From positions 1 through 54,900 of the IMG/VR virus record IMGVR_UViG_3300042555_000963: a DNA stretch of 54,900 nucleotides; one strand, 5' to 3'. Shown in pieces: positions 1 to 54,900 of this stretch (its first letter is position 1; every line of letters starts with the position of its first letter). The notes below the pieces were generated by a model. The model did not search any database. It was not told where the DNA came from and worked only from the letters and a program-made list of their open reading frames with translations. Source of the stretch: a virus. Both the position numbers and the translations under genes were made by a program.

Positions 1-2585
1 GTATTTAAGTTTCCTGCTACACCACCTGCATTAGGATGAGACCAAGCAAGACCATAAAGAGAACCAGTAGATGTACCATCAACAGGTAATTTATAAGCAT
101 CACCCATTGCAAACACACCTTGGTATCTTGATGCAGAATAAAGACCAACTATAGTCTGTCCAAAATTATTATCTAGATATAAATGGTTGTTGCTTGCAAG
201 GCGTAAAAGACCATACACGTTTGTATTTGATCCTTGTATACCAAGCAATGTTGTACCATCTGTATTAATTCTAAATCTTTCTGTACCCCAGCTACCAGAT
301 GATCCATCAGGAGCCATTCCAATGTCTTGGGATATTCTAAAGTTATCGTCTGCAAAGCAATATCCTACACCCCAACGAGTGTTATTTGTTCCATTAGTAA
401 ACTGTATAGAAGGTCTATCAGCAGAAGCTTGTTGTATATGAAATCTTGCAACAACTCCCCATGAGTGATTACCCCACTCGTTTTCAAATGACCAAGGAAC
501 GTGATTTGAAGAAGCACTGTTCCTATCTACAAATTGACCTGCAAAACCATTATATGCTGCTGCACTGTTAGCTCTAACATAAATTCTACCATTAGACTCA
601 ACTTGGGCTCCCGAACCATTACCTGGTGCATTACCAAGATATGTTAACCCATATACCCAGTTAGTTCCACCTGCAGTAGTAATACCATTAGGGAAAAATG
701 CAGAGTTTGAAGTACCCCATGGATTACCATTACTTACATAACCACTAGGAGCATTTATATTTCCATTAACTGTTAATCCACCATTATTTCCATACCCAAT
801 AGTAGCTCCACCAAATACAGATAATCCATAAGTAGGAGCACCGGTATTTGACGCACCCCAACCATTGGGTCCGCCAATATTTACTCTTTCATACAACTGA
901 ATAAATTCTCCGCCTTGTGAACCTACTGCTCGGCCTCTTATTGTACCAACCTGAATAGCATGGTCATCAGTTTTTGTAAAACTAAACTGACCTGATACTG
1001 TATCTCCGCCTCTAGCTATTGCCCAGTTTGTGTAGTTGCCACTATCAAGAACAGTAAACTCACTACCACCGCCTGTTGTACCTCTGCTTATATACATAGT
1101 ACCTTGATACCATCTAAACTTCCAACCAACACCATGCTGATAATGACCTACCTCATTATTATTAGCCATCAAGTAGTCGCTACTATCATTAAACCAGATA
1201 CCTGACCAACCGTTTTTAGAACCAATCATTTCCCACGCACCATAAGAACCTGTATTAGGTCTTAAATGAGCATTATTTGTACTTGCAAATATTCCACCAC
1301 CGTTAACATTAATCCACGAAGGAACATATAGGTACCCATTAGATGCATAATATGCTAAACCACTCGCTGCGTTTGTAGCATGATAACCATCTACCGTATC
1401 AGCGTTACCTGCAGAAGAAGCAGATCCCGCAGCATCTGCATAAGCCACTCTCACCGCAGCGGGTGTTCCTGGCGTAACTTGTAATAACCATCTGCTTCCA
1501 TCATATGTCATTGTCATGTAATATGGAGCCGCTCCTCCATATACATAAGAACCATCGCTAGCATATAATCTAGTAGCATTAGTAGCGTATGTTGCTGTAG
1601 CAGCATTACCAGTTATACTTCCTGAAGATGTTATCCATCCACCATAGTTTCCAAGCTGATTTCTCACGTGTGCAAGACTAGACTTTCTAGACCACCCATC
1701 ACCATTAGAAGTTATAAAGCTACTAATAGCAGGGTTCTCGGATTCTGGTGTATTAAAGTTAATATGGTTAGCGTATATGTACCCATTACCATCACGCTGT
1801 ACTATATGACTAGCATTTACTCCGCTACTTATGTTAGATGCAGATATTGCTGCTGAAAAGTTACCAGATGTTGCCCATATACCAGCACCAAAACTTGCAT
1901 TATAACTTGTATCAAAATATACTAAACTTGCATTACCTGTAACATCTCTTATTTGTAAACCTGAATTACTTATACCTGTGATGCCATTTTGTATCATATA
2001 TTGCCTAGCACCAGACTGAGCTCCACTTAAAAAAATTGCACCAACTGTTGATGAATTAGTGACATATAAGTTACCTGATAACGTTCCACCAGTTAATGGT
2101 AAAGCATATGAGTTAAAATTAGCTGATGAAAGCATAGTAACCCATGAAGACCAGTTATCACAACAATCTCTTAAAGTTCTAAAAAACATTGTTGCGCTTG
2201 GGGAATGCCAAGAAGCTGCCATTTCCATTCCTTTACCAGCCACAACATATTGAGCAGATATATCATAAGTAGTTGGACTATTAGCTCCTCCGCTATAAGC
2301 ACTATATATAGCAAGTCCATTACTTACTTTAGTAGTTCTATCTGTATTATAACTAGTTGCACCGGAAAGTATAGCCCAGTTAGATGAATTAACATAACCA
2401 CTAGGATTACTACTATTATAAGGAGTATACCCTAAAGCACCAGTTACCTGACCAGAAGTAACCCCGGTCAAGTAGGTGTTAGTATCCATCACAACAGCAC
2501 CCTGGGCATTGACTTTCATAAAGCCTGCCGTCATGCTGTTCATAGTAAGACTACCAGTAATCGATGTACTCTGTAAAACTGCCAT
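1..2585 (-). CDS. Large tail fibre / receptor-binding protein, 3' end outside window
   Basis: The reading frame is open on the minus strand from an ATG at 2585 to the left edge (about 861 codons, no stop seen). The N-terminus begins MAVLQSTSITGSLTMNSM. The body is rich in Gly, Ser, Asn and Thr and low in Cys, with fibre-type phrases such as DTNTYLTGV, GALGYTPYN, NWAIARGGDTVSGQF and, near the edge, YGLAWSHPNAGG. That last phrase is common in phage fibres carrying a C-terminal chaperone. It lies 6 nt downstream of the 1859-residue fibre and is probably co-transcribed with it. The role, host binding at the tail tip, is inferred from composition and position. The missing C-terminus probably holds an S74-type domain, which cannot be seen here. 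Confidence 0.8.
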   Translation of the reverse strand, partial: MAVLQSTSITGSLTMNSMTAGFMKVNAQGAVVMDTNTYLTGVTSGQVTGALGYTPYNSSNPSGYVNSSNWAILSGATSYNTDRTTKVSNGLAIYSAYSGGANSPTTYDISAQYVVAGKGMEMAASWHSPSATMFFRTLRDCCDNWSSWVTMLSSANFNSYALPLTGGTLSGNLYVTNSSTVGAIFLSGAQSGARQYMIQNGITGISNSGLQIRDVTGNASLVYFDTSYNASFGAGIWATSGNFSAAISASNISSGVNASHIVQRDGNGYIYANHINFNTPESENPAISSFITSNGDGWSRKSSLAHVRNQLGNYGGWITSSGSITGNAATATYATNATRLYASDGSYVYGGAAPYYMTMTYDGSRWLLQVTPGTPAAVRVAYADAAGSASSAGNADTVDGYHATNAASGLAYYASNGYLYVPSWINVNGGGIFASTNNAHLRPNTGSYGAWEMIGSKNGWSGIWFNDSSDYLMANNNEVGHYQHGVGWKFRWYQGTMYISRGTTGGGSEFTVLDSGNYTNWAIARGGDTVSGQFSFTKTDDHAIQVGTIRGRAVGSQGGEFIQLYERVNIGGPNGWGASNTGAPTYGLSVFGGATIGYGNNGGLTVNGNINAPSGYVSNGNPWGTSNSAFFPNGITTAGGTNWVYGLTYLGNAPGNGSGAQVESNGRIYVRANSAAAYNGFAGQFVDRNSASSNHVPWSFENEWGNHSWGVVARFHIQQASADRPSIQFTNGTNNTRWGVGYCFADDNFRISQDIGMAPDGSSGSWGTERFRINTDGTTLLGIQGSNTNVYGLLRLASNNHLYLDNNFGQTIVGLYSASRYQGVFAMGDAYKLPVDGTSTGSLYGLAWSHPNAGGVAGNLN

Positions 2586-2591
2586 ATATTC

Positions 2592-5500
2592 TTAGTTTCT
2601 ATTTTCTAGTTGTTGTATTCTGTTCTTAAGCTCTTTCACTGATTCTATCAGCACTGCTGTAAGACGTGAGTAGTGAAGACCAATCGGTTCCCCGTGCTGG
2701 TCGTATTGTACAAACTCTGGGTAGATCTCTTCTACTGCTTCTGCTATAAGACCGATCTCTTTTACTGCAGATCCTTTTCTGTTATAGGATACCGCCTGGA
2801 GCTTCTCCACCTGGTCAAGAGCTGAGTCTACGTTGACAATGTTTTCCTTTACCTTTATAGTAGAGGTTTCTGTTAGAGAGGTACATGTAATAGATGACGT
2901 AAATGTTGCTGCACCGGTACTATTCATTAAAAATAAGTTTGTCCCTGTTGAGCCATTTCTTATTCCAAAAACTCCAGTACCAGCAGACCCACCACTTAAT
3001 AATGCATATTGAACTTCACCTGCTCCTGTATTATTTAATGTTAAACGTAATCCACCAGCACCACCATCTGCGGTAGTCGTAAAGTTACCACCAGCCGTAA
3101 CTGATGAACTAAACGTGGTAGCACCAGAATCAGTAATAAACATTCTGTAAACTCCATCTGTTCTGTTGTAGATGCCACAACCATCATTCTGTGCACCATA
3201 TGACCACATCTTACCAGCTGCAGACTTTACGTTCATCCATATACCACCACCCGTGCCCTGAAGATATATACCTTCATTGTCACTTGTGTAAACATGAAGT
3301 TTGTATTGTGGGTTATTTATACCTATACCTGTATTACCACCGTTGCCTATATAGAATCTACCACCTGCTATACCTGGAGCATCTACTGAAAAAGCACCGG
3401 TTCCACCAATACTAATAGCATCATACCCAGCATTAGTATCAATACGAATACCGTTAAAGCTTCCAGAGCTAACAGACAACTTACCATATATTGTAGTTGT
3501 AGTACCAATACCAACGTTACCTGAAGAAGTATTTATATAAAATTGCGGTGTAGCACTTGTACCAAGAGATATAGAACCATTCCCTAATATAAATCTAGAC
3601 GAGTTACCTCTTCCATTAAGAATATGAAACTCATACAAATTGGTAACATATTGAGATATAGTTTTTGATGAACTGTCAGTATCAAAATATAACACACTAC
3701 CTACACCAGATATGTAAGCATTACCATTTACATGCAACTTTTCACTTGGAGATGTAGTATTGATACCAACGTTCCCTCCATTATTAAAATAGACAGGATC
3801 TGCGTTTCCAGGTAAGTCTATTACAGCAGTTCCTTGATTAAGTATTCTAACATAACCAATATCCGTAGTACCACTTGTTCTATCACCCATAACCACCATA
3901 TCAAAGGCCGAACCTCTAAATGTTAATGATGGTGAATCTAAACTTGATCCTCTAAATATAACATTACCATTAACATCAAGTTTAGCAGCAGGTGATGAAG
4001 TGCCTATACCAACATTTCCTGTATTATAGTGTATGTTACTACCAGATGTAGTCCATTGAGAAGCTGTACCACCACCTGTTACAGTGATAACATTACCAGA
4101 AGAGTCTACAGCAAGTGTAGCTACTGCTGTACCAGTAAATGCTGATGATGATGTGTAGGCGTTCAAACGAAGCTGACCGGTTGAGCTCAATCTCATTCTT
4201 TCAGCTGAGCTAAAACCAAAGAGTATACTACCTACAACGGATCCTCTGTTAATGATTGCAAAGTCTCCTGCTACAGCTCCTATTAAGAAGTTGTTAGTAG
4301 CAGTGGCCATGCCTATGGTTCCCCAAAAAGCAGGACCCGATGTTGCACTAGCAAACTGAATACTAGGTGCTGTTCCAAATGCTCCTAAGTGGGTATCTCC
4401 TGTGGTGTTTGTTACCTGCACCTGGCCGCCACTTGTTATGCGCATACGTTCGGTGTTGTTCGTAGCAAAAACAGTTGGGTAATTATTATAATTCCATATA
4501 TAGCTTATATCTCCTGTATGCCCAACATAAAAACCATTTCCTGCTCCTGTTCCTGTGTTTGCAGTTTGGTAAATAGTTGCAGCGTTTGCTCCGTATATTG
4601 TCAATCCGACATTTGATGCAACTGTATTTCCAATTACTACATTACCTGTAGTTGATTGTATATACATAGCATTCCCTATACTATTTGTATTAAACGACCA
4701 ATTGAATCCACCATCTAAAGCAATACTACCTCTTTCAGCTCCTGAGCTTCCAAAACCAAATCTTGATGAGGCTCCTGCATATACACTACTTGAGAATGTA
4801 GCTGCTCCTGTAGAGGCTATTGCTAATACATTTGAAGATAAAACATCACTCCATAAGGTAAAACTATTATCAGTGTTACCAAATATCCTATATCTATTAG
4901 TTCCGTTTAAACGAAATGATTGCCAAGTAAACCCTCCACTTGCGGCCGTATAAGACAAAACCAATTGCTCATTGGTAGATCCCGTTACTACTAATTGAGT
5001 ACTAAATGTAGCACTTGTACCACCTAAAGCACCTGTAAGAGTTCCACCAGATAACGGTAAGTATACACCAGCCACAGTAGGTATATCACTTGTAAGTGCT
5101 AAAGTTCCACTAGCATTAGGTAGACTATAGGTTCTTTGTGTGTTATTAGTTAGTGCAGCTGCATTAAATCTTGCAAACTTACCGTTAGTTCCTCCGTCCT
5201 GGTCAAACTGTATAGACAGAAAAGTTTTATCTTCTGCAACTATACTTGTATAACCACTACCTGCATATATAATACTAGCATTTTGTCTAAGTCCTAAATA
5301 ACCAGCAGCTCCCAGTGCACTACCCAGAATGTTTATAAAACCTACAGATAAAGTATTGTTTCCAAGGTTTACATTGGTTGTAGCACCAGTGTACGGAACG
5401 TAAGAAGATAAAGAAGAAGATGTTATGTAACCAGGTCCGTTTGTAAATGCACTTAAGTTAGTAGGTCTATCTGTAATATCAGTCCACACGTGCGTGTGAG

Positions 5501-8171
5501 CTGAAGGAGGAAATGTACTTGGAACACCTGTAAGTTTAGAATAAGCAAGATCGGTTATATTAGCATTTCCTATAGAAGACAAAATAGATAACGAACCTAG
5601 CCCTAAGTTAGTACGACCATTACTTTGTTGAGTTCCTGTTAATCCTTGAGATGCAGTATCTATACGTAATCTATTACCTAAAGCAGTAGTTACAGTTGTA
5701 GAGAAAGCAGCATCATTACCTAAAGCAGCAGCAAGTTCGTTTAATGTATCAAGGGCAGCTGGTGCAGATGCAACCAAGTTAGCTACAGCTGTAGTAATAT
5801 CACTTGTAAGAGCCAGGGTGCCGGTAGCACCTGGTAAAGTGTAAGTAAATGTTCCGTTTGTTATAGTAGATCCTAAAGTCAACTGACTCGAAACTCTTAA
5901 TGTACCGTTTAGATCAACTGTAAATGCTGAAGCTGTCGTTGTCCCCACTAAGATCTGACCACCTGCTGGCTGCAGTCTTAATGCTCCGGCTGCTATTGAA
6001 GTACCATAATATGTTTGAATCTGTGCCCAGGTAGTTGTAGTTGCACCTCCAACAGTCTGTACAAAAAACGCGTTATTCCCTCCCGCAGCAGGGTCTGAGT
6101 TAATCATTACAAACTGAGCGTTAACTCCCGAGGTGTTTTTAACAATAAAACCACCGTTTACATCCAGCTTAAACTGAGATGCACTATACGGAGAAGATGT
6201 ATTGATACCAATACAGTTTCCGTCATCAAATATTATACTGTTACCAATAGAACTAGAACTAGTAAACTTAGGTATATAGTTGGTTGTACCTGTCCCTGTT
6301 ACTGCACCACTAGCAATTGCTTGGGTAGATAATAATCCATTTGCATCAGCAACAACCATTCTTGTACCTGTACCTGCTAAATTAGATAAAGTAGCAGCAC
6401 CACTTACTCTTGCAGTACCATTTACATCTAACCTAAAGCCTGCGTCTGTGAATGTACCTCCATTTTGTAATAATACGTTTCCTGTATTAAATACTCTACC
6501 AATCTCTACATTATCACTTTTAAATAAACCAAGAATTGCAGTTCTTGACGCTCCATTTCCTATAGTAGTCGACCAAGTTGTATTTGCATTATTATTCCAT
6601 CCAATATTTGTTCCTAATTGTCCTTGTATAATTAACACAGAAGAACCTTCAGTATAAATATATGCATTACCTCCTGCTCCTCCATTAGGTAAAATTTTTA
6701 ATAAATTATTAAAATCTATTCTACCTGAACCAACTGTTCTTAATGCAATATTCTGCACCCCCGTAAACGCACCATTAGTAAACGTAGGGTTAATATCTAA
6801 TCCTACTAATACATCATTGTTTGCTGCTGCTACTAAGGTAGTGTTTATTAATCCACCTCTTGCTATGGCAGAGGATGCCGTTTCTGAGCCACCTAATGTG
6901 AACTTAGTTGCAGTACCTAATGTGATAGTTCCTATTGCAGTATCGCCTTCTAAATAATTAGAAGCAGACCCGCTCATAAATAAGTTCCAACGATTAGTTG
7001 CAGCAGATAACCCACTTGAAAATGCTTTTATAGTAGCACCTGTTGCACTAACTATTGTAGGACTAAAATTAAATCCATTTAAATCAATAGCACCATCAGT
7101 AAGATTTATATTTCCTGATGCAATAAAGTAAGTATTAGTTCCACCTTGACCTTGGGCAACCCCATTATACGTGAGTACAATACCATTACCTTGTCCACCT
7201 ATAACAGAATTGAAAGACCTTGGATTAGTAGTAGTTATATTAATTGCACCATTACCTACATAATAACCTGTAATAGTTATTGCAGGACTATTTGAACTTG
7301 CAGTACCCAAAATTAAACTACCACCATTTACACTACCTGTAATAACCCCCTGTACTCTTGCAGTACCATTAACGTCAAGACGGAAACCTGCGTCTGTGTG
7401 TGTACCTGAATTTTGTATAAGGAAGTTACCAGTAGAAAACATTGTAGCTAATTGAGTAGCACTTGCACCACCTACAATTATTGTTCTACCTGCAGCTCTT
7501 CTTGCTCCAAATAAGAAATTACCTGCAAGCGAAGGTACTGATGCTGCAGTACCACCAATTGCAAAACTTCCTGCTAATGTATTACTATCGTCATACATAT
7601 TAACACCTGCATAATTTGTAGCTGTTGTATTTTGTAGTGATACTATTGCATTTGATAATTTAACTTGAACAGCATCAGTAACCCCTGTAATTATTGAAGT
7701 GCCAACTAATATGGATTGTGTTCTCAACCCAACATTACTCACCCCCGTAAAAGCACCATTACTAAACGTTGGATTTATATCCAATCCCACAAGAACATCA
7801 CTATTAGCAGATGCCGTTAATGTAGGAGTAAGGTTAGTACCTCTTGCTATTGCAGATGCAGCCGTAACACTATTATTAACTAATAACTGTGATGTAGGTG
7901 TAAAAGCAAAAGTTGCAGAACTTGTTAAACTTGTAGTACCATTAAAGTAAGCTACCTGTCCACTTGTACCTGTGCCGGTAACTGGGTTTGTGAGCAAAGA
8001 CTGCCCGCCAATGTCTGACAACAACTGAGCTCCAGTGCGGAATTTAACCACACCGGAGTCAACTGTTAAAAATTTGTCTGTATCAATAGTAGCATTGGCT
8101 ACGTTGTTCAACGTAACCACACCTTCTACTACCAAGCCAGCTCTAGCTAAAATATCAGAAAGAAACTTCAT
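2592..8171 (-). CDS. Giant tail fibre with C-terminal S74-type intramolecular chaperone
   Basis: This 1859-residue protein is built of Gly/Ser/Thr/Asn-rich beta-type repeats. Recurrent units include LDVNGTARV, GNVGIGT, ATFSSSV and LALTSDI, as in trimeric phage fibres. The last ~95 residues (TSTIKVKENIVNVDSALDQVE, then EIGLIAEAVEEIYPEFV, then a closing coiled coil ending QQLENRN) match the peptidase S74 chaperone family. That domain trimerises the fibre and then cuts itself off; the Ser of TSTIKVKE and the following Lys are the expected catalytic pair. It follows the 404-residue fibre-like protein by 12 nt on the minus strand. The class assignment is firm; the receptor is unknown. Confidence 0.9.
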   Translation of the reverse strand: MKFLSDILARAGLVVEGVVTLNNVANATIDTDKFLTVDSGVVKFRTGAQLLSDIGGQSLLTNPVTGTGTSGQVAYFNGTTSLTSSATFAFTPTSQLLVNNSVTAASAIARGTNLTPTLTASANSDVLVGLDINPTFSNGAFTGVSNVGLRTQSILVGTSIITGVTDAVQVKLSNAIVSLQNTTATNYAGVNMYDDSNTLAGSFAIGGTAASVPSLAGNFLFGARRAAGRTIIVGGASATQLATMFSTGNFLIQNSGTHTDAGFRLDVNGTARVQGVITGSVNGGSLILGTASSNSPAITITGYYVGNGAINITTTNPRSFNSVIGGQGNGIVLTYNGVAQGQGGTNTYFIASGNINLTDGAIDLNGFNFSPTIVSATGATIKAFSSGLSAATNRWNLFMSGSASNYLEGDTAIGTITLGTATKFTLGGSETASSAIARGGLINTTLVAAANNDVLVGLDINPTFTNGAFTGVQNIALRTVGSGRIDFNNLLKILPNGGAGGNAYIYTEGSSVLIIQGQLGTNIGWNNNANTTWSTTIGNGASRTAILGLFKSDNVEIGRVFNTGNVLLQNGGTFTDAGFRLDVNGTARVSGAATLSNLAGTGTRMVVADANGLLSTQAIASGAVTGTGTTNYIPKFTSSSSIGNSIIFDDGNCIGINTSSPYSASQFKLDVNGGFIVKNTSGVNAQFVMINSDPAAGGNNAFFVQTVGGATTTTWAQIQTYYGTSIAAGALRLQPAGGQILVGTTTASAFTVDLNGTLRVSSQLTLGSTITNGTFTYTLPGATGTLALTSDITTAVANLVASAPAALDTLNELAAALGNDAAFSTTVTTALGNRLRIDTASQGLTGTQQSNGRTNLGLGSLSILSSIGNANITDLAYSKLTGVPSTFPPSAHTHVWTDITDRPTNLSAFTNGPGYITSSSLSSYVPYTGATTNVNLGNNTLSVGFINILGSALGAAGYLGLRQNASIIYAGSGYTSIVAEDKTFLSIQFDQDGGTNGKFARFNAAALTNNTQRTYSLPNASGTLALTSDIPTVAGVYLPLSGGTLTGALGGTSATFSTQLVVTGSTNEQLVLSYTAASGGFTWQSFRLNGTNRYRIFGNTDNSFTLWSDVLSSNVLAIASTGAATFSSSVYAGASSRFGFGSSGAERGSIALDGGFNWSFNTNSIGNAMYIQSTTGNVVIGNTVASNVGLTIYGANAATIYQTANTGTGAGNGFYVGHTGDISYIWNYNNYPTVFATNNTERMRITSGGQVQVTNTTGDTHLGAFGTAPSIQFASATSGPAFWGTIGMATATNNFLIGAVAGDFAIINRGSVVGSILFGFSSAERMRLSSTGQLRLNAYTSSSAFTGTAVATLAVDSSGNVITVTGGGTASQWTTSGSNIHYNTGNVGIGTSSPAAKLDVNGNVIFRGSSLDSPSLTFRGSAFDMVVMGDRTSGTTDIGYVRILNQGTAVIDLPGNADPVYFNNGGNVGINTTSPSEKLHVNGNAYISGVGSVLYFDTDSSSKTISQYVTNLYEFHILNGRGNSSRFILGNGSISLGTSATPQFYINTSSGNVGIGTTTTIYGKLSVSSGSFNGIRIDTNAGYDAISIGGTGAFSVDAPGIAGGRFYIGNGGNTGIGINNPQYKLHVYTSDNEGIYLQGTGGGIWMNVKSAAGKMWSYGAQNDGCGIYNRTDGVYRMFITDSGATTFSSSVTAGGNFTTTADGGAGGLRLTLNNTGAGEVQYALLSGGSAGTGVFGIRNGSTGTNLFLMNSTGAATFTSSITCTSLTETSTIKVKENIVNVDSALDQVEKLQAVSYNRKGSAVKEIGLIAEAVEEIYPEFVQYDQHGEPIGLHYSRLTAVLIESVKELKNRIQQLENRN

Positions 8172-8183
8172 TAATAAGATTTA

Positions 8184-9398
8184 TTAGAGTGAACTCACAA
8201 CAACTCGGTAAGTACCTGCAATAGGAGATCCAGAAAAAGCAAGTGTTGTTACATTTGCAGAAGTGATGGTTACATCACATACTACAAGTTCATTATTGCT
8301 TGTATCAGAAACTCTAACCATTACATCTGTCGTACCCAAGTTGTGTGTCACAGTGTAGTTACCTGCTGTAGTTACCACAACGTTTGCTGAATGTTTATAT
8401 GTAGCAAGGTTGGTCTTTAATTTCAGCGGAGTAACAATCTCTGTATCATCTGTACCAGTGTTAGTATCAGCCTGAGTAGCAATTGCTGCAATACCCGTTC
8501 TTGTTTCAGTAGCAGTACGACCAGCAAGTGTTGCAGGAGTCACGGCTTTAACTGAATCAGTACCGGTATTTACTTCTGTTTGTGTAGCAATAAATACAAG
8601 ACCCAGTACAGTTGTAGTAGCCTGGTCACGGTTAACCTCTAAAGAAGTCCAGTTAGCTGCGTATGTAGTTGTTGAAGCAGTGTTTACCAGTGCAATCAAT
8701 ACATCACCTACGTTAAAAGGTATACCACCCACTGTACCAGCAACTGATACATACCAGTAGTCACCTTTTTTAGTACCAACAACCGGACTTGAACCTACAG
8801 GAAAAGAACCAGTAGACGCATCCCAGGCTCCTTCTAAATTTCCAAGAGCACCAATCTGAGCATCTACGTAAGTCTTCACTGCAGTAGATGTAGGAATGTT
8901 GGCATTAGAAGCAGTAGCTAATGTTCCATCGGTAATAACACTCACTTCAGCAGCATTTGCTGTAGAGCCAGTGACGTTACCAATAATAGTCATTGAAGCC
9001 AGTTGTTGTAACTTAGCAAAGGTTACTGCGTTAGCATTGATCTTTACAGTGGTCACTGCAGAGTCAGCTAGTTTTGCTGTAGTAACACCAAGATCTTTAA
9101 TGCGCAGGGTGTCTGCGTTGATCTCGATTGTAGCGTTATCTACATTTACATCCAGGGTGATTACGTCACCATTACCAGATGTAGACGCTGTTAAGCCAGC
9201 TCCACCCAGTACATCCTGGATGTCACCTGACATGTCAACCCACGCTGCACTATCCCAGAAGTAAACTCTGGCGTCAGCCGTGTTGTAATAAATTTGTCCT
9301 GTTACAGGAGAGGTTGGAGCCGTGGCCAAGTTCTGTAACGCTACGTTCAGAATCTGATTTTTGGCGAGGTCCAGGTTAGTTAAAAACTTTTTTGCCAT
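8184..9398 (-). CDS. Tail fibre / tail appendage protein
   Basis: This 404-residue protein opens MAKKFLTNLDLAKNQILN and continues with a module seen in many fibres (GQIYYNTADARVYFWDSAAWVDM). The middle carries two degenerate repeats, TQTEVNTGTDSVKAVTPATL and TQADTNTGTDDTEIVTPLKL. The end is a small beta domain (HNLGTTDVMVRV ... GTYRVVVSSL). The same closing fold seems to recur in the next two upstream proteins (WVVNHGLGKYP and WDIQHNMNLIP), so the three are probably related appendage or adaptor proteins. The start lies in a CCTATG context. It is a virion protein by context; its exact position in the tail is unknown. Confidence 0.75.
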   Translation of the reverse strand: MAKKFLTNLDLAKNQILNVALQNLATAPTSPVTGQIYYNTADARVYFWDSAAWVDMSGDIQDVLGGAGLTASTSGNGDVITLDVNVDNATIEINADTLRIKDLGVTTAKLADSAVTTVKINANAVTFAKLQQLASMTIIGNVTGSTANAAEVSVITDGTLATASNANIPTSTAVKTYVDAQIGALGNLEGAWDASTGSFPVGSSPVVGTKKGDYWYVSVAGTVGGIPFNVGDVLIALVNTASTTTYAANWTSLEVNRDQATTTVLGLVFIATQTEVNTGTDSVKAVTPATLAGRTATETRTGIAAIATQADTNTGTDDTEIVTPLKLKTNLATYKHSANVVVTTAGNYTVTHNLGTTDVMVRVSDTSNNELVVCDVTITSANVTTLAFSGSPIAGTYRVVVSSL

Positions 9399-9419
9399 AG
9401 GTTGGGGTTGTTTATAAGT

Positions 9420-9968
9420 TTAGTTTATATAAGCCTTTCCACTGAACGCAGCGGTGAACTTTACGGTTAATGTATTGCTGTTAGTGTAAATCACTTCTCC
9501 TATCACCTCTTCTTCTGCACTATCAACTATTGTTACAGATGGATACTTTCCAAGCCCATGATTTACTACCCAGGTAGCAGATGGTGAATTTTGCGTATGG
9601 ATATATGCGTATGTAAAACTGTCTTGTATAAATGTGTCGTCTCTATAAGTAAGCTTTACTGTTCTTTCTGTTTGAGTAGAGATAACATCTATTTCCATTA
9701 CAGATCGGTCAAAAGCCTCATACAGCATATCTATTTCTGCATCTGTAAGACCTATTGGTCTAAATTCATTACCATCCCAGACATAGAAAACAGTAATATC
9801 CTTATCATATACAATAAGCCCCTGGTCATTTGAGTTAAGTGTAGATGCAAGGGCTGTACGCTCCACAGTAGAAACCGGGTGAAGCTTTGCATTAATCAAC
9901 TGGTTTTTAATCAGGTTAATGTCATGATAGTATGCTACCGATGTCGGCTGTCCTGGGGGTAATGCCAT
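9420..9968 (-). CDS. Tail appendage / fibre adaptor protein
   Basis: This is a 182-residue protein. The N-terminal segment (DINLIKNQLINAKLHPV, then GLIVYDKDITVFYVWDGNEF) resembles the opening of the 404-residue neighbour. The C-terminus (WVVNHGLGKYPSVTIVDSA ... FTAAFSGKAYIN) is the same short beta domain found in both neighbours. Its ATG overlaps the upstream gene's TAA by one base (TAATG), which suggests translational coupling. It is probably a short fibre or a fibre-attachment protein; no enzymatic motif is visible. Confidence 0.7.
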   Translation of the reverse strand: MALPPGQPTSVAYYHDINLIKNQLINAKLHPVSTVERTALASTLNSNDQGLIVYDKDITVFYVWDGNEFRPIGLTDAEIDMLYEAFDRSVMEIDVISTQTERTVKLTYRDDTFIQDSFTYAYIHTQNSPSATWVVNHGLGKYPSVTIVDSAEEEVIGEVIYTNSNTLTVKFTAAFSGKAYIN

Positions 9969-10561
9969 TATGATAAGTATGCTTTTCCGGCAACCGGTTG
10001 ATTAAAATATACTTTGAGTCTGTTGTTATCAATCACGTCTATGATACCTACGATATCAGTACCTGTCGCATCTTCACTGGTTACATTTGGAATAAGGTTC
10101 ATGTTATGTTGAATATCCCACACTGTAGATGGTGTTGATTGTGTAAACACAAACGAACTGTTCTGGTTAACCACGATAGATGGATTCAGGTTGATACGTG
10201 TGATACATCCACCAGTATTCACCTCAATAATATTCTGATTAATGTTTTGACTAACATAGTTCAGTCCCATAGAAGGACCAACACGCTGCTGGCTGCTTAT
10301 AAAACCTACACCTCCTTTAGAATAAAGCACGTCATCGTAGGTGACACCCAGCCAGGTTTTGTACTGAATCGTAGTATCAGATAATGCACCTGCATCTTCA
10401 GCTGCTTCCCAGTCTACCAGGTCCTTACGGATGCTGAGCAGATCCAGGTCTACATCTGATTTGCAAGAGTCTATACCATAACGCATCTTCATGTACTGGC
10501 GGAATACACCGTCAGCAAAGTTTTTGTAATGCTTCTTTTTATTAGGTAATAATGTTCTCAT
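9968..10561 (-). CDS. Tail-associated structural protein
   Basis: The frame extends upstream to 10690, but I place the start at the ATG at 10561 (MRTLLPNKKKHYKNFADGVF, 197 residues). That leaves only a 20-nt overlap with the upstream zinc-ribbon gene. The C-terminal part (WDIQHNMNLIPNVTSEDA ... FNQPVAGKAYLS) matches the closing beta domain of the two downstream appendage proteins. The N-terminal half is charged and mostly helical. It stops in the TAATG overlap with the next gene. It is probably part of the same tail-tip assembly; function is inferred only from position and shared domain. Confidence 0.65.
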   Translation of the reverse strand: MRTLLPNKKKHYKNFADGVFRQYMKMRYGIDSCKSDVDLDLLSIRKDLVDWEAAEDAGALSDTTIQYKTWLGVTYDDVLYSKGGVGFISSQQRVGPSMGLNYVSQNINQNIIEVNTGGCITRINLNPSIVVNQNSSFVFTQSTPSTVWDIQHNMNLIPNVTSEDATGTDIVGIIDVIDNNRLKVYFNQPVAGKAYLS

Positions 10562-10727
10562 CAGGATTAGAGGAATAGTATTGGGGGTTAGAGGCTTCGA
10601 TTGCTTTTTGTACAAGCATTTGCTCGTAAAAAGCCAGACAACTGCTGCACACCCTTGTGCCGTTAGAAGCAGTTCTGTCCTGGCAGCCACAGGTAATTTC
10701 TTTACCGCAGTTTGTGCAGGTTCTCAT
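10542..10727 (-). CDS. Small zinc-ribbon protein
   Basis: This 61-residue protein has six Cys in its first 30 positions (C4, C7, C13, C15, C27, C30). The CxxC pairs CTNC and CSSC suggest a single zinc ribbon. The leader AAAAACCAACCTATG combines the A-rich element and the CCTATG context typical of minus-strand genes here. It lies between two structural genes and overlaps the downstream start by 20 nt. Its role is unknown; it could be a small virion or assembly factor. A spurious call is possible, but the Cys spacing and leader argue against that. Confidence 0.6.
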   Translation of the reverse strand: MRTCTNCGKEITCGCQDRTASNGTRVCSSCLAFYEQMLVQKAIEASNPQYYSSNPDENIIT

Positions 10728-10747
10728 AGGTTGGTTTTTGTTGGTTA

Positions 10748-11302
10748 TTAGCAGTGATTACATTTATTACTGGTTAGTTTGTCCAGTCTTTTTTTGGCGT
10801 ACACCAAAAGCATCATACCTGATTCAGGATCATGTGCATACTCCACTTTGGCTTTGGCTGCATCAATAAAACTCTTGATAAGTCTCAGCTCAGAAAGCTG
10901 TTCTTTTAAATCTGCATCCGGCTCACATGTTCCCAGTTCCAACTCTCCCAGGAGGTTGAAGTAACGGTTAGCTGTTTGGGTAACACGAAGATGCTGGTAT
11001 TCTACAAAGACACTGCTGGCTGGAGATACGGAATAACGGATAGTATAGATACCATCTGGTAAAGGCTGGGACGCGTCCTGGCAACCAGTGGTTTGAAGTC
11101 CCAGCGTACAGGCAGTAAGCACTGTATTAAAGCCAGGAAGCACTTCAATATTTACAGGCAGGTTAAAGCCTGGAGAAGTAATAGAAAGGGTTCCACAATC
11201 CACAGGCAACCCTTCAGCATACAAGCTGGTATCAAATAAACGCATTACCCTGATATTATTGGTATCAGGCAGCTCTAAACTTAACTGGTGTTTCTGGGCC
11301 AT
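10748..11302 (-). CDS. Virion structural protein, Ig-like domain plus helical tail
   Basis: This is a 184-residue protein. Residues ~1-120 are beta-rich and Ig-like (DTNNIRVMRLFDTSLYAEG, PDGIYTIRYSVSPASSVFVEYQHLRV). Residues ~130-184 form a charged helix ending in a Cys/His cluster (NKCNHC). It is the first gene after the terminator at 11.39 kb, so it may head the tail and fibre transcription unit. The inverted repeat at 11335 lies just upstream. No enzyme motif is seen; a head-tail or tail component is inferred from context. Confidence 0.65.
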   Translation of the reverse strand: MAQKHQLSLELPDTNNIRVMRLFDTSLYAEGLPVDCGTLSITSPGFNLPVNIEVLPGFNTVLTACTLGLQTTGCQDASQPLPDGIYTIRYSVSPASSVFVEYQHLRVTQTANRYFNLLGELELGTCEPDADLKEQLSELRLIKSFIDAAKAKVEYAHDPESGMMLLVYAKKRLDKLTSNKCNHC

Positions 11303-11334
11303 CGGATTAAACTTATGAAGTTTTGGAGGGTAAA

Positions 11335-11351
11335 ATGAGTATACTACTCAT
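11335..11351. repeat. Perfect 7-bp inverted repeat, operator-like
   Basis: ATGAGTA, a TAC spacer and TACTCAT form a perfect palindrome about 33 nt upstream of the start at 11302 and downstream of the terminator. The position suggests an operator or promoter element for the tail/fibre unit. No clear Bacteroidota promoter is recognisable around it. Confidence 0.45.
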
Positions 11352-11382
11352 AAATAATATAACATTTTTCAGGCACTTTACC

Positions 11383-11424
11383 AAAATAAAAAAGGGAGGG
11401 TCCATATAGACCACTCCCTCTTTT
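11383..11424 (-). terminator. Intrinsic terminator after the 449-residue structural gene
   Basis: A GC-rich stem GGGAGGGTC / GACCACTCCC with a 6-nt loop lies 20 nt past the stop of the 449-residue gene. On the minus strand it is followed by TTTTTTATTTT. The opposite side also has a TTTT run, so it could work in both directions. It separates the head/major-structural genes from the tail/fibre genes. Confidence 0.85.
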
Positions 11425-11444
11425 AAGGAACGTTATAGGTAGAC

Positions 11445-12794
11445 TTAGTAAGTCTCCAGAGTTACCGCGTTGTTTGCCGCTGTACAAGCATCTCTTACGA
11501 AGTCAGTGATGCTAACAGTGCTAGTACCAGCTGGTACGTGAACTACTAACAAGTACTGATCATTGTCAAATGTGCTTGTTGGGTTGTTGAAACGTGGAAC
11601 ATTGTGCAGGATCAATACTTGATCATACAGACCACTACGGTTTACGGTAGCTAAAGCTGGATCAGCTTCGATCTCACGCATACGCAGGCTGTCTACACGG
11701 CTGCTGTCAGGATAAGCATTCTGTAAGTAACGACCATCTAAGATCAACTCACGCAGAACTGTTTCACCAACACCTGAAGCTTGTACAGGAGCCTGTACTT
11801 CAGAGAAACTGAAACAAGTTGTAGCACATGGGTCACCAGACTCGTCTACGATAGAAGCATACACAAACAACGGCTCTAAATCATACTTATCGGTAGGAGT
11901 AAAAGTACATGTACCGAATGTAGTGTCCACATAAGCTGTGATAATGTCCATGTGAACATTTACAGATCCAAGGCTTGTTGTAGCAGGAGTGTAACCAGCA
12001 GTAGTTTGTGCACTAAAAATAGCAGCATTACCGTTAGTTGAACTTACAGCATTCTGAGTAAGAGTAATTCTTGTATTACCAGAACTAGCTGAATCAGCAG
12101 CACCAACTAATAAAACTAAGCTGTTTGGAGCTAAAGAAGAATGAACTACTTTTTCACCAGGTTGAAACAATGCTGCATCAGCATTAGCTACAGAGATAAC
12201 AGCTAAACCAGCAGTAGGATCGATAGCTACAGAAGCTGTAGTTTCTAACCATACTTTAGCTTGGATGAAATCTTTCAATAAAGGAGCTTCATTGATTTGG
12301 TCTGCCCATTTCAAAAGGATCACAGCCTGGTCAACAGCACTCTTAGATACATCACAACATCCGCTGTAAGCATCTAAAGTCTTGTAAAGGTTGTGGCTTA
12401 AGAAACGTAAAGCTGGAGAACCTTTAACGTCAAGACGAAGACGGAAAGTGCTGTCACAAGTAACACCTGCACAAGCAGAAGCGTCAATCTTAACGATTTG
12501 GTTCTTAGAAGCTTTACCGCTTACTTTGATCAAACGGCTGATGTACTTAGGGTTGATTACTTTAGACTTAACAGACTCTTTGTAACCACCGTGTACGGGG
12601 CCAATTTTGTCAGCAGCAAAGTAAGAACCTTGAGCCAGGATAAACGGACTGTTTGCACCTGTTGATAAGGCTGCAAAAGTCTTTGCATCGAAGAAACCTA
12701 CCTGACCAGCTGTTAAAGCGGCAGTAGTTCCTGATGTTCTTAAAGTCGTACTAGCAGGTAGGAACGACTTTCTAAACGCATGTGGAAAATACAT
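11445..12794 (-). CDS. Major virion structural protein (tail or head surface)
   Basis: This is a 449-residue protein beginning MYFPHAFRKSFLPASTT. It is rich in Ala, Ser, Thr and Val and has several Cys (DASACAGVTCD, SGCCDVSKS, DPCATTCF). Its leader (TTATTAACCCC, then AAATC, then CCTATG) is nearly the same as that of the major capsid gene, and it is followed by a strong terminator. Both points suggest an abundant virion protein. A major tail, tail-tube-like or capsid decoration protein is plausible. I do not recognise a named family, and no enzymatic motif is visible. Confidence 0.7.
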   Translation of the reverse strand: MYFPHAFRKSFLPASTTLRTSGTTAALTAGQVGFFDAKTFAALSTGANSPFILAQGSYFAADKIGPVHGGYKESVKSKVINPKYISRLIKVSGKASKNQIVKIDASACAGVTCDSTFRLRLDVKGSPALRFLSHNLYKTLDAYSGCCDVSKSAVDQAVILLKWADQINEAPLLKDFIQAKVWLETTASVAIDPTAGLAVISVANADAALFQPGEKVVHSSLAPNSLVLLVGAADSASSGNTRITLTQNAVSSTNGNAAIFSAQTTAGYTPATTSLGSVNVHMDIITAYVDTTFGTCTFTPTDKYDLEPLFVYASIVDESGDPCATTCFSFSEVQAPVQASGVGETVLRELILDGRYLQNAYPDSSRVDSLRMREIEADPALATVNRSGLYDQVLILHNVPRFNNPTSTFDNDQYLLVVHVPAGTSTVSITDFVRDACTAANNAVTLETY

Positions 12795-12831
12795 AGGTAT
12801 TAGATTTTGGGGTTAATAAATAAAAAAACAG

Positions 12832-13248
12832 TTATTTAAGGAACAACAGCTTATACTTAATGCTGTTGATCGTACTTTTTACGTTGTCCAGGTCGTTCAC
12901 AATCTCTGTGTGCGGCATGATGGCTTGCAGGCTAATTACCATCTCTTTAATTTCACGCAGGTAAGCAAGACCTTCTTCTACGGTGTTCAGGGTTCTTGGT
13001 GCTGTTTCTTTTACATCCAGCAACTTTTCAACTGCACCCTGGTATCCTTCTGCCAGTGCATCTGCGTGACCAGGCATGGCATCGTAGGCTTCATTCAGCG
13101 CTTTGTGAGCAGCATAAGATCCAGCCCCGGTTATTTTTAAATGTAGCTTATGAAAACTAAAAGCTGAGTTCATCAACTCTGTTACACAAGCTGCTGTCTT
13201 TGTATCCAGTGAATCAGCACCTGGTCTTTGTAATTTTACTAGGGCCAT
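12832..13248 (-). CDS. Dps/ferritin-like helical protein (DUF5856-like)
   Basis: This 138-residue, almost wholly helical protein has Dps-style spacing: ELMNSAFSFHKLHLKITGAGSYAAHKALNEAYDAMPGHADALAEGY. The His, Glu and Asp residues fall at places used by ferritin-like four-helix bundles. It resembles the phage DUF5856 family as I remember it. It lies in the head-gene block between two structural genes and starts 3 nt after the previous stop. A packaged or particle-associated ferritin-like protein is one possibility; metal binding is not shown. Confidence 0.6.
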   Translation of the reverse strand: MALVKLQRPGADSLDTKTAACVTELMNSAFSFHKLHLKITGAGSYAAHKALNEAYDAMPGHADALAEGYQGAVEKLLDVKETAPRTLNTVEEGLAYLREIKEMVISLQAIMPHTEIVNDLDNVKSTINSIKYKLLFLK

Positions 13249-13250
13249 TG

Positions 13251-13949
13251 TTAGCTATTGTTTTGTACTTCTTGAGTAAGTCTTTGATATTGTGTTAGAC
13301 TTTCAATGTCTCCTGCCAGGATCGAAGCTGCTTCATCTACCAAGATTTCTGCAATGTCATCTTTAAATTCACAGACAACATCTCTGGTATTTACAGTTCC
13401 TGTGCTTGGATCCACGCATCCGTTAAAAGCTACATAGGCTGGTTTACGGTAGTATAAAAGATCCAGGGAAGTAATTGTAAACTCATCATTGGTATACACC
13501 CTGAGCTTATCTCCTACCAGGGTGCTAAGCGTTTCCGCCCATTCCCAGCTGGGTCCTTTTGTATCAGAAGTAAGCAGTAAACCCATATTGGCTTCTTCTA
13601 CTTCATAAACAGTCATGCGTCTCTCCGGGCAGCAATCTGATTTAGCATGTACGTCTGTTCTTACGTAGTACATGTAATCTGCAGGCAGCGTCACTTCAGC
13701 AAATGTTTTTTTGTTGATCGGTTGCGGGCTAACGCTTTTCAGCAGGATACGTAAGTCATCGATTAGTCCGGTAGACTGCTCGGTGCCTTCTTTACGGATG
13801 TTGATTCCGTACATCTGCTTGCGGATCCATTCCAGTTGCGCTTTGTTAAACGCTTCCTGGATCTGCCAACACTCTATGTTATCATAGTCCATAGAAGCCA
13901 GCTTGTTGAGCCGTTGCTTAATCTTTATCTGTAGGAGAGCATTTGTCAT
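13251..13949 (-). CDS. Head-tail connector-type structural protein
   Basis: This is a 232-residue protein. The helical N-terminus (KIKQRLNKLASMDYDNIECWQIQEAFNKAQLEW) is followed by a beta-rich middle containing VTLPADYMYYVRTDVH and LLYYRKPAYV. This layout is common in adaptor or connector proteins encoded after the capsid gene in Bacteroidota phages. It lies 6 nt after the 338-residue gene. A ring or adaptor role is inferred; no specific family is claimed. Confidence 0.6.
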   Translation of the reverse strand: MTNALLQIKIKQRLNKLASMDYDNIECWQIQEAFNKAQLEWIRKQMYGINIRKEGTEQSTGLIDDLRILLKSVSPQPINKKTFAEVTLPADYMYYVRTDVHAKSDCCPERRMTVYEVEEANMGLLLTSDTKGPSWEWAETLSTLVGDKLRVYTNDEFTITSLDLLYYRKPAYVAFNGCVDPSTGTVNTRDVVCEFKDDIAEILVDEAASILAGDIESLTQYQRLTQEVQNNS

Positions 13950-13955
13950 AGTCTA

Positions 13956-14972
13956 TTACTGGTTCCAGTATTTCTCAACTGATTTTTGCAGATCCATCAG
14001 GACCTCTTCGTTCAAAGGATTCTTTAAGAATTCCGCTACGTCTGAAGGCGTTCTGCCCATCATAGTACCTGTCTTCATGTGGTAGATAAATCCGTCTGCT
14101 TTTGGAGAAATAAACTTAAAGTAACCCGCATCTTTTACGATCGCACGGATCTTTAAGGTTTCCATATCCAGGTTAGCAGCATCCAGGAAACGTTGTCCTG
14201 TTTTACGCTTGTCTTTTTCTACCAGTTCTCCGTTGATGTATTTATCCATATTGTCATAGATAACATCGTTCGGTGTGGTTTTCTTATACTGAGCTGAATT
14301 TGGATCCAGCACTTTTGCTACGTATAGTAACTTGTTCTGGTTTTTGTCAAATAACTTCTGAAGTTCTGCAAGAGCTTTGTTACGAAGCTTCTTAACCTCA
14401 GTTTGTATAGAAGCAGTTTCTTCCAGCTTGTCTAAGTAGAACTTAGGAGGCACCGGCATTCTTCTTGCTTCTTCCAATGATTTTGCTACAATAGAAAATC
14501 CACCGGCTTCAATAGCGTAAAGTCTGATTAGATCATACGGATCTTTCTCCGGCTCCAGGTATACTGGTTCATTACTGCATCTAACCTTGATTCTATCCCA
14601 AAACTCATTATTGTCTGGTTTTAAGAGTTTCACTTTGTTCCAGAACTGTTCATCAGTAATATCAATTACGTTTGCAGCAAGTTGTTTTTCAAGTTCTGCA
14701 ATCACGGCCCTGATTTGTTTGATCTTGGCTTCCTGCTCTTCTAAAGGAAGGTCTTTCACTTCAGGAGCAAATTCATTCAAGCCAGTTACGTATCTTTTGA
14801 TACCGTTAATCTCAAGACAAGAAATCGGTTCTTCATGAAAGGCACCGTCAAAAAGACTTAAGCCATACTTCTGAAGACCCATGTTGTCTACCATTGGATC
14901 AAAGAAAGGTCTGATAGCAATGGTTGAACGTTTGTTCTGTGGATACTTCTCTACGATAGTTACACTACTCAT
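13956..14972 (-). CDS. Structural protein of the head/connector block
   Basis: This is a 338-residue charged protein (MSSVTIVEKYPQNKRSTIAIRPFFDP) with long helical segments (EEQEAKIKQIRAVIAELEKQLAAN; EVKKLRNKALAELQKLFDKNQNK). It follows the structured intergenic region after the capsid gene. The leader holds two AAAAACC-like elements just before ATG. It is probably a virion or assembly protein given its place between capsid and connector genes. I recognise no named family. Confidence 0.6.
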   Translation of the reverse strand: MSSVTIVEKYPQNKRSTIAIRPFFDPMVDNMGLQKYGLSLFDGAFHEEPISCLEINGIKRYVTGLNEFAPEVKDLPLEEQEAKIKQIRAVIAELEKQLAANVIDITDEQFWNKVKLLKPDNNEFWDRIKVRCSNEPVYLEPEKDPYDLIRLYAIEAGGFSIVAKSLEEARRMPVPPKFYLDKLEETASIQTEVKKLRNKALAELQKLFDKNQNKLLYVAKVLDPNSAQYKKTTPNDVIYDNMDKYINGELVEKDKRKTGQRFLDAANLDMETLKIRAIVKDAGYFKFISPKADGFIYHMKTGTMMGRTPSDVAEFLKNPLNEEVLMDLQKSVEKYWNQ

Positions 14973-14984
14973 GTTTGGTTTTTT

Positions 14985-15255
14985 TGGTTTTTATAAATCC
15001 GGATCTATTCCGGAAATCGAACCTGTTGAGAGTTGCAAGCTCTCCGGTGATCAGCCAGTCTGCGTACAACAGGTTTAGGGGGAAATACTAGAGAGTTTAG
15101 TCCTTAGTATCGGTCCAAGGATATGAATCCAGGGAGAGGCAAATGAGTCAGACTGATGCGGGTGTTTTATCCAGCTGGGCTGGTGGCTACTATCCGGACT
15201 GACTACTGTTCAAGTTTGTACCAGAAGTGGGAGGATTTCTAGGCCCTCCCACACT
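14985..15255 (-). other. Structured intergenic region downstream of the capsid gene
   Basis: This roughly 290-nt gap holds no credible gene but has several strong complementarities. AACCTGTTG (15020) pairs perfectly with CAACAGGTT (15067) and encloses GAGAG/CTCTC. ATACTA pairs with TAGTAT near 15090-15110. CCAGC pairs with GCTGG near 15172. GTGGGAGG (15227) pairs with CCTCCCAC (15245), just past the capsid stop. No U-tract follows the last hairpin on the minus strand, so it is not a standard terminator. It may be an mRNA-processing or stability element, or a small RNA. Confidence 0.5.
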
Positions 15256-15266
15256 AGTACAGTTAT

Positions 15267-16886
15267 TTAGAATGATCCACCAGTGATCGGGTTTCTCATA
15301 ACGATCTTCAATACCTTTGTTGGATCTTTAACCCAGATCGCAGGCATTGTTTGTGTCATGAATACTCTGTAACCGTTAAAGTTGCCAGAGCTTTGGAAAC
15401 CTTGTGTACGACCCATGTAGTCCATGGTACCGTTCTGATAGAACCACTTCAGTTGATTATCCCAGCTTAACTTCAACAAGTAGATGTTGTCGTTAGTGTT
15501 TTCTGTGATATCAAAAATGATAAAGTTGTAAGAAGACAGAGGGAAACCATCAATGATTGGGTTTTCAATGTCATTAGTGTGTACGTTGTCAAACGCTGGA
15601 TTCAGTACAAACTTCACGTTAGCCAAGAACGGAATAACGTATTGAGTGTAAGCAAAACCAAAGTTTAAGTCCATACCTTTACCAGTGATAGCACCAATCT
15701 CAGAAGCGTTGATAACAAGTCCGCTGTTGATAGCTTCCTTCTTAATTGCTTCGTTAACCAGTTTCATACCACCCATACCGGTTTGTACAATCAACTGACG
15801 CTTAGGATCTGGACCTTGGAACTCAACCTTTCCGTTGAAGAAGTTGAAGATTTCAGATTTGAAAAGCTCTAAGTTGAAAGAACCTTTGTTGTAGATACGC
15901 TTGTAAGAATTATCCAACTGCTTCCAAAGACCCACAGAAAGACGGATGTCATCTGGACCATCTTGCTTAACCTTACCACCTTGACCCCACATTAAGTAAG
16001 TCTCGATGTCGTTTGCAATCTTAGTCAGGTGAGCTGCTTCCAGGGTAGTTAAGAACGTACGAGAAAGTTGACCTGATTGGTATGCTTTCTTTACATAGTC
16101 CTTACCCATCTTAGACGCCATGTCTTCCAGGCTAGTGATAGAAGGATCAGTTGTTTTGTCAAAGTTTCTCCACATTTCGATTACAGGAACTGTACCGTCA
16201 GCTTTCATTCCACCTTTTAACATTAAGTCTGCACGAGAGCTAATGCTGTAGTGTACGTGAGCTTCTGCACCACCTACGTAGTTGTAGAATTCACGGAAAC
16301 CAGCTGATACATTACCTAAATCAGAGAATTTTTCACCGTATTCACCACGGGCAGAACCCTTACGGAATACTTTAGTGCCAACTTTCAGATACTTATTGTC
16401 TAAGTACTTCGCGTTGTCGTTATTCACTAACTGAACAGTGTAGATGAAACCGTCACCAGCAGGGATAATATCGTCTGCAGTAACGTACATTTCCACACCA
16501 TTGTATTTGTCATAAGTGAGGATATCACCATGACCAAAAGAACGCTTGTTAATCTTGATCTTGAAAGACTGACCGTCTATACCTTTTGTAGCGTTTGCAG
16601 ACTCGATGTCTTCAACGATGTAAGGAAGATCTTGAGCAACAGGCACTTGCCATTTGTACTCACCACGCGCGTTGTCTACAGAGATAACGTTCTTTCCGCC
16701 AAAAGAAGACATTTGGTATAAAGGCATTTCTACCTTTTGTGCCATAGCCCACAAATCAACAGGACCAAGATCAGTTGGCTCTGCAGATTTCAGCAGGTTA
16801 GAAAGGTGGTAAGAATCTACGTGCGAGCTAGTTTGATAGCTGGTATCCCGTAGAAATATACCATTGTTAAGAACAGGGGTTGCCAT
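15267..16886 (-). CDS. Major capsid protein
   Basis: This 539-residue protein begins MATPVLNNGIFLRDTSYQTS. It lies directly after the scaffold-like gene and two genes after the portal, the usual place of the major capsid gene. The sequence (ARGEYKWQVPVAQDLPYIVED, GGAEAHVHYSISSRADLML, FEFQGPDPKRQLIVQTG-like segments) is consistent with a large HK97-fold capsid of Bacteroidota phages. The leader TTATTAACCCC ... CCTATG is shared with the 449-residue structural gene and suggests high expression. Assignment rests on size, order and general resemblance; the fold is inferred. Confidence 0.75.
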   Translation of the reverse strand: MATPVLNNGIFLRDTSYQTSSHVDSYHLSNLLKSAEPTDLGPVDLWAMAQKVEMPLYQMSSFGGKNVISVDNARGEYKWQVPVAQDLPYIVEDIESANATKGIDGQSFKIKINKRSFGHGDILTYDKYNGVEMYVTADDIIPAGDGFIYTVQLVNNDNAKYLDNKYLKVGTKVFRKGSARGEYGEKFSDLGNVSAGFREFYNYVGGAEAHVHYSISSRADLMLKGGMKADGTVPVIEMWRNFDKTTDPSITSLEDMASKMGKDYVKKAYQSGQLSRTFLTTLEAAHLTKIANDIETYLMWGQGGKVKQDGPDDIRLSVGLWKQLDNSYKRIYNKGSFNLELFKSEIFNFFNGKVEFQGPDPKRQLIVQTGMGGMKLVNEAIKKEAINSGLVINASEIGAITGKGMDLNFGFAYTQYVIPFLANVKFVLNPAFDNVHTNDIENPIIDGFPLSSYNFIIFDITENTNDNIYLLKLSWDNQLKWFYQNGTMDYMGRTQGFQSSGNFNGYRVFMTQTMPAIWVKDPTKVLKIVMRNPITGGSF

Positions 16887-16923
16887 AGGGCATTGGATTT
16901 AAGGGGTTAATAAAATAAGTAGG

Positions 16924-18225
16924 TTATCGTTTGAATATGTTAGCCGGGCGTACGAGCTTTCTAGGTCTTTGCTCGTCTTCTTCCTGATAAGCATTGCTCA
17001 CGTTCTTACGGGATTGTTCCGTTTTTAACTGGCGAACGGTTTGCTCTACTGCTGCATTCTTACCTTGCTTGGTAAGCTGTCCGCGGTAGCCTTCAGGATC
17101 TGATAACAACCACAGGGCTTCTGCAATCAGTGGGTAGTTTGGTTCTACAAACTGATACTTTTCTAAAAGGTGACCCAAGAGGTTGGTAGGGCGACCACTA
17201 ATAGAAGGGTATTGTGGTTGGGTGAGACCAGAGTAGAGTTGAGCCTGGGTTTTCTTATCCAGCTTTAGTCCGTTGATCTCTGCAGGACGAAGGGCTTCAA
17301 ATACATTGTGCGTGTAAGCCTGCGCTGCTTCGTGCTGTTGTTGTTGACGAGCTTCCTGGTCTGCCAGCTGAGCCTGCACGATTTCTTCCTGCATCTGGTC
17401 CAGCTTTGGTTTAAACTGCTTGGCTTTCTTTTCTAGGACACCAAGGTCTTTCCAGGTGGTAAGCTCTTCTTCGATCTCTTCAGCTGATCCAAACTGCGTG
17501 GCTTGCAAGTAGTTACGGATAATTACCTCCTGGTCGTTATCCTTGGTGGGATCCAGTTCTCTTACTTCTTCTACCTGTGCCAGGGCACGGAATAGACTTT
17601 TCATATCCTGTCCACCATCCAGCACATACTTGGCTGCGTATTGGAGTTCATCGGGAAGAGATTCAAAAAACTCTTTCGGGGTTTTAGCGGCCACCTCACT
17701 TTTAAGGTTGTCCACGTTTGCCTGCCAGAGCTCTTCTATATCTTTTTCTGCCAGACCACCTAAGTAGTCTTCCAGTGATTGTTTACTTTCATCGTAGTCA
17801 TCAAAGGCAAACATTTCGTTTGACTCTATGCGTTTCTTTAGAAACTCTACAAGACCAGATTTCTCTGTTTTAGGGCGTCCGCCTTTGGATTTTTGGTCTA
17901 CATCCTGGTCATCATCTAGGCCGTTTACCAGGTCATCTACTGTTTCACGCGAAACTGGTGCTTTAGTGTCTTTATTAGCAGCAGGGTCGGTGTCGCTAGT
18001 CTTCTTATCGTCTTGATCATCATCTGTATCAGCTTGATTATCATTATCATCTAAAAAAGACAGGTCTGGACCCTTTGCAGAAAAGATGCTTGGTTTACTA
18101 CTTTGAGCTGTCGGTGTTGTACCTGCAGGAGTAACGATGCTGTCTGCACCAGGTGCTCCTAACCAGCTGTCTAAATCAAGATCTACTTGTTGTACATTAG
18201 TCTGTACACTTGTTTGGTTTTCCAT
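16924..18225 (-). CDS. Scaffold-like acidic protein
   Basis: This is a 433-residue protein. Residues ~1-110 are acidic and disordered (DDNDNQADTDDDQDDKK). A helical, Gln/Glu-rich core follows (KPKLDQMQEEIVQAQLADQE), and the tail is basic (QRPRKLVRPANIFKR). This charge layout and the position between portal and capsid fit a capsid scaffold, or an internal cargo protein. No protease triad is visible. The leader contains ACAAAAACCAATCC, the A-rich element seen in other minus-strand genes. Confidence 0.65.
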   Translation of the reverse strand: MENQTSVQTNVQQVDLDLDSWLGAPGADSIVTPAGTTPTAQSSKPSIFSAKGPDLSFLDDNDNQADTDDDQDDKKTSDTDPAANKDTKAPVSRETVDDLVNGLDDDQDVDQKSKGGRPKTEKSGLVEFLKKRIESNEMFAFDDYDESKQSLEDYLGGLAEKDIEELWQANVDNLKSEVAAKTPKEFFESLPDELQYAAKYVLDGGQDMKSLFRALAQVEEVRELDPTKDNDQEVIIRNYLQATQFGSAEEIEEELTTWKDLGVLEKKAKQFKPKLDQMQEEIVQAQLADQEARQQQQHEAAQAYTHNVFEALRPAEINGLKLDKKTQAQLYSGLTQPQYPSISGRPTNLLGHLLEKYQFVEPNYPLIAEALWLLSDPEGYRGQLTKQGKNAAVEQTVRQLKTEQSRKNVSNAYQEEDEQRPRKLVRPANIFKR

Positions 18226-18351
18226 AAGTAAAGGATTGGTTTTTGTTGTGTATCTCTACATTAAAAATATACAACTTTAAACCTTAAGAATTTACTTCTT
18301 GTAGAACTTAGAAAGCTGATGTACGTATAATAGCGCTATAACTAAAAAGCC

Positions 18352-21102
18352 TTACTTGGATTTCTTGTCCTTTTTAGCTACGTCATACTTGTTTTTATTC
18401 TCGCGCGCCACTTCCAGTTGTTTATCTGCTATCTCTCTTTGTGTTTGCAGGCGTTGTCTTTCAAGCTCAATCTTCTGGGTATTCATGCTTGATTTATTGA
18501 TCTCCTGCTCACGCTTAAAACTCATTTGCTCACGGTACTGGTCACTCTGGCGGATCTCTTTCATCGAGTCATTGAAGTCACTCACCTTGTTTTCATTGAG
18601 GTCCATCATAGCACCATAACCTGCTGCACGGATTTCGGCCACAAGAACATCGTTCTGACGATCTTTCTCTGCTTCATCACTCTTGAACTGCAGATCCATT
18701 TGCTTTTGTCTTTCCTGACTAGCCAGAAGTTCCTGCTGCATTTGCTGCTGCTGTTGCATTTCAGCCTGCTTTTGAGCAATATTCTTTTGTTCTGCATCTT
18801 TGAGTACACCAGTAAGCTCAGCCACTGATTCACTCTTAATCACATTACCCAGGTCATAGATTGATGCACCGGTAGTGTTGTTATTCATAGCCAGGCTACG
18901 GAGTTGCTCCATCACCTGACGCTGATTGGTCTTAGTAGTACAGAATATATTGAAGTCACGCATTAGCAGATCCGTACCATTGATCTGGAAGTTTACCTTC
19001 TCGTCATTGGTAGTAATATACTGCAGGCGTAAGCTTGGCTTTTGAGAATGGTAGAACTGTGCCAGGTCAGTACGCATTTGATGTACGCGTGGCATCAGGT
19101 AGTCAGAGTGCTGGGTAAAGTATTGCTCAGTCTGTGCATATGATGCATTCATAGCCTGCTCAATACCGGTGGCAGTTTGCTGTTGAGCTATCTGCTGACC
19201 CATACGTTGAGGGTTCAGACCGATCACTTCAAAAGCCTGGTTCTTAAAATAAGTAGCCAGTTGTATACGGCTTAACAAACGGTTGGTCTGCTCGAGGTTT
19301 AGCACCTGGTAGTGCTGGAAGCTCATCGCGTTCTCTGTATTGGTAATGGTAGTATCCAGCGGTAGCATCTGGAAGTTCTTCATAGCCACATAGGCGTTGG
19401 CCAGATTATTTTTACCCCAGTCTTCTCCCATAGAGTGACGTGGCAAAGCGTTCTGGTCCAAAAGAATCACTGTACCAAGCTCGTCTACGAGGATGTCAGC
19501 AATCTGATTGTTTACAATGTTATAGCCTATCTGGTAAGGCTTCATCAAATCTACCAGTGAAATACTGCGGGTGTTTCTATCACCAAATACAGCACCTTCC
19601 ACCGGCAATTTGCAGCCGTATAGTGTTGAGTCTCCTTTAAACTGAAACGGAATACGTCCTGGCTTACCGCCATTCAGTCCAAGATAGATCGGGTTAATAC
19701 CTCCCGGGTTGTTCATTCCCCAGAATGCAGGACGGTTAGGTCCAATCTTGATACCACCCCAGGTCTCGTTGATCCAGATCCAGTCAATGTGTTCTCCAAA
19801 TATTAAGTTGTCTTTGCTCTTTTGCTTATACAGCGTAGTGTTGTACAAAGGCTTTTCAGTCACCTTGTAGTTTTCAGAGATAATGTCCTGAGAAATCTCT
19901 CCGTTCTCATTGATGCGGGTAAGATGACCCACCTTACGCTGGCTTTTCCAGTATGCCTGAGTAACACGTAAGAGATGTGTCTTGCCAAAATCAATCGTGT
20001 CTTCAGAATCTGAAAGTATCCACTCCACAATATCCCCGGTTCCAAACTTGGTATCATAAAGAGAAGTAAACTGTCTATAAGCCAGGGAAGGCATTTGCGT
20101 ATTCCATTCGTGTGATCGGGTCGGATCATAATAAGTTCCATCATTTTGGTATCCCTGTACTGCGTAACCGGCAGAACGTACAGGGTAAATCGCTTCCAGG
20201 GCTTCTAGTTGCTCCTGGTTCATCATCCAGCCAAACTTGTCAATCACATCCGATACACTCATCATGTCCATCTTACCCACCCAGTTACCCTGGGAGATGT
20301 AACGGACATCGGGACTCTTGTGATAGAAAGTAAGCAGCGGGTTCCACAGCTCAATATCGTAATCATCTTCCCTCATCTGGAAATGCCAGAACTCACGATC
20401 GGCAATCAGCATGTCTCTGAAGCCACGCTCTTCCAGTTCAGCCATACCAAATCGTTCGGTATCCACTTTCATCTGGTGAGTGGCCCATTCTTCTACCATA
20501 GAACGGTAGTCTTTACGGAAGAATTCTTCTATTTCAGGAAGGCTCTTTAAGTTTTCAGGAGCCATCATCTCGGCTGCTTCCTCGCTCTCAGGGTCCATAC
20601 CCATGTTGATCATGTTTACCAGCATCTTTTGCTGAGCTTGCTGAAGCAGGGTTTCCTCGATCAGGGAACGCTTTTCTTCAAGCATTTCCTGGTACGAGTT
20701 ATCGTCTACGGCACGGTAGGTGATCTTGGAGGTACGTTTGCTAAATTCGTTAGCAAGTACGTTAACGACATTGGGTATAATAGGGTAAAACTTCAGTTCC
20801 AGTGCTGATTGATCCTCTTTGGTCAGGGTATCAATCAGGTCGGCCATCTCGTTATTCTCTTCTACGATATAGTCACTCTTGTCAATAATGCCTTTGGCCA
20901 GCTTGTAGTTCTTCATCAGCCTGCGGGCATTGCGTCTCAGCTGCTTCATGCCCTGGAATTCTAACCAATCCAGGTTCCAGGCTCTCCATTCTTCGTCCTT
21001 TTCCTTTTCTGAAAGGAACTGAATAGGCTGAACCAGCGTACCCATCTTGTTGTAGTCAGCTTTCTTCCCCTTCTTGAGGTCGAGTGCATTTAATATTTCC
21101 AT
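18352..21102 (-). CDS. Portal protein
   Basis: This is a 916-residue protein between large terminase and scaffold/capsid genes. The N-terminal region (RRNARRLMKNYKLAKGIID, YPIIPNVVNVLANEFSKRTSKI) and central WNPLLTFYHKSPDVRYISQGNWVG resemble large portals of crAss-like and related Bacteroidota phages. Residues ~760-916 form a Gln/Glu/Lys-rich coiled coil (AEMQQQQQMQQELLASQERQ). That tail is longer than in most portals and could reach into the capsid. The portal forms the dodecameric DNA gate. Assignment is by order, size and sequence style. Confidence 0.75.
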   Translation of the reverse strand: MEILNALDLKKGKKADYNKMGTLVQPIQFLSEKEKDEEWRAWNLDWLEFQGMKQLRRNARRLMKNYKLAKGIIDKSDYIVEENNEMADLIDTLTKEDQSALELKFYPIIPNVVNVLANEFSKRTSKITYRAVDDNSYQEMLEEKRSLIEETLLQQAQQKMLVNMINMGMDPESEEAAEMMAPENLKSLPEIEEFFRKDYRSMVEEWATHQMKVDTERFGMAELEERGFRDMLIADREFWHFQMREDDYDIELWNPLLTFYHKSPDVRYISQGNWVGKMDMMSVSDVIDKFGWMMNQEQLEALEAIYPVRSAGYAVQGYQNDGTYYDPTRSHEWNTQMPSLAYRQFTSLYDTKFGTGDIVEWILSDSEDTIDFGKTHLLRVTQAYWKSQRKVGHLTRINENGEISQDIISENYKVTEKPLYNTTLYKQKSKDNLIFGEHIDWIWINETWGGIKIGPNRPAFWGMNNPGGINPIYLGLNGGKPGRIPFQFKGDSTLYGCKLPVEGAVFGDRNTRSISLVDLMKPYQIGYNIVNNQIADILVDELGTVILLDQNALPRHSMGEDWGKNNLANAYVAMKNFQMLPLDTTITNTENAMSFQHYQVLNLEQTNRLLSRIQLATYFKNQAFEVIGLNPQRMGQQIAQQQTATGIEQAMNASYAQTEQYFTQHSDYLMPRVHQMRTDLAQFYHSQKPSLRLQYITTNDEKVNFQINGTDLLMRDFNIFCTTKTNQRQVMEQLRSLAMNNNTTGASIYDLGNVIKSESVAELTGVLKDAEQKNIAQKQAEMQQQQQMQQELLASQERQKQMDLQFKSDEAEKDRQNDVLVAEIRAAGYGAMMDLNENKVSDFNDSMKEIRQSDQYREQMSFKREQEINKSSMNTQKIELERQRLQTQREIADKQLEVARENKNKYDVAKKDKKSK

Positions 21103-21105
21103 GCA

Positions 21106-21414
21106 TTAATTATTTAGGTCAGCATCTGGGCTGTTGATAGAGAGTTTAGTATTGGAGCTAGAGGTAGTTGTTCCAATGCCTACGTTTCCGTTGGTGTTAA
21201 CCAGGAGTGTACCTGTAGAAGTGTAAGGCATAGGGTTCCATTGTATAGTCCCAATTCCGTTTGGATTATAAGGAGCCACCGTGATTTCTGCAGGTTCCTT
21301 CTCCTCCTCCTTTAAAAGAAGCAGGGCCTCTTCCAAAGTGAGTTGATTATCTTTTACAAGACGGCTTAGGATTGTTACCTTCTGCTGGTGCAGGGTGAGT
21401 TCTTGGGTTTCCAT
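21106..21414 (-). CDS. Small protein between terminase and portal with fibre-like C-terminus
   Basis: This is a 102-residue protein. Residues 1-38 form a Glu/Leu-rich helix (LSRLVKDNQLTLEEALLLLK). The C-terminal third is LLVNTNGNVGIGTTTSSSNT, the same NVGIGT unit repeated in the large tail fibre. A leader with AAAAACC and CCTATG supports the start, and it stops 3 nt before the portal ATG. The mixed make-up suggests exchange of a fibre module into a packaging-region gene. Function is unknown. Confidence 0.6.
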   Translation of the reverse strand: METQELTLHQQKVTILSRLVKDNQLTLEEALLLLKEEEKEPAEITVAPYNPNGIGTIQWNPMPYTSTGTLLVNTNGNVGIGTTTSSSNTKLSINSPDADLNN

Positions 21415-21419
21415 AGGAG

Positions 21420-23615
21420 TTAGCTGAGGTTTTTAAAAGGGTTCCGGGGTTTATGACCTATAGAACTGCCTTTAGAGGACCCCATATGTCTAAAAGGTCC
21501 CCAATTTAATTTACTGATTTTTTGTGAGTTCTCCAACTTTTGATGGGCATGTTCTACACGTTTACTGTAGCCTCTGTTAGATTGCTGCACTTTGGCAAAG
21601 GCAATCAGGGCACAAAAGGCTACCAGCCTATCCACGTTCACCCCGTCCTGATAGGCCTGCATTTCTTTTAGCAGCATAGGATCTGGTATACGTTCTACAC
21701 CATACGTGGTATGTACAATGTCTCCGTTGGCCTTGGTTTCGGTGTCTAGTTCTTCTTTGGTAAACTCGATCCCGTAGCTCAGAATGTTACCCTTGAACAG
21801 GGTGCCCACGTTCTTCCAGCCGTATTCCTGGAACACATTGCGGTTGGCCCCAATGTCCTTTAGGAACAGGATCATGTCCTTGGGTACCAAATACTTCTGC
21901 CTTTTACGGCTGATCATGTATTGTATAAACAGGGCTACGTTGTTCTCGACAATGGTCCAGGCGTTATACCACTCGATCATCATCTCCAGGCGTTCATGGG
22001 TTTTATTGATATCATCAAAACGTCCGCACCAACTAGCCACGATCCGGTCACGTTCAATACTATTCTCCACTTTTCCGTCCCCGTAGTCTTTGATCACTTC
22101 TACAGGGTTCTTGTAGATGTAAATGGCGCAAAGAGAGTCCGAAGTAGTGGTCTTACCTTCCCCTACCGGATCCACTGAGGCATAGTACATCCCAAACGTT
22201 GGGTTTTTTACCGGTCGTTCGTAGACACAGATCACTCCGGTCTTGTCTTCTGTCTTTTTGGATATAGGAAACTCCAGGATGGGGATCTTCCTGGACGGCT
22301 TGTCTACGATGCGTCCTTCCGCGTCACGCGAAAGGTCCAGGTATTCCACCGGATACTCTTTATCTGCTATGCGCTGCAGTTGTTTAGAGACCAGGTGTGG
22401 CGGAAATACACTCACCTTTCTGGTAGCAAAAGCTTCTTCAATGTTTCTGGGATGCTGGGACACTTCTAACTGGTACGCATCCGGAGCAAGGTCACGCTTG
22501 GCTTTTTCAAACTGTGCGTCCAGGGCAACCAGGGCATCCTCTACCAGAGAATTCCCGTACTGATCAATATAAGGAGGCATACTCCACTGCTCGGGTATAA
22601 ACAACCCGGTAATAGATAGTGTGCCGTCTTTGTCTAATAAGTTACTCTGTACACCATAAAACCCGTTTTCTTCCGGGTGCATGATGTATTCTTTCATGGG
22701 TTCACACTGGTCCAGGTCACCGACTGATCCTGCTGCAATAAACTGACCGGTGATGATGTGACCAGACTTTAGTGCAGGCTTAATGAATCCATAGGTGTCA
22801 TTCATCTTTGGAGCAATACCTGCTTCCTCGTGGAAGAAATAAGTTACGGGACCACCCACACCATTGGTTGGATCTTTTTCAAAAGAGTATCCACTAATAC
22901 TGCTCTTGAGTCCTTTGAACGTGTCACGTCCGTTGATCCTCACCTTAATCTGCTGGTTCCAGGCAAACACCTTTTCAGGTTCTGCCGGTCTGTACCAGGC
23001 AGTGTGCTCGTTCAGGAAGTTCTTATACTCGTTTAGAAACTTCCAGGATCCTTTCTCGTTGATATAGTCTTTAAGTGATGACCCAATCTTACATATAGAG
23101 CCTGATTCAAACCAATAGGTGTTGATGATCTTGGCCATGTGAAAGTAAGAAGAGGCTATCTGACGTTTCTTAAGTATCACTGCATGTTTATAGTGCAGCT
23201 CAGCCAGGTGTTCATACAGCGCCATGTGATACTGGGCGTCTCTCACCTTGGCAAAATCAAAACGTTTTTCTTCTTTGTCATAGATGGGAAGAAAGTTCAG
23301 CCACATGTAGTAGTCACGCGTGACATACCATGCATTAGTCCCGTTTTTAACGATAATGCCGTTTCTGCACTTCATCTTCTGATCATCCCAATAGACAATA
23401 AAGTCTTTACTTCTGGTAGGAGCAGCACAGTAAAATCCCTGCTGCTGAAACTTTCTGCCTTCAGCATTAAATATCTTGCTACTCTCGTCAAATAAATATT
23501 CACCAGGCTGCTTAAATAAAAAAAGCAGATAATCCCGGAACTCTTCCCGGGTATAAAAAGTGGTGACGATCCATTGACCGTTGTCCCAGGTGGGCACTTC
23601 TTTATATGGAGTCAT
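21420..23615 (-). CDS. terL: Terminase large subunit
   Basis: This is a 731-residue protein. ATPase half: a deviant Walker A around 149-156 (KKRQIASS) and Walker B around 257-266 (VTYFFHEEAG) with the catalytic Glu pair. C-terminal nuclease half: YYASVDPVGEGKTTTSDS near residue 480, giving the first metal-binding Asp of an RNase H-like fold. The protein cuts concatemers and pumps DNA through the portal encoded just downstream. Its start overlaps the stop of the 73-residue gene. The Walker A departs from GxxxxGK(S/T) as in several large Bacteroidota phage terminases. Confidence 0.85.
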   Translation of the reverse strand: MTPYKEVPTWDNGQWIVTTFYTREEFRDYLLFLFKQPGEYLFDESSKIFNAEGRKFQQQGFYCAAPTRSKDFIVYWDDQKMKCRNGIIVKNGTNAWYVTRDYYMWLNFLPIYDKEEKRFDFAKVRDAQYHMALYEHLAELHYKHAVILKKRQIASSYFHMAKIINTYWFESGSICKIGSSLKDYINEKGSWKFLNEYKNFLNEHTAWYRPAEPEKVFAWNQQIKVRINGRDTFKGLKSSISGYSFEKDPTNGVGGPVTYFFHEEAGIAPKMNDTYGFIKPALKSGHIITGQFIAAGSVGDLDQCEPMKEYIMHPEENGFYGVQSNLLDKDGTLSITGLFIPEQWSMPPYIDQYGNSLVEDALVALDAQFEKAKRDLAPDAYQLEVSQHPRNIEEAFATRKVSVFPPHLVSKQLQRIADKEYPVEYLDLSRDAEGRIVDKPSRKIPILEFPISKKTEDKTGVICVYERPVKNPTFGMYYASVDPVGEGKTTTSDSLCAIYIYKNPVEVIKDYGDGKVENSIERDRIVASWCGRFDDINKTHERLEMMIEWYNAWTIVENNVALFIQYMISRKRQKYLVPKDMILFLKDIGANRNVFQEYGWKNVGTLFKGNILSYGIEFTKEELDTETKANGDIVHTTYGVERIPDPMLLKEMQAYQDGVNVDRLVAFCALIAFAKVQQSNRGYSKRVEHAHQKLENSQKISKLNWGPFRHMGSSKGSSIGHKPRNPFKNLS

Positions 23616-23836
23616 TACTTAACACCCACTTTGGTAAGGCTATGGATCATCTCTACATCACCCTTGCTTTTGTGTAAAAGATCAATCAGGGTGTTTAGGT
23701 GTGTAGAACGCAGAATGTCTGCGTGTGCGTAATCATTCCAGTAGTCCTGGTAATGATCTTTGGGAATGGCAGCCCACATCTCCGTATACGGATTAAAGTG
23801 GAATACCCAGTCATTTAAGTAGTCGTTGTTTTTCAT
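23615..23836 (-). CDS. Small hypothetical protein upstream of terL
   Basis: This is a 73-residue protein (MKNNDYLNDWVFHFNPYTEMWAAIP) ending in a helical segment (LNTLIDLLHKSKGDVEMIHSL). Its stop overlaps the terL start, and its own ATG overlaps the previous gene's TGA (ATGA). The three genes are therefore probably translated together. The sequence does not reveal a small-terminase fold. Start context is CCTATG. Confidence 0.65.
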   Translation of the reverse strand: MKNNDYLNDWVFHFNPYTEMWAAIPKDHYQDYWNDYAHADILRSTHLNTLIDLLHKSKGDVEMIHSLTKVGVK

Positions 23837-23997
23837 AGGGATTTATTTTTACTCATCTTCCTGCGGTTGCGTTTCTTAACAGGCGTATTAAGGATGAACA
23901 CACCGTTACTGGTAATCCGCACAGCCTCCGTAGACATGATGTACAAAGACAGGAATTGCTCTACCGATTGAGAGAGTACGGGTGGATGTTCTTTCAT
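23833..23997 (-). CDS. Small basic hypothetical protein
   Basis: This is a 54-residue gene: MKEHPPVLSQSVEQFLSLYI ... ending in a strongly basic tail (KKRNRRKMSKNKSL). It lies between tRNA-Leu and the 73-residue gene. It starts in an ACCTATG context and ends in an ATGA overlap with its neighbour. Those features and the lack of any competing frame support it as real. A nucleic-acid-binding role is possible given the tail, but unproven. Confidence 0.6.
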   Translation of the reverse strand: MKEHPPVLSQSVEQFLSLYIMSTEAVRITSNGVFILNTPVKKRNRRKMSKNKSL

Positions 23998-24010
23998 AGG
24001 TGTTGATTTG

Positions 24011-24093
24011 TGCCCTATGAGAGATTCGAACTCTCACGTCATTACTGACACTGCCTCCTGAAGACAGCGTGTCTACCATTTCACCAACAGGGC
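24011..24093 (-). tRNA. tRNA-Leu (anticodon CAG)
   Basis: The minus strand folds into a full class II cloverleaf. The acceptor is GCCCTGT/ATAGGGC (one G-U). The D-arm region is GTGAAATGGTAGAC. The anticodon stem is CTGTC/GGCAG-type with loop TTCAGGA. A long variable arm (GTGTCAGTAATGACG) and the T-arm GAGAG-TTCGAAT-CTCTC follow. No CCA is encoded. It lies 2 nt past the stop of the 93-residue gene, inside the packaging operon, so it is probably cut out of the late transcript. It reads CUG leucine codons. Confidence 0.92.
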
Positions 24094-24094
24094 T

Positions 24095-24376
24095 TTATGT
24101 GCTGTATGTCAGCGTGAGTTGAGAAGCAACCCAGTCCATAACATACTGGTTGGAATCTCTGTCATCATAGGGTGTTCCTGTGAGGGTGAGGTTTCCGGCA
24201 GTAATTATATCTGTTGTTGATCTAAGTTCGTAGTAATAAATAGCCTGGGTTTCCAGGTCATCTTGAATACAACAAAACCGAATAGCAACAGCACTTACTG
24301 TTTGTTCATTGTGCCAGATCGCCACTGGCGTAATGTTTTTGGTCATTTCCGTAAAGTTTTTAGCGTGCAACATCAC
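24095..24376 (-). CDS. Hypothetical protein heading the terminase-side unit
   Basis: This 93-residue protein (start MMLHAKNFTEMTKNI; 24373 is an alternative) has a beta-type sequence with TAGNLTLTGTPYDDRDS. It has no recognised domain. A good Bacteroidota-type promoter lies just upstream, so this gene may be the first of a transcript carrying tRNA-Leu and terL. It may encode a small virion or packaging protein. Confidence 0.6.
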   Translation of the reverse strand: MMLHAKNFTEMTKNITPVAIWHNEQTVSAVAIRFCCIQDDLETQAIYYYELRSTTDIITAGNLTLTGTPYDDRDSNQYVMDWVASQLTLTYST

Positions 24377-24390
24377 ACGCTGTAGTTCTA

Positions 24391-24424
24391 CAAATGTAGA
24401 GCTTTTATAAATAAGTTCTACAAC
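24391..24424 (-). promoter_or_regulatory. Bacteroidota-type promoter with TGTAGA elements
   Basis: Minus strand: TTG, 22 nt, then TACATTTG, an exact TAnnTTTG -7 box about 15 nt before the ATG. The box is flanked by TGTAGAAC and GTTCTACA-type repeats that also flank other promoters in the window. The spacer is slightly long. Confidence 0.55.
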
Positions 24425-24426
24425 TT

Positions 24427-24939
24427 CTATTGATCGTAGGCCAGATTTTGTCCACCCCTCACCGTTGATTGCTGCTCTTCGATCAGGTCACGGTAGACAC
24501 CTTTGAAAGATTGTCTCACCATATCAAAGCGTTCTGCAATTCTTAAGAGCGCTGTAGCCGATCCGTCTCTTCCGGAGGTAGGTTTCTCAGTAGCCATAAA
24601 GGTGGCCATGTTATCCAGGGCAATCTTAATCCCCTGGTAGGCTCTGTACGTAGGGGTCTGGTACATTTTCTCACAGAGCTTGATCGCATTGATAATGGTT
24701 TCATCATCAGTAGAGAAATCTGCTTCCACTTCCTGCAGGATTAGTTCTTCCTTGTCTTGCTCCGGTACATCAAAGAATGGATTGAGGTCCGGGTTAGGGC
24801 AGGTCATGTAAAAAATGTACGCGTACACGCGGGAGTAATCCTGCGGATAGTCTTCAATAATCTTCTTCAGTGACGCTAATGTATAGCAATGTTCACTGGG
24901 TATCACTTTTCCGTTCTGTATGTCAAATAATCTTACCAT
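24427..24939 (-). CDS. Hypothetical helical protein
   Basis: This is a 170-residue, mainly helical acidic protein. It opens MVRLFDIQNGKVIPSEHCYTL and contains YAYIFYMTCPNPDLNPFFDV and ATALLRIAERFDMVRQSFKG. It comes before the terminase unit and ends close to the promoter at 24391. A packaging or assembly role is possible from context. No conserved motif is recognised. Confidence 0.6.
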   Translation of the reverse strand: MVRLFDIQNGKVIPSEHCYTLASLKKIIEDYPQDYSRVYAYIFYMTCPNPDLNPFFDVPEQDKEELILQEVEADFSTDDETIINAIKLCEKMYQTPTYRAYQGIKIALDNMATFMATEKPTSGRDGSATALLRIAERFDMVRQSFKGVYRDLIEEQQSTVRGGQNLAYDQ

Positions 24940-25136
24940 GTTCTTCCAAATGTTATGTTCTTTTTAGCTTTAATGTCTTTGTGAGCAAACTGCCAGAACT
25001 CTCCGGTGGCGTTTATGATCACTGTATAAATCGTATCGGTCTCATGACCATAGTCGGTCACCAGCCATATCACCCCATCACCTTTTGGTGTGGTTACTTC
25101 AACCCGGTTGCGCGGTTCATGTATCATAGTCTTCAT
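24933..25136 (-). CDS. Small hypothetical protein
   Basis: This 67-residue beta-rich protein (MKTMIHEPRNRVEVTTPKGD) has the style of a small SH3-like fold (GVIWLVTDYG, IYTVIINATGEFWQFAHKDI). It overlaps the upstream transferase-like gene by 20 nt and the downstream gene by 7 nt, so it is probably coupled to both. Function is unknown. Start could be 4 codons later. Confidence 0.55.
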   Translation of the reverse strand: MKTMIHEPRNRVEVTTPKGDGVIWLVTDYGHETDTIYTVIINATGEFWQFAHKDIKAKKNITFGRTW

Positions 25137-25797
25137 AGTTTACTTTGGCCTGGTCATCGCGCAGGCAAAGTTTTTTGTATAGGTCTTTATCTTCACTCCA
25201 CACAGATCCGGTCCACCACTGAAATCCGTAGAAGTCAGATTTGTATAAACAACACTTCTCGTATCCACCCAGGATGTACACATGCTTACAGCCCATCATT
25301 TTTGCAGCTTCACACTCATACATCTGTGCTACCTTTCCAAGTGATAGTGATGGCTCTGCGTAGTCCCATACAAACTGTGTAGCTACCATGGCATCTTCAT
25401 ATATATCCACTGTAGAATAGCCAATCAGCTTATCGTTGTAGTAATAATTTATTACGCTACCGGTAAATAACTGTTCCCATGTAATCGTCCGTTGAAATCC
25501 ATGGTGAGCGCAATACTTCTCATAGAGCTCTCTGTACTCAGGACTATCTTCAAACTTTTCGTACACACCATTAACAAGCTTTGCTTTCTTGCGTGTAGTT
25601 TCATGAGGCTTGTATGCACTCAAGTCTATTCTTACTGATCTCAGGTTATACCACGCGTCTTCCCAGGGTATCCAACCACAGGCTAATGCTTCACTTGCAC
25701 TCTCCCCTTCTTCTAGCACACCATGCGGCTGCGAGTAGATAAAATCCTGGTCACTCACTTTTCCAAAACCGTTGATGTGATCAAACAAGACTCTCAT
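25117..25797 (-). CDS. Arginyl-tRNA-protein transferase-like GNAT protein
   Basis: This is a 226-residue protein. The C-terminal half reads SLGKVAQMYECEAAKMMGC, then YILGGYEKCCLYKSDFYGF, then WWTG.VWS. This follows the C-terminal GNAT domain of ATE/Bpt transferases (SLG...ELxxAxxLG, YxxxGYYIxxCxxMxYKxxF). The family adds an amino acid from tRNA to protein N-termini. The sequence shows only the fold-level resemblance, and substrate is unknown. It overlaps the nuclease gene upstream by one base (TAATG). Tagging host or phage proteins is speculation. Confidence 0.6.
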   Translation of the reverse strand: MRVLFDHINGFGKVSDQDFIYSQPHGVLEEGESASEALACGWIPWEDAWYNLRSVRIDLSAYKPHETTRKKAKLVNGVYEKFEDSPEYRELYEKYCAHHGFQRTITWEQLFTGSVINYYYNDKLIGYSTVDIYEDAMVATQFVWDYAEPSLSLGKVAQMYECEAAKMMGCKHVYILGGYEKCCLYKSDFYGFQWWTGSVWSEDKDLYKKLCLRDDQAKVNYEDYDT

Positions 25798-26633
25798 TAA
25801 TGCTTGGCTTTTATTTTATCACGGTTATCTTCCAGCCAGTGCAGCAGTGCAACAATCTCCTGTTTTAAATAAGGCAGGTCATATTGCACAATATCTTTTA
25901 CAATGGGATTACCTGTAGTGTCCAGGGCAGTGATAGGATTACCAAACTTATCTTCTCCCACGGTCTCAAATAAGATGTGGTGGATAGTAAGTACACCAGG
26001 CTTTAGTCTTGGGTTGTGTTTTAAAATCATAAACATGTACAGGCTCAGCTGCAATGCATAATGATTCAGGTTACAATCATCCAGGTGCGCCACCGGTGGT
26101 AACATTCTAGTAGTGATGCCTTCCCAGTTAGTAAATCCTTCTGTCTTAATTTCTTTATTGGTCTTGTAGTCGGTGATGTGCACCTGACCGTTAATCACTT
26201 CTACCAGGTCGGACTGACCACAGATGCCTGCACTCTTTAAATAAACCAGGTGTTCCGGATAGACACCATCAAAAAGTTTTTGCTCGGGAGAATACTTGAC
26301 ACCTTCTATCTCGATTGGTTTTACAATCGGTACAGTGACACCAGTGCGTTCAATAGTTTCCAGTTCACAAAGGTCACGCTCTCTGCAGTTGTGATACCAG
26401 GTGCCCAGTGTTGTAGCACGAAGGGCTTCTGCTTTCCAGGCTGCTTTGATATCATCAGGAGTCATACCATACCACTTAGAGTTTTTCTTGCGGCTGCTTT
26501 TTGCGGCTATGGCATCTGCGTCAAAGGGTTGTTTAAAGTTTCCGATAAAAGAAGTGGCACTGATCCAATCACGTTCATCTTCTTTTTTTATGCTGGTGTA
26601 TTTGTGATCCTGCGGGGTAAATCTTAGTATCAT
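25797..26633 (-). CDS. PD-(D/E)XK nuclease
   Basis: With the start at ATG 26633 (MILRFTPQDHKYTS, CCTATG context; a TTG at 26678 is possible) this is 278 residues. Motifs in order: TTLGTWYHNCRERD, then CGQSDLVEVINGQVHITDYKTNKE, then HYALQLSLYMFML-type QxxxY. They match PD-(D/E)XK exonucleases, with Asp of QSD and Asp-x-Lys of DYKT as metal ligands and catalytic Lys. It could process DNA ends for recombination, or degrade host DNA. It overlaps the upstream gene by about 59 nt. Confidence 0.7.
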   Translation of the reverse strand: MILRFTPQDHKYTSIKKEDERDWISATSFIGNFKQPFDADAIAAKSSRKKNSKWYGMTPDDIKAAWKAEALRATTLGTWYHNCRERDLCELETIERTGVTVPIVKPIEIEGVKYSPEQKLFDGVYPEHLVYLKSAGICGQSDLVEVINGQVHITDYKTNKEIKTEGFTNWEGITTRMLPPVAHLDDCNLNHYALQLSLYMFMILKHNPRLKPGVLTIHHILFETVGEDKFGNPITALDTTGNPIVKDIVQYDLPYLKQEIVALLHWLEDNRDKIKAKH

Positions 26634-26970
26634 AGGTAAAGCCAATTTGGTTTCTATAGGATTTGGAATACAGATCAATAGTGTTCATGATCTCTTCCGG
26701 GGTATGGTAGGTGGCGTAAAACCTGGCTGAATATTTATCAAATACAATGGACCGGTTCTTAGCTATCGTGTTTTTGGTAGTGACATACTGCTCCACACTT
26801 GTTATGGCTTCTTTCTTAAACCATTTCTTTACACGGATCTGTTTATGCAGCACTTCTTTTTTTACAGGAAAGAGGTCTCCTTCCGGCATTTGCTCATAGA
26901 CCACCTTGTTCTTATATACAGAGTGAACTACTTCTAGGCGCACACATTCTCCGGTGGTCTCGATGGGCAT
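26575..26970 (-). CDS. Hypothetical protein
   Basis: Start MPIETTGECVRLEVVHSVYK (131 residues) lies one base after the previous stop. The protein is basic and beta/alpha mixed (KKEVLHKQIRVKKWFKKEAITSVEQYVT), with a Tyr-rich end (ARFYATYHTPEEIMNTIDLYSKSY). No domain is recognised. It overlaps the nuclease start and may work with it. Confidence 0.55.
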   Translation of the reverse strand: MPIETTGECVRLEVVHSVYKNKVVYEQMPEGDLFPVKKEVLHKQIRVKKWFKKEAITSVEQYVTTKNTIAKNRSIVFDKYSARFYATYHTPEEIMNTIDLYSKSYRNQIGFTYDTKIYPAGSQIHQHKKRR

Positions 26971-26971
26971 G

Positions 26972-27301
26972 TCAGAGTGCAAGTTTTTCGTTCAGCTGGT
27001 CTTCTTCATGTTCATTCAGTTCTGCGTCCCAGTATCCCTTTGGACATGCACTGGACAAGGACCTGGTTTTAAACCCAAGAGAACATCCGCATCCACCCAT
27101 CTTCTCGTTACAACAAGGCTGCGTGCCGGGCACCATACATCCGTCACCTTGCACATCGTAAAGTGCACAATTCATACAAACCTGCATTCTCTGTTGTGCA
27201 ATTTCTTCTACATCCTCACGCTTAAACACACTGTTGGTGATGCCCTCAATGATCTGTCCCTTGTTCTTCCATATTCGGATTATGTTCTCTTGTATTGACA
27301 T
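26972..27301 (-). CDS. Cys-rich metal-binding protein
   Basis: This 109-residue protein has a Cys-rich centre: QVCMNCALY, GDGCMV, PCCNEKMGGCGCSLGF and SSACPKGYW. At least nine Cys suggest two zinc sites. Similar small proteins ending CPKGYW are common in Bacteroidota phages, as I recall. It is encoded between the IHF-like gene (56-nt overlap) and the 131-residue gene. Role unknown; a DNA- or protein-binding cofactor is possible. Confidence 0.65.
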   Translation of the reverse strand: MSIQENIIRIWKNKGQIIEGITNSVFKREDVEEIAQQRMQVCMNCALYDVQGDGCMVPGTQPCCNEKMGGCGCSLGFKTRSLSSACPKGYWDAELNEHEEDQLNEKLAL

Positions 27302-27665
27302 GTGTTGTCTTTTTATGTAGTTTGATAAACTCTGCCCGTTGTTTTTCTTCTGCCATGATGGCTTTCAGGTTATTCAGATCATAAAGGGTTTCTACGGTTT
27401 TAAACCTGGCCGTCATTTGCTGCATACCTTTCAGCCGGTTGTTTTCTTCAAAACGCTCCAGCTTGTCAATCTTATCATCCAGTTTCCAGTGCTTAATCAC
27501 AAAGTCTCCCAGGTTGGTGAGGTGTACTCTTGAATGCTTCAGTCCCGACAGAGACTTTCTCACTTCTTCCCAGTAAAAATTGATGATAGCCGTCACTGCA
27601 TCTTCACTCATCTCAAGTTCAGCGGCCACTTCCGGTATAAACTGTTTAGCCTTACTTGGTTTCAA
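27246..27665 (-). CDS. HU/IHF-like DNA-binding protein
   Basis: The 139-residue frame starts at TTG 27665 (KPSKAKQFIPEVAAELEMSEDAVTAII...). The next ATG would remove the first helix, so I prefer TTG. The pattern helix-helix then VHLTNLGDFVIKHWKLDDKI fits the HU/IHF fold, where L..LG.F follows the two N-terminal helices. The end is an extended charged helix. Such a gene near terL and portal is known in crAss-like phages. Expected to bend phage DNA in packaging, recombination or transcription. Confidence 0.6.
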   Translation of the reverse strand: MKPSKAKQFIPEVAAELEMSEDAVTAIINFYWEEVRKSLSGLKHSRVHLTNLGDFVIKHWKLDDKIDKLERFEENNRLKGMQQMTARFKTVETLYDLNNLKAIMAEEKQRAEFIKLHKKTTHVNTREHNPNMEEQGTDH

Positions 27666-28017
27666 CGCTTAGAAATTTGTAGTCTAACAGAATGCTACCC
27701 TTGCTGTGCACCTTCATCTCTGGATGGAGGTATATTTTCTTTTTGTTCTTGCCTTCTTTTTTGATGAGGCTTTTCTTTTCCACCTTGGTGAGGCAGTTCC
27801 TTACGGACTGCTCGGAAGAAAAGATGTTCATCACATGGGCCTTATTACAGAAAGAAGTGAGTTCCACTTCTCCCATAATAGCCAGCAGTGTCAGACAGTT
27901 CAGGTCTGAGTCACTCACCGGTATGTCGTATAAGTAGCAATGCGTAAGGATCTGGTACTTGACAATCTGCCAATTACTCAGTTTTACACGTTTGTCTACC
28001 TGGTTTACTATTGCCAT
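27652..28017 (-). CDS. Winged-helix protein
   Basis: This 121-residue protein is helix-rich with MNIFSSEQSVRNCLTKVEKKSLIKKEGKNKKKIYLHPEM. That segment looks like the recognition helix and beta-wing of a winged-helix domain. It resembles small conserved proteins encoded near IHF-like genes in Bacteroidota phages. It stops 14 nt inside the IHF-like frame and begins one base into the GNAT stop. Likely DNA-binding; target unknown. Confidence 0.6.
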   Translation of the reverse strand: MAIVNQVDKRVKLSNWQIVKYQILTHCYLYDIPVSDSDLNCLTLLAIMGEVELTSFCNKAHVMNIFSSEQSVRNCLTKVEKKSLIKKEGKNKKKIYLHPEMKVHSKGSILLDYKFLSVETK

Positions 28018-28448
28018 TACAATTTGATTTTGAAGCTCACGTAGTCCTCCCCTGTGCTGTTCCAGTCTTTGTATAACAAAATCTCTTCTGCTCCAAATGT
28101 TTTAAAAATCTTCCAGCTTGCTCCAAGCCTTGCTTCTCCTGTGATATATTCGTACTCTAGGTCAATGGCCCAGTCAAGGGTTAGTTTGACTAGCGCATGG
28201 CCCAGGCCTTTTCCACGGTGTGATGGTAATACAGTGAATGAGTCAATGTGTGCTACGTTCTTGGATGTGTAGGTGACAATCATCTCAGCAACGAGCTCTG
28301 TCTTATCCTTCAGCCATATACCCTGGACATTATCTGTCTGGGTGAGTGTGTAGAGTTTATACTTGTCATCCCAGCGCAGTTGCTTTGGATGCTCTTTTTC
28401 AAACTTGAAAGTTTCTTTGTAATCCCGGAGCTTATACAGGGTGGTCAT
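28017..28448 (-). CDS. GNAT N-acetyltransferase
   Basis: This is a 143-residue protein with a clear acetyl-CoA motif A, VLPSHRGKGLGHALVKLTLDWA (R/Q-x-x-G-x-G/A at RGKGLG), preceded by strands IDSFTV and followed by YITGEARLGA. It would transfer an acetyl group to an amine; substrate unknown. The leader AAAAACCAAATAGCGAGATG contains the recurrent A-rich element. It overlaps the winged-helix gene by one base. It could modify host proteins or inactivate a host toxin, but that is speculative. Confidence 0.8.
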   Translation of the reverse strand: MTTLYKLRDYKETFKFEKEHPKQLRWDDKYKLYTLTQTDNVQGIWLKDKTELVAEMIVTYTSKNVAHIDSFTVLPSHRGKGLGHALVKLTLDWAIDLEYEYITGEARLGASWKIFKTFGAEEILLYKDWNSTGEDYVSFKIKL

Positions 28449-28452
28449 CTCG

Positions 28453-28803
28453 CTATTTGGTTTTTAAGCCACGTTTTTTGTTAGAGGGTTTAGGTTCTTC
28501 TGTAGGAATAAGCACTTCGTCTCCCACCTTAATACCTTGTTCAGCAAGCTCTGGATTTGCATCCATGTCTTCCTGGGTAATGGTGTGCGGCTGACCGCCT
28601 TCATACGGAGTTTCTGTTTTCTCCTGTGTCATCTGAGCAATAAAAGCGAGGGCTTTCAGTTCTTCTGCACGGGCAACAGCAAGCTTAGTGTTCAGCTCCT
28701 GTAATTCGTATTGTACTTTCTTGACATCGATCTGGTCGTTAAAAAACTCCAGGATCTTTTCTTTTGAGGGAGCAGTTTGCTCTTGGTTAATTTCTTCTGA
28801 CAT
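28453..28803 (-). CDS. Coiled-coil hypothetical protein
   Basis: This is a 116-residue protein with a helical N-terminal half (KKVQYELQELNTKLAVARAEELKALAF) and a basic end (NKKRGLKTK). The leader ATAAAAACCAACGAACATG holds the A-rich element. It is 4 nt upstream of the GNAT gene. No domain is recognised; it is probably an oligomeric accessory protein. Confidence 0.6.
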   Translation of the reverse strand: MSEEINQEQTAPSKEKILEFFNDQIDVKKVQYELQELNTKLAVARAEELKALAFIAQMTQEKTETPYEGGQPHTITQEDMDANPELAEQGIKVGDEVLIPTEEPKPSNKKRGLKTK

Positions 28804-28826
28804 GTTCGTTGGTTTTTATAGGGGTT

Positions 28827-29132
28827 TTATAATTCAGCTGGCAGTGGATTGTAACCTGCCATCTCTTCAAAATAGTTTCTGAACTTTGGTTCAAAGTCTT
28901 CAAACAGGGTGTCGATGATGTATGTATCTCCGTCTGTTGTAAACACCGTAGTGCAGTTGCATACCAACAACTCTTCGTCATCACTGGCTAGTTTGCAGGA
29001 CACGATGTTATCTAACAAAAAGGCAAAGGGCATCCATTTGCCGGGGTCATCTTGCATACCCATCAGCTCCAGTTTGGAGGGATCAATGGTGTGACAGTGG
29101 ATTTTGCACGTGTGCACAGGACTTATACTCAT
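28827..29132 (-). CDS. Hypothetical protein
   Basis: This 101-residue protein begins MSISPVHTCKIHCHTIDPSK, has alternating strands (SCKLASDDEELLVCNCTTVFTTDGDTYIIDTL) and ends helically. It starts in a CCCTATG context with AAAAAACC upstream, and overlaps the previous gene by 4 nt (ATGA type). It may be a small OB- or SH3-like protein. Function unknown. Confidence 0.6.
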   Translation of the reverse strand: MSISPVHTCKIHCHTIDPSKLELMGMQDDPGKWMPFAFLLDNIVSCKLASDDEELLVCNCTTVFTTDGDTYIIDTLFEDFEPKFRNYFEEMAGYNPLPAEL

Positions 29133-29338
29133 AGGGTAGCTGGTTTTTTCTTAGAAACATGGTACTCGGAGAAGTTCATGTACTTGGATTTGTTGGCTGC
29201 TTTCAGGATTTGCATAGCAAGGGCACGCTCCGCTAAGCCATCTCTGACATCGACAACGGGAACATAAACTCTTTGACCGTACTTGTTCTTGGTTTCTCTA
29301 AAATGCGATAACGCTTGTTCTTGTTCTTGGTTTTCCAT
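29129..29338 (-). CDS. Small basic hypothetical protein, first gene of its unit
   Basis: This is a 69-residue Gln/Glu/Lys-rich protein (MENQEQEQALSHFRETKNKY) ending VSKKKPATL. It is the first gene after the 181-nt gap below HxlR, preceded by a promoter-like sequence and a CCCACCTATG start context. It is probably the leading gene of the rightmost minus-strand operon. Function unknown. Confidence 0.6.
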   Translation of the reverse strand: MENQEQEQALSHFRETKNKYGQRVYVPVVDVRDGLAERALAMQILKAANKSKYMNFSEYHVSKKKPATL

Positions 29339-29354
29339 AGGTGGGGTGTATAGT

Positions 29355-29386
29355 ATAATATACTTAAAAGGTTTAAACTCTACAAA
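29355..29386 (-). promoter_or_regulatory. Probable promoter of the minus-strand small-gene operon
   Basis: Minus strand: TTTG, 20 nt, then TATATTAT, close to the Bacteroidota TTTG / TAnnTTTG pair. The TTTG lies inside an inverted repeat CTACAA-ATTTATA-TTGTAG, the same TGTAGA family as at other promoters here. The -7 box is imperfect. The rest of the 29339-29519 gap shows nothing else clear. Confidence 0.45.
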
Positions 29387-29519
29387 TTTATATTGTAGAC
29401 CTTTATAAGAATAGGATCACTTATACACGCCTTGTGAATTAACGGGGGACAAATATCTTACATCATGTAGAGATAGGCAAAAAAACTAGTAGGATTATTC
29501 TGGAGAGGTTGGTAAGTTA

Positions 29520-29945
29520 CTAATTAGTATCTTTCTTTCCTTGTGTAGAAATAGAAGTTTGTTCAATGAACACTTTGTGTTTTTTCGCCCAGGGAACCAG
29601 CTCTGCGTATATCTCTTCTGGCACTTCCAGGCGTTTAGAATGTTTAAGGACAAATTCAGCAATGCGTATAGTGCATACAATGTTTGCTTCTAAAAAGCCA
29701 ACAGCATCTTCATGTATTTCGTATGTAACCTTTACGGGGATTGTGTTATACTGTGTGCGCGTAATCAGGTAGTTATCTTCCATTTCCTTAAGCACTTCGG
29801 AAAGCACTTTAACAGATATACCTGGAATCTCTTTTTTAAGTTCGGAAAATCTGCAGGGTCCGTCTTTTAGATGCCATATAATAACAGCTCTCCATTTCTT
29901 GCCGAGGATTTCGGCACCTGTGTTGAGTACAAATGATATAAGCAT
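29520..29945 (-). CDS. HxlR-family transcriptional regulator
   Basis: This 141-residue winged-helix protein has the family signature: ILGKKWRAVIIWHLKDGPCRFSELKKEIPGISVKVLSEVLKEMEDNYLITR, then the wing VTYEIHEDAVGFLE. HxlR proteins bind DNA as dimers. This one stands alone between the late operon and a small gene and is flanked by gaps on both sides. Such placement fits a switch regulator. Repeats GGTAACTAA lie about 100 nt upstream. No sensor domain is present. Confidence 0.85.
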   Translation of the reverse strand: MLISFVLNTGAEILGKKWRAVIIWHLKDGPCRFSELKKEIPGISVKVLSEVLKEMEDNYLITRTQYNTIPVKVTYEIHEDAVGFLEANIVCTIRIAEFVLKHSKRLEVPEEIYAELVPWAKKHKVFIEQTSISTQGKKDTN

Positions 29946-30043
29946 AAACTTTCATGGTGGTGTATGACAAGGTTGTGGTCTAACACCGAAATAACTAGAT
30001 AGTTTGCTGCTTACAAGCTCTACAACACTATATATATTTTGCC

Positions 30044-30071
30044 GGTAACTAAGTAACCATTTGGTAACTAA
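30044..30071. repeat. Direct repeats GGTAACTAA (candidate regulator sites)
   Basis: Two copies of GGTAACTAA (30044 and 30063) lie 19 nt apart, about two helical turns, in the 145-nt gap upstream of the HxlR gene. A related inverted repeat GGTAAC-N6-GTTACC occurs at 53469. These are candidate HxlR sites by inference. The gap also has CTCTACAAC, of the TGTAGA family. Confidence 0.4.
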
Positions 30072-30090
30072 TGCCTACAAGGTAAGCTTT

Positions 30091-30282
30091 TTATTTCCCC
30101 CGCTGGTTATTTGCTGCGGGGTAGATGTTTTCCATCATAACGGCCCTTTTAAGCTCGTCTATGTGTATAAAAGCAGCCTGTCCTGGCTTAATATAATAGG
30201 CGTAGGCCATCTGATCCGGGAGATCCCCCACTTTGTACATCTCTATAAGAGCCTGGAGGTCGGTGTAAATGATTTGTTCCAT
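30091..30282 (-). CDS. Small hypothetical protein
   Basis: I choose the ATG at 30282 (MEQIIYTDLQALIEMYKVGD, 63 residues) because it has the CACTCCTATG context. The frame opens upstream to 30369 without a comparable start. The protein is helical, with YYIKPGQAAFIHIDELKRAV. It is the rightmost minus-strand gene before the strand switch. Function unknown. Confidence 0.55.
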   Translation of the reverse strand: MEQIIYTDLQALIEMYKVGDLPDQMAYAYYIKPGQAAFIHIDELKRAVMMENIYPAANNQRGK

Positions 30283-30366
30283 AGGAGTGTAAATATAAAT
30301 CCTTGTTCTACATACCTCTATAAAGAAGCCCCCTTTGTGAATAACCCGTGAATCTACCCCACTTTC

Positions 30367-30638
30367 CATGGGATCAAATTTGATACGTATAACATAGTAA
30401 TATATAGAGAGAATAATATAGATATGATATAGGGGTCAAATTTGCACCCTAGGAAAATAGACCCCCCCAGATAACACCCCCTTATCTGACCACCCCCCAT
30501 GCTTATCTGACCAGCTAGCCCCCGGCATGCTCTTCTGGCGTTTTCCGTGTTAGAGGCTGAGAGAACCTTATAACAAAAACTCCCCCGGCAAAACACCGCA
30601 AGGGGGCTACCCCCTGTGTTGTGGGGAGGCGTGAAGAA
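30367..30638. other. Strand-switch intergenic region with C-tract repeats
   Basis: No credible gene is seen. It holds the direct repeats CTTATCTGACCA at 30481 and 30502 (21 nt apart), the inverted partner CAGATAA at 30468, and four runs of five to seven C. There is also a pair of near-identical GGRTCAAATTTG segments (30370s and 30430s) and a C5/G5 hairpin near 30580-30606. The AT-rich left half plus iteron-like right half, at the point where both gene sets diverge, suggest a replication origin or a two-way control region. Confidence 0.45.
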
Positions 30639-30659
30639 AACCCTTGATGCAACCTAAAA
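30639..30659 (+). promoter_or_regulatory. Early promoter motif, copy 1
   Basis: AACCCTTGAT, 6 nt, TAAAA, ending 10 nt before the ATG at 30670. It is the first of ten copies with identical spacing. Confidence 0.75.
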
Positions 30660-30669
30660 CATTTACACT

Positions 30670-30984
30670 ATGGTAAACATTACAATCCCTTATGGGTACA
30701 GCACATTCCTGGTAGGCAATGTAGCTGTGTACACTGGCAAGCTACGTATCAAACAAGACCTAACAGATGTATGGGAATACATCAACGGTCTACCGAACAA
30801 CAGTAGTATAACAGCGTATGAAGGCAAGAACCGATGTACCATTATTAGATGGAGTACTACGGATGCCATGCAGGCTGCTGACTATGGCAGAGCTATGCGT
30901 AGTTACATGGCTGGCATTATGCACAAGCGTATTGCATGGAAGTATGGTGAGCTTGTAGAAGCAGAACCCGACTTCGGTTGGTAG
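30670..30984 (+). CDS. Early small protein
   Basis: This is a 104-residue protein (MVNITIPYGYSTFLVGNVAV) with a beta-rich first half and a helical end (AADYGRAMRSYMAGIMHKRI). It is the first cassette of the early array: promoter motif 10 nt upstream, CACTATG start, terminator directly downstream. No domain is recognised. Being first under a strong-looking motif suggests a host-takeover or regulatory role, which is inference only. Confidence 0.65.
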   Translation: MVNITIPYGYSTFLVGNVAVYTGKLRIKQDLTDVWEYINGLPNNSSITAYEGKNRCTIIRWSTTDAMQAADYGRAMRSYMAGIMHKRIAWKYGELVEAEPDFGW

Positions 30985-30994
30985 AACACGACAG

Positions 30995-31027
30995 ACAGGT
31001 TGCATGATTGCAGCCTGTTTGTTTTTT
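30995..31027 (+). terminator. Intrinsic terminator
   Basis: ACAGG...CCTGT stem (extended by TTGC/GCAG-type pairing), then TTTGTTTTTT. It closes cassette 1. Confidence 0.75.
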
Positions 31028-31038
31028 CCGTAGGAGGT

Positions 31039-31059
31039 AACCCTTGATGCATAGTAAAA
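31039..31059 (+). promoter_or_regulatory. Early promoter motif, copy 2
   Basis: AACCCTTGAT, GCATAG, TAAAA; the ATG at 31068 follows 8 nt later. Confidence 0.75.
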
Positions 31060-31067
31060 TATATACT

Positions 31068-31262
31068 ATGAACAAGAAGACTATCGCTTACGCAGTTACA
31101 CTGCTTGCACCATTCCTTGCTGTATGGATTGGTTACATCATGACTGGCTTTTCATTCAGCACACATGATGTGTTTACATCAAACATGTTTTGGTTTCTCA
31201 GCGTGATCTACTGGGTGTTATTCATGTGGATACCATGCGGCATTATTCAACAAGAACTATAA
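31068..31262 (+). CDS. Small membrane protein
   Basis: This is a 64-residue protein from ATG 31068 (TACTATG context; an in-frame start at 31044 would lie inside the promoter motif). Two hydrophobic spans are visible: AYAVTLLAPFLAVWIGYIMT and FWFLSVIYWVLFMWIPCGII. It is probably an inner-membrane protein. Such early phage membrane peptides often act in superinfection exclusion, but nothing here proves that. A terminator follows directly. Confidence 0.65.
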   Translation: MNKKTIAYAVTLLAPFLAVWIGYIMTGFSFSTHDVFTSNMFWFLSVIYWVLFMWIPCGIIQQEL

Positions 31263-31282
31263 GGGGCTAACACCCCTTTTTT
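31261..31282 (+). terminator. Intrinsic terminator
   Basis: AGGGG-CTAACA-CCCCT followed by TTTTT; overlaps the stop codon of the membrane protein gene. Confidence 0.8.
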
Positions 31283-31293
31283 CTTGGGTTATA

Positions 31294-31314
31294 AACCCTT
31301 GATGACATATAAAA
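31294..31314 (+). promoter_or_regulatory. Early promoter motif, copy 3
   Basis: AACCCTTGAT, GACATA, TAAAA; the ATG at 31324 follows 9 nt later. Confidence 0.75.
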
Positions 31315-31323
31315 CATAAAGTC

Positions 31324-31545
31324 ATGAGTACACAAACATTCACACCATTTGGTTACAGATATGAGAACGATACCTGTAACGTTAAGCTACGCTTGTCAGC
31401 TAAGAAGTTTGAAGAAGCTGGCATACAAGAGCTAGGTAACTACCGAACTACCAACAACGGTTATGTCATCTTTGAAGCAAGCTTCTCTGTACACGGAGAT
31501 AGGTTCAAAGAGTTCAACCGTAGAATGAGACAGCCTGCCAAATAA
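31324..31545 (+). CDS. Early small protein
   Basis: This is a 73-residue protein (MSTQTFTPFGYRYENDTCNV) with a beta-hairpin-rich, basic sequence ending FNRRMRQPAK. It is a single-gene cassette between copy 3 of the early motif and a terminator whose stem begins inside its last codons. No family is recognised. Confidence 0.6.
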   Translation: MSTQTFTPFGYRYENDTCNVKLRLSAKKFEEAGIQELGNYRTTNNGYVIFEASFSVHGDRFKEFNRRMRQPAK

Positions 31546-31564
31546 GTGGCAGGTTGTTTCTTTT
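31531..31564 (+). terminator. Intrinsic terminator overlapping the gene end
   Basis: CAGCCTGCCA-AATAAG-TGGCAGGTTG stem (10 bp with one G-U), then TTTCTTTT. The stop codon lies in the loop. Confidence 0.8.
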
Positions 31565-31575
31565 AACGTGTAAGA

Positions 31576-31596
31576 AACCCTTGATGCAGCTTAAAA
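31576..31596 (+). promoter_or_regulatory. Early promoter motif, copy 4
   Basis: AACCCTTGAT, GCAGCT, TAAAA; the ATG at 31605 follows 8 nt later. Confidence 0.75.
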
Positions 31597-31604
31597 CTTA
31601 TACT

Positions 31605-31697
31605 ATGAATGATGATGAACTATTACACCTGATCCTCACTACAGACATTACACCCGAAGAAATCCAGTATGACTTTGAACAGTCTCTTGGCTGGTAG
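31605..31697 (+). CDS. Very small acidic protein (30 residues)
   Basis: MNDDELLHLILTTDITPEEI and 10 more residues ending QSLGW. It is too short for usual gene finding. It nevertheless has its own early motif 8 nt upstream, a TACTATG start like its neighbours, and a perfect terminator 1 nt after the stop. The helical acidic pattern suggests a protein-binding peptide. The cassette layout makes it a good microprotein candidate. Confidence 0.6.
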   Translation: MNDDELLHLILTTDITPEEIQYDFEQSLGW

Positions 31698-31718
31698 CAC
31701 CCTTCGGGGTGTTTTTTT
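31698..31718 (+). terminator. Intrinsic terminator
   Basis: CACCC-TTCG-GGGTG stem with an ultra-stable TTCG loop, followed by TTTTTTT. Confidence 0.9.
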
Positions 31719-31719
31719 A

Positions 31720-31740
31720 AACCCTTGATGAAGCTTAAAT
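31720..31740 (+). promoter_or_regulatory. Early promoter motif, copy 5
   Basis: AACCCTTGAT, GAAGCT, TAAAT; it begins only 2 nt past the preceding terminator. The ATG at 31750 follows 9 nt later. Confidence 0.72.
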
Positions 31741-31749
31741 ATAAACACT

Positions 31750-31917
31750 ATGACTAGACTTACTTACAAGACATCTATGGATGACAACACATTCGAGCAC
31801 GAGACACACACGATGGAGCTTGACAGCTACGAACACGCGCTGGACATTGCCTACGACCTGGAACACGGGGACTTCGGTGGCATCATCTGCTTTGACATCA
31901 AAATACAGGAGGCTTAG
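31750..31917 (+). CDS. Small acidic protein (55 residues)
   Basis: MTRLTYKTSMDDNTFEHETH ... ending ICFDIKIQEA. It is strongly acidic, with many Asp, Glu and His. It has a CACTATG start and its own early motif and terminator, so it is a separate transcription unit. A DNA-mimic or protein-binding role is possible from charge but untested. A longer frame from 31781 on another phase is a shadow. Confidence 0.6.
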   Translation: MTRLTYKTSMDDNTFEHETHTMELDSYEHALDIAYDLEHGDFGGIICFDIKIQEA

Positions 31918-31932
31918 GCCTCTTGTTTTTCT
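31909..31932 (+). terminator. Intrinsic terminator
   Basis: GAGGC-TTAG-GCCTC followed by TTGTTTTT; the stop codon lies in the loop. Confidence 0.75.
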
Positions 31933-31949
31933 TAAACTAATACATAATA

Positions 31950-31970
31950 AACCCTTGATAAACAGTAAAA
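31950..31970 (+). promoter_or_regulatory. Early promoter motif, copy 6
   Basis: AACCCTTGAT, AAACAG, TAAAA; the ATG at 31979 follows 8 nt later. Confidence 0.75.
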
Positions 31971-31978
31971 TACACAAA

Positions 31979-32350
31979 ATGAAACAGACATTAATTATGC
32001 TACTTGTAGTAGCCGCATTCGCAAGCTGTAAGACCAGCTCAACACCAAAAGCAATGAAGTACACCATCGTTGCTGAACCAAAACAGAATGAGAGTGATAG
32101 ACCTATGTTCACTGTAACAACAGAGAGAGGTGATCACCTCACACATATGTATGCAGAAGAGATAGCCCAAAGCTTGATCGATGGCAAATGGATAAGCGAT
32201 GAAGACCTTGCCCTATCACACATAAGTGAGTACCAGATTACCCTGGAACAAGACAGCATCGTGGTAATGGACCAGCACAGGCACGTAACTACGCTGCCGT
32301 GGAATAAGATTGGCAAGCTGCAAAGAGTCTTCCTGGAAGACAACCAATGA
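31979..32350 (+). CDS. Small lipoprotein
   Basis: This 123-residue protein has a lipoprotein signal: MKQTLIMLLVVAAFASCKTS, lipobox AFAS-C with Cys17. The mature part is soluble and charged (AEEIAQSLIDGKWISDEDL; VVMDQHRHVTTLPWNKIGKL). The start at 31979 is set by the early motif just upstream; the same frame is open further upstream only by chance. A phage lipoprotein expressed early could block receptors against other phages. Localisation is well supported; function is inferred. Confidence 0.72.
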   Translation: MKQTLIMLLVVAAFASCKTSSTPKAMKYTIVAEPKQNESDRPMFTVTTERGDHLTHMYAEEIAQSLIDGKWISDEDLALSHISEYQITLEQDSIVVMDQHRHVTTLPWNKIGKLQRVFLEDNQ

Positions 32351-32359
32351 ACACATTAA

Positions 32360-32390
32360 GAGAAGGACTTCGGTCCTCTCTTTTTTTTCT
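32360..32390 (+). terminator. Intrinsic terminator
   Basis: GAGAAGGAC-TTCG-GTCCTCTC stem with one bulge, followed by TTTTTTTT. Confidence 0.9.
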
Positions 32391-32406
32391 TGCATTATCT
32401 GGTATA

Positions 32407-32427
32407 AACCCTTGATTAATAATAAAA
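32407..32427 (+). promoter_or_regulatory. Early promoter motif, copy 7
   Basis: AACCCTTGAT, TAATAA, TAAAA; the ATG at 32435 follows 7 nt later. Confidence 0.75.
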
Positions 32428-32434
32428 TATACAC

Positions 32435-32935
32435 ATGGAAAAAATCATCCTAAAAGCCCTCTCTTTGGCCGGCTTTCAAAATGCCGAAGAAATCACACGC
32501 GTTATCAGCAACACACCTAACCCAATGGTAGCTGCTGAAATCATCTTGGGTGTATACACACCCTATGTACTGGACACTGAAACCAGGTTCAAAAGATACA
32601 AGTATAACACAAGCAAAGAGTTTGTGGAGATACTTGATATAGATGAACTGGCTAACGTAGTCAAGTATAATATCTATAACCAGAAGACCAAGTGGGTGCA
32701 CTATGTAACCCGCGAGGACAAACAAGCTGGTATATACCACGAGGTTAAACAGTCTGGTATAGATTACTATGACTCTGGTCATGTACCTATGACCGGCTAC
32801 ACTGTAAACGAACGGACCGATAATGCAGATTCGTTCAATAGCAACTACAATACGCAGATCAGTGTTGATGATGCAGACAATACTGTTGCTCAATGGAACA
32901 GTTATGGAATTACAGTAGAAGAAGTGATTATGTAA
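32435..32935 (+). CDS. Early hypothetical protein
   Basis: This is a 166-residue protein (MEKIILKALSLAGFQNAEEI). The N-terminal ~50 residues are helical. The middle is Tyr-rich and beta-like (VKYNIYNQKTKWVHYVTRED; GIDYYDSGHVPMTGYTVNER), and the end is acidic. It is a single cassette with its own early motif and terminator. No family is recognised. Confidence 0.62.
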   Translation: MEKIILKALSLAGFQNAEEITRVISNTPNPMVAAEIILGVYTPYVLDTETRFKRYKYNTSKEFVEILDIDELANVVKYNIYNQKTKWVHYVTREDKQAGIYHEVKQSGIDYYDSGHVPMTGYTVNERTDNADSFNSNYNTQISVDDADNTVAQWNSYGITVEEVIM

Positions 32936-32946
32936 TGTACAACACG

Positions 32947-32982
32947 AGCTACCCTGGAATCAATCTGGGGTAGCTTTTATTA
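32947..32982 (+). terminator. Probable intrinsic terminator
   Basis: AGCTACCC / GGGTAGCT perfect 8-bp stem with a 13-nt loop, followed by TTTTATTAT. Confidence 0.65.
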
Positions 32983-32990
32983 TGTAGCAT

Positions 32991-33011
32991 AACCCTTGAT
33001 GAATACTAAAA
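32991..33011 (+). promoter_or_regulatory. Early promoter motif, copy 8
   Basis: AACCCTTGAT, GAATAC, TAAAA; the ATG at 33023 follows 11 nt later. Confidence 0.75.
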
Positions 33012-33022
33012 TACACACACAT

Positions 33023-33292
33023 ATGAAAAAGTTATTATCACTAGTAGTACTAGTAATGTTCAGTTTAACCACCCTAATTGCCCAGGATAAGCCCGATGAA
33101 AGGCTCCAATGCAAAGGAAAGAGAAAAGCAGGCGATGCCTGTAAGTCAACAATCGTATCCAAGAAGACTGGATACTGTAATGCCCATGATCCTAACAGAC
33201 CTCATTGCACAGGGAAAAACTCTAAACAAGAGCCTTGTGGGATGATCGTGTCCAAGGGTAAAACCACTTGCAGATTTCATAGTGTACAATAG
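33023..33292 (+). CDS. Secreted Cys/Lys-rich small protein
   Basis: This is an 89-residue protein from ATG 33023. It has a signal peptide MKKLLSLVVLVMFSLTTLIA-Q. Two similar Cys-rich repeats follow: LQCKGKRKAGDACKSTIVSK and HCTGKNSKQEPCGMIVSKGK, each followed by C..H (YCNAHD, CRFHS). The pattern suggests two small metal- or disulfide-stabilised domains. The mature protein is strongly basic and exported to the periplasm or beyond. Early promoter motif directly upstream; function unknown. Confidence 0.68.
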   Translation: MKKLLSLVVLVMFSLTTLIAQDKPDERLQCKGKRKAGDACKSTIVSKKTGYCNAHDPNRPHCTGKNSKQEPCGMIVSKGKTTCRFHSVQ

Positions 33293-33331
33293 CAAACATG
33301 ATACATAGAGGGACCTATAAGATTATATAGG

Positions 33332-33362
33332 CCTTCTATGTCTTGTTTACCTTCTATGTCTT
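33332..33362 (+). repeat. 13-nt direct repeat
   Basis: CCTTCTATGTCTT occurs at 33332-33344 and 33350-33362, in the gap between the secreted-protein gene and promoter copy 9. No gene is seen in 33293-33430. Confidence 0.5.
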
Positions 33363-33430
33363 CATTAAGAAGTATAAGCACTCGCTCTGCTCGTGTAAGC
33401 GCTCTATTCTTTTTACTATCTCCTCTCATT

Positions 33431-33451
33431 AACCCTTGATTGAGACTAGTA
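33431..33451 (+). promoter_or_regulatory. Early promoter motif, copy 9 (no gene follows)
   Basis: AACCCTTGAT, TGAGAC, TAGTA. It shares TAGTA with copy 10 rather than TAAAA. No credible coding frame lies between it and copy 10. Confidence 0.68.
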
Positions 33452-33560
33452 TAGTATAACATCAGAGGTGATTTCCTAACTCGTATGTTATTCCACCGCT
33501 CTATATCAGAGCTATTGCAGCCTTCGGCTGTTGCTGCTTCGCAGTTATTATATGCTTTAT
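33452..33560 (+). ncRNA. Candidate small RNA
   Basis: About 110 nt lie between promoter copies 9 and 10. The stretch holds two hairpins, GCTCT-ATATC-AGAGC (near 33497) and CAGCC-TTC-GGCTG (near 33516), with GCAGC/GCTGC pairing around the second. No clear U-tract terminator is present. The only frame (ATG 33485) lacks a proper start context. A noncoding transcript is inferred from promoter plus structure. Confidence 0.4.
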
Positions 33561-33561
33561 T

Positions 33562-33582
33562 AACCCTTGATTAAGAGTAGTA
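33562..33582 (+). promoter_or_regulatory. Early promoter motif, copy 10
   Basis: AACCCTTGAT, TAAGAG, TAGTA; the gene start lies 45 nt downstream, unlike the 7-11 nt of copies 1-8. Confidence 0.7.
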
Positions 33583-33626
33583 TATCATTTAAGCCTTTTA
33601 TTCATTCACACTTAAAACCATTTAAG

Positions 33627-33962
33627 ATGGCACTTATCGCAAAATTCCAAAGAAAGTACCGTAAAGCAATCACCGGTACAACAGTATTCGTTTACAACGT
33701 ATCAGGTTCCGAGAAAGAACTTGCAGACTTTGAAGCCGCAGAAGGCGACAATTACCGCCTTGACGACAAGACCGGTAAACCCATTTGGTTCACCACACGT
33801 TTCATCGATGATAACATCAGCCTTGTTATCACCGAGAACAACAAGGTTGTTGCCGATGATAGCGAGCTATCAAAGATGGCAAGCCTTGTGAGCCAGTTCG
33901 GCCCAGAAGTAGCCAAGCTTGTGCTTATGCAAAAGCAAATGAAGTCTGCTTCGGCTGAATAA
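33627..33962 (+). CDS. Early hypothetical protein, possibly nucleic-acid binding
   Basis: This is a 111-residue protein from ATG 33627 (MALIAKFQRKYRKAITGTTV). A short leader from promoter copy 10 contains the A-rich ACTTAAAACCATTTAAG. The first ~75 residues are beta-rich (VFVYNVSGSEKEL, PIWFTTRFIDDNISLVIT), followed by a helix (MASLVSQFGPEVAKLVLMQKQM). The basic N-terminus and beta pattern could be an OB-like nucleic-acid-binding fold, but no motif proves it. Confidence 0.62.
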   Translation: MALIAKFQRKYRKAITGTTVFVYNVSGSEKELADFEAAEGDNYRLDDKTGKPIWFTTRFIDDNISLVITENNKVVADDSELSKMASLVSQFGPEVAKLVLMQKQMKSASAE

Positions 33963-33975
33963 GCCCAGACATTCC

Positions 33976-34010
33976 AGACCTCTGCCCACATTGGGTAGGG
34001 GTCTTTTTTT
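33976..34010 (+). terminator. Intrinsic terminator ending the early array
   Basis: AGACC-T-CTGCCCA / GGGTAGGGGTCT imperfect stem, then TTTTTTT. Confidence 0.82.
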
Positions 34011-34099
34011 CTTCTTGGCTCCCGGGCTCACATATGCTTTAACCGCTCGTCTCCCGGCTCACACACTCTCCTAACCGCTCACATCTTAATTAACCACTC

Positions 34100-34252
34100 A
34101 TGTCAACTCGTACTAAAACCCTCACGTTACCCTCGTTCCAGTTCTTTCGCGACTGGTATACACGCATGAAATTACGTTTCTCTACACTCACACTACGTCT
34201 GATGAAGATACACACCGGCAATAGCTCTGTTCGTGTCATCATCTCCTACTAA
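34100..34252 (+). CDS. Possible small basic protein (50 residues)
   Basis: An ATG-to-TAA frame of 50 codons (MSTRTKTLTLPSFQFFRDWY ... NSSVRVIISY), rich in Arg, Lys, Thr and aromatics. It has no early promoter motif and no CCTATG context, and it sits before a noncoding structured stretch. It could be a real basic peptide or chance. Confidence 0.3.
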   Translation: MSTRTKTLTLPSFQFFRDWYTRMKLRFSTLTLRLMKIHTGNSSVRVIISY

Positions 34253-34319
34253 AACGCACACTTAAAGTTCATGTATGTGTGCGTAAGTGATTGATAGTCA
34301 ACCCCACCACACTATACTC

Positions 34320-34790
34320 ATTAGGCCCAAACCTGCTCATACAGGGCCCGGTGCCGCGGATCAAATGGCTATAACAGCTCTGTGTGTACACATATACGGG
34401 TGTTGAGCTATGGAATGTGCCATAGTCATAGACAAGCAACATCTACGAGACAATCAGCTTGTCTGAGCGTTTCCACACACAGAGTATGTTATATACAGCT
34501 CTATACGATATTATACAATTTGTTACACCAGAGATAAAAACCCTCAAGTGTGTTAGCCTGACGAGGACTATGCTTGGTTAGGGTTGCAATGTAACAGATA
34601 TGTATATACACAGGCTTGCTTAATAAGTAATGTACCACAAACAGCTTCCCAAGGGCTGACAGATGTATAAGAGATGGCATATAGCCTGAAAGACAATTAT
34701 ACTTATACAATTCTGAGTACAGAGGGTATATTCCCGCAGGTACTTACACATGTGATCAGTGGGAGTCATGACCCAACCATCTACCAATAA
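34320..34790 (+). ncRNA. Candidate large structured RNA A
   Basis: The 34253-34877 gap lacks coding frames but has nested long helices. ATAACA-G-CTCTGTGTG (34371-34386) pairs with CACACAGAG-TA-TGTTAT (34476-34492). Inside are hairpin CTATGG/CCATAG (34408-34425) and GACAAGC/GCTTGTC (34431-34463). A second domain has TGTTACA (34521) with TGTAACA (34590), enclosing AACCCT/AGGGTT. Further right, TGTATAAG pairs with CTTATACA. The multi-branched layout suggests an ornate phage RNA. Boundaries and strand are estimates. Confidence 0.5.
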
Positions 34791-34877
34791 GGATTTTATA
34801 AAATCTAGGTCTTAAAAAGGATGTATTACATGTGTGTACACTGAGGGTGTTATTAGCCACTAATTAACCTTCATTAT

Positions 34878-35090
34878 ATGCTTCTTACTAATCAAAACTT
34901 CATTAACCTGATTTCCACGCCTGAGCGCTTCACCACCGAATACGTGGTTATAGACACCTCTGTTCCGTCTAATGGACTGGATATTGCTCTGGCCGGGGGC
35001 TTCTTAATCAAGCTATCCCACGAATATTTCAAATGCAAACGCTCTGTCGCAGAGGATTTAGAACTCTCTATTATATCAGAGTACGCATAA
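34878..35090 (+). CDS. Small hypothetical protein
   Basis: This is a 70-residue protein (MLLTNQNFINLISTPERFTT) with mixed alpha/beta pattern and helical end (CKRSVAEDLELSIISEYA). A terminator follows. No early motif precedes it; the structured RNA A region lies directly upstream and may form its long leader. Function unknown. Confidence 0.55.
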   Translation: MLLTNQNFINLISTPERFTTEYVVIDTSVPSNGLDIALAGGFLIKLSHEYFKCKRSVAEDLELSIISEYA

Positions 35091-35117
35091 CAACGCATTG
35101 TTTTAGTGGTTAAATAC

Positions 35118-35160
35118 AAGGGCTCTCTGGTTCCCCCCGAACGGAGAGTCCCTTCTTTTT
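35118..35160 (+). terminator. Intrinsic terminator
   Basis: AAGGGCTCTC / GAGAGTCCCTT stem around a C-rich loop, then TCTTTTT. Confidence 0.75.
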
Positions 35161-35193
35161 CCCGCTTTATTTAGTAATCCATTCCTTATTCCT

Positions 35194-35508
35194 ATGAAAA
35201 AAGCCCTTATTGTAACCACCGTGGCCTTTGTCCTTATGTCTCTATGTGACATATACAGCATCATATCCAACTGGGGTAATAACCAGATGGTGCTGGCTAA
35301 CGGCTCTAATCTGATCATCCTCATCAACTGGTACGTCATGTGCCAGCTCTATTTCCGCACGGCTGTCAAGACAGACGAGCTCATAGTAGAGAATTACAGC
35401 GCAAAAACAGCCCTCTTAACCATCCTGGAAGAGGTGGGCTACGACATCAGCGAGCAAAAAAACCACAAGCTCGATGACATTGTCTCTCATATACGAAATA
35501 TTCAATAA
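35194..35508 (+). CDS. Small membrane protein
   Basis: This is a 104-residue protein with two hydrophobic spans near the N-terminus (IVTTVAFVLMSLCDIYSII; NLIILINWYVMCQLYF). A soluble helical domain of ~55 residues follows (TALLTILEEVGYDISEQKNH). Start in a TTCCTATG context. It is probably an inner-membrane protein with a cytoplasmic C-terminus. It begins a run of three closely spaced small genes. Confidence 0.62.
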   Translation: MKKALIVTTVAFVLMSLCDIYSIISNWGNNQMVLANGSNLIILINWYVMCQLYFRTAVKTDELIVENYSAKTALLTILEEVGYDISEQKNHKLDDIVSHIRNIQ

Positions 35509-35526
35509 CCCACTAAAACCATTCAC

Positions 35527-35781
35527 ATGGACGTAAAAGACCTAATTGTCATGGCCGCTGCCATGCGCAAAAGAGAAGACATCCTGGACTCTATCATTGA
35601 GTCTGCACAAGAAGCTAAACTTGGCATCCGGGAAGACGCTCACCAAGAACTGGCTATGCACTGCCAGATGTATCTCGTAAACGTTATGACCAACGGAGAT
35701 ATTAAAAAAGCAATGAAGCTCACAGAAGAAATGGCCCAAGAAGAAAAGGACCGTAATCTGTTTAAGCCTTCTTCAAACTAA
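35527..35781 (+). CDS. Small helical protein
   Basis: This is an 84-residue, all-helical, charged protein (MDVKDLIVMAAAMRKREDIL; IKKAMKLTEEMAQEEKDRNL). It lies 18 nt after the membrane protein gene and is probably co-transcribed with it. A hairpin follows. No family is recognised. Confidence 0.6.
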   Translation: MDVKDLIVMAAAMRKREDILDSIIESAQEAKLGIREDAHQELAMHCQMYLVNVMTNGDIKKAMKLTEEMAQEEKDRNLFKPSSN

Positions 35782-35791
35782 TTAGTATGGA

Positions 35792-35836
35792 TGGTTGCCC
35801 TGGAGATGATTTCACAAGGGGCAGCCACTGTATTTA
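35792..35836 (+). terminator. Possible terminator hairpin
   Basis: TGGTTGCCC / GGGCAGCCA stem (one G-U) with an 18-nt loop, but only a weak following run (CTGTATTTAT). Confidence 0.35.
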
Positions 35837-35854
35837 TACACTCACTAATTCATT

Positions 35855-36088
35855 ATGCATATGAAAAAACTAATGCAACTTCTGGGATTAATGTCTGACT
35901 ACACTGTGCACTTACCCGCCAGTAACATACGTCACAACCCACAGAGCCTGGACCTGCCTGCTTTCACCACCTGGTGCAACGAGCTAAACGTGTCCATATT
36001 GGCCCCCAAGAACGCTGAGTTTACCATCACCATTGGTAACCACGTTAAACATGTCCGTCTTGAAAGAGACAGTGTCATGAACCCTTAA
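35855..36088 (+). CDS. Small hypothetical protein
   Basis: This 77-residue protein may start at 35855 (MHMKKLMQLLGLMSDYTVHL) or two codons later. It has an N-terminal helix and a beta-rich end (AEFTITIGNHVKHVRLERDS). It lies between the helical protein and the 198-residue gene with short spacers. Function unknown. Confidence 0.55.
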   Translation: MHMKKLMQLLGLMSDYTVHLPASNIRHNPQSLDLPAFTTWCNELNVSILAPKNAEFTITIGNHVKHVRLERDSVMNP

Positions 36089-36106
36089 TCCAAACTCCTA
36101 CATCCT

Positions 36107-36703
36107 ATGAAACTAAAAGAATCCAACTTCAATCACGAAGAAGAAAACTTTAATAAGGCTATCGGTATACCGGCAGACCTTATTGTCCTGTGTAGAGAAC
36201 GTATCTTCTTTACACACTTTGCCCATAGCTTGCAAGCAGATGAGCTATTTCCCAACCGCGATGATGCTCCCAAAGAGTATAAAACCGTTACAGGAGATCT
36301 TCAAGCCACTCTCAATATGATTAGCGATCCTTTGGAGTATGATTTCACCCTGCTAAACTTCATGCCTTACCACCGCCTGGCACAGGAAGCCTACTCACGC
36401 TACTCCCACTCTAAGGATATTGATGACGATGACAGTATGAGCAAAGAAGAAAGAATCAAACACGAGCTGGTAAAGCTTGTTACCAAGCTGCACGCCCTCA
36501 AAGAAAGCATGCATGAAGACGAGGAGGATGAAGATGACGATGATTATGAAGACAACAGCCTTTCTTTAAAGAGTGTTATCAACCGAATCAAGCTTGTCAA
36601 AGAAACCAAGTACAACTTCCACAAGTACATGACTGCCATGGGACATCCCATCACCCGCAACTACAACGATGTAGATGACCTGCTCAACGATCTTTTTAAA
36701 TAA
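36107..36703 (+). CDS. Hypothetical protein with acidic run
   Basis: This is a 198-residue protein (MKLKESNFNHEEENFNKAIG), with ATCCTATG start context. Residues 1-110 look globular (IPADLIVLCRERIFFTHFAH; LEYDFTLLNFMPYHRLAQEA). Residues ~138-152 are a run of Asp and Glu, and the end is helical (SVINRIKLVKETKYNFHKYM). No named domain is seen. The acidic run could bind a basic protein or mimic DNA. Confidence 0.62.
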   Translation: MKLKESNFNHEEENFNKAIGIPADLIVLCRERIFFTHFAHSLQADELFPNRDDAPKEYKTVTGDLQATLNMISDPLEYDFTLLNFMPYHRLAQEAYSRYSHSKDIDDDDSMSKEERIKHELVKLVTKLHALKESMHEDEEDEDDDDYEDNSLSLKSVINRIKLVKETKYNFHKYMTAMGHPITRNYNDVDDLLNDLFK

Positions 36704-36717
36704 TGTTGTAGAAATAT

Positions 36718-36749
36718 TTTGTAGAACTGAAATAAGTTCTCTAACTTCG
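36718..36749 (+). promoter_or_regulatory. Bacteroidota-type promoter
   Basis: TTTG, 20 nt, then TAACTTCG (TAnnTTTG-like). It is overlaid by repeats TTGTAGAA, TTGTAGAAC and GTTCTACA. It shares AGTTCTCTAACTTC with the promoter at 44154. Confidence 0.7.
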
Positions 36750-36779
36750 TTCTACACTCATTAAGTTTAAACTTGTTAC

Positions 36780-37067
36780 ATGAAGACAAAAAATCCCCGT
36801 ATAGACGGTGGATTTGGGATGGTACCTAAAACAGTCATGGCCGACCCTGAGCTTTCACTCAAAGAAAAGGGTCTCTATGCCTACCTGACTACCTATGCTA
36901 ATGGAACAACTAACGAATTAACAGTGAGTGTAAGCCGGATGGCATCGGAGTGCGGCACAACCCAGTCCACTGTCAAACGCTCTTTAAAGATCCTTGAAAG
37001 TAAGAAGATCATCAAACGAGATAACACAGGGTTTTTGACTACCAAGAAAACAACCCTGTTAAAATAA
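36780..37067 (+). CDS. Winged-helix DNA-binding protein (HTH_36-like)
   Basis: This 95-residue protein fits the helix-turn-helix domain of replication-initiator-like proteins. PRIDGGFGMVPKTVMADPEL is followed by SLKEKGLYAYLTTYANG and then SRMASECGTTQSTVKRSLKI, where the last stretch is the recognition helix; a short wing ends the protein. Only the DNA-binding domain is present; longer relatives have a C-terminal domain. A host-type promoter precedes it. It may act as regulator or replication factor. Confidence 0.7.
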   Translation: MKTKNPRIDGGFGMVPKTVMADPELSLKEKGLYAYLTTYANGTTNELTVSVSRMASECGTTQSTVKRSLKILESKKIIKRDNTGFLTTKKTTLLK

Positions 37068-37069
37068 TT

Positions 37070-37560
37070 CACGTACCAGTGGGGGTAAGAACTTTTCACG
37101 TACCGGAGCTTGCAAAACTGCTGGTATTGGACGAGGTCTACCCCTCCCTGGTACACAAACTCTTTGGCTGATGAAAGGTGTCAAGAACGTATGGTAGTAG
37201 CGAAAGGTTGAGCTGGTTTAGAGATCTATCTAATCAAGTGCTCCCCAAGTGAATCATATGGCCCGGGAAACCGAGGTCTTGCCCCTTTTGTAGCCAAACT
37301 TATTAACTGATGTTTATAGCCTCAAGTAAGACAAACGCCAATCTGGCCGCATTGAACTGTAAGCATAGTTAAATAAACCCATGTCTGATCCCAGGAGCTA
37401 AGTAGTGTATTAACCAAATTAGTCAGGACAAGCACTCGCGAACCCGTCAGTAGCTGAAGCAATTCAGTGAACCGCCCAGTAACAGAGTCAGGACAGAACT
37501 AGATCCATAAGAACTACTGAACCCTGGGATAGACATAACTCATTTATTCAATAATCCAAC
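37070..37560 (+). ncRNA. Candidate large structured RNA B
   Basis: A gap of about 500 nt has no coding frame. Domain 1: GTACCAG (37073) with CTGGTAC (37148) and inside it GGGGTA (37082) with TACCCC (37139), enclosing a further hairpin. Domain 2: ATCCCAGG (37388) with CCTGGGAT (37523), then AGTAGT (37401) with ACTACT (37513). Inside these is a GNRA hairpin CTGAA-GCAA-TTCAG (37454). CGG-GAAA-CCG near 37264 is another GNRA-type hairpin. AGTCAGGACA occurs twice (37421, 37487). Size and form recall ornate phage RNAs such as GOLLD or ROOL, but I cannot assign a family. Confidence 0.55.
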
Positions 37561-37570
37561 TGATAAGTAC

Positions 37571-38317
37571 ATGAACAAAAAAGTATCAGAAGTCAGAGTA
37601 ACCACTGACTATTCTATGTTCAAATTTGATCCTTTGAACAGAGATGTAACACCATCAAAGGTGGAAAGACTTAAACCAAGTCTAGCTAGAACTGGGGGTA
37701 ACCTCCAGAGCGTCTTGATTGATGCAAAAGGTTATATTATAGACGGCCAACACAGAGTGGTTGCTTGCAAAGAACTTAAACTACCGGTTCGTTATGAAAT
37801 AAAAGCAGGTGGTTATACATCTAAAGACATCGTAGAAATCAACAACAACCAGAACGACTGGACGCTTAGTAACTACGCTTCTTTATATGCAAAAGAAGGT
37901 AACATCAACTACCAGATCTATCTGAAATACCGTAAGCTATTTCCAGACTTCAAAGAAGGGGTATTAAGTGCCATCCTGGAAAACAAATACAGTCTTACTA
38001 ACAATACTTCTGGCAGCCTTGCTCACAGAGGATTCCAAAAAGGCATATTGACTGTTGCCCAGGAACCTAAAGCAAAGCTGATGCTGCAAAAGCTGACAGA
38101 GATCGGTGAATTCTATAAAGGATACAACAAGCGTGGATTTGTACATGCTGTTATTCACCTGTCAAATCAACCTGGATTTAGCTGGGACAAGTTTATTACC
38201 AAGATGAAGATCCGTAGTATCAGCTTGTTTGACTATCCTAAAGCAACAGACTTTGTAAAAGCGCTTACAGAGATATACAACTACCGTGAGCGTAACAAGA
38301 TCACCTTTAATGTGTAA
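37571..38317 (+). CDS. ParB-like nuclease-domain protein
   Basis: This 248-residue protein has an N-terminal ParB/sulfiredoxin-type domain. FKFDPLNRDVTPSKVERLKP is followed by NLQSVLIDAKGYIIDGQHRVVACKEL, and the DGQHR motif is the nucleotide-binding core of the fold. The C-terminal half is helical and basic, without the ParB HTH. Such stand-alone phage proteins may regulate transcription or cut DNA. It lies between structured RNA B and the tRNA-like/tmRNA region. Confidence 0.75.
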   Translation: MNKKVSEVRVTTDYSMFKFDPLNRDVTPSKVERLKPSLARTGGNLQSVLIDAKGYIIDGQHRVVACKELKLPVRYEIKAGGYTSKDIVEINNNQNDWTLSNYASLYAKEGNINYQIYLKYRKLFPDFKEGVLSAILENKYSLTNNTSGSLAHRGFQKGILTVAQEPKAKLMLQKLTEIGEFYKGYNKRGFVHAVIHLSNQPGFSWDKFITKMKIRSISLFDYPKATDFVKALTEIYNYRERNKITFNV

Positions 38318-38320
38318 CGT

Positions 38321-38533
38321 ATGAACAAGCCATTTGTCATAAAAGGCATAATACTATGGGTGCTGCACAGCATCTTAACCGTAGTAATTATGCAGGAAAC
38401 AGTGCAATGCATGAGTCAACCTCTGCCATTGTTCACTTTTATTGTTTGCTATCTCATTATGTTGGTAGCATTCTACTGGTTCATATGGCATACGTTTAAG
38501 TGTCTGATTTATTTCAGAGACCACTATAAATAA
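38321..38533 (+). CDS. Small membrane protein
   Basis: This is a 70-residue protein with two hydrophobic spans (IKGIILWVLHSILTVVIM; FTFIVCYLIMLVAFYWFIW) and a basic end. It is 3 nt past the ParB-like gene and probably co-transcribed. Likely an inner-membrane protein; function unknown. Confidence 0.6.
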   Translation: MNKPFVIKGIILWVLHSILTVVIMQETVQCMSQPLPLFTFIVCYLIMLVAFYWFIWHTFKCLIYFRDHYK

Positions 38534-38667
38534 TTACTGTGTTTTTATTAAGATCAGAATAACCTGGGCATGACCTGGTAGGCGTCTGGTAGAGATCATA
38601 GTAACTCATTGTCTGTATGTTGAAACTAACTCTTAGAACGTAATACATATAGACTTTCAGCTTGGAA

Positions 38668-38707
38668 CACTTGTGCTGTTAAACAGGTGTATGGTAGTGA
38701 TCTACCA
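38668..38707 (+). ncRNA. Two-hairpin RNA module, copy 1
   Basis: CACTTGT (38668) pairs with ACAGGTG (38683), 7 bp. Then TGGTAG-TGAT-CTACCA forms a 6-bp hairpin with 4-nt loop. The same layout recurs at 38858. It ends 4 nt before the tRNA-Ile-like element. The 38534-38667 stretch upstream shows no gene and no clear helix. Confidence 0.5.
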
Positions 38708-38711
38708 AGCA

Positions 38712-38786
38712 GCCGAGATAGCTTAACTATGAGAGAGTCCTTGACTGATAATCTTGGCGGTGCAGGTGCAAACCCTGCTTTCGGCT
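38712..38786 (+). tRNA. tRNA-like element, Ile (GAT) type, degenerate
   Basis: Acceptor GCCGAGA/TTTCGGC (7 bp, one G-U), TA linker, D-arm-like GCTT...GAGA, anticodon loop CTGATAA (anticodon GAT), 5-nt variable loop, and T-arm GCAGG-TGCAAAC-CCTGC. The anticodon stem CTTGA/TCTTG has two T-T mismatches and the D-stem one mismatch. It may be a decayed tRNA-Ile or a tRNA mimic. No CCA is encoded. Confidence 0.5.
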
Positions 38787-38857
38787 CTGCTCTTGATGTA
38801 GAGGCTAACTATATCAGGTTTACCATAGTTGAACCTTAATCAGCTGGAGGACTGGAC

Positions 38858-38897
38858 CACTTGTTCCTACAATACAGGTGTGAGGATCTTAATCCTC
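38858..38897 (+). ncRNA. Two-hairpin RNA module, copy 2
   Basis: CACTTGT (38858) and ACAGGTG (38874) pair exactly as in copy 1. Then GAGGAT-CTTA-ATCCTC, again 6 bp with a 4-nt loop but of different sequence. It ends 3 nt before the next tRNA-like element. Confidence 0.5.
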
Positions 38898-38900
38898 GTT

Positions 38901-39011
38901 TACTCCTTAGCTCAGATGAATAAGGACCTGCACTGATAACGCAGCCACCTGTTTAAGTTAGAGCACCGGCCGATTAAGCCGGAGGTCCCTGGGGCGGAAC
39001 CAGGAGGAGTA
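38901..39011 (+). ncRNA. tRNA-like element with enlarged D-loop
   Basis: Acceptor TACTCCT/AGGAGTA (7 bp), TA linker, D-stem GCTC/GAGC, anticodon stem CCGGC/GCCGG with 7-nt loop CGATTAA, 5-nt variable loop AGGTC, T-stem CCTGG/CCAGG. All stems are perfect. The D-loop is 47 nt instead of about 9 and holds a second hairpin, CTGC-ACTGATAAC-GCAG. The T-loop GGCGGAA lacks TTC, and position 33 is G. It is unlikely to be a normal tRNA. Confidence 0.5.
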
Positions 39012-39016
39012 TCTAC

Positions 39017-39456
39017 GGGGCCGTCTTGGCATTTGATCCGTATGAGAATGGTAGTATCACATGCAAGCCCTGGAACGGGTAAACAAGTTCCGAAAAATAA
39101 ACGCAAAGACTAAGTCTCAGCGTGTTGAAGAAGGTGCAAGCATCATTGCTATGGCCTTCAGCCGTGTAGCAGTAGCTGCATAGTCAACGGGGTCCGCTGG
39201 ACCTGGCAACAGAAACAGCAAGCCGTAAGGTACTCTGATACTGACAGCTCTTAGGAGTGATGGGTGTGAAAGCAGAGTGAATGACTACATCGCCCCAGCC
39301 TTACAAATGTTTTCTCTGTTATGTCAAAACAGAGTGGTGGATGGTGAGCAAAACCTGCGCACCCCAAACTACTGATCAGCTTGCAGATCTAAGCATGTAA
39401 AAATGGTATTATGATTACTTACGGAGACACCGGTTCGATTCCGGTCGGCTCCACCA
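39017..39456 (+). ncRNA. ssrA: tmRNA (transfer-messenger RNA) with 26-residue tag
   Basis: The tRNA-like domain has acceptor GGGGCCG (39017) with CGGCTCC, giving a G3-U70 pair, the alanine identity signal. It also has T-arm ACCGG-TTCGATT-CCGGT and an encoded CCA end. Helix 2 is CCGTA (39038) with TACGG (39420), extended by ACATGC (39059) and GCATGT (39393). The tag frame runs from GCA 39103 to TAG 39181 and encodes 26 residues, starting AKTKSQRVEE and ending SRVAVAA. The VAVAA end resembles the ALAA degron read by ClpXP. It rescues stalled ribosomes. The tag is long and unlike the short tag (about GENNYALAA) expected of Bacteroidota hosts. Confidence 0.9.
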
Positions 39457-39484
39457 GGTGTTTGTACATCCTTTATTGCAAATC

Positions 39485-39518
39485 CCCTCCTGTGTTTCTA
39501 CACTGGGAGGTATTTTAT
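39485..39518 (+). terminator. Terminator-like hairpin after tmRNA
   Basis: CCTCC...GGAGG with inner GTGT/ACAC, then TATTTTAT. It lies about 30 nt after the tmRNA CCA end. Confidence 0.6.
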
Positions 39519-39540
39519 CACAAAAATCCATTTTATATCT

Positions 39541-39855
39541 ATGAAGAAATATCACTTAATGAATCATGATGACGATGTTGAATACTACATATATGAAGTA
39601 GATACTGAAGAAGGTACTCAAGTTCAACTTTTCAGTTCAGAAAGCTCTAAGATGTGGAGTGATCACGCAAGATCTGAGCTGAAACTTACAGCAACAGATA
39701 CTGGTAACGACATTGTATTCTCTAAAAAAATCGGTAAAACACTGGACTATGCTGAGCTCTTTGAACTACACATTGTATTAGCTTTTATGAGAAAAGATGA
39801 GATGGAAACGTTTCCATACAAGCTAGTAGAAATCAATACTGTTTTTTCCATATAA
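39541..39855 (+). CDS. Hypothetical protein
   Basis: This 104-residue acidic protein (MKKYHLMNHDDDVEYYIYEV) is beta-rich in the first half, helical later (YAELFELHIVLAFMRKDEME). Start in a TATCTATG context. It is the first gene after the tmRNA terminator and heads a run of four closely spaced genes. Function unknown. Confidence 0.6.
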   Translation: MKKYHLMNHDDDVEYYIYEVDTEEGTQVQLFSSESSKMWSDHARSELKLTATDTGNDIVFSKKIGKTLDYAELFELHIVLAFMRKDEMETFPYKLVEINTVFSI

Positions 39856-39865
39856 AACCTAGCAT

Positions 39866-40105
39866 ATGAAAGAAATTAAACTCATCATTGTAACCGCTGT
39901 TATCACAACTGGTCTTTTTCTGTGTGTTACTGCAGACAATAAACCACGTCCAGCAAAAATAGTAATACCACAACCAGACTCTTCATCCTGCTTTGAATAC
40001 CAAGTAATTATCCAGAGATATGATCATACACTGTATATCCTGGAACAAAGAAACCCGGCAGCTGCCAGGGAGTTTGATGAAATCTTTCACCACGAAACAG
40101 AATAA
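39866..40105 (+). CDS. Small exported or membrane-anchored protein
   Basis: This is a 79-residue protein with a hydrophobic N-terminal segment (KLIIVTAVITTGLFLCVTAD) that could be a signal anchor. A short soluble part with two coiled-coil-like helices follows. This arrangement (TM, Pro-rich linker, helix) resembles small Rz/spanin-like or envelope proteins, but no lysis gene is nearby. It lies 10 nt after the previous gene. Confidence 0.55.
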   Translation: MKEIKLIIVTAVITTGLFLCVTADNKPRPAKIVIPQPDSSSCFEYQVIIQRYDHTLYILEQRNPAAAREFDEIFHHETE

Positions 40106-40109
40106 CACC

Positions 40110-40394
40110 ATGAGCAATACCACCCTGCTATTATGTTCTTGCAGCAGTGCAGAACACCAACTTATTATTCATGCAGACAACGATCCATTATATGGACCGG
40201 AAGCCTACGTACGCGTGCATCTTATTAGACGCTCGTTTTGGTACAGACTTAAATATGCCCTGAAATATGTTCTAGGGTATAAAAGCAGATTCGGAGCCTG
40301 GGATGAAATCATTCTGGACCCACATCATGCAGCACACTTACAAAAACTTGTTGATCATTTATCCTCTAACGACACAGAAAGAATAACAGTTTAA
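40110..40394 (+). CDS. Hypothetical protein
   Basis: Start ATG 40110 (MSNTTLLLCSCSSAEHQLII, 94 residues), 4 nt after the previous stop. Beta-rich N-terminal half, basic middle (RRSFWYRLKYALKYVLGYKS), His-rich end (LDPHHAAHLQKLVDHL). No recognised domain; Cys8 and Cys10 plus the His could bind metal, which is only a guess. Confidence 0.55.
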   Translation: MSNTTLLLCSCSSAEHQLIIHADNDPLYGPEAYVRVHLIRRSFWYRLKYALKYVLGYKSRFGAWDEIILDPHHAAHLQKLVDHLSSNDTERITV

Positions 40395-40404
40395 ACTTTA
40401 AACA

Positions 40405-40944
40405 ATGACTGAAGCGTACATCACCATGCGTGATAACTATATCGAGCTGGTAAAAAAACTAATTCTTAGTAACGGAGGTCTTAACCCACACATCACAGTG
40501 CTTGGTAAACACAAAGAAGACAGTGCAGAAGCTGTGGTGTATGTAGAAATTCCTGCTAAGTATATGAATACAGAAGCAGGTAAGGAACTCTTTATAGAAA
40601 AAATGATACCTGACATTGCCAAAGATGTTAAAGCAAAGTTTGATATCGGTGCAGTGGCATGGGCATCAGAAGCATGGCTGCGTGTAGCAGATGCAAATAA
40701 TCCTGATGCAATCAAAGACTGGAAAGCTCTTCCTGTACAAAAGGAAGTGCTTATCATGACCCTGGAGTCTGCTGATGAGAATACAACCACTGTGTTTGAA
40801 ATCAAACGCAAGGGTAAACAGGTAAATGAAGACGGTAACCTGGTCGATCATATTGAGCTGGTAGAGCTGCCTGAATTCAAGGAAGGAAAAACTGCAGAAG
40901 GCAGATTTACCGGCTTATATAAAAAGTTTATCAATAACCCTTAA
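40405..40944 (+). CDS. Hypothetical protein
   Basis: This is a 179-residue alpha/beta protein (MTEAYITMRDNYIELVKKLI). Segments AEAVVYVEIPAKYMNT, KEVLIMTLESADENTTTVFE and DHIELVELPEFKEG are regular strands. It directly precedes the excisionase-like gene and may belong to the integration module or be an accessory protein. No family recognised. Confidence 0.6.
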   Translation: MTEAYITMRDNYIELVKKLILSNGGLNPHITVLGKHKEDSAEAVVYVEIPAKYMNTEAGKELFIEKMIPDIAKDVKAKFDIGAVAWASEAWLRVADANNPDAIKDWKALPVQKEVLIMTLESADENTTTVFEIKRKGKQVNEDGNLVDHIELVELPEFKEGKTAEGRFTGLYKKFINNP

Positions 40945-40948
40945 CTTT

Positions 40949-41197
40949 ATGTCTGAGGTAATTAGTGTACCGCGTAAAGACTGGCTTGAGCTGAAACGAC
41001 TGCTTCGGCAAGCGTCACAACACCAGGTTGAATGGATCACAGAAAAACAGGTGTGTGAACTCTTGGATATAAAAAAGTCAACGCTCATCTCTTACGTCAG
41101 TAAAGGCAGGATAACAATGGATATGTACCGCATCGGTGTAAATGGAGCCAGGTTCTATGATAAAGAGAAAATCATGGGTCAACCTTTCAAAATGTAG
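40949..41197 (+). CDS. Excisionase-like / MerR-type HTH protein
   Basis: This is an 82-residue protein. A charged N-terminal helix leads to EWITEKQVCELLDIKKSTLISYVSKGRITMDMYRIGVNGARFYDK. This is the HTH_17 fold: helix-turn-helix plus a wing, as in Bacteroidota excisionases. It stands between the recombinase gene and four upstream genes, and its stop codon overlaps the first GTAGCACAA repeat. Probably a recombination directionality factor that bends attP, and possibly regulates int. Confidence 0.72.
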   Translation: MSEVISVPRKDWLELKRLLRQASQHQVEWITEKQVCELLDIKKSTLISYVSKGRITMDMYRIGVNGARFYDKEKIMGQPFKM

Positions 41198-41213
41198 CAC
41201 AACTGTAGTACAA
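41194..41213 (+). repeat. Arm-type repeats, left pair
   Basis: GTAGCACAA (41194) and GTAGTACAA (41205), 11 nt apart, on the left of the putative attP core. These match the three repeats on the right. Confidence 0.6.
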
Positions 41214-41263
41214 ATTTTAATCAAGCCTTGTAACACTATGATATAGAGTTGTTTATAAAAAAC

Positions 41264-41286
41264 ATTCGAGTCCCGTCCGGTCCGCA
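41264..41286 (+). other. Putative attP core (tRNA 3'-end sequence)
   Basis: The sequence ATTCGAGTCCCGTCCGGTCC plus GCA reads as the T-loop (TTCGAGT), 3' T-stem (CCCGT) and 3' acceptor strand (CCGGTCC) of a tRNA whose 5' part is absent. It lies 160 nt before the tyrosine recombinase and next to the excisionase gene. Phages that integrate in tRNA genes carry such a 3' fragment in attP. The host tRNA would have acceptor GGACCGG. Confidence 0.68.
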
Positions 41287-41320
41287 GAAAGGCCCTTCAG
41301 AAATGAGGGGCCTTTGATTT
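41287..41320 (+). terminator. Intrinsic terminator beside attP
   Basis: AAAGGCCC / GGGCCTTT 8-bp stem, then GATTTTC. It sits directly after the tRNA fragment, where it would also end a restored host tRNA transcript. Confidence 0.7.
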
Positions 41321-41374
41321 TCAAGCAGTTACGTTTGCATATCATGGTAAAAAATGGATTATTCTGAGCGTACT

Positions 41375-41406
41375 GTAGCACAATAGTAGCACAAAGTGTA
41401 GCACAA
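41375..41406 (+). repeat. Arm-type repeats, right triplet
   Basis: Three copies of GTAGCACAA at 41375, 41386 and 41398, spaced 11 and 12 nt, so on one DNA face. Likely recombinase arm sites; they may also control int transcription. Confidence 0.65.
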
Positions 41407-41424
41407 TTTTCATACATTAGCTCT

Positions 41425-42537
41425 ATGGCATACAGTATCACTCCTATTTTACACCAGTATAAAGACAGCAAAGGACTACAGGCCCTGATGATCCGGGTTA
41501 TCTACAATCGTCAATATGCTTACACGCCCGTGCATGTAAAGTTATCAGCTGACCAGTTGCAAGATAACCTGGTAGTCAATCACCCACACAAAACCAAGAT
41601 CAACGCCATGCTGCGTGCCAAGATCTCGGAGCTGGAAGGTGAAATCCTGGACCTGATGAAACAATCTCACGTTTCCCTGGAAGATCTAAAACGTGCAGCC
41701 GGTAATCAAAAGACCGTGAAAGACAAGTTCACCACCTTTATGGAAGAGTACATCTCAGAAGTGAAGGGCGGTAAGAAAGCAGACGCAACCATACAGGTAT
41801 ATCAATCTTTGGTGGATGAACTCATAGAGTATGATCCACATCTGTACTTCCATAAAATAAACATCACCTGGCTTAATAGATTTGAACAACACCAACGCAA
41901 ACTATGGGAGATTAATACAGTACACAAGAAGATGAAGAATGTCAAAGGCATGCTACGCAGAGCTTGTGAAAAAGGACTCATCAAAAACGACAAGTTCGAA
42001 GCTTACAAGGTACCAACCTATGAGCAACCCATTCCGGCTTACCTGGAAGAAACAGAAATAGCACAATTCAAAACCGTCTGTGACAGTATCCAGCGGCCTA
42101 TGATGAAAGTAAGTGGCTACTATTTCTTGCTTTCCTGTTATGCCGGTTACCGCATTAGTGACTTTAAAAAGTTTAACTACGGCACCATGGTCTCTAACAA
42201 CAAGATCTTGTTGAAGACCAAAAAGAACAAACGCATCATCTCTATGCCCATCCACACCCGGCTGGCAGAGGTGCTTGACTTTTGTAAACAAACCCCGTTT
42301 TCCATATCTGAACAAAATGCAAGAGAATATGTAAAAGACATAGCCAAACTGGCTGGTGTAGACCGCAAAATCAAGGTTCACACAGCCCGTCATTCTTTTG
42401 CTATGTTATTGATGGACAATGGGTTCGACTTGGAAGAAGTAGCAGAGCTTCTGGGCGTAACAATGAAAACAGCCGCCATCTATGCCCGCATCTCCAACAA
42501 ACGTCTGGAGAAGAAAGTTTTAGACAGGTTAGGTTAA
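41425..42537 (+). CDS. int: Tyrosine recombinase (phage integrase)
   Basis: This is a 370-residue protein. Residues 1-100 form an arm-binding region, 100-190 a SAM-like core-binding domain (KFTTFMEEYISEV), and 205-370 the catalytic domain. Catalytic residues: R243 (CYAGYRISDF), Lys in LLKTKKNK (~264-266), H319 and R322 (HTARHSFAM), and nucleophile Y353 (AAIYARIS). The usual second His is replaced (LLGVT). The architecture is of Bacteroidota integrases. It would join attP to a host tRNA gene. Confidence 0.9.
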   Translation: MAYSITPILHQYKDSKGLQALMIRVIYNRQYAYTPVHVKLSADQLQDNLVVNHPHKTKINAMLRAKISELEGEILDLMKQSHVSLEDLKRAAGNQKTVKDKFTTFMEEYISEVKGGKKADATIQVYQSLVDELIEYDPHLYFHKINITWLNRFEQHQRKLWEINTVHKKMKNVKGMLRRACEKGLIKNDKFEAYKVPTYEQPIPAYLEETEIAQFKTVCDSIQRPMMKVSGYYFLLSCYAGYRISDFKKFNYGTMVSNNKILLKTKKNKRIISMPIHTRLAEVLDFCKQTPFSISEQNAREYVKDIAKLAGVDRKIKVHTARHSFAMLLMDNGFDLEEVAELLGVTMKTAAIYARISNKRLEKKVLDRLG

Positions 42538-42601
42538 ATTTGCTTAAAATCCGGTCTATCCTATAGAAATGTATTACATTGTACAACAAAATCTATAGTC
42601 A

Positions 42602-42955
42602 ATGGCTAACAAGCGTCTATCCCTACAGGATACAGAACAAATGAAGAATATGGTAATGAAAGGTGTGGCACCTGAAGATATTGCCAATCATTTCAATATT
42701 GCTATATCTTCTGTACACAACTATAAGAAAAGATTTAAACAACAAGGAGTTAAGTTCCCTGACATAAGAGGTAGAAGACCTTCAGGATCTGTTGAGATTC
42801 AGTCTACACAAAATGTAAACAATCCGTCAACGGAAAACTACATATCGTCAGACAGTAACACAATGAACTTTGTGGTGAATGGCGTGAGTGTACACGTTTC
42901 TGCTAAGGCAAAAAACGTGAACATTTCTAAAGACACCATAGAAATCAACTTCTAG
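42602..42955 (+). CDS. HTH regulator
   Basis: This is a 117-residue protein. An N-terminal resolvase-like HTH (LQDTEQMKNMVMKGVAPEDI, then ANHFNIAISSVHNYKKRFKQ) is followed by a basic linker (DIRGRRPSGS) and a Ser/Asn-rich beta-like C-terminus (NFVVNGVSVHVSAKAKNVNI). It lies 64 nt after int and ends in a terminator. It may regulate the integration module or lysogeny. No family name is claimed for the C-terminus. Confidence 0.68.
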   Translation: MANKRLSLQDTEQMKNMVMKGVAPEDIANHFNIAISSVHNYKKRFKQQGVKFPDIRGRRPSGSVEIQSTQNVNNPSTENYISSDSNTMNFVVNGVSVHVSAKAKNVNISKDTIEINF

Positions 42956-42976
42956 ACATACCAATTATTTTTTAAC

Positions 42977-43008
42977 CAGGGACCTCAGCAGGGTCCCTTT
43001 TTTATTTT
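42977..43008 (+). terminator. Intrinsic terminator
   Basis: AGGGACC-TCAGCAG-GGTCCCT followed by TTTTTATTTTT. Confidence 0.85.
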
Positions 43009-43013
43009 TACAT

Positions 43014-43193
43014 ATGAGTACGTGGATCAAAAAACTTATTACTTCAAGCCAGGTAAAAGAACTGAAGAAAGAGAATGAAGAGCTGAAAGCCAAACTGGAC
43101 GAGCGCCAGGAAGCTATCAACAAGACCAATGCTTATTATAAGAAAAAGCTGCACGAAATGCAGCGCAGGAAAGCAGGTGTACAGCCGTTATAG
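43014..43193 (+). CDS. Small coiled-coil protein (59 residues)
   Basis: MSTWIKKLITSSQVKELKKE leads into a heptad-patterned helix (ENEELKAKLDERQEAINKTN) and a basic end (HEMQRRKAGVQPL). It lies directly after a terminator, with ACATATG upstream. The regular coiled coil without competing frames supports it as real. Probably an oligomeric accessory protein. Confidence 0.6.
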   Translation: MSTWIKKLITSSQVKELKKENEELKAKLDERQEAINKTNAYYKKKLHEMQRRKAGVQPL

Positions 43194-43223
43194 CCCTATT
43201 ATACGGACTATCGGTCTGGAGAT

Positions 43224-43254
43224 TTTGTATAACTCATTGTAGATCTTATTTTTA
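43224..43254 (+). promoter_or_regulatory. Bacteroidota-type promoter
   Basis: TTTG, 19 nt, TATTTTTA (TAnnTTTG-like), 22 nt before the ATG at 43276. TTGTAGATC lies inside the spacer. Confidence 0.65.
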
Positions 43255-43275
43255 TAGGATAAGCCCTACAATCCT

Positions 43276-43533
43276 ATGCTATACCAATTACCTACCGGTA
43301 AGGTTATAGAAATCAGTACGGAGCAGTATTTGGAAATGAGTGACGAAGAACTGGAATACCTCATAGCTTACAACTATGGAGAAGTGATGGAAGATCCCTG
43401 GTTTGGATCGGTCCTGAGCAAAAGAGACAGTTCAGCCCCCGACAAGCCTGATACCTATGAAGACCTGATTGACATACCTGAAGAAGACAAATTAACTGAT
43501 CTGGACATCGATCCCTCTTTAACAGAGGAATAA
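43276..43533 (+). CDS. Small acidic protein
   Basis: This 85-residue protein starts MLYQLPTGKVIEISTEQYLE and becomes very acidic (PDTYEDLIDIPEEDKLTDLD). Start in AATCCTATG context under a host-type promoter, with a terminator after it, so a one-gene unit. Similar short acidic proteins with this opening are, as I recall, widespread in Bacteroidota phages. Function unknown; charge would allow DNA mimicry or binding to a basic partner. Confidence 0.65.
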   Translation: MLYQLPTGKVIEISTEQYLEMSDEELEYLIAYNYGEVMEDPWFGSVLSKRDSSAPDKPDTYEDLIDIPEEDKLTDLDIDPSLTEE

Positions 43534-43550
43534 GTGTCTTTAAACCTTTT

Positions 43551-43587
43551 GCCCTGGTTACTACCAAGTAACTGGGGCTTTTTTATT
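43551..43587 (+). terminator. Intrinsic terminator
   Basis: GCCC-TG-GTTACT / AGTAAC-T-GGGGC stem, then TTTTTTATTT. Confidence 0.85.
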
Positions 43588-43612
43588 TCCTAAACCCCAA
43601 ATCACACAAAAG

Positions 43613-44086
43613 ATGACTAACAAAGTAAAAGTCACCGCAGATGCTAATGGCAGCATCATTGGAGTATCTCAGAACAACCCTGAGTACGGCTATGTCCGTG
43701 TTGAGCAAACCGTTACGCAAATTGATCAAAGAGGCTGGTTAAAAAACACCAGACGTTCTACCCTGATCAAAGGCTTAGTGGAAGATTTAGCCAACGCTGG
43801 CTTTAAAGCCGGTACAGAATTACCCGGCAAGATCGTGGTAGTTGAATCATTAACTCCTTTCAACCAAGAGAACCCTGAAAGAGATCTGAAGATCGCAGGA
43901 GACAGCGGTATAGTATGCCGTATTGAAGACCAGCCTATCTACCGCCAAACGTTCTACACACCGGACGTAAACGCCAATGACGAGTTGATCATGCACACCA
44001 ACACTGATGAGATCCGCGAAGTAATGGAAGCTACCCGTGCTTTAAACAGCATGCGTGCCAACACCGTTGCCGAGCCGGCATTATAA
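43613..44086 (+). CDS. Hypothetical protein, possible nucleic-acid binding
   Basis: This is a 157-residue beta-rich protein (MTNKVKVTADANGSIIGVSQ). It contains VRVEQTVTQIDQRGWLKNTRRS, ELPGKIVVVESLTPFNQE and EDQPIYRQTFYTPD. The beta pattern with basic loops and acidic-polar C-tail recalls single-strand-binding-type proteins of phages, but no motif secures this. It is a one-gene unit with a terminator downstream. Confidence 0.6.
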   Translation: MTNKVKVTADANGSIIGVSQNNPEYGYVRVEQTVTQIDQRGWLKNTRRSTLIKGLVEDLANAGFKAGTELPGKIVVVESLTPFNQENPERDLKIAGDSGIVCRIEDQPIYRQTFYTPDVNANDELIMHTNTDEIREVMEATRALNSMRANTVAEPAL

Positions 44087-44108
44087 TTAGTGCCTTATAG
44101 AGTTATTT

Positions 44109-44145
44109 AAGACCCCTGTCTCCAAGATGGGGGTCTTTTTTTTTG
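44109..44145 (+). terminator. Intrinsic terminator
   Basis: AAGACCCC / GGGGTCTT 8-bp stem with a 13-nt loop, then a run of eight or more T. Confidence 0.9.
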
Positions 44146-44153
44146 TAGACTTT

Positions 44154-44185
44154 CTTGGAGAGCTTGTACAAGTTCTCTAACTTCA
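44154..44185 (+). promoter_or_regulatory. Bacteroidota-type promoter
   Basis: CTTG, 20 nt, TAACTTCA. The core AGTTCTCTAACTTC is identical to that at 36718. CTGTAGAAC lies just downstream, before the ATG at 44205. Confidence 0.68.
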
Positions 44186-44204
44186 CCATTTAAACTGTAG
44201 AACA

Positions 44205-44726
44205 ATGCGTTTTAATCCACACAAAACGGTATGTGCGTCTGCCAAGGGTATTATTATATCCTTTAGAGATGCAAACAAGCACAGGTTCATGCCTTATGAG
44301 AACCCTGTGGTTGAAGAGATCCAACAAACTGGTACTACAAAATACCAGCCCCTGGAAGCTCCGGCTTTCAACAAAATACAGCAGAAGCTATACGCTGAAA
44401 CTGTATACGGACTCAGTTTTTATTCAAAGCAGGACGTAGAAGCTATGTCCCGTTCCAAGAAGTTACGTGTACTGGCCAAGTATGCCAAAGCACAGCGTAT
44501 TCTAAGCAGATGGAAGCAGGAAATCGTACACGCCCGTGTAGATGCTTTTCTACTTACATTCTTTCCCCATTCCCCTATTACAAAAACCCTGGTTGATACA
44601 AAAGGATACAACCGAGAAGCCAAAGACCAGCAATCATTTAAAGAGCTGGGTCTGACGCAAAGCGATGTAGCCAATAAACTTATAGAAGTCAACCTTCTAC
44701 CTAAGAATTTTTATCAGCTATTATAA
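44205..44726 (+). CDS. Hypothetical basic protein
   Basis: This is a 173-residue basic protein (MRFNPHKTVCASAKGIIISF) with a helical middle (SKKLRVLAKYAKAQRILSRW) and an end helix (LGLTQSDVANKLIEVNLLPK). Driven by the promoter at 44154 and first of a long co-directional run (44.2-48.9 kb). Nucleic-acid binding is plausible by charge; no family recognised. Confidence 0.6.
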   Translation: MRFNPHKTVCASAKGIIISFRDANKHRFMPYENPVVEEIQQTGTTKYQPLEAPAFNKIQQKLYAETVYGLSFYSKQDVEAMSRSKKLRVLAKYAKAQRILSRWKQEIVHARVDAFLLTFFPHSPITKTLVDTKGYNREAKDQQSFKELGLTQSDVANKLIEVNLLPKNFYQLL

Positions 44727-44735
44727 CAACCATCA

Positions 44736-44939
44736 ATGGAAACAATATTCGTAGTAAACGGCACTGTTGAACTGGTCCTGGTACCACAAAACGAGATGGA
44801 CAGGATTCTCCTGGACAAACTTGTATCAAACGGTCCCTTGGACGTTACAACAATCTCCCAACCGGTAGGTGTTCTCACCAAGCCGGTAAAGGACGGTGTC
44901 ATCATTAAAGTGAAGAACCATGATCCAAACAAAACTTAA
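44736..44939 (+). CDS. Small hypothetical protein
   Basis: This is a 67-residue protein (METIFVVNGTVELVLVPQNE) with a beta-sandwich-like pattern (VTTISQPVGVLTKPVKDGVI). It lies 9 nt after the previous gene and overlaps the HNH gene by 20 nt. Function unknown. Confidence 0.55.
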   Translation: METIFVVNGTVELVLVPQNEMDRILLDKLVSNGPLDVTTISQPVGVLTKPVKDGVIIKVKNHDPNKT

Positions 44940-45318
44940 AGTCTGTGCAGGCTGCAGTGAGCTCAAGCACATCTGGAAGTCGCACGGCAAAGACAAGTAT
45001 TGTAAAGACTGCTGGTACAGTATTGAGAAACCCAAAAGCATTCCGCCTGTATCTACCAAACGAAAGGTAGAGATGGATGAATACTCCAAAAAACGAGAAC
45101 TGTTTCTCATTGCTAATCCAATCTGTCAAGCAAAACTGGTAGGCTGCACAGGTAAAGCCACCGATGTACACCACACTGCTGGTCGTACCGGTGATAACTA
45201 TCTGAAGATCTCTACCTGGCTGGCTGCATGCCGGTCATGTCACAGCTGGATCGAACTAAACCCCACAGAAGCAAAAGAGATGGGCTTTTCCCAATCACGA
45301 TTAAAACAAGAAGAATGA
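44920..45318 (+). CDS. HNH endonuclease-like protein
   Basis: This 132-residue protein has an N-terminal zinc knuckle (C9xxC12 ... C28xxC31). A core follows of CQAKLVGCTGKATDVHHTAG, then RTGDNYL, then LAACRSCHSWIE. The HH, N and CxxCH..IE pattern is typical of HNH nucleases of the phage recombination type (NinG/Rap-like). It may cut branched DNA or act as a nicking endonuclease. It ends with ATGA overlapping the next gene. Confidence 0.7.
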   Translation: MIQTKLKVCAGCSELKHIWKSHGKDKYCKDCWYSIEKPKSIPPVSTKRKVEMDEYSKKRELFLIANPICQAKLVGCTGKATDVHHTAGRTGDNYLKISTWLAACRSCHSWIELNPTEAKEMGFSQSRLKQEE

Positions 45319-45698
45319 GTCATCCATATCACCACGCCATTTCCTCTGCTAAAAAGCACGGAGGCAACTGGCAAGACTACATAAAGATTCACAACTGGTT
45401 TGATGAGACGAAAGCTCATTATCCAGACATGCGGCACCGAGCGCTCAGACATCATGCAGAAGGTATCTTCTGGTGTGAGCAAATCTTCGGAACCGTAATT
45501 ACTAACTCAGACGGTAAGAACATACCGGTGAGATTTATTGGAGAACAACATGTCAAAGAAGACATTGGGTTCATACCAACCATCAAACAGTATCTAGACT
45601 GTATGGGTACAGAAGACTGGATGTATAAGCCAGGCGATGGCCGCAAAATGCTCCAGGAAATACAAGCTGAGAAGCTTGATTACGAACCAAAACTTTAA
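45315..45698 (+). CDS. DUF6915-like hypothetical protein
   Basis: Start ATG 45315 (MSHPYHHAISSAKKHGGNWQ, 127 residues), overlapping the HNH gene stop as ATGA. The sequence IHNWFDETKAHYPDMRHRAL, HAEGIFWCEQIFG and VRFIGEQHVKEDIGFIPT matches the conserved DUF6915 style of phage and bacterial proteins. It has many His that could bind metal. Function of the family is not known to me. The in-frame upstream extension to 45228 is within the HNH gene and unlikely. Confidence 0.65.
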   Translation: MSHPYHHAISSAKKHGGNWQDYIKIHNWFDETKAHYPDMRHRALRHHAEGIFWCEQIFGTVITNSDGKNIPVRFIGEQHVKEDIGFIPTIKQYLDCMGTEDWMYKPGDGRKMLQEIQAEKLDYEPKL

Positions 45699-45705
45699 TA
45701 AAAAC

Positions 45706-46392
45706 ATGGGACAAAAACTAATAACAAGCCAGCATCTCATTGACTGGTGTGACCAACAGGTTGCTAATGGTATCAAACTGCAATTAGGCTGGGATGGCGG
45801 AAATGACTCCGGCTGGGTCTATATCTTAAAAGACGGTGTGCAGGTAGAGTATAATGAAATGAGCCAGGAAGAAACAACACTTACTGATATTATGAACAAT
45901 GAACTTTCTTATGGTTCCTGGGCAGGTGAATTCAGTGCCAACGGTGAAGCAGACTACGATCCTGAAACAAAATCGTTTACTGGTACAGACAGCTGCGGTA
46001 GTGATGATACAGATTTTTGTAGTTGCAAAATAGACATTGTTATACCCAAGTCACTGTGGTTTGATTCAGTAGAGTATAATCTGGAAGGTGAAGACCCTTA
46101 TGCAGAGTTTGCATTTGTTATCAAAAACGGGTTTATCACAGAAGCTCATAACGAAATGTCAAAGAAGATTGCTGAACAACTCAGTGAGGCTGTATCAGCT
46201 GAGATAGAAAAGTATGAAAGCAATTCAGAAAACCAGGAGTTCCGCGGTATCTGGCAAGACGAGCAGATTGCCTTTTCCGAATTTGTAGAAGACGGTGATA
46301 ACCTGATATACAGCATCACTGAACTACACATAGGGACTACTGAGGTAGAAGAAAGAGATGTCTGTCTGAAACTTGAATCACTAAACCTTTAA
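45706..46392 (+). CDS. Hypothetical protein
   Basis: Start ATG 45706 (MGQKLITSQHLIDWCDQQVA, 228 residues), 7 nt after the previous stop. It is strongly acidic, with a Cys-rich centre (GTDSCGSDDTDFCSCKIDIV), beta segments and a helical stretch (KKIAEQLSEAVSAEIEKYES). No domain is recognised. Co-directional with its neighbours. Confidence 0.6.
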   Translation: MGQKLITSQHLIDWCDQQVANGIKLQLGWDGGNDSGWVYILKDGVQVEYNEMSQEETTLTDIMNNELSYGSWAGEFSANGEADYDPETKSFTGTDSCGSDDTDFCSCKIDIVIPKSLWFDSVEYNLEGEDPYAEFAFVIKNGFITEAHNEMSKKIAEQLSEAVSAEIEKYESNSENQEFRGIWQDEQIAFSEFVEDGDNLIYSITELHIGTTEVEERDVCLKLESLNL

Positions 46393-46402
46393 CAACACTA
46401 AT

Positions 46403-47137
46403 ATGAGTATTGATTATAGTAAACAAACCTATATCGTCAACGGACAACATGAGTTTTCTCTTACAGATGCTCTTCGTTTATGGAAGACGAAGTATCACGA
46501 GGACTTCCGCGATTTTGTAAAAGAAGTCACTCCACACGAGAGCCTATTTGACTTTCGTGACTTTGTAGAAAGCGTATGGGAAAGCATTGAGCAGGTTACC
46601 GTAGAAGAAGCTTTAAAGCAACCCAATACAGAAACCCGCAGAACCTATTTTGATGCTATTGGTGTCAACAGACTGTTTGCTGAACTCCAGCCTACACTGC
46701 GTAACAAACAAGTCATCAAAAAGAAACGTACACGCTGGGACAACAACAATGATCCATACGAGTATGAATTTGAAGACGTGTATGAACTCTACGAAATAGA
46801 TGGTAAACAGCTCTTTGCTGGAGACCAGTGGGGACGCGATGCAAACCCGGTGTATGCTGTGAGATGCTGGTGCACCACCACAGACAGAGAGTACTGGATC
46901 TATGTGAATACACAAGCAGCTACCGGTCACAGTTGGCTGGGTGCTTATAACACACCAAACTATGATGCCATTCGTGCTATTGCGTGGACCATACGTATTG
47001 ATATATCTCACCCGGAGCGTATTTACCGTCAAGGTGATATTATCATCGTAAAGAAAGGTGAAAAGTCTTCACCGATGATTCCTGCTCAGCATCTTAGCAA
47101 AGAAGACTATCTCAAATTAATGTATTCAGAAACCTAA
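46403..47137 (+). CDS. Hypothetical protein
   Basis: This is a 244-residue acidic protein (MSIDYSKQTYIVNGQHEFSL). Motif-like segment QWGRDANPVYAVRCWCTTTD, then REYWIYVNTQAATGHSWLGA and DAIRAIAWTIRI; aromatic-rich. It resembles long, conserved hypothetical proteins of Bacteroidota mobile elements in style, but I cannot name a family. It lies between the acidic 228-residue gene and an 84-residue gene. Confidence 0.6.
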   Translation: MSIDYSKQTYIVNGQHEFSLTDALRLWKTKYHEDFRDFVKEVTPHESLFDFRDFVESVWESIEQVTVEEALKQPNTETRRTYFDAIGVNRLFAELQPTLRNKQVIKKKRTRWDNNNDPYEYEFEDVYELYEIDGKQLFAGDQWGRDANPVYAVRCWCTTTDREYWIYVNTQAATGHSWLGAYNTPNYDAIRAIAWTIRIDISHPERIYRQGDIIIVKKGEKSSPMIPAQHLSKEDYLKLMYSET

Positions 47138-47148
47138 ATAAAACAATC

Positions 47149-47403
47149 ATGAGTAATCCTAAAAGAACAAAACGCCTGGTCCTCGGAGAAGGTGAAGTAG
47201 TTGGTCACAAGCATGTGCTTGTTAGCGATAGTGATATTGACTATGTAGAAGACCAGCAAGGCATCAATTTTATGTTAAAGAACATGGGCATTCTTACCCA
47301 TGACGAACATGACCGTATGGTGTTTGAACCTGGTGATTATAAATCATATAACCAGGTGGAGTTTAATCCCTTTGACGGAACTGTTAACCGTGTATTTGAT
47401 TAA
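47149..47403 (+). CDS. Small hypothetical protein
   Basis: This 84-residue protein (MSNPKRTKRLVLGEGEVVGH) has a basic start, then beta and acidic segments (VSDSDIDYVEDQQGINFMLK; TVNRVFD). It is 11 nt before the helicase gene and probably co-translated with it. It could be a small helicase partner; only context supports that. Confidence 0.55.
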   Translation: MSNPKRTKRLVLGEGEVVGHKHVLVSDSDIDYVEDQQGINFMLKNMGILTHDEHDRMVFEPGDYKSYNQVEFNPFDGTVNRVFD

Positions 47404-47414
47404 CACACATTGTA

Positions 47415-48539
47415 ATGAGTAAAAGAGACGAGATTCAAACAGAAGCTTTGGCCTTGGCAGTCGCTCATAGAAGATGTGGACTTGGTATATCCATGGGTGT
47501 CGGTAAGACACTGATTGGTCTAAAGTATATCGAGCATTTTCAACAAGCAAACAGTGGCAAGCTTAGGGTGCTAGTAGTAGCCCCTAAGCTATCCATTTTT
47601 GATAGCTGGCGCTCAGATGCCATTAAGTTCGGGGTATCCCTGGACGATATAGAATTCACAACTTATCTGTCTCTGAATAAAAACAACCCACATAATTATG
47701 ATGTAGTTGTGTTGGACGAATGCCATAGTTTATTATATGGTCACCAGACTTTCCTTGGCTTTTACCAGGGACGCATACTGGGCCTAACGGGTACACCACC
47801 TAGGTATACACGTTCAGAGAAAGGAGAAATGGTGCAGCAGTTTTGCCCTATCCTCTATACATACATTACCGATGATGCCGTGGATGATTCTATCCTGAAT
47901 GATTACCGCATCATTGTGCACCGCATGCCCTTAAGCGATAAGAACAACCTCTCGGTAAAAACCAAGAACGGTTCATTCTTTACGTCCGAGCGTAAGAACT
48001 ACGAATACTGGACCAAGCGTATTGTGCAGGCTAATTCCAAGAAAGAAGAACAGATCACTTCTGTTATGAGAATGAGAGCCATCATGGATTTCCGTACCAA
48101 GGAAACCTATACTAAAGAACTCCTCACAGAAATAGAAGACAAATGCATTGTGTTCTGTAATACACAGGACCAAGCAGACCGGATCTGTACTCACTCCTAT
48201 CACTCGACTAACAAAGACAGTGAGGAAAACCTACAAGATTTCAAAGATGGTAACATAGACCAGTTATCATGTGTCATGCAGTTAAACGAAGGTGTTAACA
48301 TTCCGAACCTGAAAGTCGGGATCATCATGCATGCATATGGCAACGAGCGTAAATCTAACCAGCGTATAGGAAGACTACTCAGACTTAATCCGGATGAGAA
48401 AGCCACTATACACATTCTTTGTTACAAAAACACTGTAGATGAACGTTGGGTAGGTGAAGCTTTAAAGGACCTGGATCCTGCAAAGATCAGCTACTGCGAC
48501 ATAAATATCCAATCCTATGACACATCACTTTACCGGTAA
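47415..48539 (+). CDS. SF2 DNA helicase (SNF2/DEAD-type)
   Basis: This is a 374-residue protein with all core motifs: Walker A GISMGVGKT (24-32), motif Ia VVAPKLS, motif II DECH (101-104), motif III GLTGTPP (123-129), motif V QLNEGVNIPNL, motif VI QRIGRLLR (316-323). ATP-driven remodelling or unwinding of DNA is expected, for replication or recombination. It is compact for the family, with no extra domains. Its end overlaps the next gene by 23 nt. Confidence 0.88.
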   Translation: MSKRDEIQTEALALAVAHRRCGLGISMGVGKTLIGLKYIEHFQQANSGKLRVLVVAPKLSIFDSWRSDAIKFGVSLDDIEFTTYLSLNKNNPHNYDVVVLDECHSLLYGHQTFLGFYQGRILGLTGTPPRYTRSEKGEMVQQFCPILYTYITDDAVDDSILNDYRIIVHRMPLSDKNNLSVKTKNGSFFTSERKNYEYWTKRIVQANSKKEEQITSVMRMRAIMDFRTKETYTKELLTEIEDKCIVFCNTQDQADRICTHSYHSTNKDSEENLQDFKDGNIDQLSCVMQLNEGVNIPNLKVGIIMHAYGNERKSNQRIGRLLRLNPDEKATIHILCYKNTVDERWVGEALKDLDPAKISYCDINIQSYDTSLYR

Positions 48540-48912
48540 GTTCGAAAAGCGTGACGGGGTGCTACGCCCTGTTAGCTCTGCTGTATCAAAACAGCAGGAG
48601 CTTTTTGTATCTGATATACCAGAAGGCAGTATTGTGGAATGCTTCTATGAAGTACAACACGATGACGGCACTCTCCCCCAGCTGGCAAAGCTGCACGTAA
48701 TCATACGGCAGCTTGCCACCCATGTGGGTGAGACAGTAGAAAATATGAAGTTGCTCGTGAAAGACCGAGCAGGCTTGTGTATTTCAAGAGAAGCAGCAGG
48801 TAAAGAGTACTTCCTAGCTAAAAGCTTTGGTGAGTGTTCTAAAGAAGAGCTATCTCTTGCTATACAGGCAGCTATAGAAATTGGTGAGGACGTTAACTTT
48901 CTGATTCAGTAA
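48517..48912 (+). CDS. Hypothetical recombination-associated protein
   Basis: This is a 131-residue protein (MTHHFTGKFEKRDGVLRPVS). The centre QLAKLHVIIRQLATHVGETVENMKLLVKDRAGLC and the end (EELSLAIQAAIEIGEDVNFL) recall NinB-type phage recombination proteins in layout. That resemblance is weak and from memory. It overlaps the helicase gene by 23 nt and, tail to tail, the inverted small gene by 20 nt. Confidence 0.58.
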   Translation: MTHHFTGKFEKRDGVLRPVSSAVSKQQELFVSDIPEGSIVECFYEVQHDDGTLPQLAKLHVIIRQLATHVGETVENMKLLVKDRAGLCISREAAGKEYFLAKSFGECSKEELSLAIQAAIEIGEDVNFLIQ

Positions 48913-49186
48913 GAATGTCATCCACTTCTTTATCTATAGTCAAACCATTTGCAACTGCTGAATTGTCCAGCTCGTTGAGCAGAGACATCAGGATCTGTAC
49001 ATGGTCCATCCAGGGTTCGCTAGGCTCTTGTCCTTGCTCAATAAGGTTTTGTAAAACAGTGATCTCTTCTTCTGTTCTGTCAGCAAGAATAGCCACTAAC
49101 ATAGACTGGAGTTTTTGGATAAAACCAGCACCCACTGTGATAGGAACCTGGGCGTCTTTCTTCAGCATTTTAATAGTAGAAGGCAT
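48893..49186 (-). CDS. Inverted small helical protein
   Basis: This 97-residue protein is on the opposite strand to its surroundings (MPSTIKMLKKDAQVPITVGA). The sequence is coherent and amphipathic (IQKLQSMLVAILADRTEEEI; HVQILMSLLNELDNSAVANG). The start has the TCCCTATG context of genuine minus-strand genes, so I prefer it to the Ser-rich frame on the plus strand. It overlaps the 131-residue gene's end by 20 nt. It may be controlled against the plus-strand transcripts. Confidence 0.6.
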   Translation of the reverse strand: MPSTIKMLKKDAQVPITVGAGFIQKLQSMLVAILADRTEEEITVLQNLIEQGQEPSEPWMDHVQILMSLLNELDNSAVANGLTIDKEVDDILTESES

Positions 49187-49226
49187 AGGGATATTAGATT
49201 AATTAACCACAAATTTAGAGAACTTT

Positions 49227-49943
49227 ATGACACAAACTGTAGATCTTGAAGAAATTAAACTAAAACTTATAGAGCGTCTGAAACCATCAGGCTGGGCTAC
49301 CAAGCTCCGTTCCTTTATCAACAGCACGCATTTTGACCAGATCCTGGAAGCACTCTACAATGAGCGGGAAGCTGGTAAACGTTTCACTCCTCCACTAAGA
49401 GACGTGTTCCGTGCATTTGAAGAGTGCCCGGTAGACAAACTGCGTATCGTCATGATAGGTCAGGATCCTTATCCTTACCTGGACGTAGCAGATGGTATTG
49501 CTTTTTCCTGCAGTAAAGGAACCAAGGTGCAACCCAGTTTGCAAAAGATGTTTGAAGCTATCGAGCATACAGTATACCAGGAGTATCCTACACATATGGA
49601 TCCAAACCTGCAGCGCTGGTCCAACCAGGGCATTTTAATGCTGAACAAAGCATTGACTTGCCAGGTAGACAAGGTGGGGTCACACTACGACATCTGGAAT
49701 GACTTTATCATGTATGTTATTGACATCTTGAACTTCACTAACTCCGGACTGATATTCGTTTTACTGGGACAAAAAGCCCAGGAGATCGAAAGTTGTATCA
49801 ACCAAAGTCATTATATACTCAAAGCTTCACACCCTGCAAGTGCAGCCTACACCAAAAGCATGTGGGATTGCAATGATCTGTTTAACGAGGCCAACAGAAT
49901 CATTTCTCAAAACAACGGTCCTCAGTTTAAAATCGAGTGGTAA
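49227..49943 (+). CDS. ung: Uracil-DNA glycosylase, family 1
   Basis: This is a 238-residue protein with catalytic motif GQDPYP (78-83, Asp80 activates water), QGILMLN (134-140) and the DNA-intercalation motif HPAS (202-205). LASQ-type usual HPSPLS is thus altered. It removes uracil from DNA, so phage DNA is expected not to be uracil-rich. Length and layout match bacterial Ung. It begins a unit with the MoxR/VWA genes. Divergent from the inverted 97-residue gene. Confidence 0.93.
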   Translation: MTQTVDLEEIKLKLIERLKPSGWATKLRSFINSTHFDQILEALYNEREAGKRFTPPLRDVFRAFEECPVDKLRIVMIGQDPYPYLDVADGIAFSCSKGTKVQPSLQKMFEAIEHTVYQEYPTHMDPNLQRWSNQGILMLNKALTCQVDKVGSHYDIWNDFIMYVIDILNFTNSGLIFVLLGQKAQEIESCINQSHYILKASHPASAAYTKSMWDCNDLFNEANRIISQNNGPQFKIEW

Positions 49944-49965
49944 CACACTCACAAAATCTATTATT

Positions 49966-50313
49966 ATGGCAGTAGAACAAGTACAACTGGGCGTAACAAC
50001 GATAAAAGAATTATTAGCAACCGGCTATACCTGGTTTAAGAAGGACGATCTGGGCTTTGGCTCTATTCAGGAAAAGTATTTGGCGTCTGATATACAAATC
50101 AACACCATCCGTAAACACCCGGCTCTAAGAGACCTGGAAACTACAGCAAGAGTATTTGTAATCATAGACGACACAAAAAATGAAACCACTTTGGAAACCA
50201 GCCAACCCGCACCTCAAGGGTCAGGGAATAATACACCTGAACAATTATTACCTGTGGAGCACAACACAACAGAAGTGGAAACTGATTCATTCGCAGCCTT
50301 CGCAAACCTCTAG
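49966..50313 (+). CDS. Small hypothetical protein
   Basis: Start ATG 49966 (MAVEQVQLGVTTIKELLATG, 115 residues), 22 nt past ung. N-terminal alpha/beta half (TWFKKDDLGFGSIQEKYLAS; RDLETTARVFVIIDD) and a disordered, acidic, Pro/Gln-rich tail (TSQPAPQGSGNNTPEQLL). It stops one base before the next ATG. It may be a partner of the MoxR/VWA proteins by position. Confidence 0.58.
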   Translation: MAVEQVQLGVTTIKELLATGYTWFKKDDLGFGSIQEKYLASDIQINTIRKHPALRDLETTARVFVIIDDTKNETTLETSQPAPQGSGNNTPEQLLPVEHNTTEVETDSFAAFANL

Positions 50314-50314
50314 T

Positions 50315-51910
50315 ATGAGACCATCACCAACAGCAAGTGCTACCAGTTATCCGGTAGGTACACGTATGAACGGCAATGATGGAATGCCTTGGGAAATTGT
50401 TGCAACTTCTAATGGTGTACAGCGATGGGTCCGGGCCAAAGTACCCTTTCAACCACTTAATCTTTCTTCTACTATGATAAAGATAAACCCATTTGAAGTG
50501 GGAGACATAGTGGAAGTAGTCAAAAGCGGTTCTGGTTGCGGCCAGGACGAAATCGGTATACAGGCCACTGTCACTGAACTGGGTATGTATTATCCAGGCG
50601 TTGCTGGCGTCAAAGTGCACCCTCATATCGGTAATACCAAATCTTATATAGAAAACGGCAATAAACATACCAGCTTTCACAGCGGGTTTATTGCTTGTGA
50701 ATCTTTCAAACTCGTTATCAGGCCCATGCCTGCAGAAAACTCTCCACAAACTTTTAAACTCAATCAGAACATGTCTAAAGTTAAGACAATCAACAAGAAA
50801 TCAGCACAGGAAGTGCGTAGTATTGACACCTCTTTGATCAACAAGGAAGAAGTATTTAAGATGCTTGCTCTTGCAGAGAGTACCGGTCTGCCATTATTAT
50901 TAGTGGGTCAGCCCGGGGTTGCTAAAACCAAATCAGTACTCGACTATGCAAAAGCCTGGTTGAACAGAGACGGTAAAATGTCTGCTGCAGATTTTAACAA
51001 CAAAATATATATCCTTGAGACCGATGAAGGTACCAAGGCATCTGAGATCAAGGGTATGCCTGCTCTTGACAAACTATTCACCGAGAACCAGTATGAGATC
51101 CATGCACCGATTGCCGATGCAGAGATCGTTATCATCAACGAGGTGGACAAAGCAAGCTCTGCTATCCGTAATGCCATGCTTGGTGTTATGAACGAGAAGT
51201 TTCTCTTCAACGGTAAAAACAAAATCCCATGTAAGTGGAAGCTTTTTGTTGCTACCTGTAACGAGATTCCTAAAGAAGAAGCAAACTCTCCTTTCTGGGA
51301 CCGCTTCATGCTGAAACACACTGTAAACCGTGTATCTGCCGGTGAGTTAGTTAAGTACTACAACAAAGGTGCACGCGAATACAAAGAAAGCTACAAGATT
51401 GGCATTCCTACCAAAACAGAAATCAATGCTGTAGAGATACCAACCAACAAGCTGGAAAAGTATTTAGAAGTGGGTTACCAGCACAGCTCTGACCGTACTC
51501 TAACATTTGTACCAACGCTTACCAAAGCAGTGAGCTACATCTGGGATGTATCAACAGACAAAGCCCTTGTAAAGACAGCACAGATCATGATCTCTCAGAA
51601 CGCAGGTTCAGAGCTTCAGAATAAACTGATGTCACCGGAAGTAAAGACTGTGATGAGCAAAGTGGAGATGTTACATTCTTACACCAGCAACGAACAGCTC
51701 GAGCTGGCAGTAGCTGAGATCGAAAGCCTGATCAACACGTATACATCACGCAATATGATGGACGAAGGACAGGTGGAAGAAATCGAAATGAGCATGCAGT
51801 ACATCATCTCTACTCACCCTGCACGTAAAGACTATCAAACTTCAGAAGAGTTTGACCAGATGATTGCAGAATCTGTTGTATCAGATATGCCAGTTGAAGC
51901 AACATTCTAA
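50315..51910 (+). CDS. MoxR-family AAA+ ATPase with N-terminal extension
   Basis: The frame is open from ATG 50315 (531 residues); an internal ATG at 50771 (MSKVKTINKKSAQE) would give a 379-residue ATPase alone. Residues 1-150 are beta-rich (KINPFEVGDIVEVVKSGSGC) and SH3-like. ATPase: Walker A GQPGVAKT (198-205), Walker B IVIINEVDKA (271-280), sensor 1 ATCNEI (313-318), Arg330 in FWDRF. MoxR ATPases act with VWA proteins as chaperone-like remodelers. The VWA gene follows directly. A terminator lies between them. Confidence 0.85.
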   Translation: MRPSPTASATSYPVGTRMNGNDGMPWEIVATSNGVQRWVRAKVPFQPLNLSSTMIKINPFEVGDIVEVVKSGSGCGQDEIGIQATVTELGMYYPGVAGVKVHPHIGNTKSYIENGNKHTSFHSGFIACESFKLVIRPMPAENSPQTFKLNQNMSKVKTINKKSAQEVRSIDTSLINKEEVFKMLALAESTGLPLLLVGQPGVAKTKSVLDYAKAWLNRDGKMSAADFNNKIYILETDEGTKASEIKGMPALDKLFTENQYEIHAPIADAEIVIINEVDKASSAIRNAMLGVMNEKFLFNGKNKIPCKWKLFVATCNEIPKEEANSPFWDRFMLKHTVNRVSAGELVKYYNKGAREYKESYKIGIPTKTEINAVEIPTNKLEKYLEVGYQHSSDRTLTFVPTLTKAVSYIWDVSTDKALVKTAQIMISQNAGSELQNKLMSPEVKTVMSKVEMLHSYTSNEQLELAVAEIESLINTYTSRNMMDEGQVEEIEMSMQYIISTHPARKDYQTSEEFDQMIAESVVSDMPVEATF

Positions 51911-51918
51911 ATAACACA

Positions 51919-51953
51919 GATGACCGGAACTAAACACTCCGGTCATCTTTTTA
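51919..51953 (+). terminator. Intrinsic terminator between MoxR and VWA genes
   Basis: GATGACCGG / CCGGTCATC perfect 9-bp stem with 11-nt loop, then TTTTT. It may attenuate rather than fully stop transcription into the VWA gene. Confidence 0.85.
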
Positions 51954-51963
51954 AATCAAGTAT

Positions 51964-53469
51964 ATGGCTGCTAAAAGCAAACAATATAAAAACGTATACA
52001 CCATCCTTGAGAAAGTCAAGAAGGGTGAAATACAATCACACTATAAAGCCGATGATGGTGGTTTGTTTGGTAAGCTGAACTTTTATAAAAAAGCAGATCT
52101 TATCAAGCCATACATCCATTACATAGATGAGACCAAGATCTCAAGCATTGTGAATAAAGAGATCTACAGCATGGAGTCTATCAAAGAATACTACAACCGG
52201 TTTGCCCGCAGTACAGCTTTTGATAAACTAGACCAGGATAAAAAACCTGACATGAATGCATTTCATACCAAGCTGCAACAGAACTATAGAAAGTTTCCTG
52301 AGCACATGAAGTATGACATTCACAAGATGTATTACAACAAGATCGACAAGCTTGAATTTGAAGAGCGTACTGATAAAAACAATACGCGTTACAAGTTCCT
52401 AGAGAAAGCTAACAATCCTGTAGGTAAGATTATGTCTGAAGGGTCCAACCTAAAAAGCGCCATCTTTACCAAACAGATGATGCTCTACTACATGATGCAG
52501 ATGACCATGATGGAATACATTGATCCGGAAGCTCATCAGCAAATGCAGAACGGTCTGGGTGGTGGTGACGATAATCAGTTCAACCAAGACGATATCGACA
52601 ATGCCATGGATAAAATGCTCAACAATCAGCTGAGCAAGAACATGCTGGATAAAGCTATGAAAGATGCACAGGATACCTGTAATATGATGGACCAGCACGT
52701 TGATAAAGAAACCCAGGAAAAACTTTTTGAAGACTCCTATAAAGGTGGTAGCGGTCAACCTGCAAAGCTCTCTCCGGATTATTTCCGAAAAGTTGCTGAA
52801 AGACTCGAGCGTATTAATATCTCTATGGGTTCACTCAAAGAAAAGTTACAAAAGCTTTTGGACAAGAGTGCTGCATATTTTTCTGCACGCAAAGAAACCA
52901 TCTATGATGATCTGCTTAACTCCCAGGATGTTTCCGGACTTGAAGATTATATACTACTGCATCCCAAGCTACGTACGATATTTTTAGAAGACATCCAGAT
53001 CAAAGACTACAAGTATGTGGGCAAGATCGATGTCTATATAGATGTATCAGGATCTATGTCCAGCAGCTGTGGTGTAGTGAATACAGAAGACAGGTATATC
53101 TCCAAGATAGATTTTGCTAAGTCTATGGTTGCTAAACTAAAACAACTGGACATGCTAAACGATGTCTACTTGTTTGATACACGCGTTAAGAAATACCGCA
53201 ACGACCTGATATCTATCTCTATGATAGATTGTGGTGGCGGTACAACTATTGACAACGCAGTACGTAACATTGAACTTATAGGTAACAACGCTTTAGTGAT
53301 TACTGATGCAGAAGATCATTGCAGCATCTACTCAGAAAAAGCATTCTTTATTGGTGTAGAAGGAGCAAGGTTTAACTCCTTTGACGAGAAGTACATGGAT
53401 AAAGGACAATGTATCATATTTAACGGATCACGTATATATCAAGTAGGGTTAGATGGAAAAGCTGTCTAG
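51964..53469 (+). CDS. VWA-domain protein, MoxR partner
   Basis: This is a 501-residue protein. Residues 1-330 are helical and charged. From ~355 a von Willebrand A domain follows with MIDAS motif DVSGSMSSS (Asp360), then GGGTTIDNAV (Thr near 423) and ITDAED (Asp near 448). All metal-coordinating positions appear present. With the adjacent AAA+ gene this forms a RavA/ViaA- or CoxD/CoxE-like pair that may remodel or load metal into a target. The target in a phage is unknown. Confidence 0.85.
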   Translation: MAAKSKQYKNVYTILEKVKKGEIQSHYKADDGGLFGKLNFYKKADLIKPYIHYIDETKISSIVNKEIYSMESIKEYYNRFARSTAFDKLDQDKKPDMNAFHTKLQQNYRKFPEHMKYDIHKMYYNKIDKLEFEERTDKNNTRYKFLEKANNPVGKIMSEGSNLKSAIFTKQMMLYYMMQMTMMEYIDPEAHQQMQNGLGGGDDNQFNQDDIDNAMDKMLNNQLSKNMLDKAMKDAQDTCNMMDQHVDKETQEKLFEDSYKGGSGQPAKLSPDYFRKVAERLERINISMGSLKEKLQKLLDKSAAYFSARKETIYDDLLNSQDVSGLEDYILLHPKLRTIFLEDIQIKDYKYVGKIDVYIDVSGSMSSSCGVVNTEDRYISKIDFAKSMVAKLKQLDMLNDVYLFDTRVKKYRNDLISISMIDCGGGTTIDNAVRNIELIGNNALVITDAEDHCSIYSEKAFFIGVEGARFNSFDEKYMDKGQCIIFNGSRIYQVGLDGKAV

Positions 53470-53486
53470 GTAACCAACTCGTTACC
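53469..53486. repeat. Inverted repeat GGTAAC-N6-GTTACC
   Basis: A perfect 6-bp palindrome with a 6-nt spacer, overlapping the VWA stop codon and ~75 nt before the next gene. It matches the half-site of the GGTAACTAA repeats near the HxlR gene, so it is a candidate HxlR site. Confidence 0.4.
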
Positions 53487-53559
53487 TAATTACCTGCAAA
53501 AAAGGTTTTATGGGGTGTTTTCAGGATGCATTTTATATTGAGCCATCAAAAAATACAGT

Positions 53560-53868
53560 ATGAATACACCAAAAAAAAGAACACCCAAAAACAACAATGG
53601 CTCTGCAAAATCCAGTAAGAACTGGGCATATCTTGTAGAGCATGGCGTAGAAATTACTGGCATACGTTTATCGTCATTGAGAGACAAGTTCCCCTTTGAG
53701 ATAATGAAGCCAGGAGACAGTTTTATTGTACCATCTAAAGACCCTGTTGCAAAGAAACCCAACACCCTACATTATGCAGCAAAGCAATTTGCACGCATAA
53801 GACCAGGGTTTACGCTGACATCACGTATGCAGCTAAATGGAGAGAGAAGAGTGTGGAGAATAAAATAG
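53560..53868 (+). CDS. Small conserved phage protein (DUF7303-like)
   Basis: This 102-residue protein has a basic, Asn/Lys-rich start (MNTPKKRTPKNNNGSAKSSK). Its core is KFPFEIMKPGDSFIVPSKDP then AAKQFARIRPGFTLTSRMQL and WRIK. The phrase F-P-F-x-x-M-x-x-G-D-S-F occurs in a widespread family of small phage and plasmid proteins, possibly DNA-binding. It ends one base before the opposing gene's stop codon. Confidence 0.68.
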   Translation: MNTPKKRTPKNNNGSAKSSKNWAYLVEHGVEITGIRLSSLRDKFPFEIMKPGDSFIVPSKDPVAKKPNTLHYAAKQFARIRPGFTLTSRMQLNGERRVWRIK

Positions 53869-54900
53869 TTATAGGTTCATCTTAGAGCCTATGACACCAA
53901 AAATTAATATGGGTAAGTCCGGATTAGTAGAGATACTGGTCCGGACACCTATGTTAAACTTAAACCGCTTAGTCAGTGCATAATCTACAGCAGCACCTGT
54001 CATGAATCCCATGTCAGGAGACTCCACAAATGCTCGCTGTTTAGTCAGATACGTAAGCGGACTTCCGGACATGTAGATATCCGGAGAAATACTGAGCTTT
54101 TTATTAATAGGAAAAGACTTGGTAAAGAAAAAAAGCATAGAGTTAGTAACACTATACTCGTCTTCAGCCTTGGCAACAGATATTGTAGTGTTGACACCAG
54201 CTACACCCCACTTGTTGGGATAAATGTAGGCATAAGTAATAAAGCCAAAATGGCTCCCAAAGGCGGAAGCAACCGTAGCACCCCAGTTGGAGATGCTCTG
54301 TAGTTTACCTTCCTGAAAATTCATTTTAGTATACCTGGAGCTCAGTGCAAACTGTTGCAGGTTACTCCATACCATCCCGGTTACACCCCAGGATGACTGT
54401 CCGGTCATAGATGACTGGGACATTCCAAACGTAGCAATAACATTCACAGACTTGTCCAGGGATTGACCCCCTGTAAAGTCGGAATTAAACAATATTGGGT
54501 TTACACGGGCAGCTGCCCTACCACCCCCTTTAGAAGAGCCTTTAGAAGAGCTCTTAGACTCTGACTTACTTTCACTTTTAGATTCACTCTTAGAGTCTGA
54601 ACTTGAAGAAGACTCTGAACTTGAAGAACTTTCCCCGCTGCTAGAGCTGCTGCTGCTAGACTCTGAGCTCGATCCTTGAGAATTGCTTGAACTAGCGGCA
54701 GAGCTACTGGCGGAGGAAGAAGCTGAACTTGCGGCAGAACTGCCCGCAGAGCTGGCTGCCGATGAGGCAGCACTGGAAGCAGCAGAAGACGCTGCAGAAG
54801 CGGCTGCTGTTGACGCAGCGGCACTGGCTGCTGAACTTACTGCAGCAGATACAGCAGTGGCTGTAATTTGAGTGCTAGTAGCTGCAGCTTGAGCCACAGA
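53869..54900 (-). CDS. Ala/Ser-rich, beta-barrel-like protein, 5' end outside window
   Basis: The frame reaches the right edge without a certain start. About 110 residues of low-complexity Ala/Ser repeats (SSAASSAASSAASSA) lead to Ser/Glu/Lys repeats (SESKSESKSESK), a basic linker (KGGGRAAARVNP) and a ~210-residue beta-rich domain. That domain has alternating aromatic strands (SNLQQFALSSRYTKMNFQEG; FGFITYAYIYPNKWGVAGVN) and an end, FKFNIGVRTSISTNPDLPIL..., like Bacteroidota outer-membrane barrels. Convergent with the plus-strand gene. Role could be surface exclusion; unproven. Confidence 0.6.
   Translation of the reverse strand, partial: SVAQAAATSTQITATAVSAAVSSAASAAASTAAASAASSAASSAASSAASSAGSSAASSASSSASSSAASSSNSQGSSSESSSSSSSSGESSSSSESSSSSDSKSESKSESKSESKSSSKGSSKGGGRAAARVNPILFNSDFTGGQSLDKSVNVIATFGMSQSSMTGQSSWGVTGMVWSNLQQFALSSRYTKMNFQEGKLQSISNWGATVASAFGSHFGFITYAYIYPNKWGVAGVNTTISVAKAEDEYSVTNSMLFFFTKSFPINKKLSISPDIYMSGSPLTYLTKQRAFVESPDMGFMTGAAVDYALTKRFKFNIGVRTSISTNPDLPILIFGVIGSKMNL

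Follow-up and report, generated by a model that had tools for sequence, protein, structure and literature searches.

A phage tmRNA with a 26-residue tag and its conserved family in related phages

What might a tmRNA tag of 26 residues do for a phage? Few phages have an annotated tmRNA (402 of 18,146; PMC9004378), and phage tmRNAs have been proposed to maintain the translation machinery that the phage has taken over and to recycle host proteins (PMC9004378). The commonest length of a tmRNA tag is 10 residues (PMC11915505). The tags of phage tmRNAs have received little attention in the literature that we searched. The stretch of DNA analyzed here, hereafter the window, is a virus record of 54,900 nucleotides (54.9 kb), in which a first-pass annotation made from the sequence alone had placed a tmRNA with an unusually long tag. 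The window tmRNA is real and conserved, and it is part of a wider pattern of long tags, in one lineage linked to an unfoldase, that deserves follow-up. Very probably it is a functional phage tmRNA that would be charged by the host and would tag stalled products for Clp turnover, with the extension of the tag perhaps serving as a recognition or handle segment.

RNA architecture and tag frame

The Rfam tmRNA model RF00023 matches the window at exactly the coordinates first annotated (67 bits, above the cut-off of 47; E 5e-24; Table 1). The alignment spans model positions 1-374, the full length of the model, and is poor in the PK2-PK4 region. A family model, R1, scores the locus at 109 bits with the window copy included in its training set. 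ARAGORN made no call for the window copy and called some of the relatives' tmRNAs, so such genes are easily missed; standard tools overlook many phage tmRNA genes. The G3-U70 acceptor, T-arm, encoded CCA and helix 2 that had been read by eye are all present. The acceptor GGGGCCG/CGGCTCC forms 7/7 pairs, G3-U70 among them. PK1 is made of stem S1 (GCCC 39067-39070 with GGGT 39077-39080) and stem S2 (TGGAAC 39071-39076 with GTTCCG 39087-39092), with p=0.01 against dinucleotide shuffles. The tag frame also reads as first described. It starts with GCA at 39103, its last codon is GCA, and it stops at TAG 39181-39183. A recoded TAG, which would give a 41-residue tag, was considered and rejected because relatives end at the same site with TAA or TGA. 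TAG ends 2 of the 32 larger ORFs of the window, and it does not obviously appear to be recoded in this phage.

Table 1. Positions of the tmRNA, its parts and neighboring features in the window, and of the unfoldase and tmRNA in locus L214.
Feature	Position	Strand	Basis or detail
Phage tmRNA (ssrA), standard one-piece form	39017-39456	+	RF00023 and family model R1
Acceptor stem, 5' strand GGGGCCG	39017-39023	+	pairs with 39446-39452, G3-U70
T-arm ACCGG TTCGATT CCGGT, acceptor 3' strand (39446-39452) and encoded CCA (39454-39456)	39429-39456	+	
Helix 2 strand CATGC	39060-39064	+	pairs with GCATG 39393-39397
PK1 (H-type pseudoknot) ahead of tag	39067-39092	+	
Tag frame, 26 codons and TAG: AKTKSQRVEEGASIIAMAFSRVAVAA	39103-39183	+	frame, length and C-terminus kept in 18 phage tags
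ParB-like gene upstream of tmRNA	37571-38317	+	PHROG ParB-like, synteny, gene-content comparison
Non-coding stretch with tRNA-Ile (38712-38787) and further tRNA-like hairpins	38318-39016	+	
Hairpin followed by T-rich stretch, possible terminator (weak)	39486-39518	+	fold
L214 ClpC-like unfoldase and phage tmRNA	6723-8750 and 11038-11419	both on one strand	

A tag family in related phages

The large terminase of the window has 361 relatives among the IMG/VR candidates scanned. It is 25% identical to Crassvirales terminases over ~90% of the protein, and Flavobacterium and Cellulophaga phages are also among its named relatives. On terminase sequence, the window phage and the phages of its tag family are distant relatives of the Crassvirales. 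Their hosts are likely Bacteroidota-type. Related phage contigs occur in MAGs from several taxa (Chitinophagaceae, Pseudomonadales, Campylobacteraceae), so this assignment leans mainly on the named relatives.

Rfam tmRNA matches were found in 4 of 50 related records, and a profile built from four tags (A1) led to 19 further viral loci, all 19 of which score above the RF00023 cut-off. The tag family of the window is found at 23 other phage loci. Eighteen distinct tags were read, that of the window included; they are 26-27 residues long with the consensus AKTxSxRVAEGEAILASxFxxVAxAA, in which the conserved extension, S-x-R-V-[AE]-E-G...I-[IL]-A..F, covers ~19 residues. A tag query against 84,980 bacterial and archaeal genomes gave no match, and neither did a DNA search with the window tmRNA among named phages. 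The tblastn searches of named phages with 25-26-residue tags were uninformative, as even an annotated mycobacteriophage tag was missed by them.

The tag is conserved across the family at the peptide level, and close relatives keep its frame, whose loss would have spoken against the first-pass annotation. Mean pN is 0.22 and mean pS 0.41 in the tag frame of the 26-residue members, values that come from short related sequences in non-independent pairs, and the other two frames of the region have no comparable pS excess. This pattern shows protein-level purifying selection on the tag frame. The position of the stop is fixed across the family while the codon is TAA, TAG or TGA, members share the resume context AATAAAC|GCA, and 18/18 tags end in Ala-Ala. 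The acceptor stems are fully paired (7/7) in 18/18 members with G3-U70 invariant, and the remaining pairs differ among members (GGGGGTG, GGGCCCG, GGGGCTG, GGGGAAG and others). An equivalent of PK1, of differing sequence, is found in 16/18 members, with p<=0.04 in 14. From the frame-specific selection, the fixed stop, the resume context, the AA ends, the paired stems and the varied PK1 we infer a functional tmRNA family. The tag had first been described as basic. This is a chance property of the window copy, since the net charge of family tags runs from -6 to +2. The family includes a divergent member, L086, with the tag DNTTVELSDMTFDSLMAFIGADEAIAA, and another tag (L097) that ends in the host 5-mer YALAA. 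An amphipathic-helix role of the long tags was also considered and is unsupported (hydrophobic moment against shuffles, 14 family representatives, Stouffer 0.68).

The locus could instead be a decayed or captured host tmRNA that no longer functions, as its low Rfam score would suggest (67 bits, against 130-156 for the best-scoring Chitinophagales copies). This is extremely improbable. Acceptor stems that are intact in 18/18 members and compensatory in sequence, an invariant G3-U70, PK1, the conserved tag and conserved synteny all argue against it, as does the tmRNA of a host MAG, which matches the family model over its 5' part only and not over the tag.

The gene order around the tmRNA points the same way. 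Genes for an HTH protein, a ParB-like protein, the tmRNA and two unknown proteins are syntenic in relatives, and the region is thus phage DNA and not host contamination. With RF00023 and R1, the tmRNA was not found in five relatives of 95-128 kb, four of which (G014, G018, G019 and G042) retain the syntenic stretch as judged by terminase position; a sixth relative, G005, stops short of this stretch and is uninformative. This patchy distribution makes the tmRNA accessory and not essential. The ParB-like gene, immediately upstream, follows the tmRNA best. It is present in the window and in 4/5 near-full-length relatives that have the tmRNA, against 0/4 of those that lack it, a comparison of small numbers between adjacent genes. 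The two may be gained and lost together simply as neighbors, and an accessory cassette is possible.

Other features of the window were noted in passing. By hand reading, 38910-39010 resembles a tRNA with ~40 extra D-loop bases and an odd anticodon loop. A terminator scan did not flag the hairpin downstream of the tmRNA. A uracil-DNA glycosylase superfamily protein (Pfam UDG) is encoded at 49227-49943. Positions 50180-53469 encode a MoxR-type AAA ATPase (Pfam bpMoxR) and then a protein of 501 residues, whose DVSGSMS motif is vWA-like by eye; the two may form a MoxR-vWA pair in the phage.

Tag length in bacterial and phage tmRNAs

The expectation that Bacteroidota tags are much shorter is borne out. 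Tags called by ARAGORN have 8-9 residues in Chitinophagales (30 calls, one of which looks wrong), 9-14 residues in Bacteroidota (one call looks wrong; 9-10 generally) and 10-15 residues in Pseudomonadota, and 18 additional low-scoring bacterial copies have tags of 9-13 residues. Host-type tags (G[EN]xxYA[ML]AA or similar) have 8-10 residues, two dubious calls aside, against 26 in the window, whose tag is about threefold the length of those in the likely hosts. The description of the tag as unusually long therefore holds against bacteria, where 0/89 tags reach at least 20 residues, and fails among phage tmRNAs. In viral contigs sampled by two generic tmRNA patterns, 34/92 tags have at least 20 residues, the short-tag contigs including prophage edges that carry host genes; the nominal p of 3e-12 for this difference is too small owing to relatedness. 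In a larger sample, 33/77 distinct standard-form tags reach this length, and tags of at least 20 residues fall into five multi-member standard-form families plus singletons. R1 connects the family of the window to several of the long-tag families. Long tags are frequent in phage tmRNAs, as these counts support, and not universal: the tag of Streptomyces phage Wakanda has 11 residues. The longest tags seen have 34 residues by hand reading (AKAITNAVKSVKSFVTNMAESLFACEDELCLMAA; L211:5229-5606 and L226:5936-6313).

With bacterial tmRNA, as modeled in RF00023, the window tmRNA shares the G3-U70 tRNA-like domain, helix 2, PK1 and a tag frame with a stop and an ...AA end. It differs by its 26-residue tag, low model score and phage location. 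The tmRNA of mycobacteriophages (Bixzunavirus, e.g., Shifa) is likewise phage-borne, of standard form and long-tagged. However, the 25-residue tag of Shifa, ATDTDATVTDAEIEAFFAEEAAALV, is unrelated to that of the window; it is acidic and ends in ALV, and the gene lies within a large tRNA cluster. Phage-borne tmRNAs are also found in Melnitz and the pelagimyophages and, among the related Crassvirales, in cr7_1, cr124_1 and Bohxovirus. Unlike the window tmRNA, these are permuted two-piece molecules (PMC9004378). A 13-residue tag was called in cr7_1 and cr124_1. The permuted form was recovered with RF04321 in the loci from cr7_1, cr124_1 and Bohxovirus (L277, L278 and L282; 63-71 bits), and the one in Bohxovirus has no annotation.

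Fate of tagged products and an unfoldase-linked lineage

SmpB was not found in 21 phage records, and host SmpB would have to serve these phages. A Chitinophagaceae MAG that contains a contig of a related phage, and that may not represent the host of the window phage, has SmpB and a tmRNA with the 9-residue tag GENTYAMAA. In the proposed mechanism, host alanyl-tRNA synthetase would charge the phage tmRNA through G3-U70, and during infection host SmpB and EF-Tu would deliver it to ribosomes that have stalled on broken mRNAs. The ribosome would restart at GCA 39103 and release the truncated protein with a tail of 27 residues (Ala plus 26). The ...AA end would then pass the tagged protein to the host Clp protease, and for the phage the outcome would be ribosomes that stay active and fragments that are cleared. 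In the E. coli tag, the terminal Ala-Ala is the main ClpXP determinant (PMC7652416).

The lack of phage SmpB could also be read as a sign of competition, in which the phage tmRNA chiefly outcompetes host tmRNA for SmpB and the tag is secondary. There is a precedent in a tag-less tmRNA-like RNA of phage DS6A, which, like other molecules of its kind, inhibits host tmRNA, perhaps through titration of SmpB (PMC4131195). Yet a pure decoy would need neither peptide-level selection on the tag nor a fixed stop position, and we consider it very unlikely as the chief role.

In the mechanism of tagging for host Clp turnover, the role of the extension is the part that we infer from its conservation. It may be a phage-specific segment that makes a second contact with an unfoldase or an adaptor, much as one half of the E. 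coli tag binds SspB; to such a contact we give real weight but less than even chances. The first-pass annotation had proposed that the tagged products could meet a different fate. The long tag might stabilize them or send them to a protease or adaptor of the phage's choice and not to host Clp turnover. The extension is indeed conserved residue by residue, more than a C-degron requires, and a second phage lineage combines tags that mostly do not end in AA with a ClpC-like unfoldase of its own. In the family of the window, however, 18/18 tags end in ...AA, and no ClpB_D2-small unfoldase was found in the records searched. The conserved ...AA argues for ordinary Clp degradation as the probable fate, and a different one is unlikely.

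The second lineage (L214, L494-L573) shares with the window a phage tmRNA with a long conserved tag. Its tags have 21-22 residues with the pattern GNVxNKMxxxGLxRxSEVTVA (e.g., GNVLNKMETLGLVRESEVTVA) and, unlike that of the window, end in -VA, with only 2/37 ending in AA; a phage ClpC-like unfoldase lies ~2.4 kb upstream. The unfoldase is a ClpC-like double AAA+ protein without the N-domain. Its best solved relative is ClpC, aligned from ClpC residue 157, and its GVGF segment lines up with AGF in S. aureus ClpC, which we take to be the ClpP-binding loop. In a search that started from the unfoldase, 62/80 loci had a tmRNA by model R2, which was partly trained on loci of the tested set. Among loci with at least 3.5 kb of downstream sequence, the tmRNA was present in 52/53, on the same strand and at a median of 2.4 kb downstream. 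This linkage makes a phage-specific tag-and-unfoldase pathway testable.

A broader proposal is that standard-form phage tmRNAs form a class of their own, with long family-specific tags as private degrons that are either bipartite (extension plus AxAA), as in the window, or paired with an unfoldase. We advance it tentatively and think it rather doubtful. If it is true, some lineages pair a tag without Ala-Ala with their own ClpC-like unfoldase, and the bipartite tag of the window would combine a phage extension with a host-type AxAA, for recognition by an adaptor from either the host or the phage. The conserved long tags and the unfoldase-linked lineage make the purpose of phage tmRNA a testable question of phage-controlled protein turnover. 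We found no report of long family-specific phage tags, or of a lineage with its own unfoldase, in the literature searched, which was mostly without subscription journals.

GOLLD RNA (RF02032, 275-312 bits) was also observed near some of these genes. On the minus strand at L528:12898-13311 it is 155 nt from the phage tmRNA. In two huge-phage genomes, LR745206 and LR756502 (L620:5535-5940 and L621:2016-2422), it lies within a few kb of a ClpC-like unfoldase, with no RF00023 match in the stretch searched.
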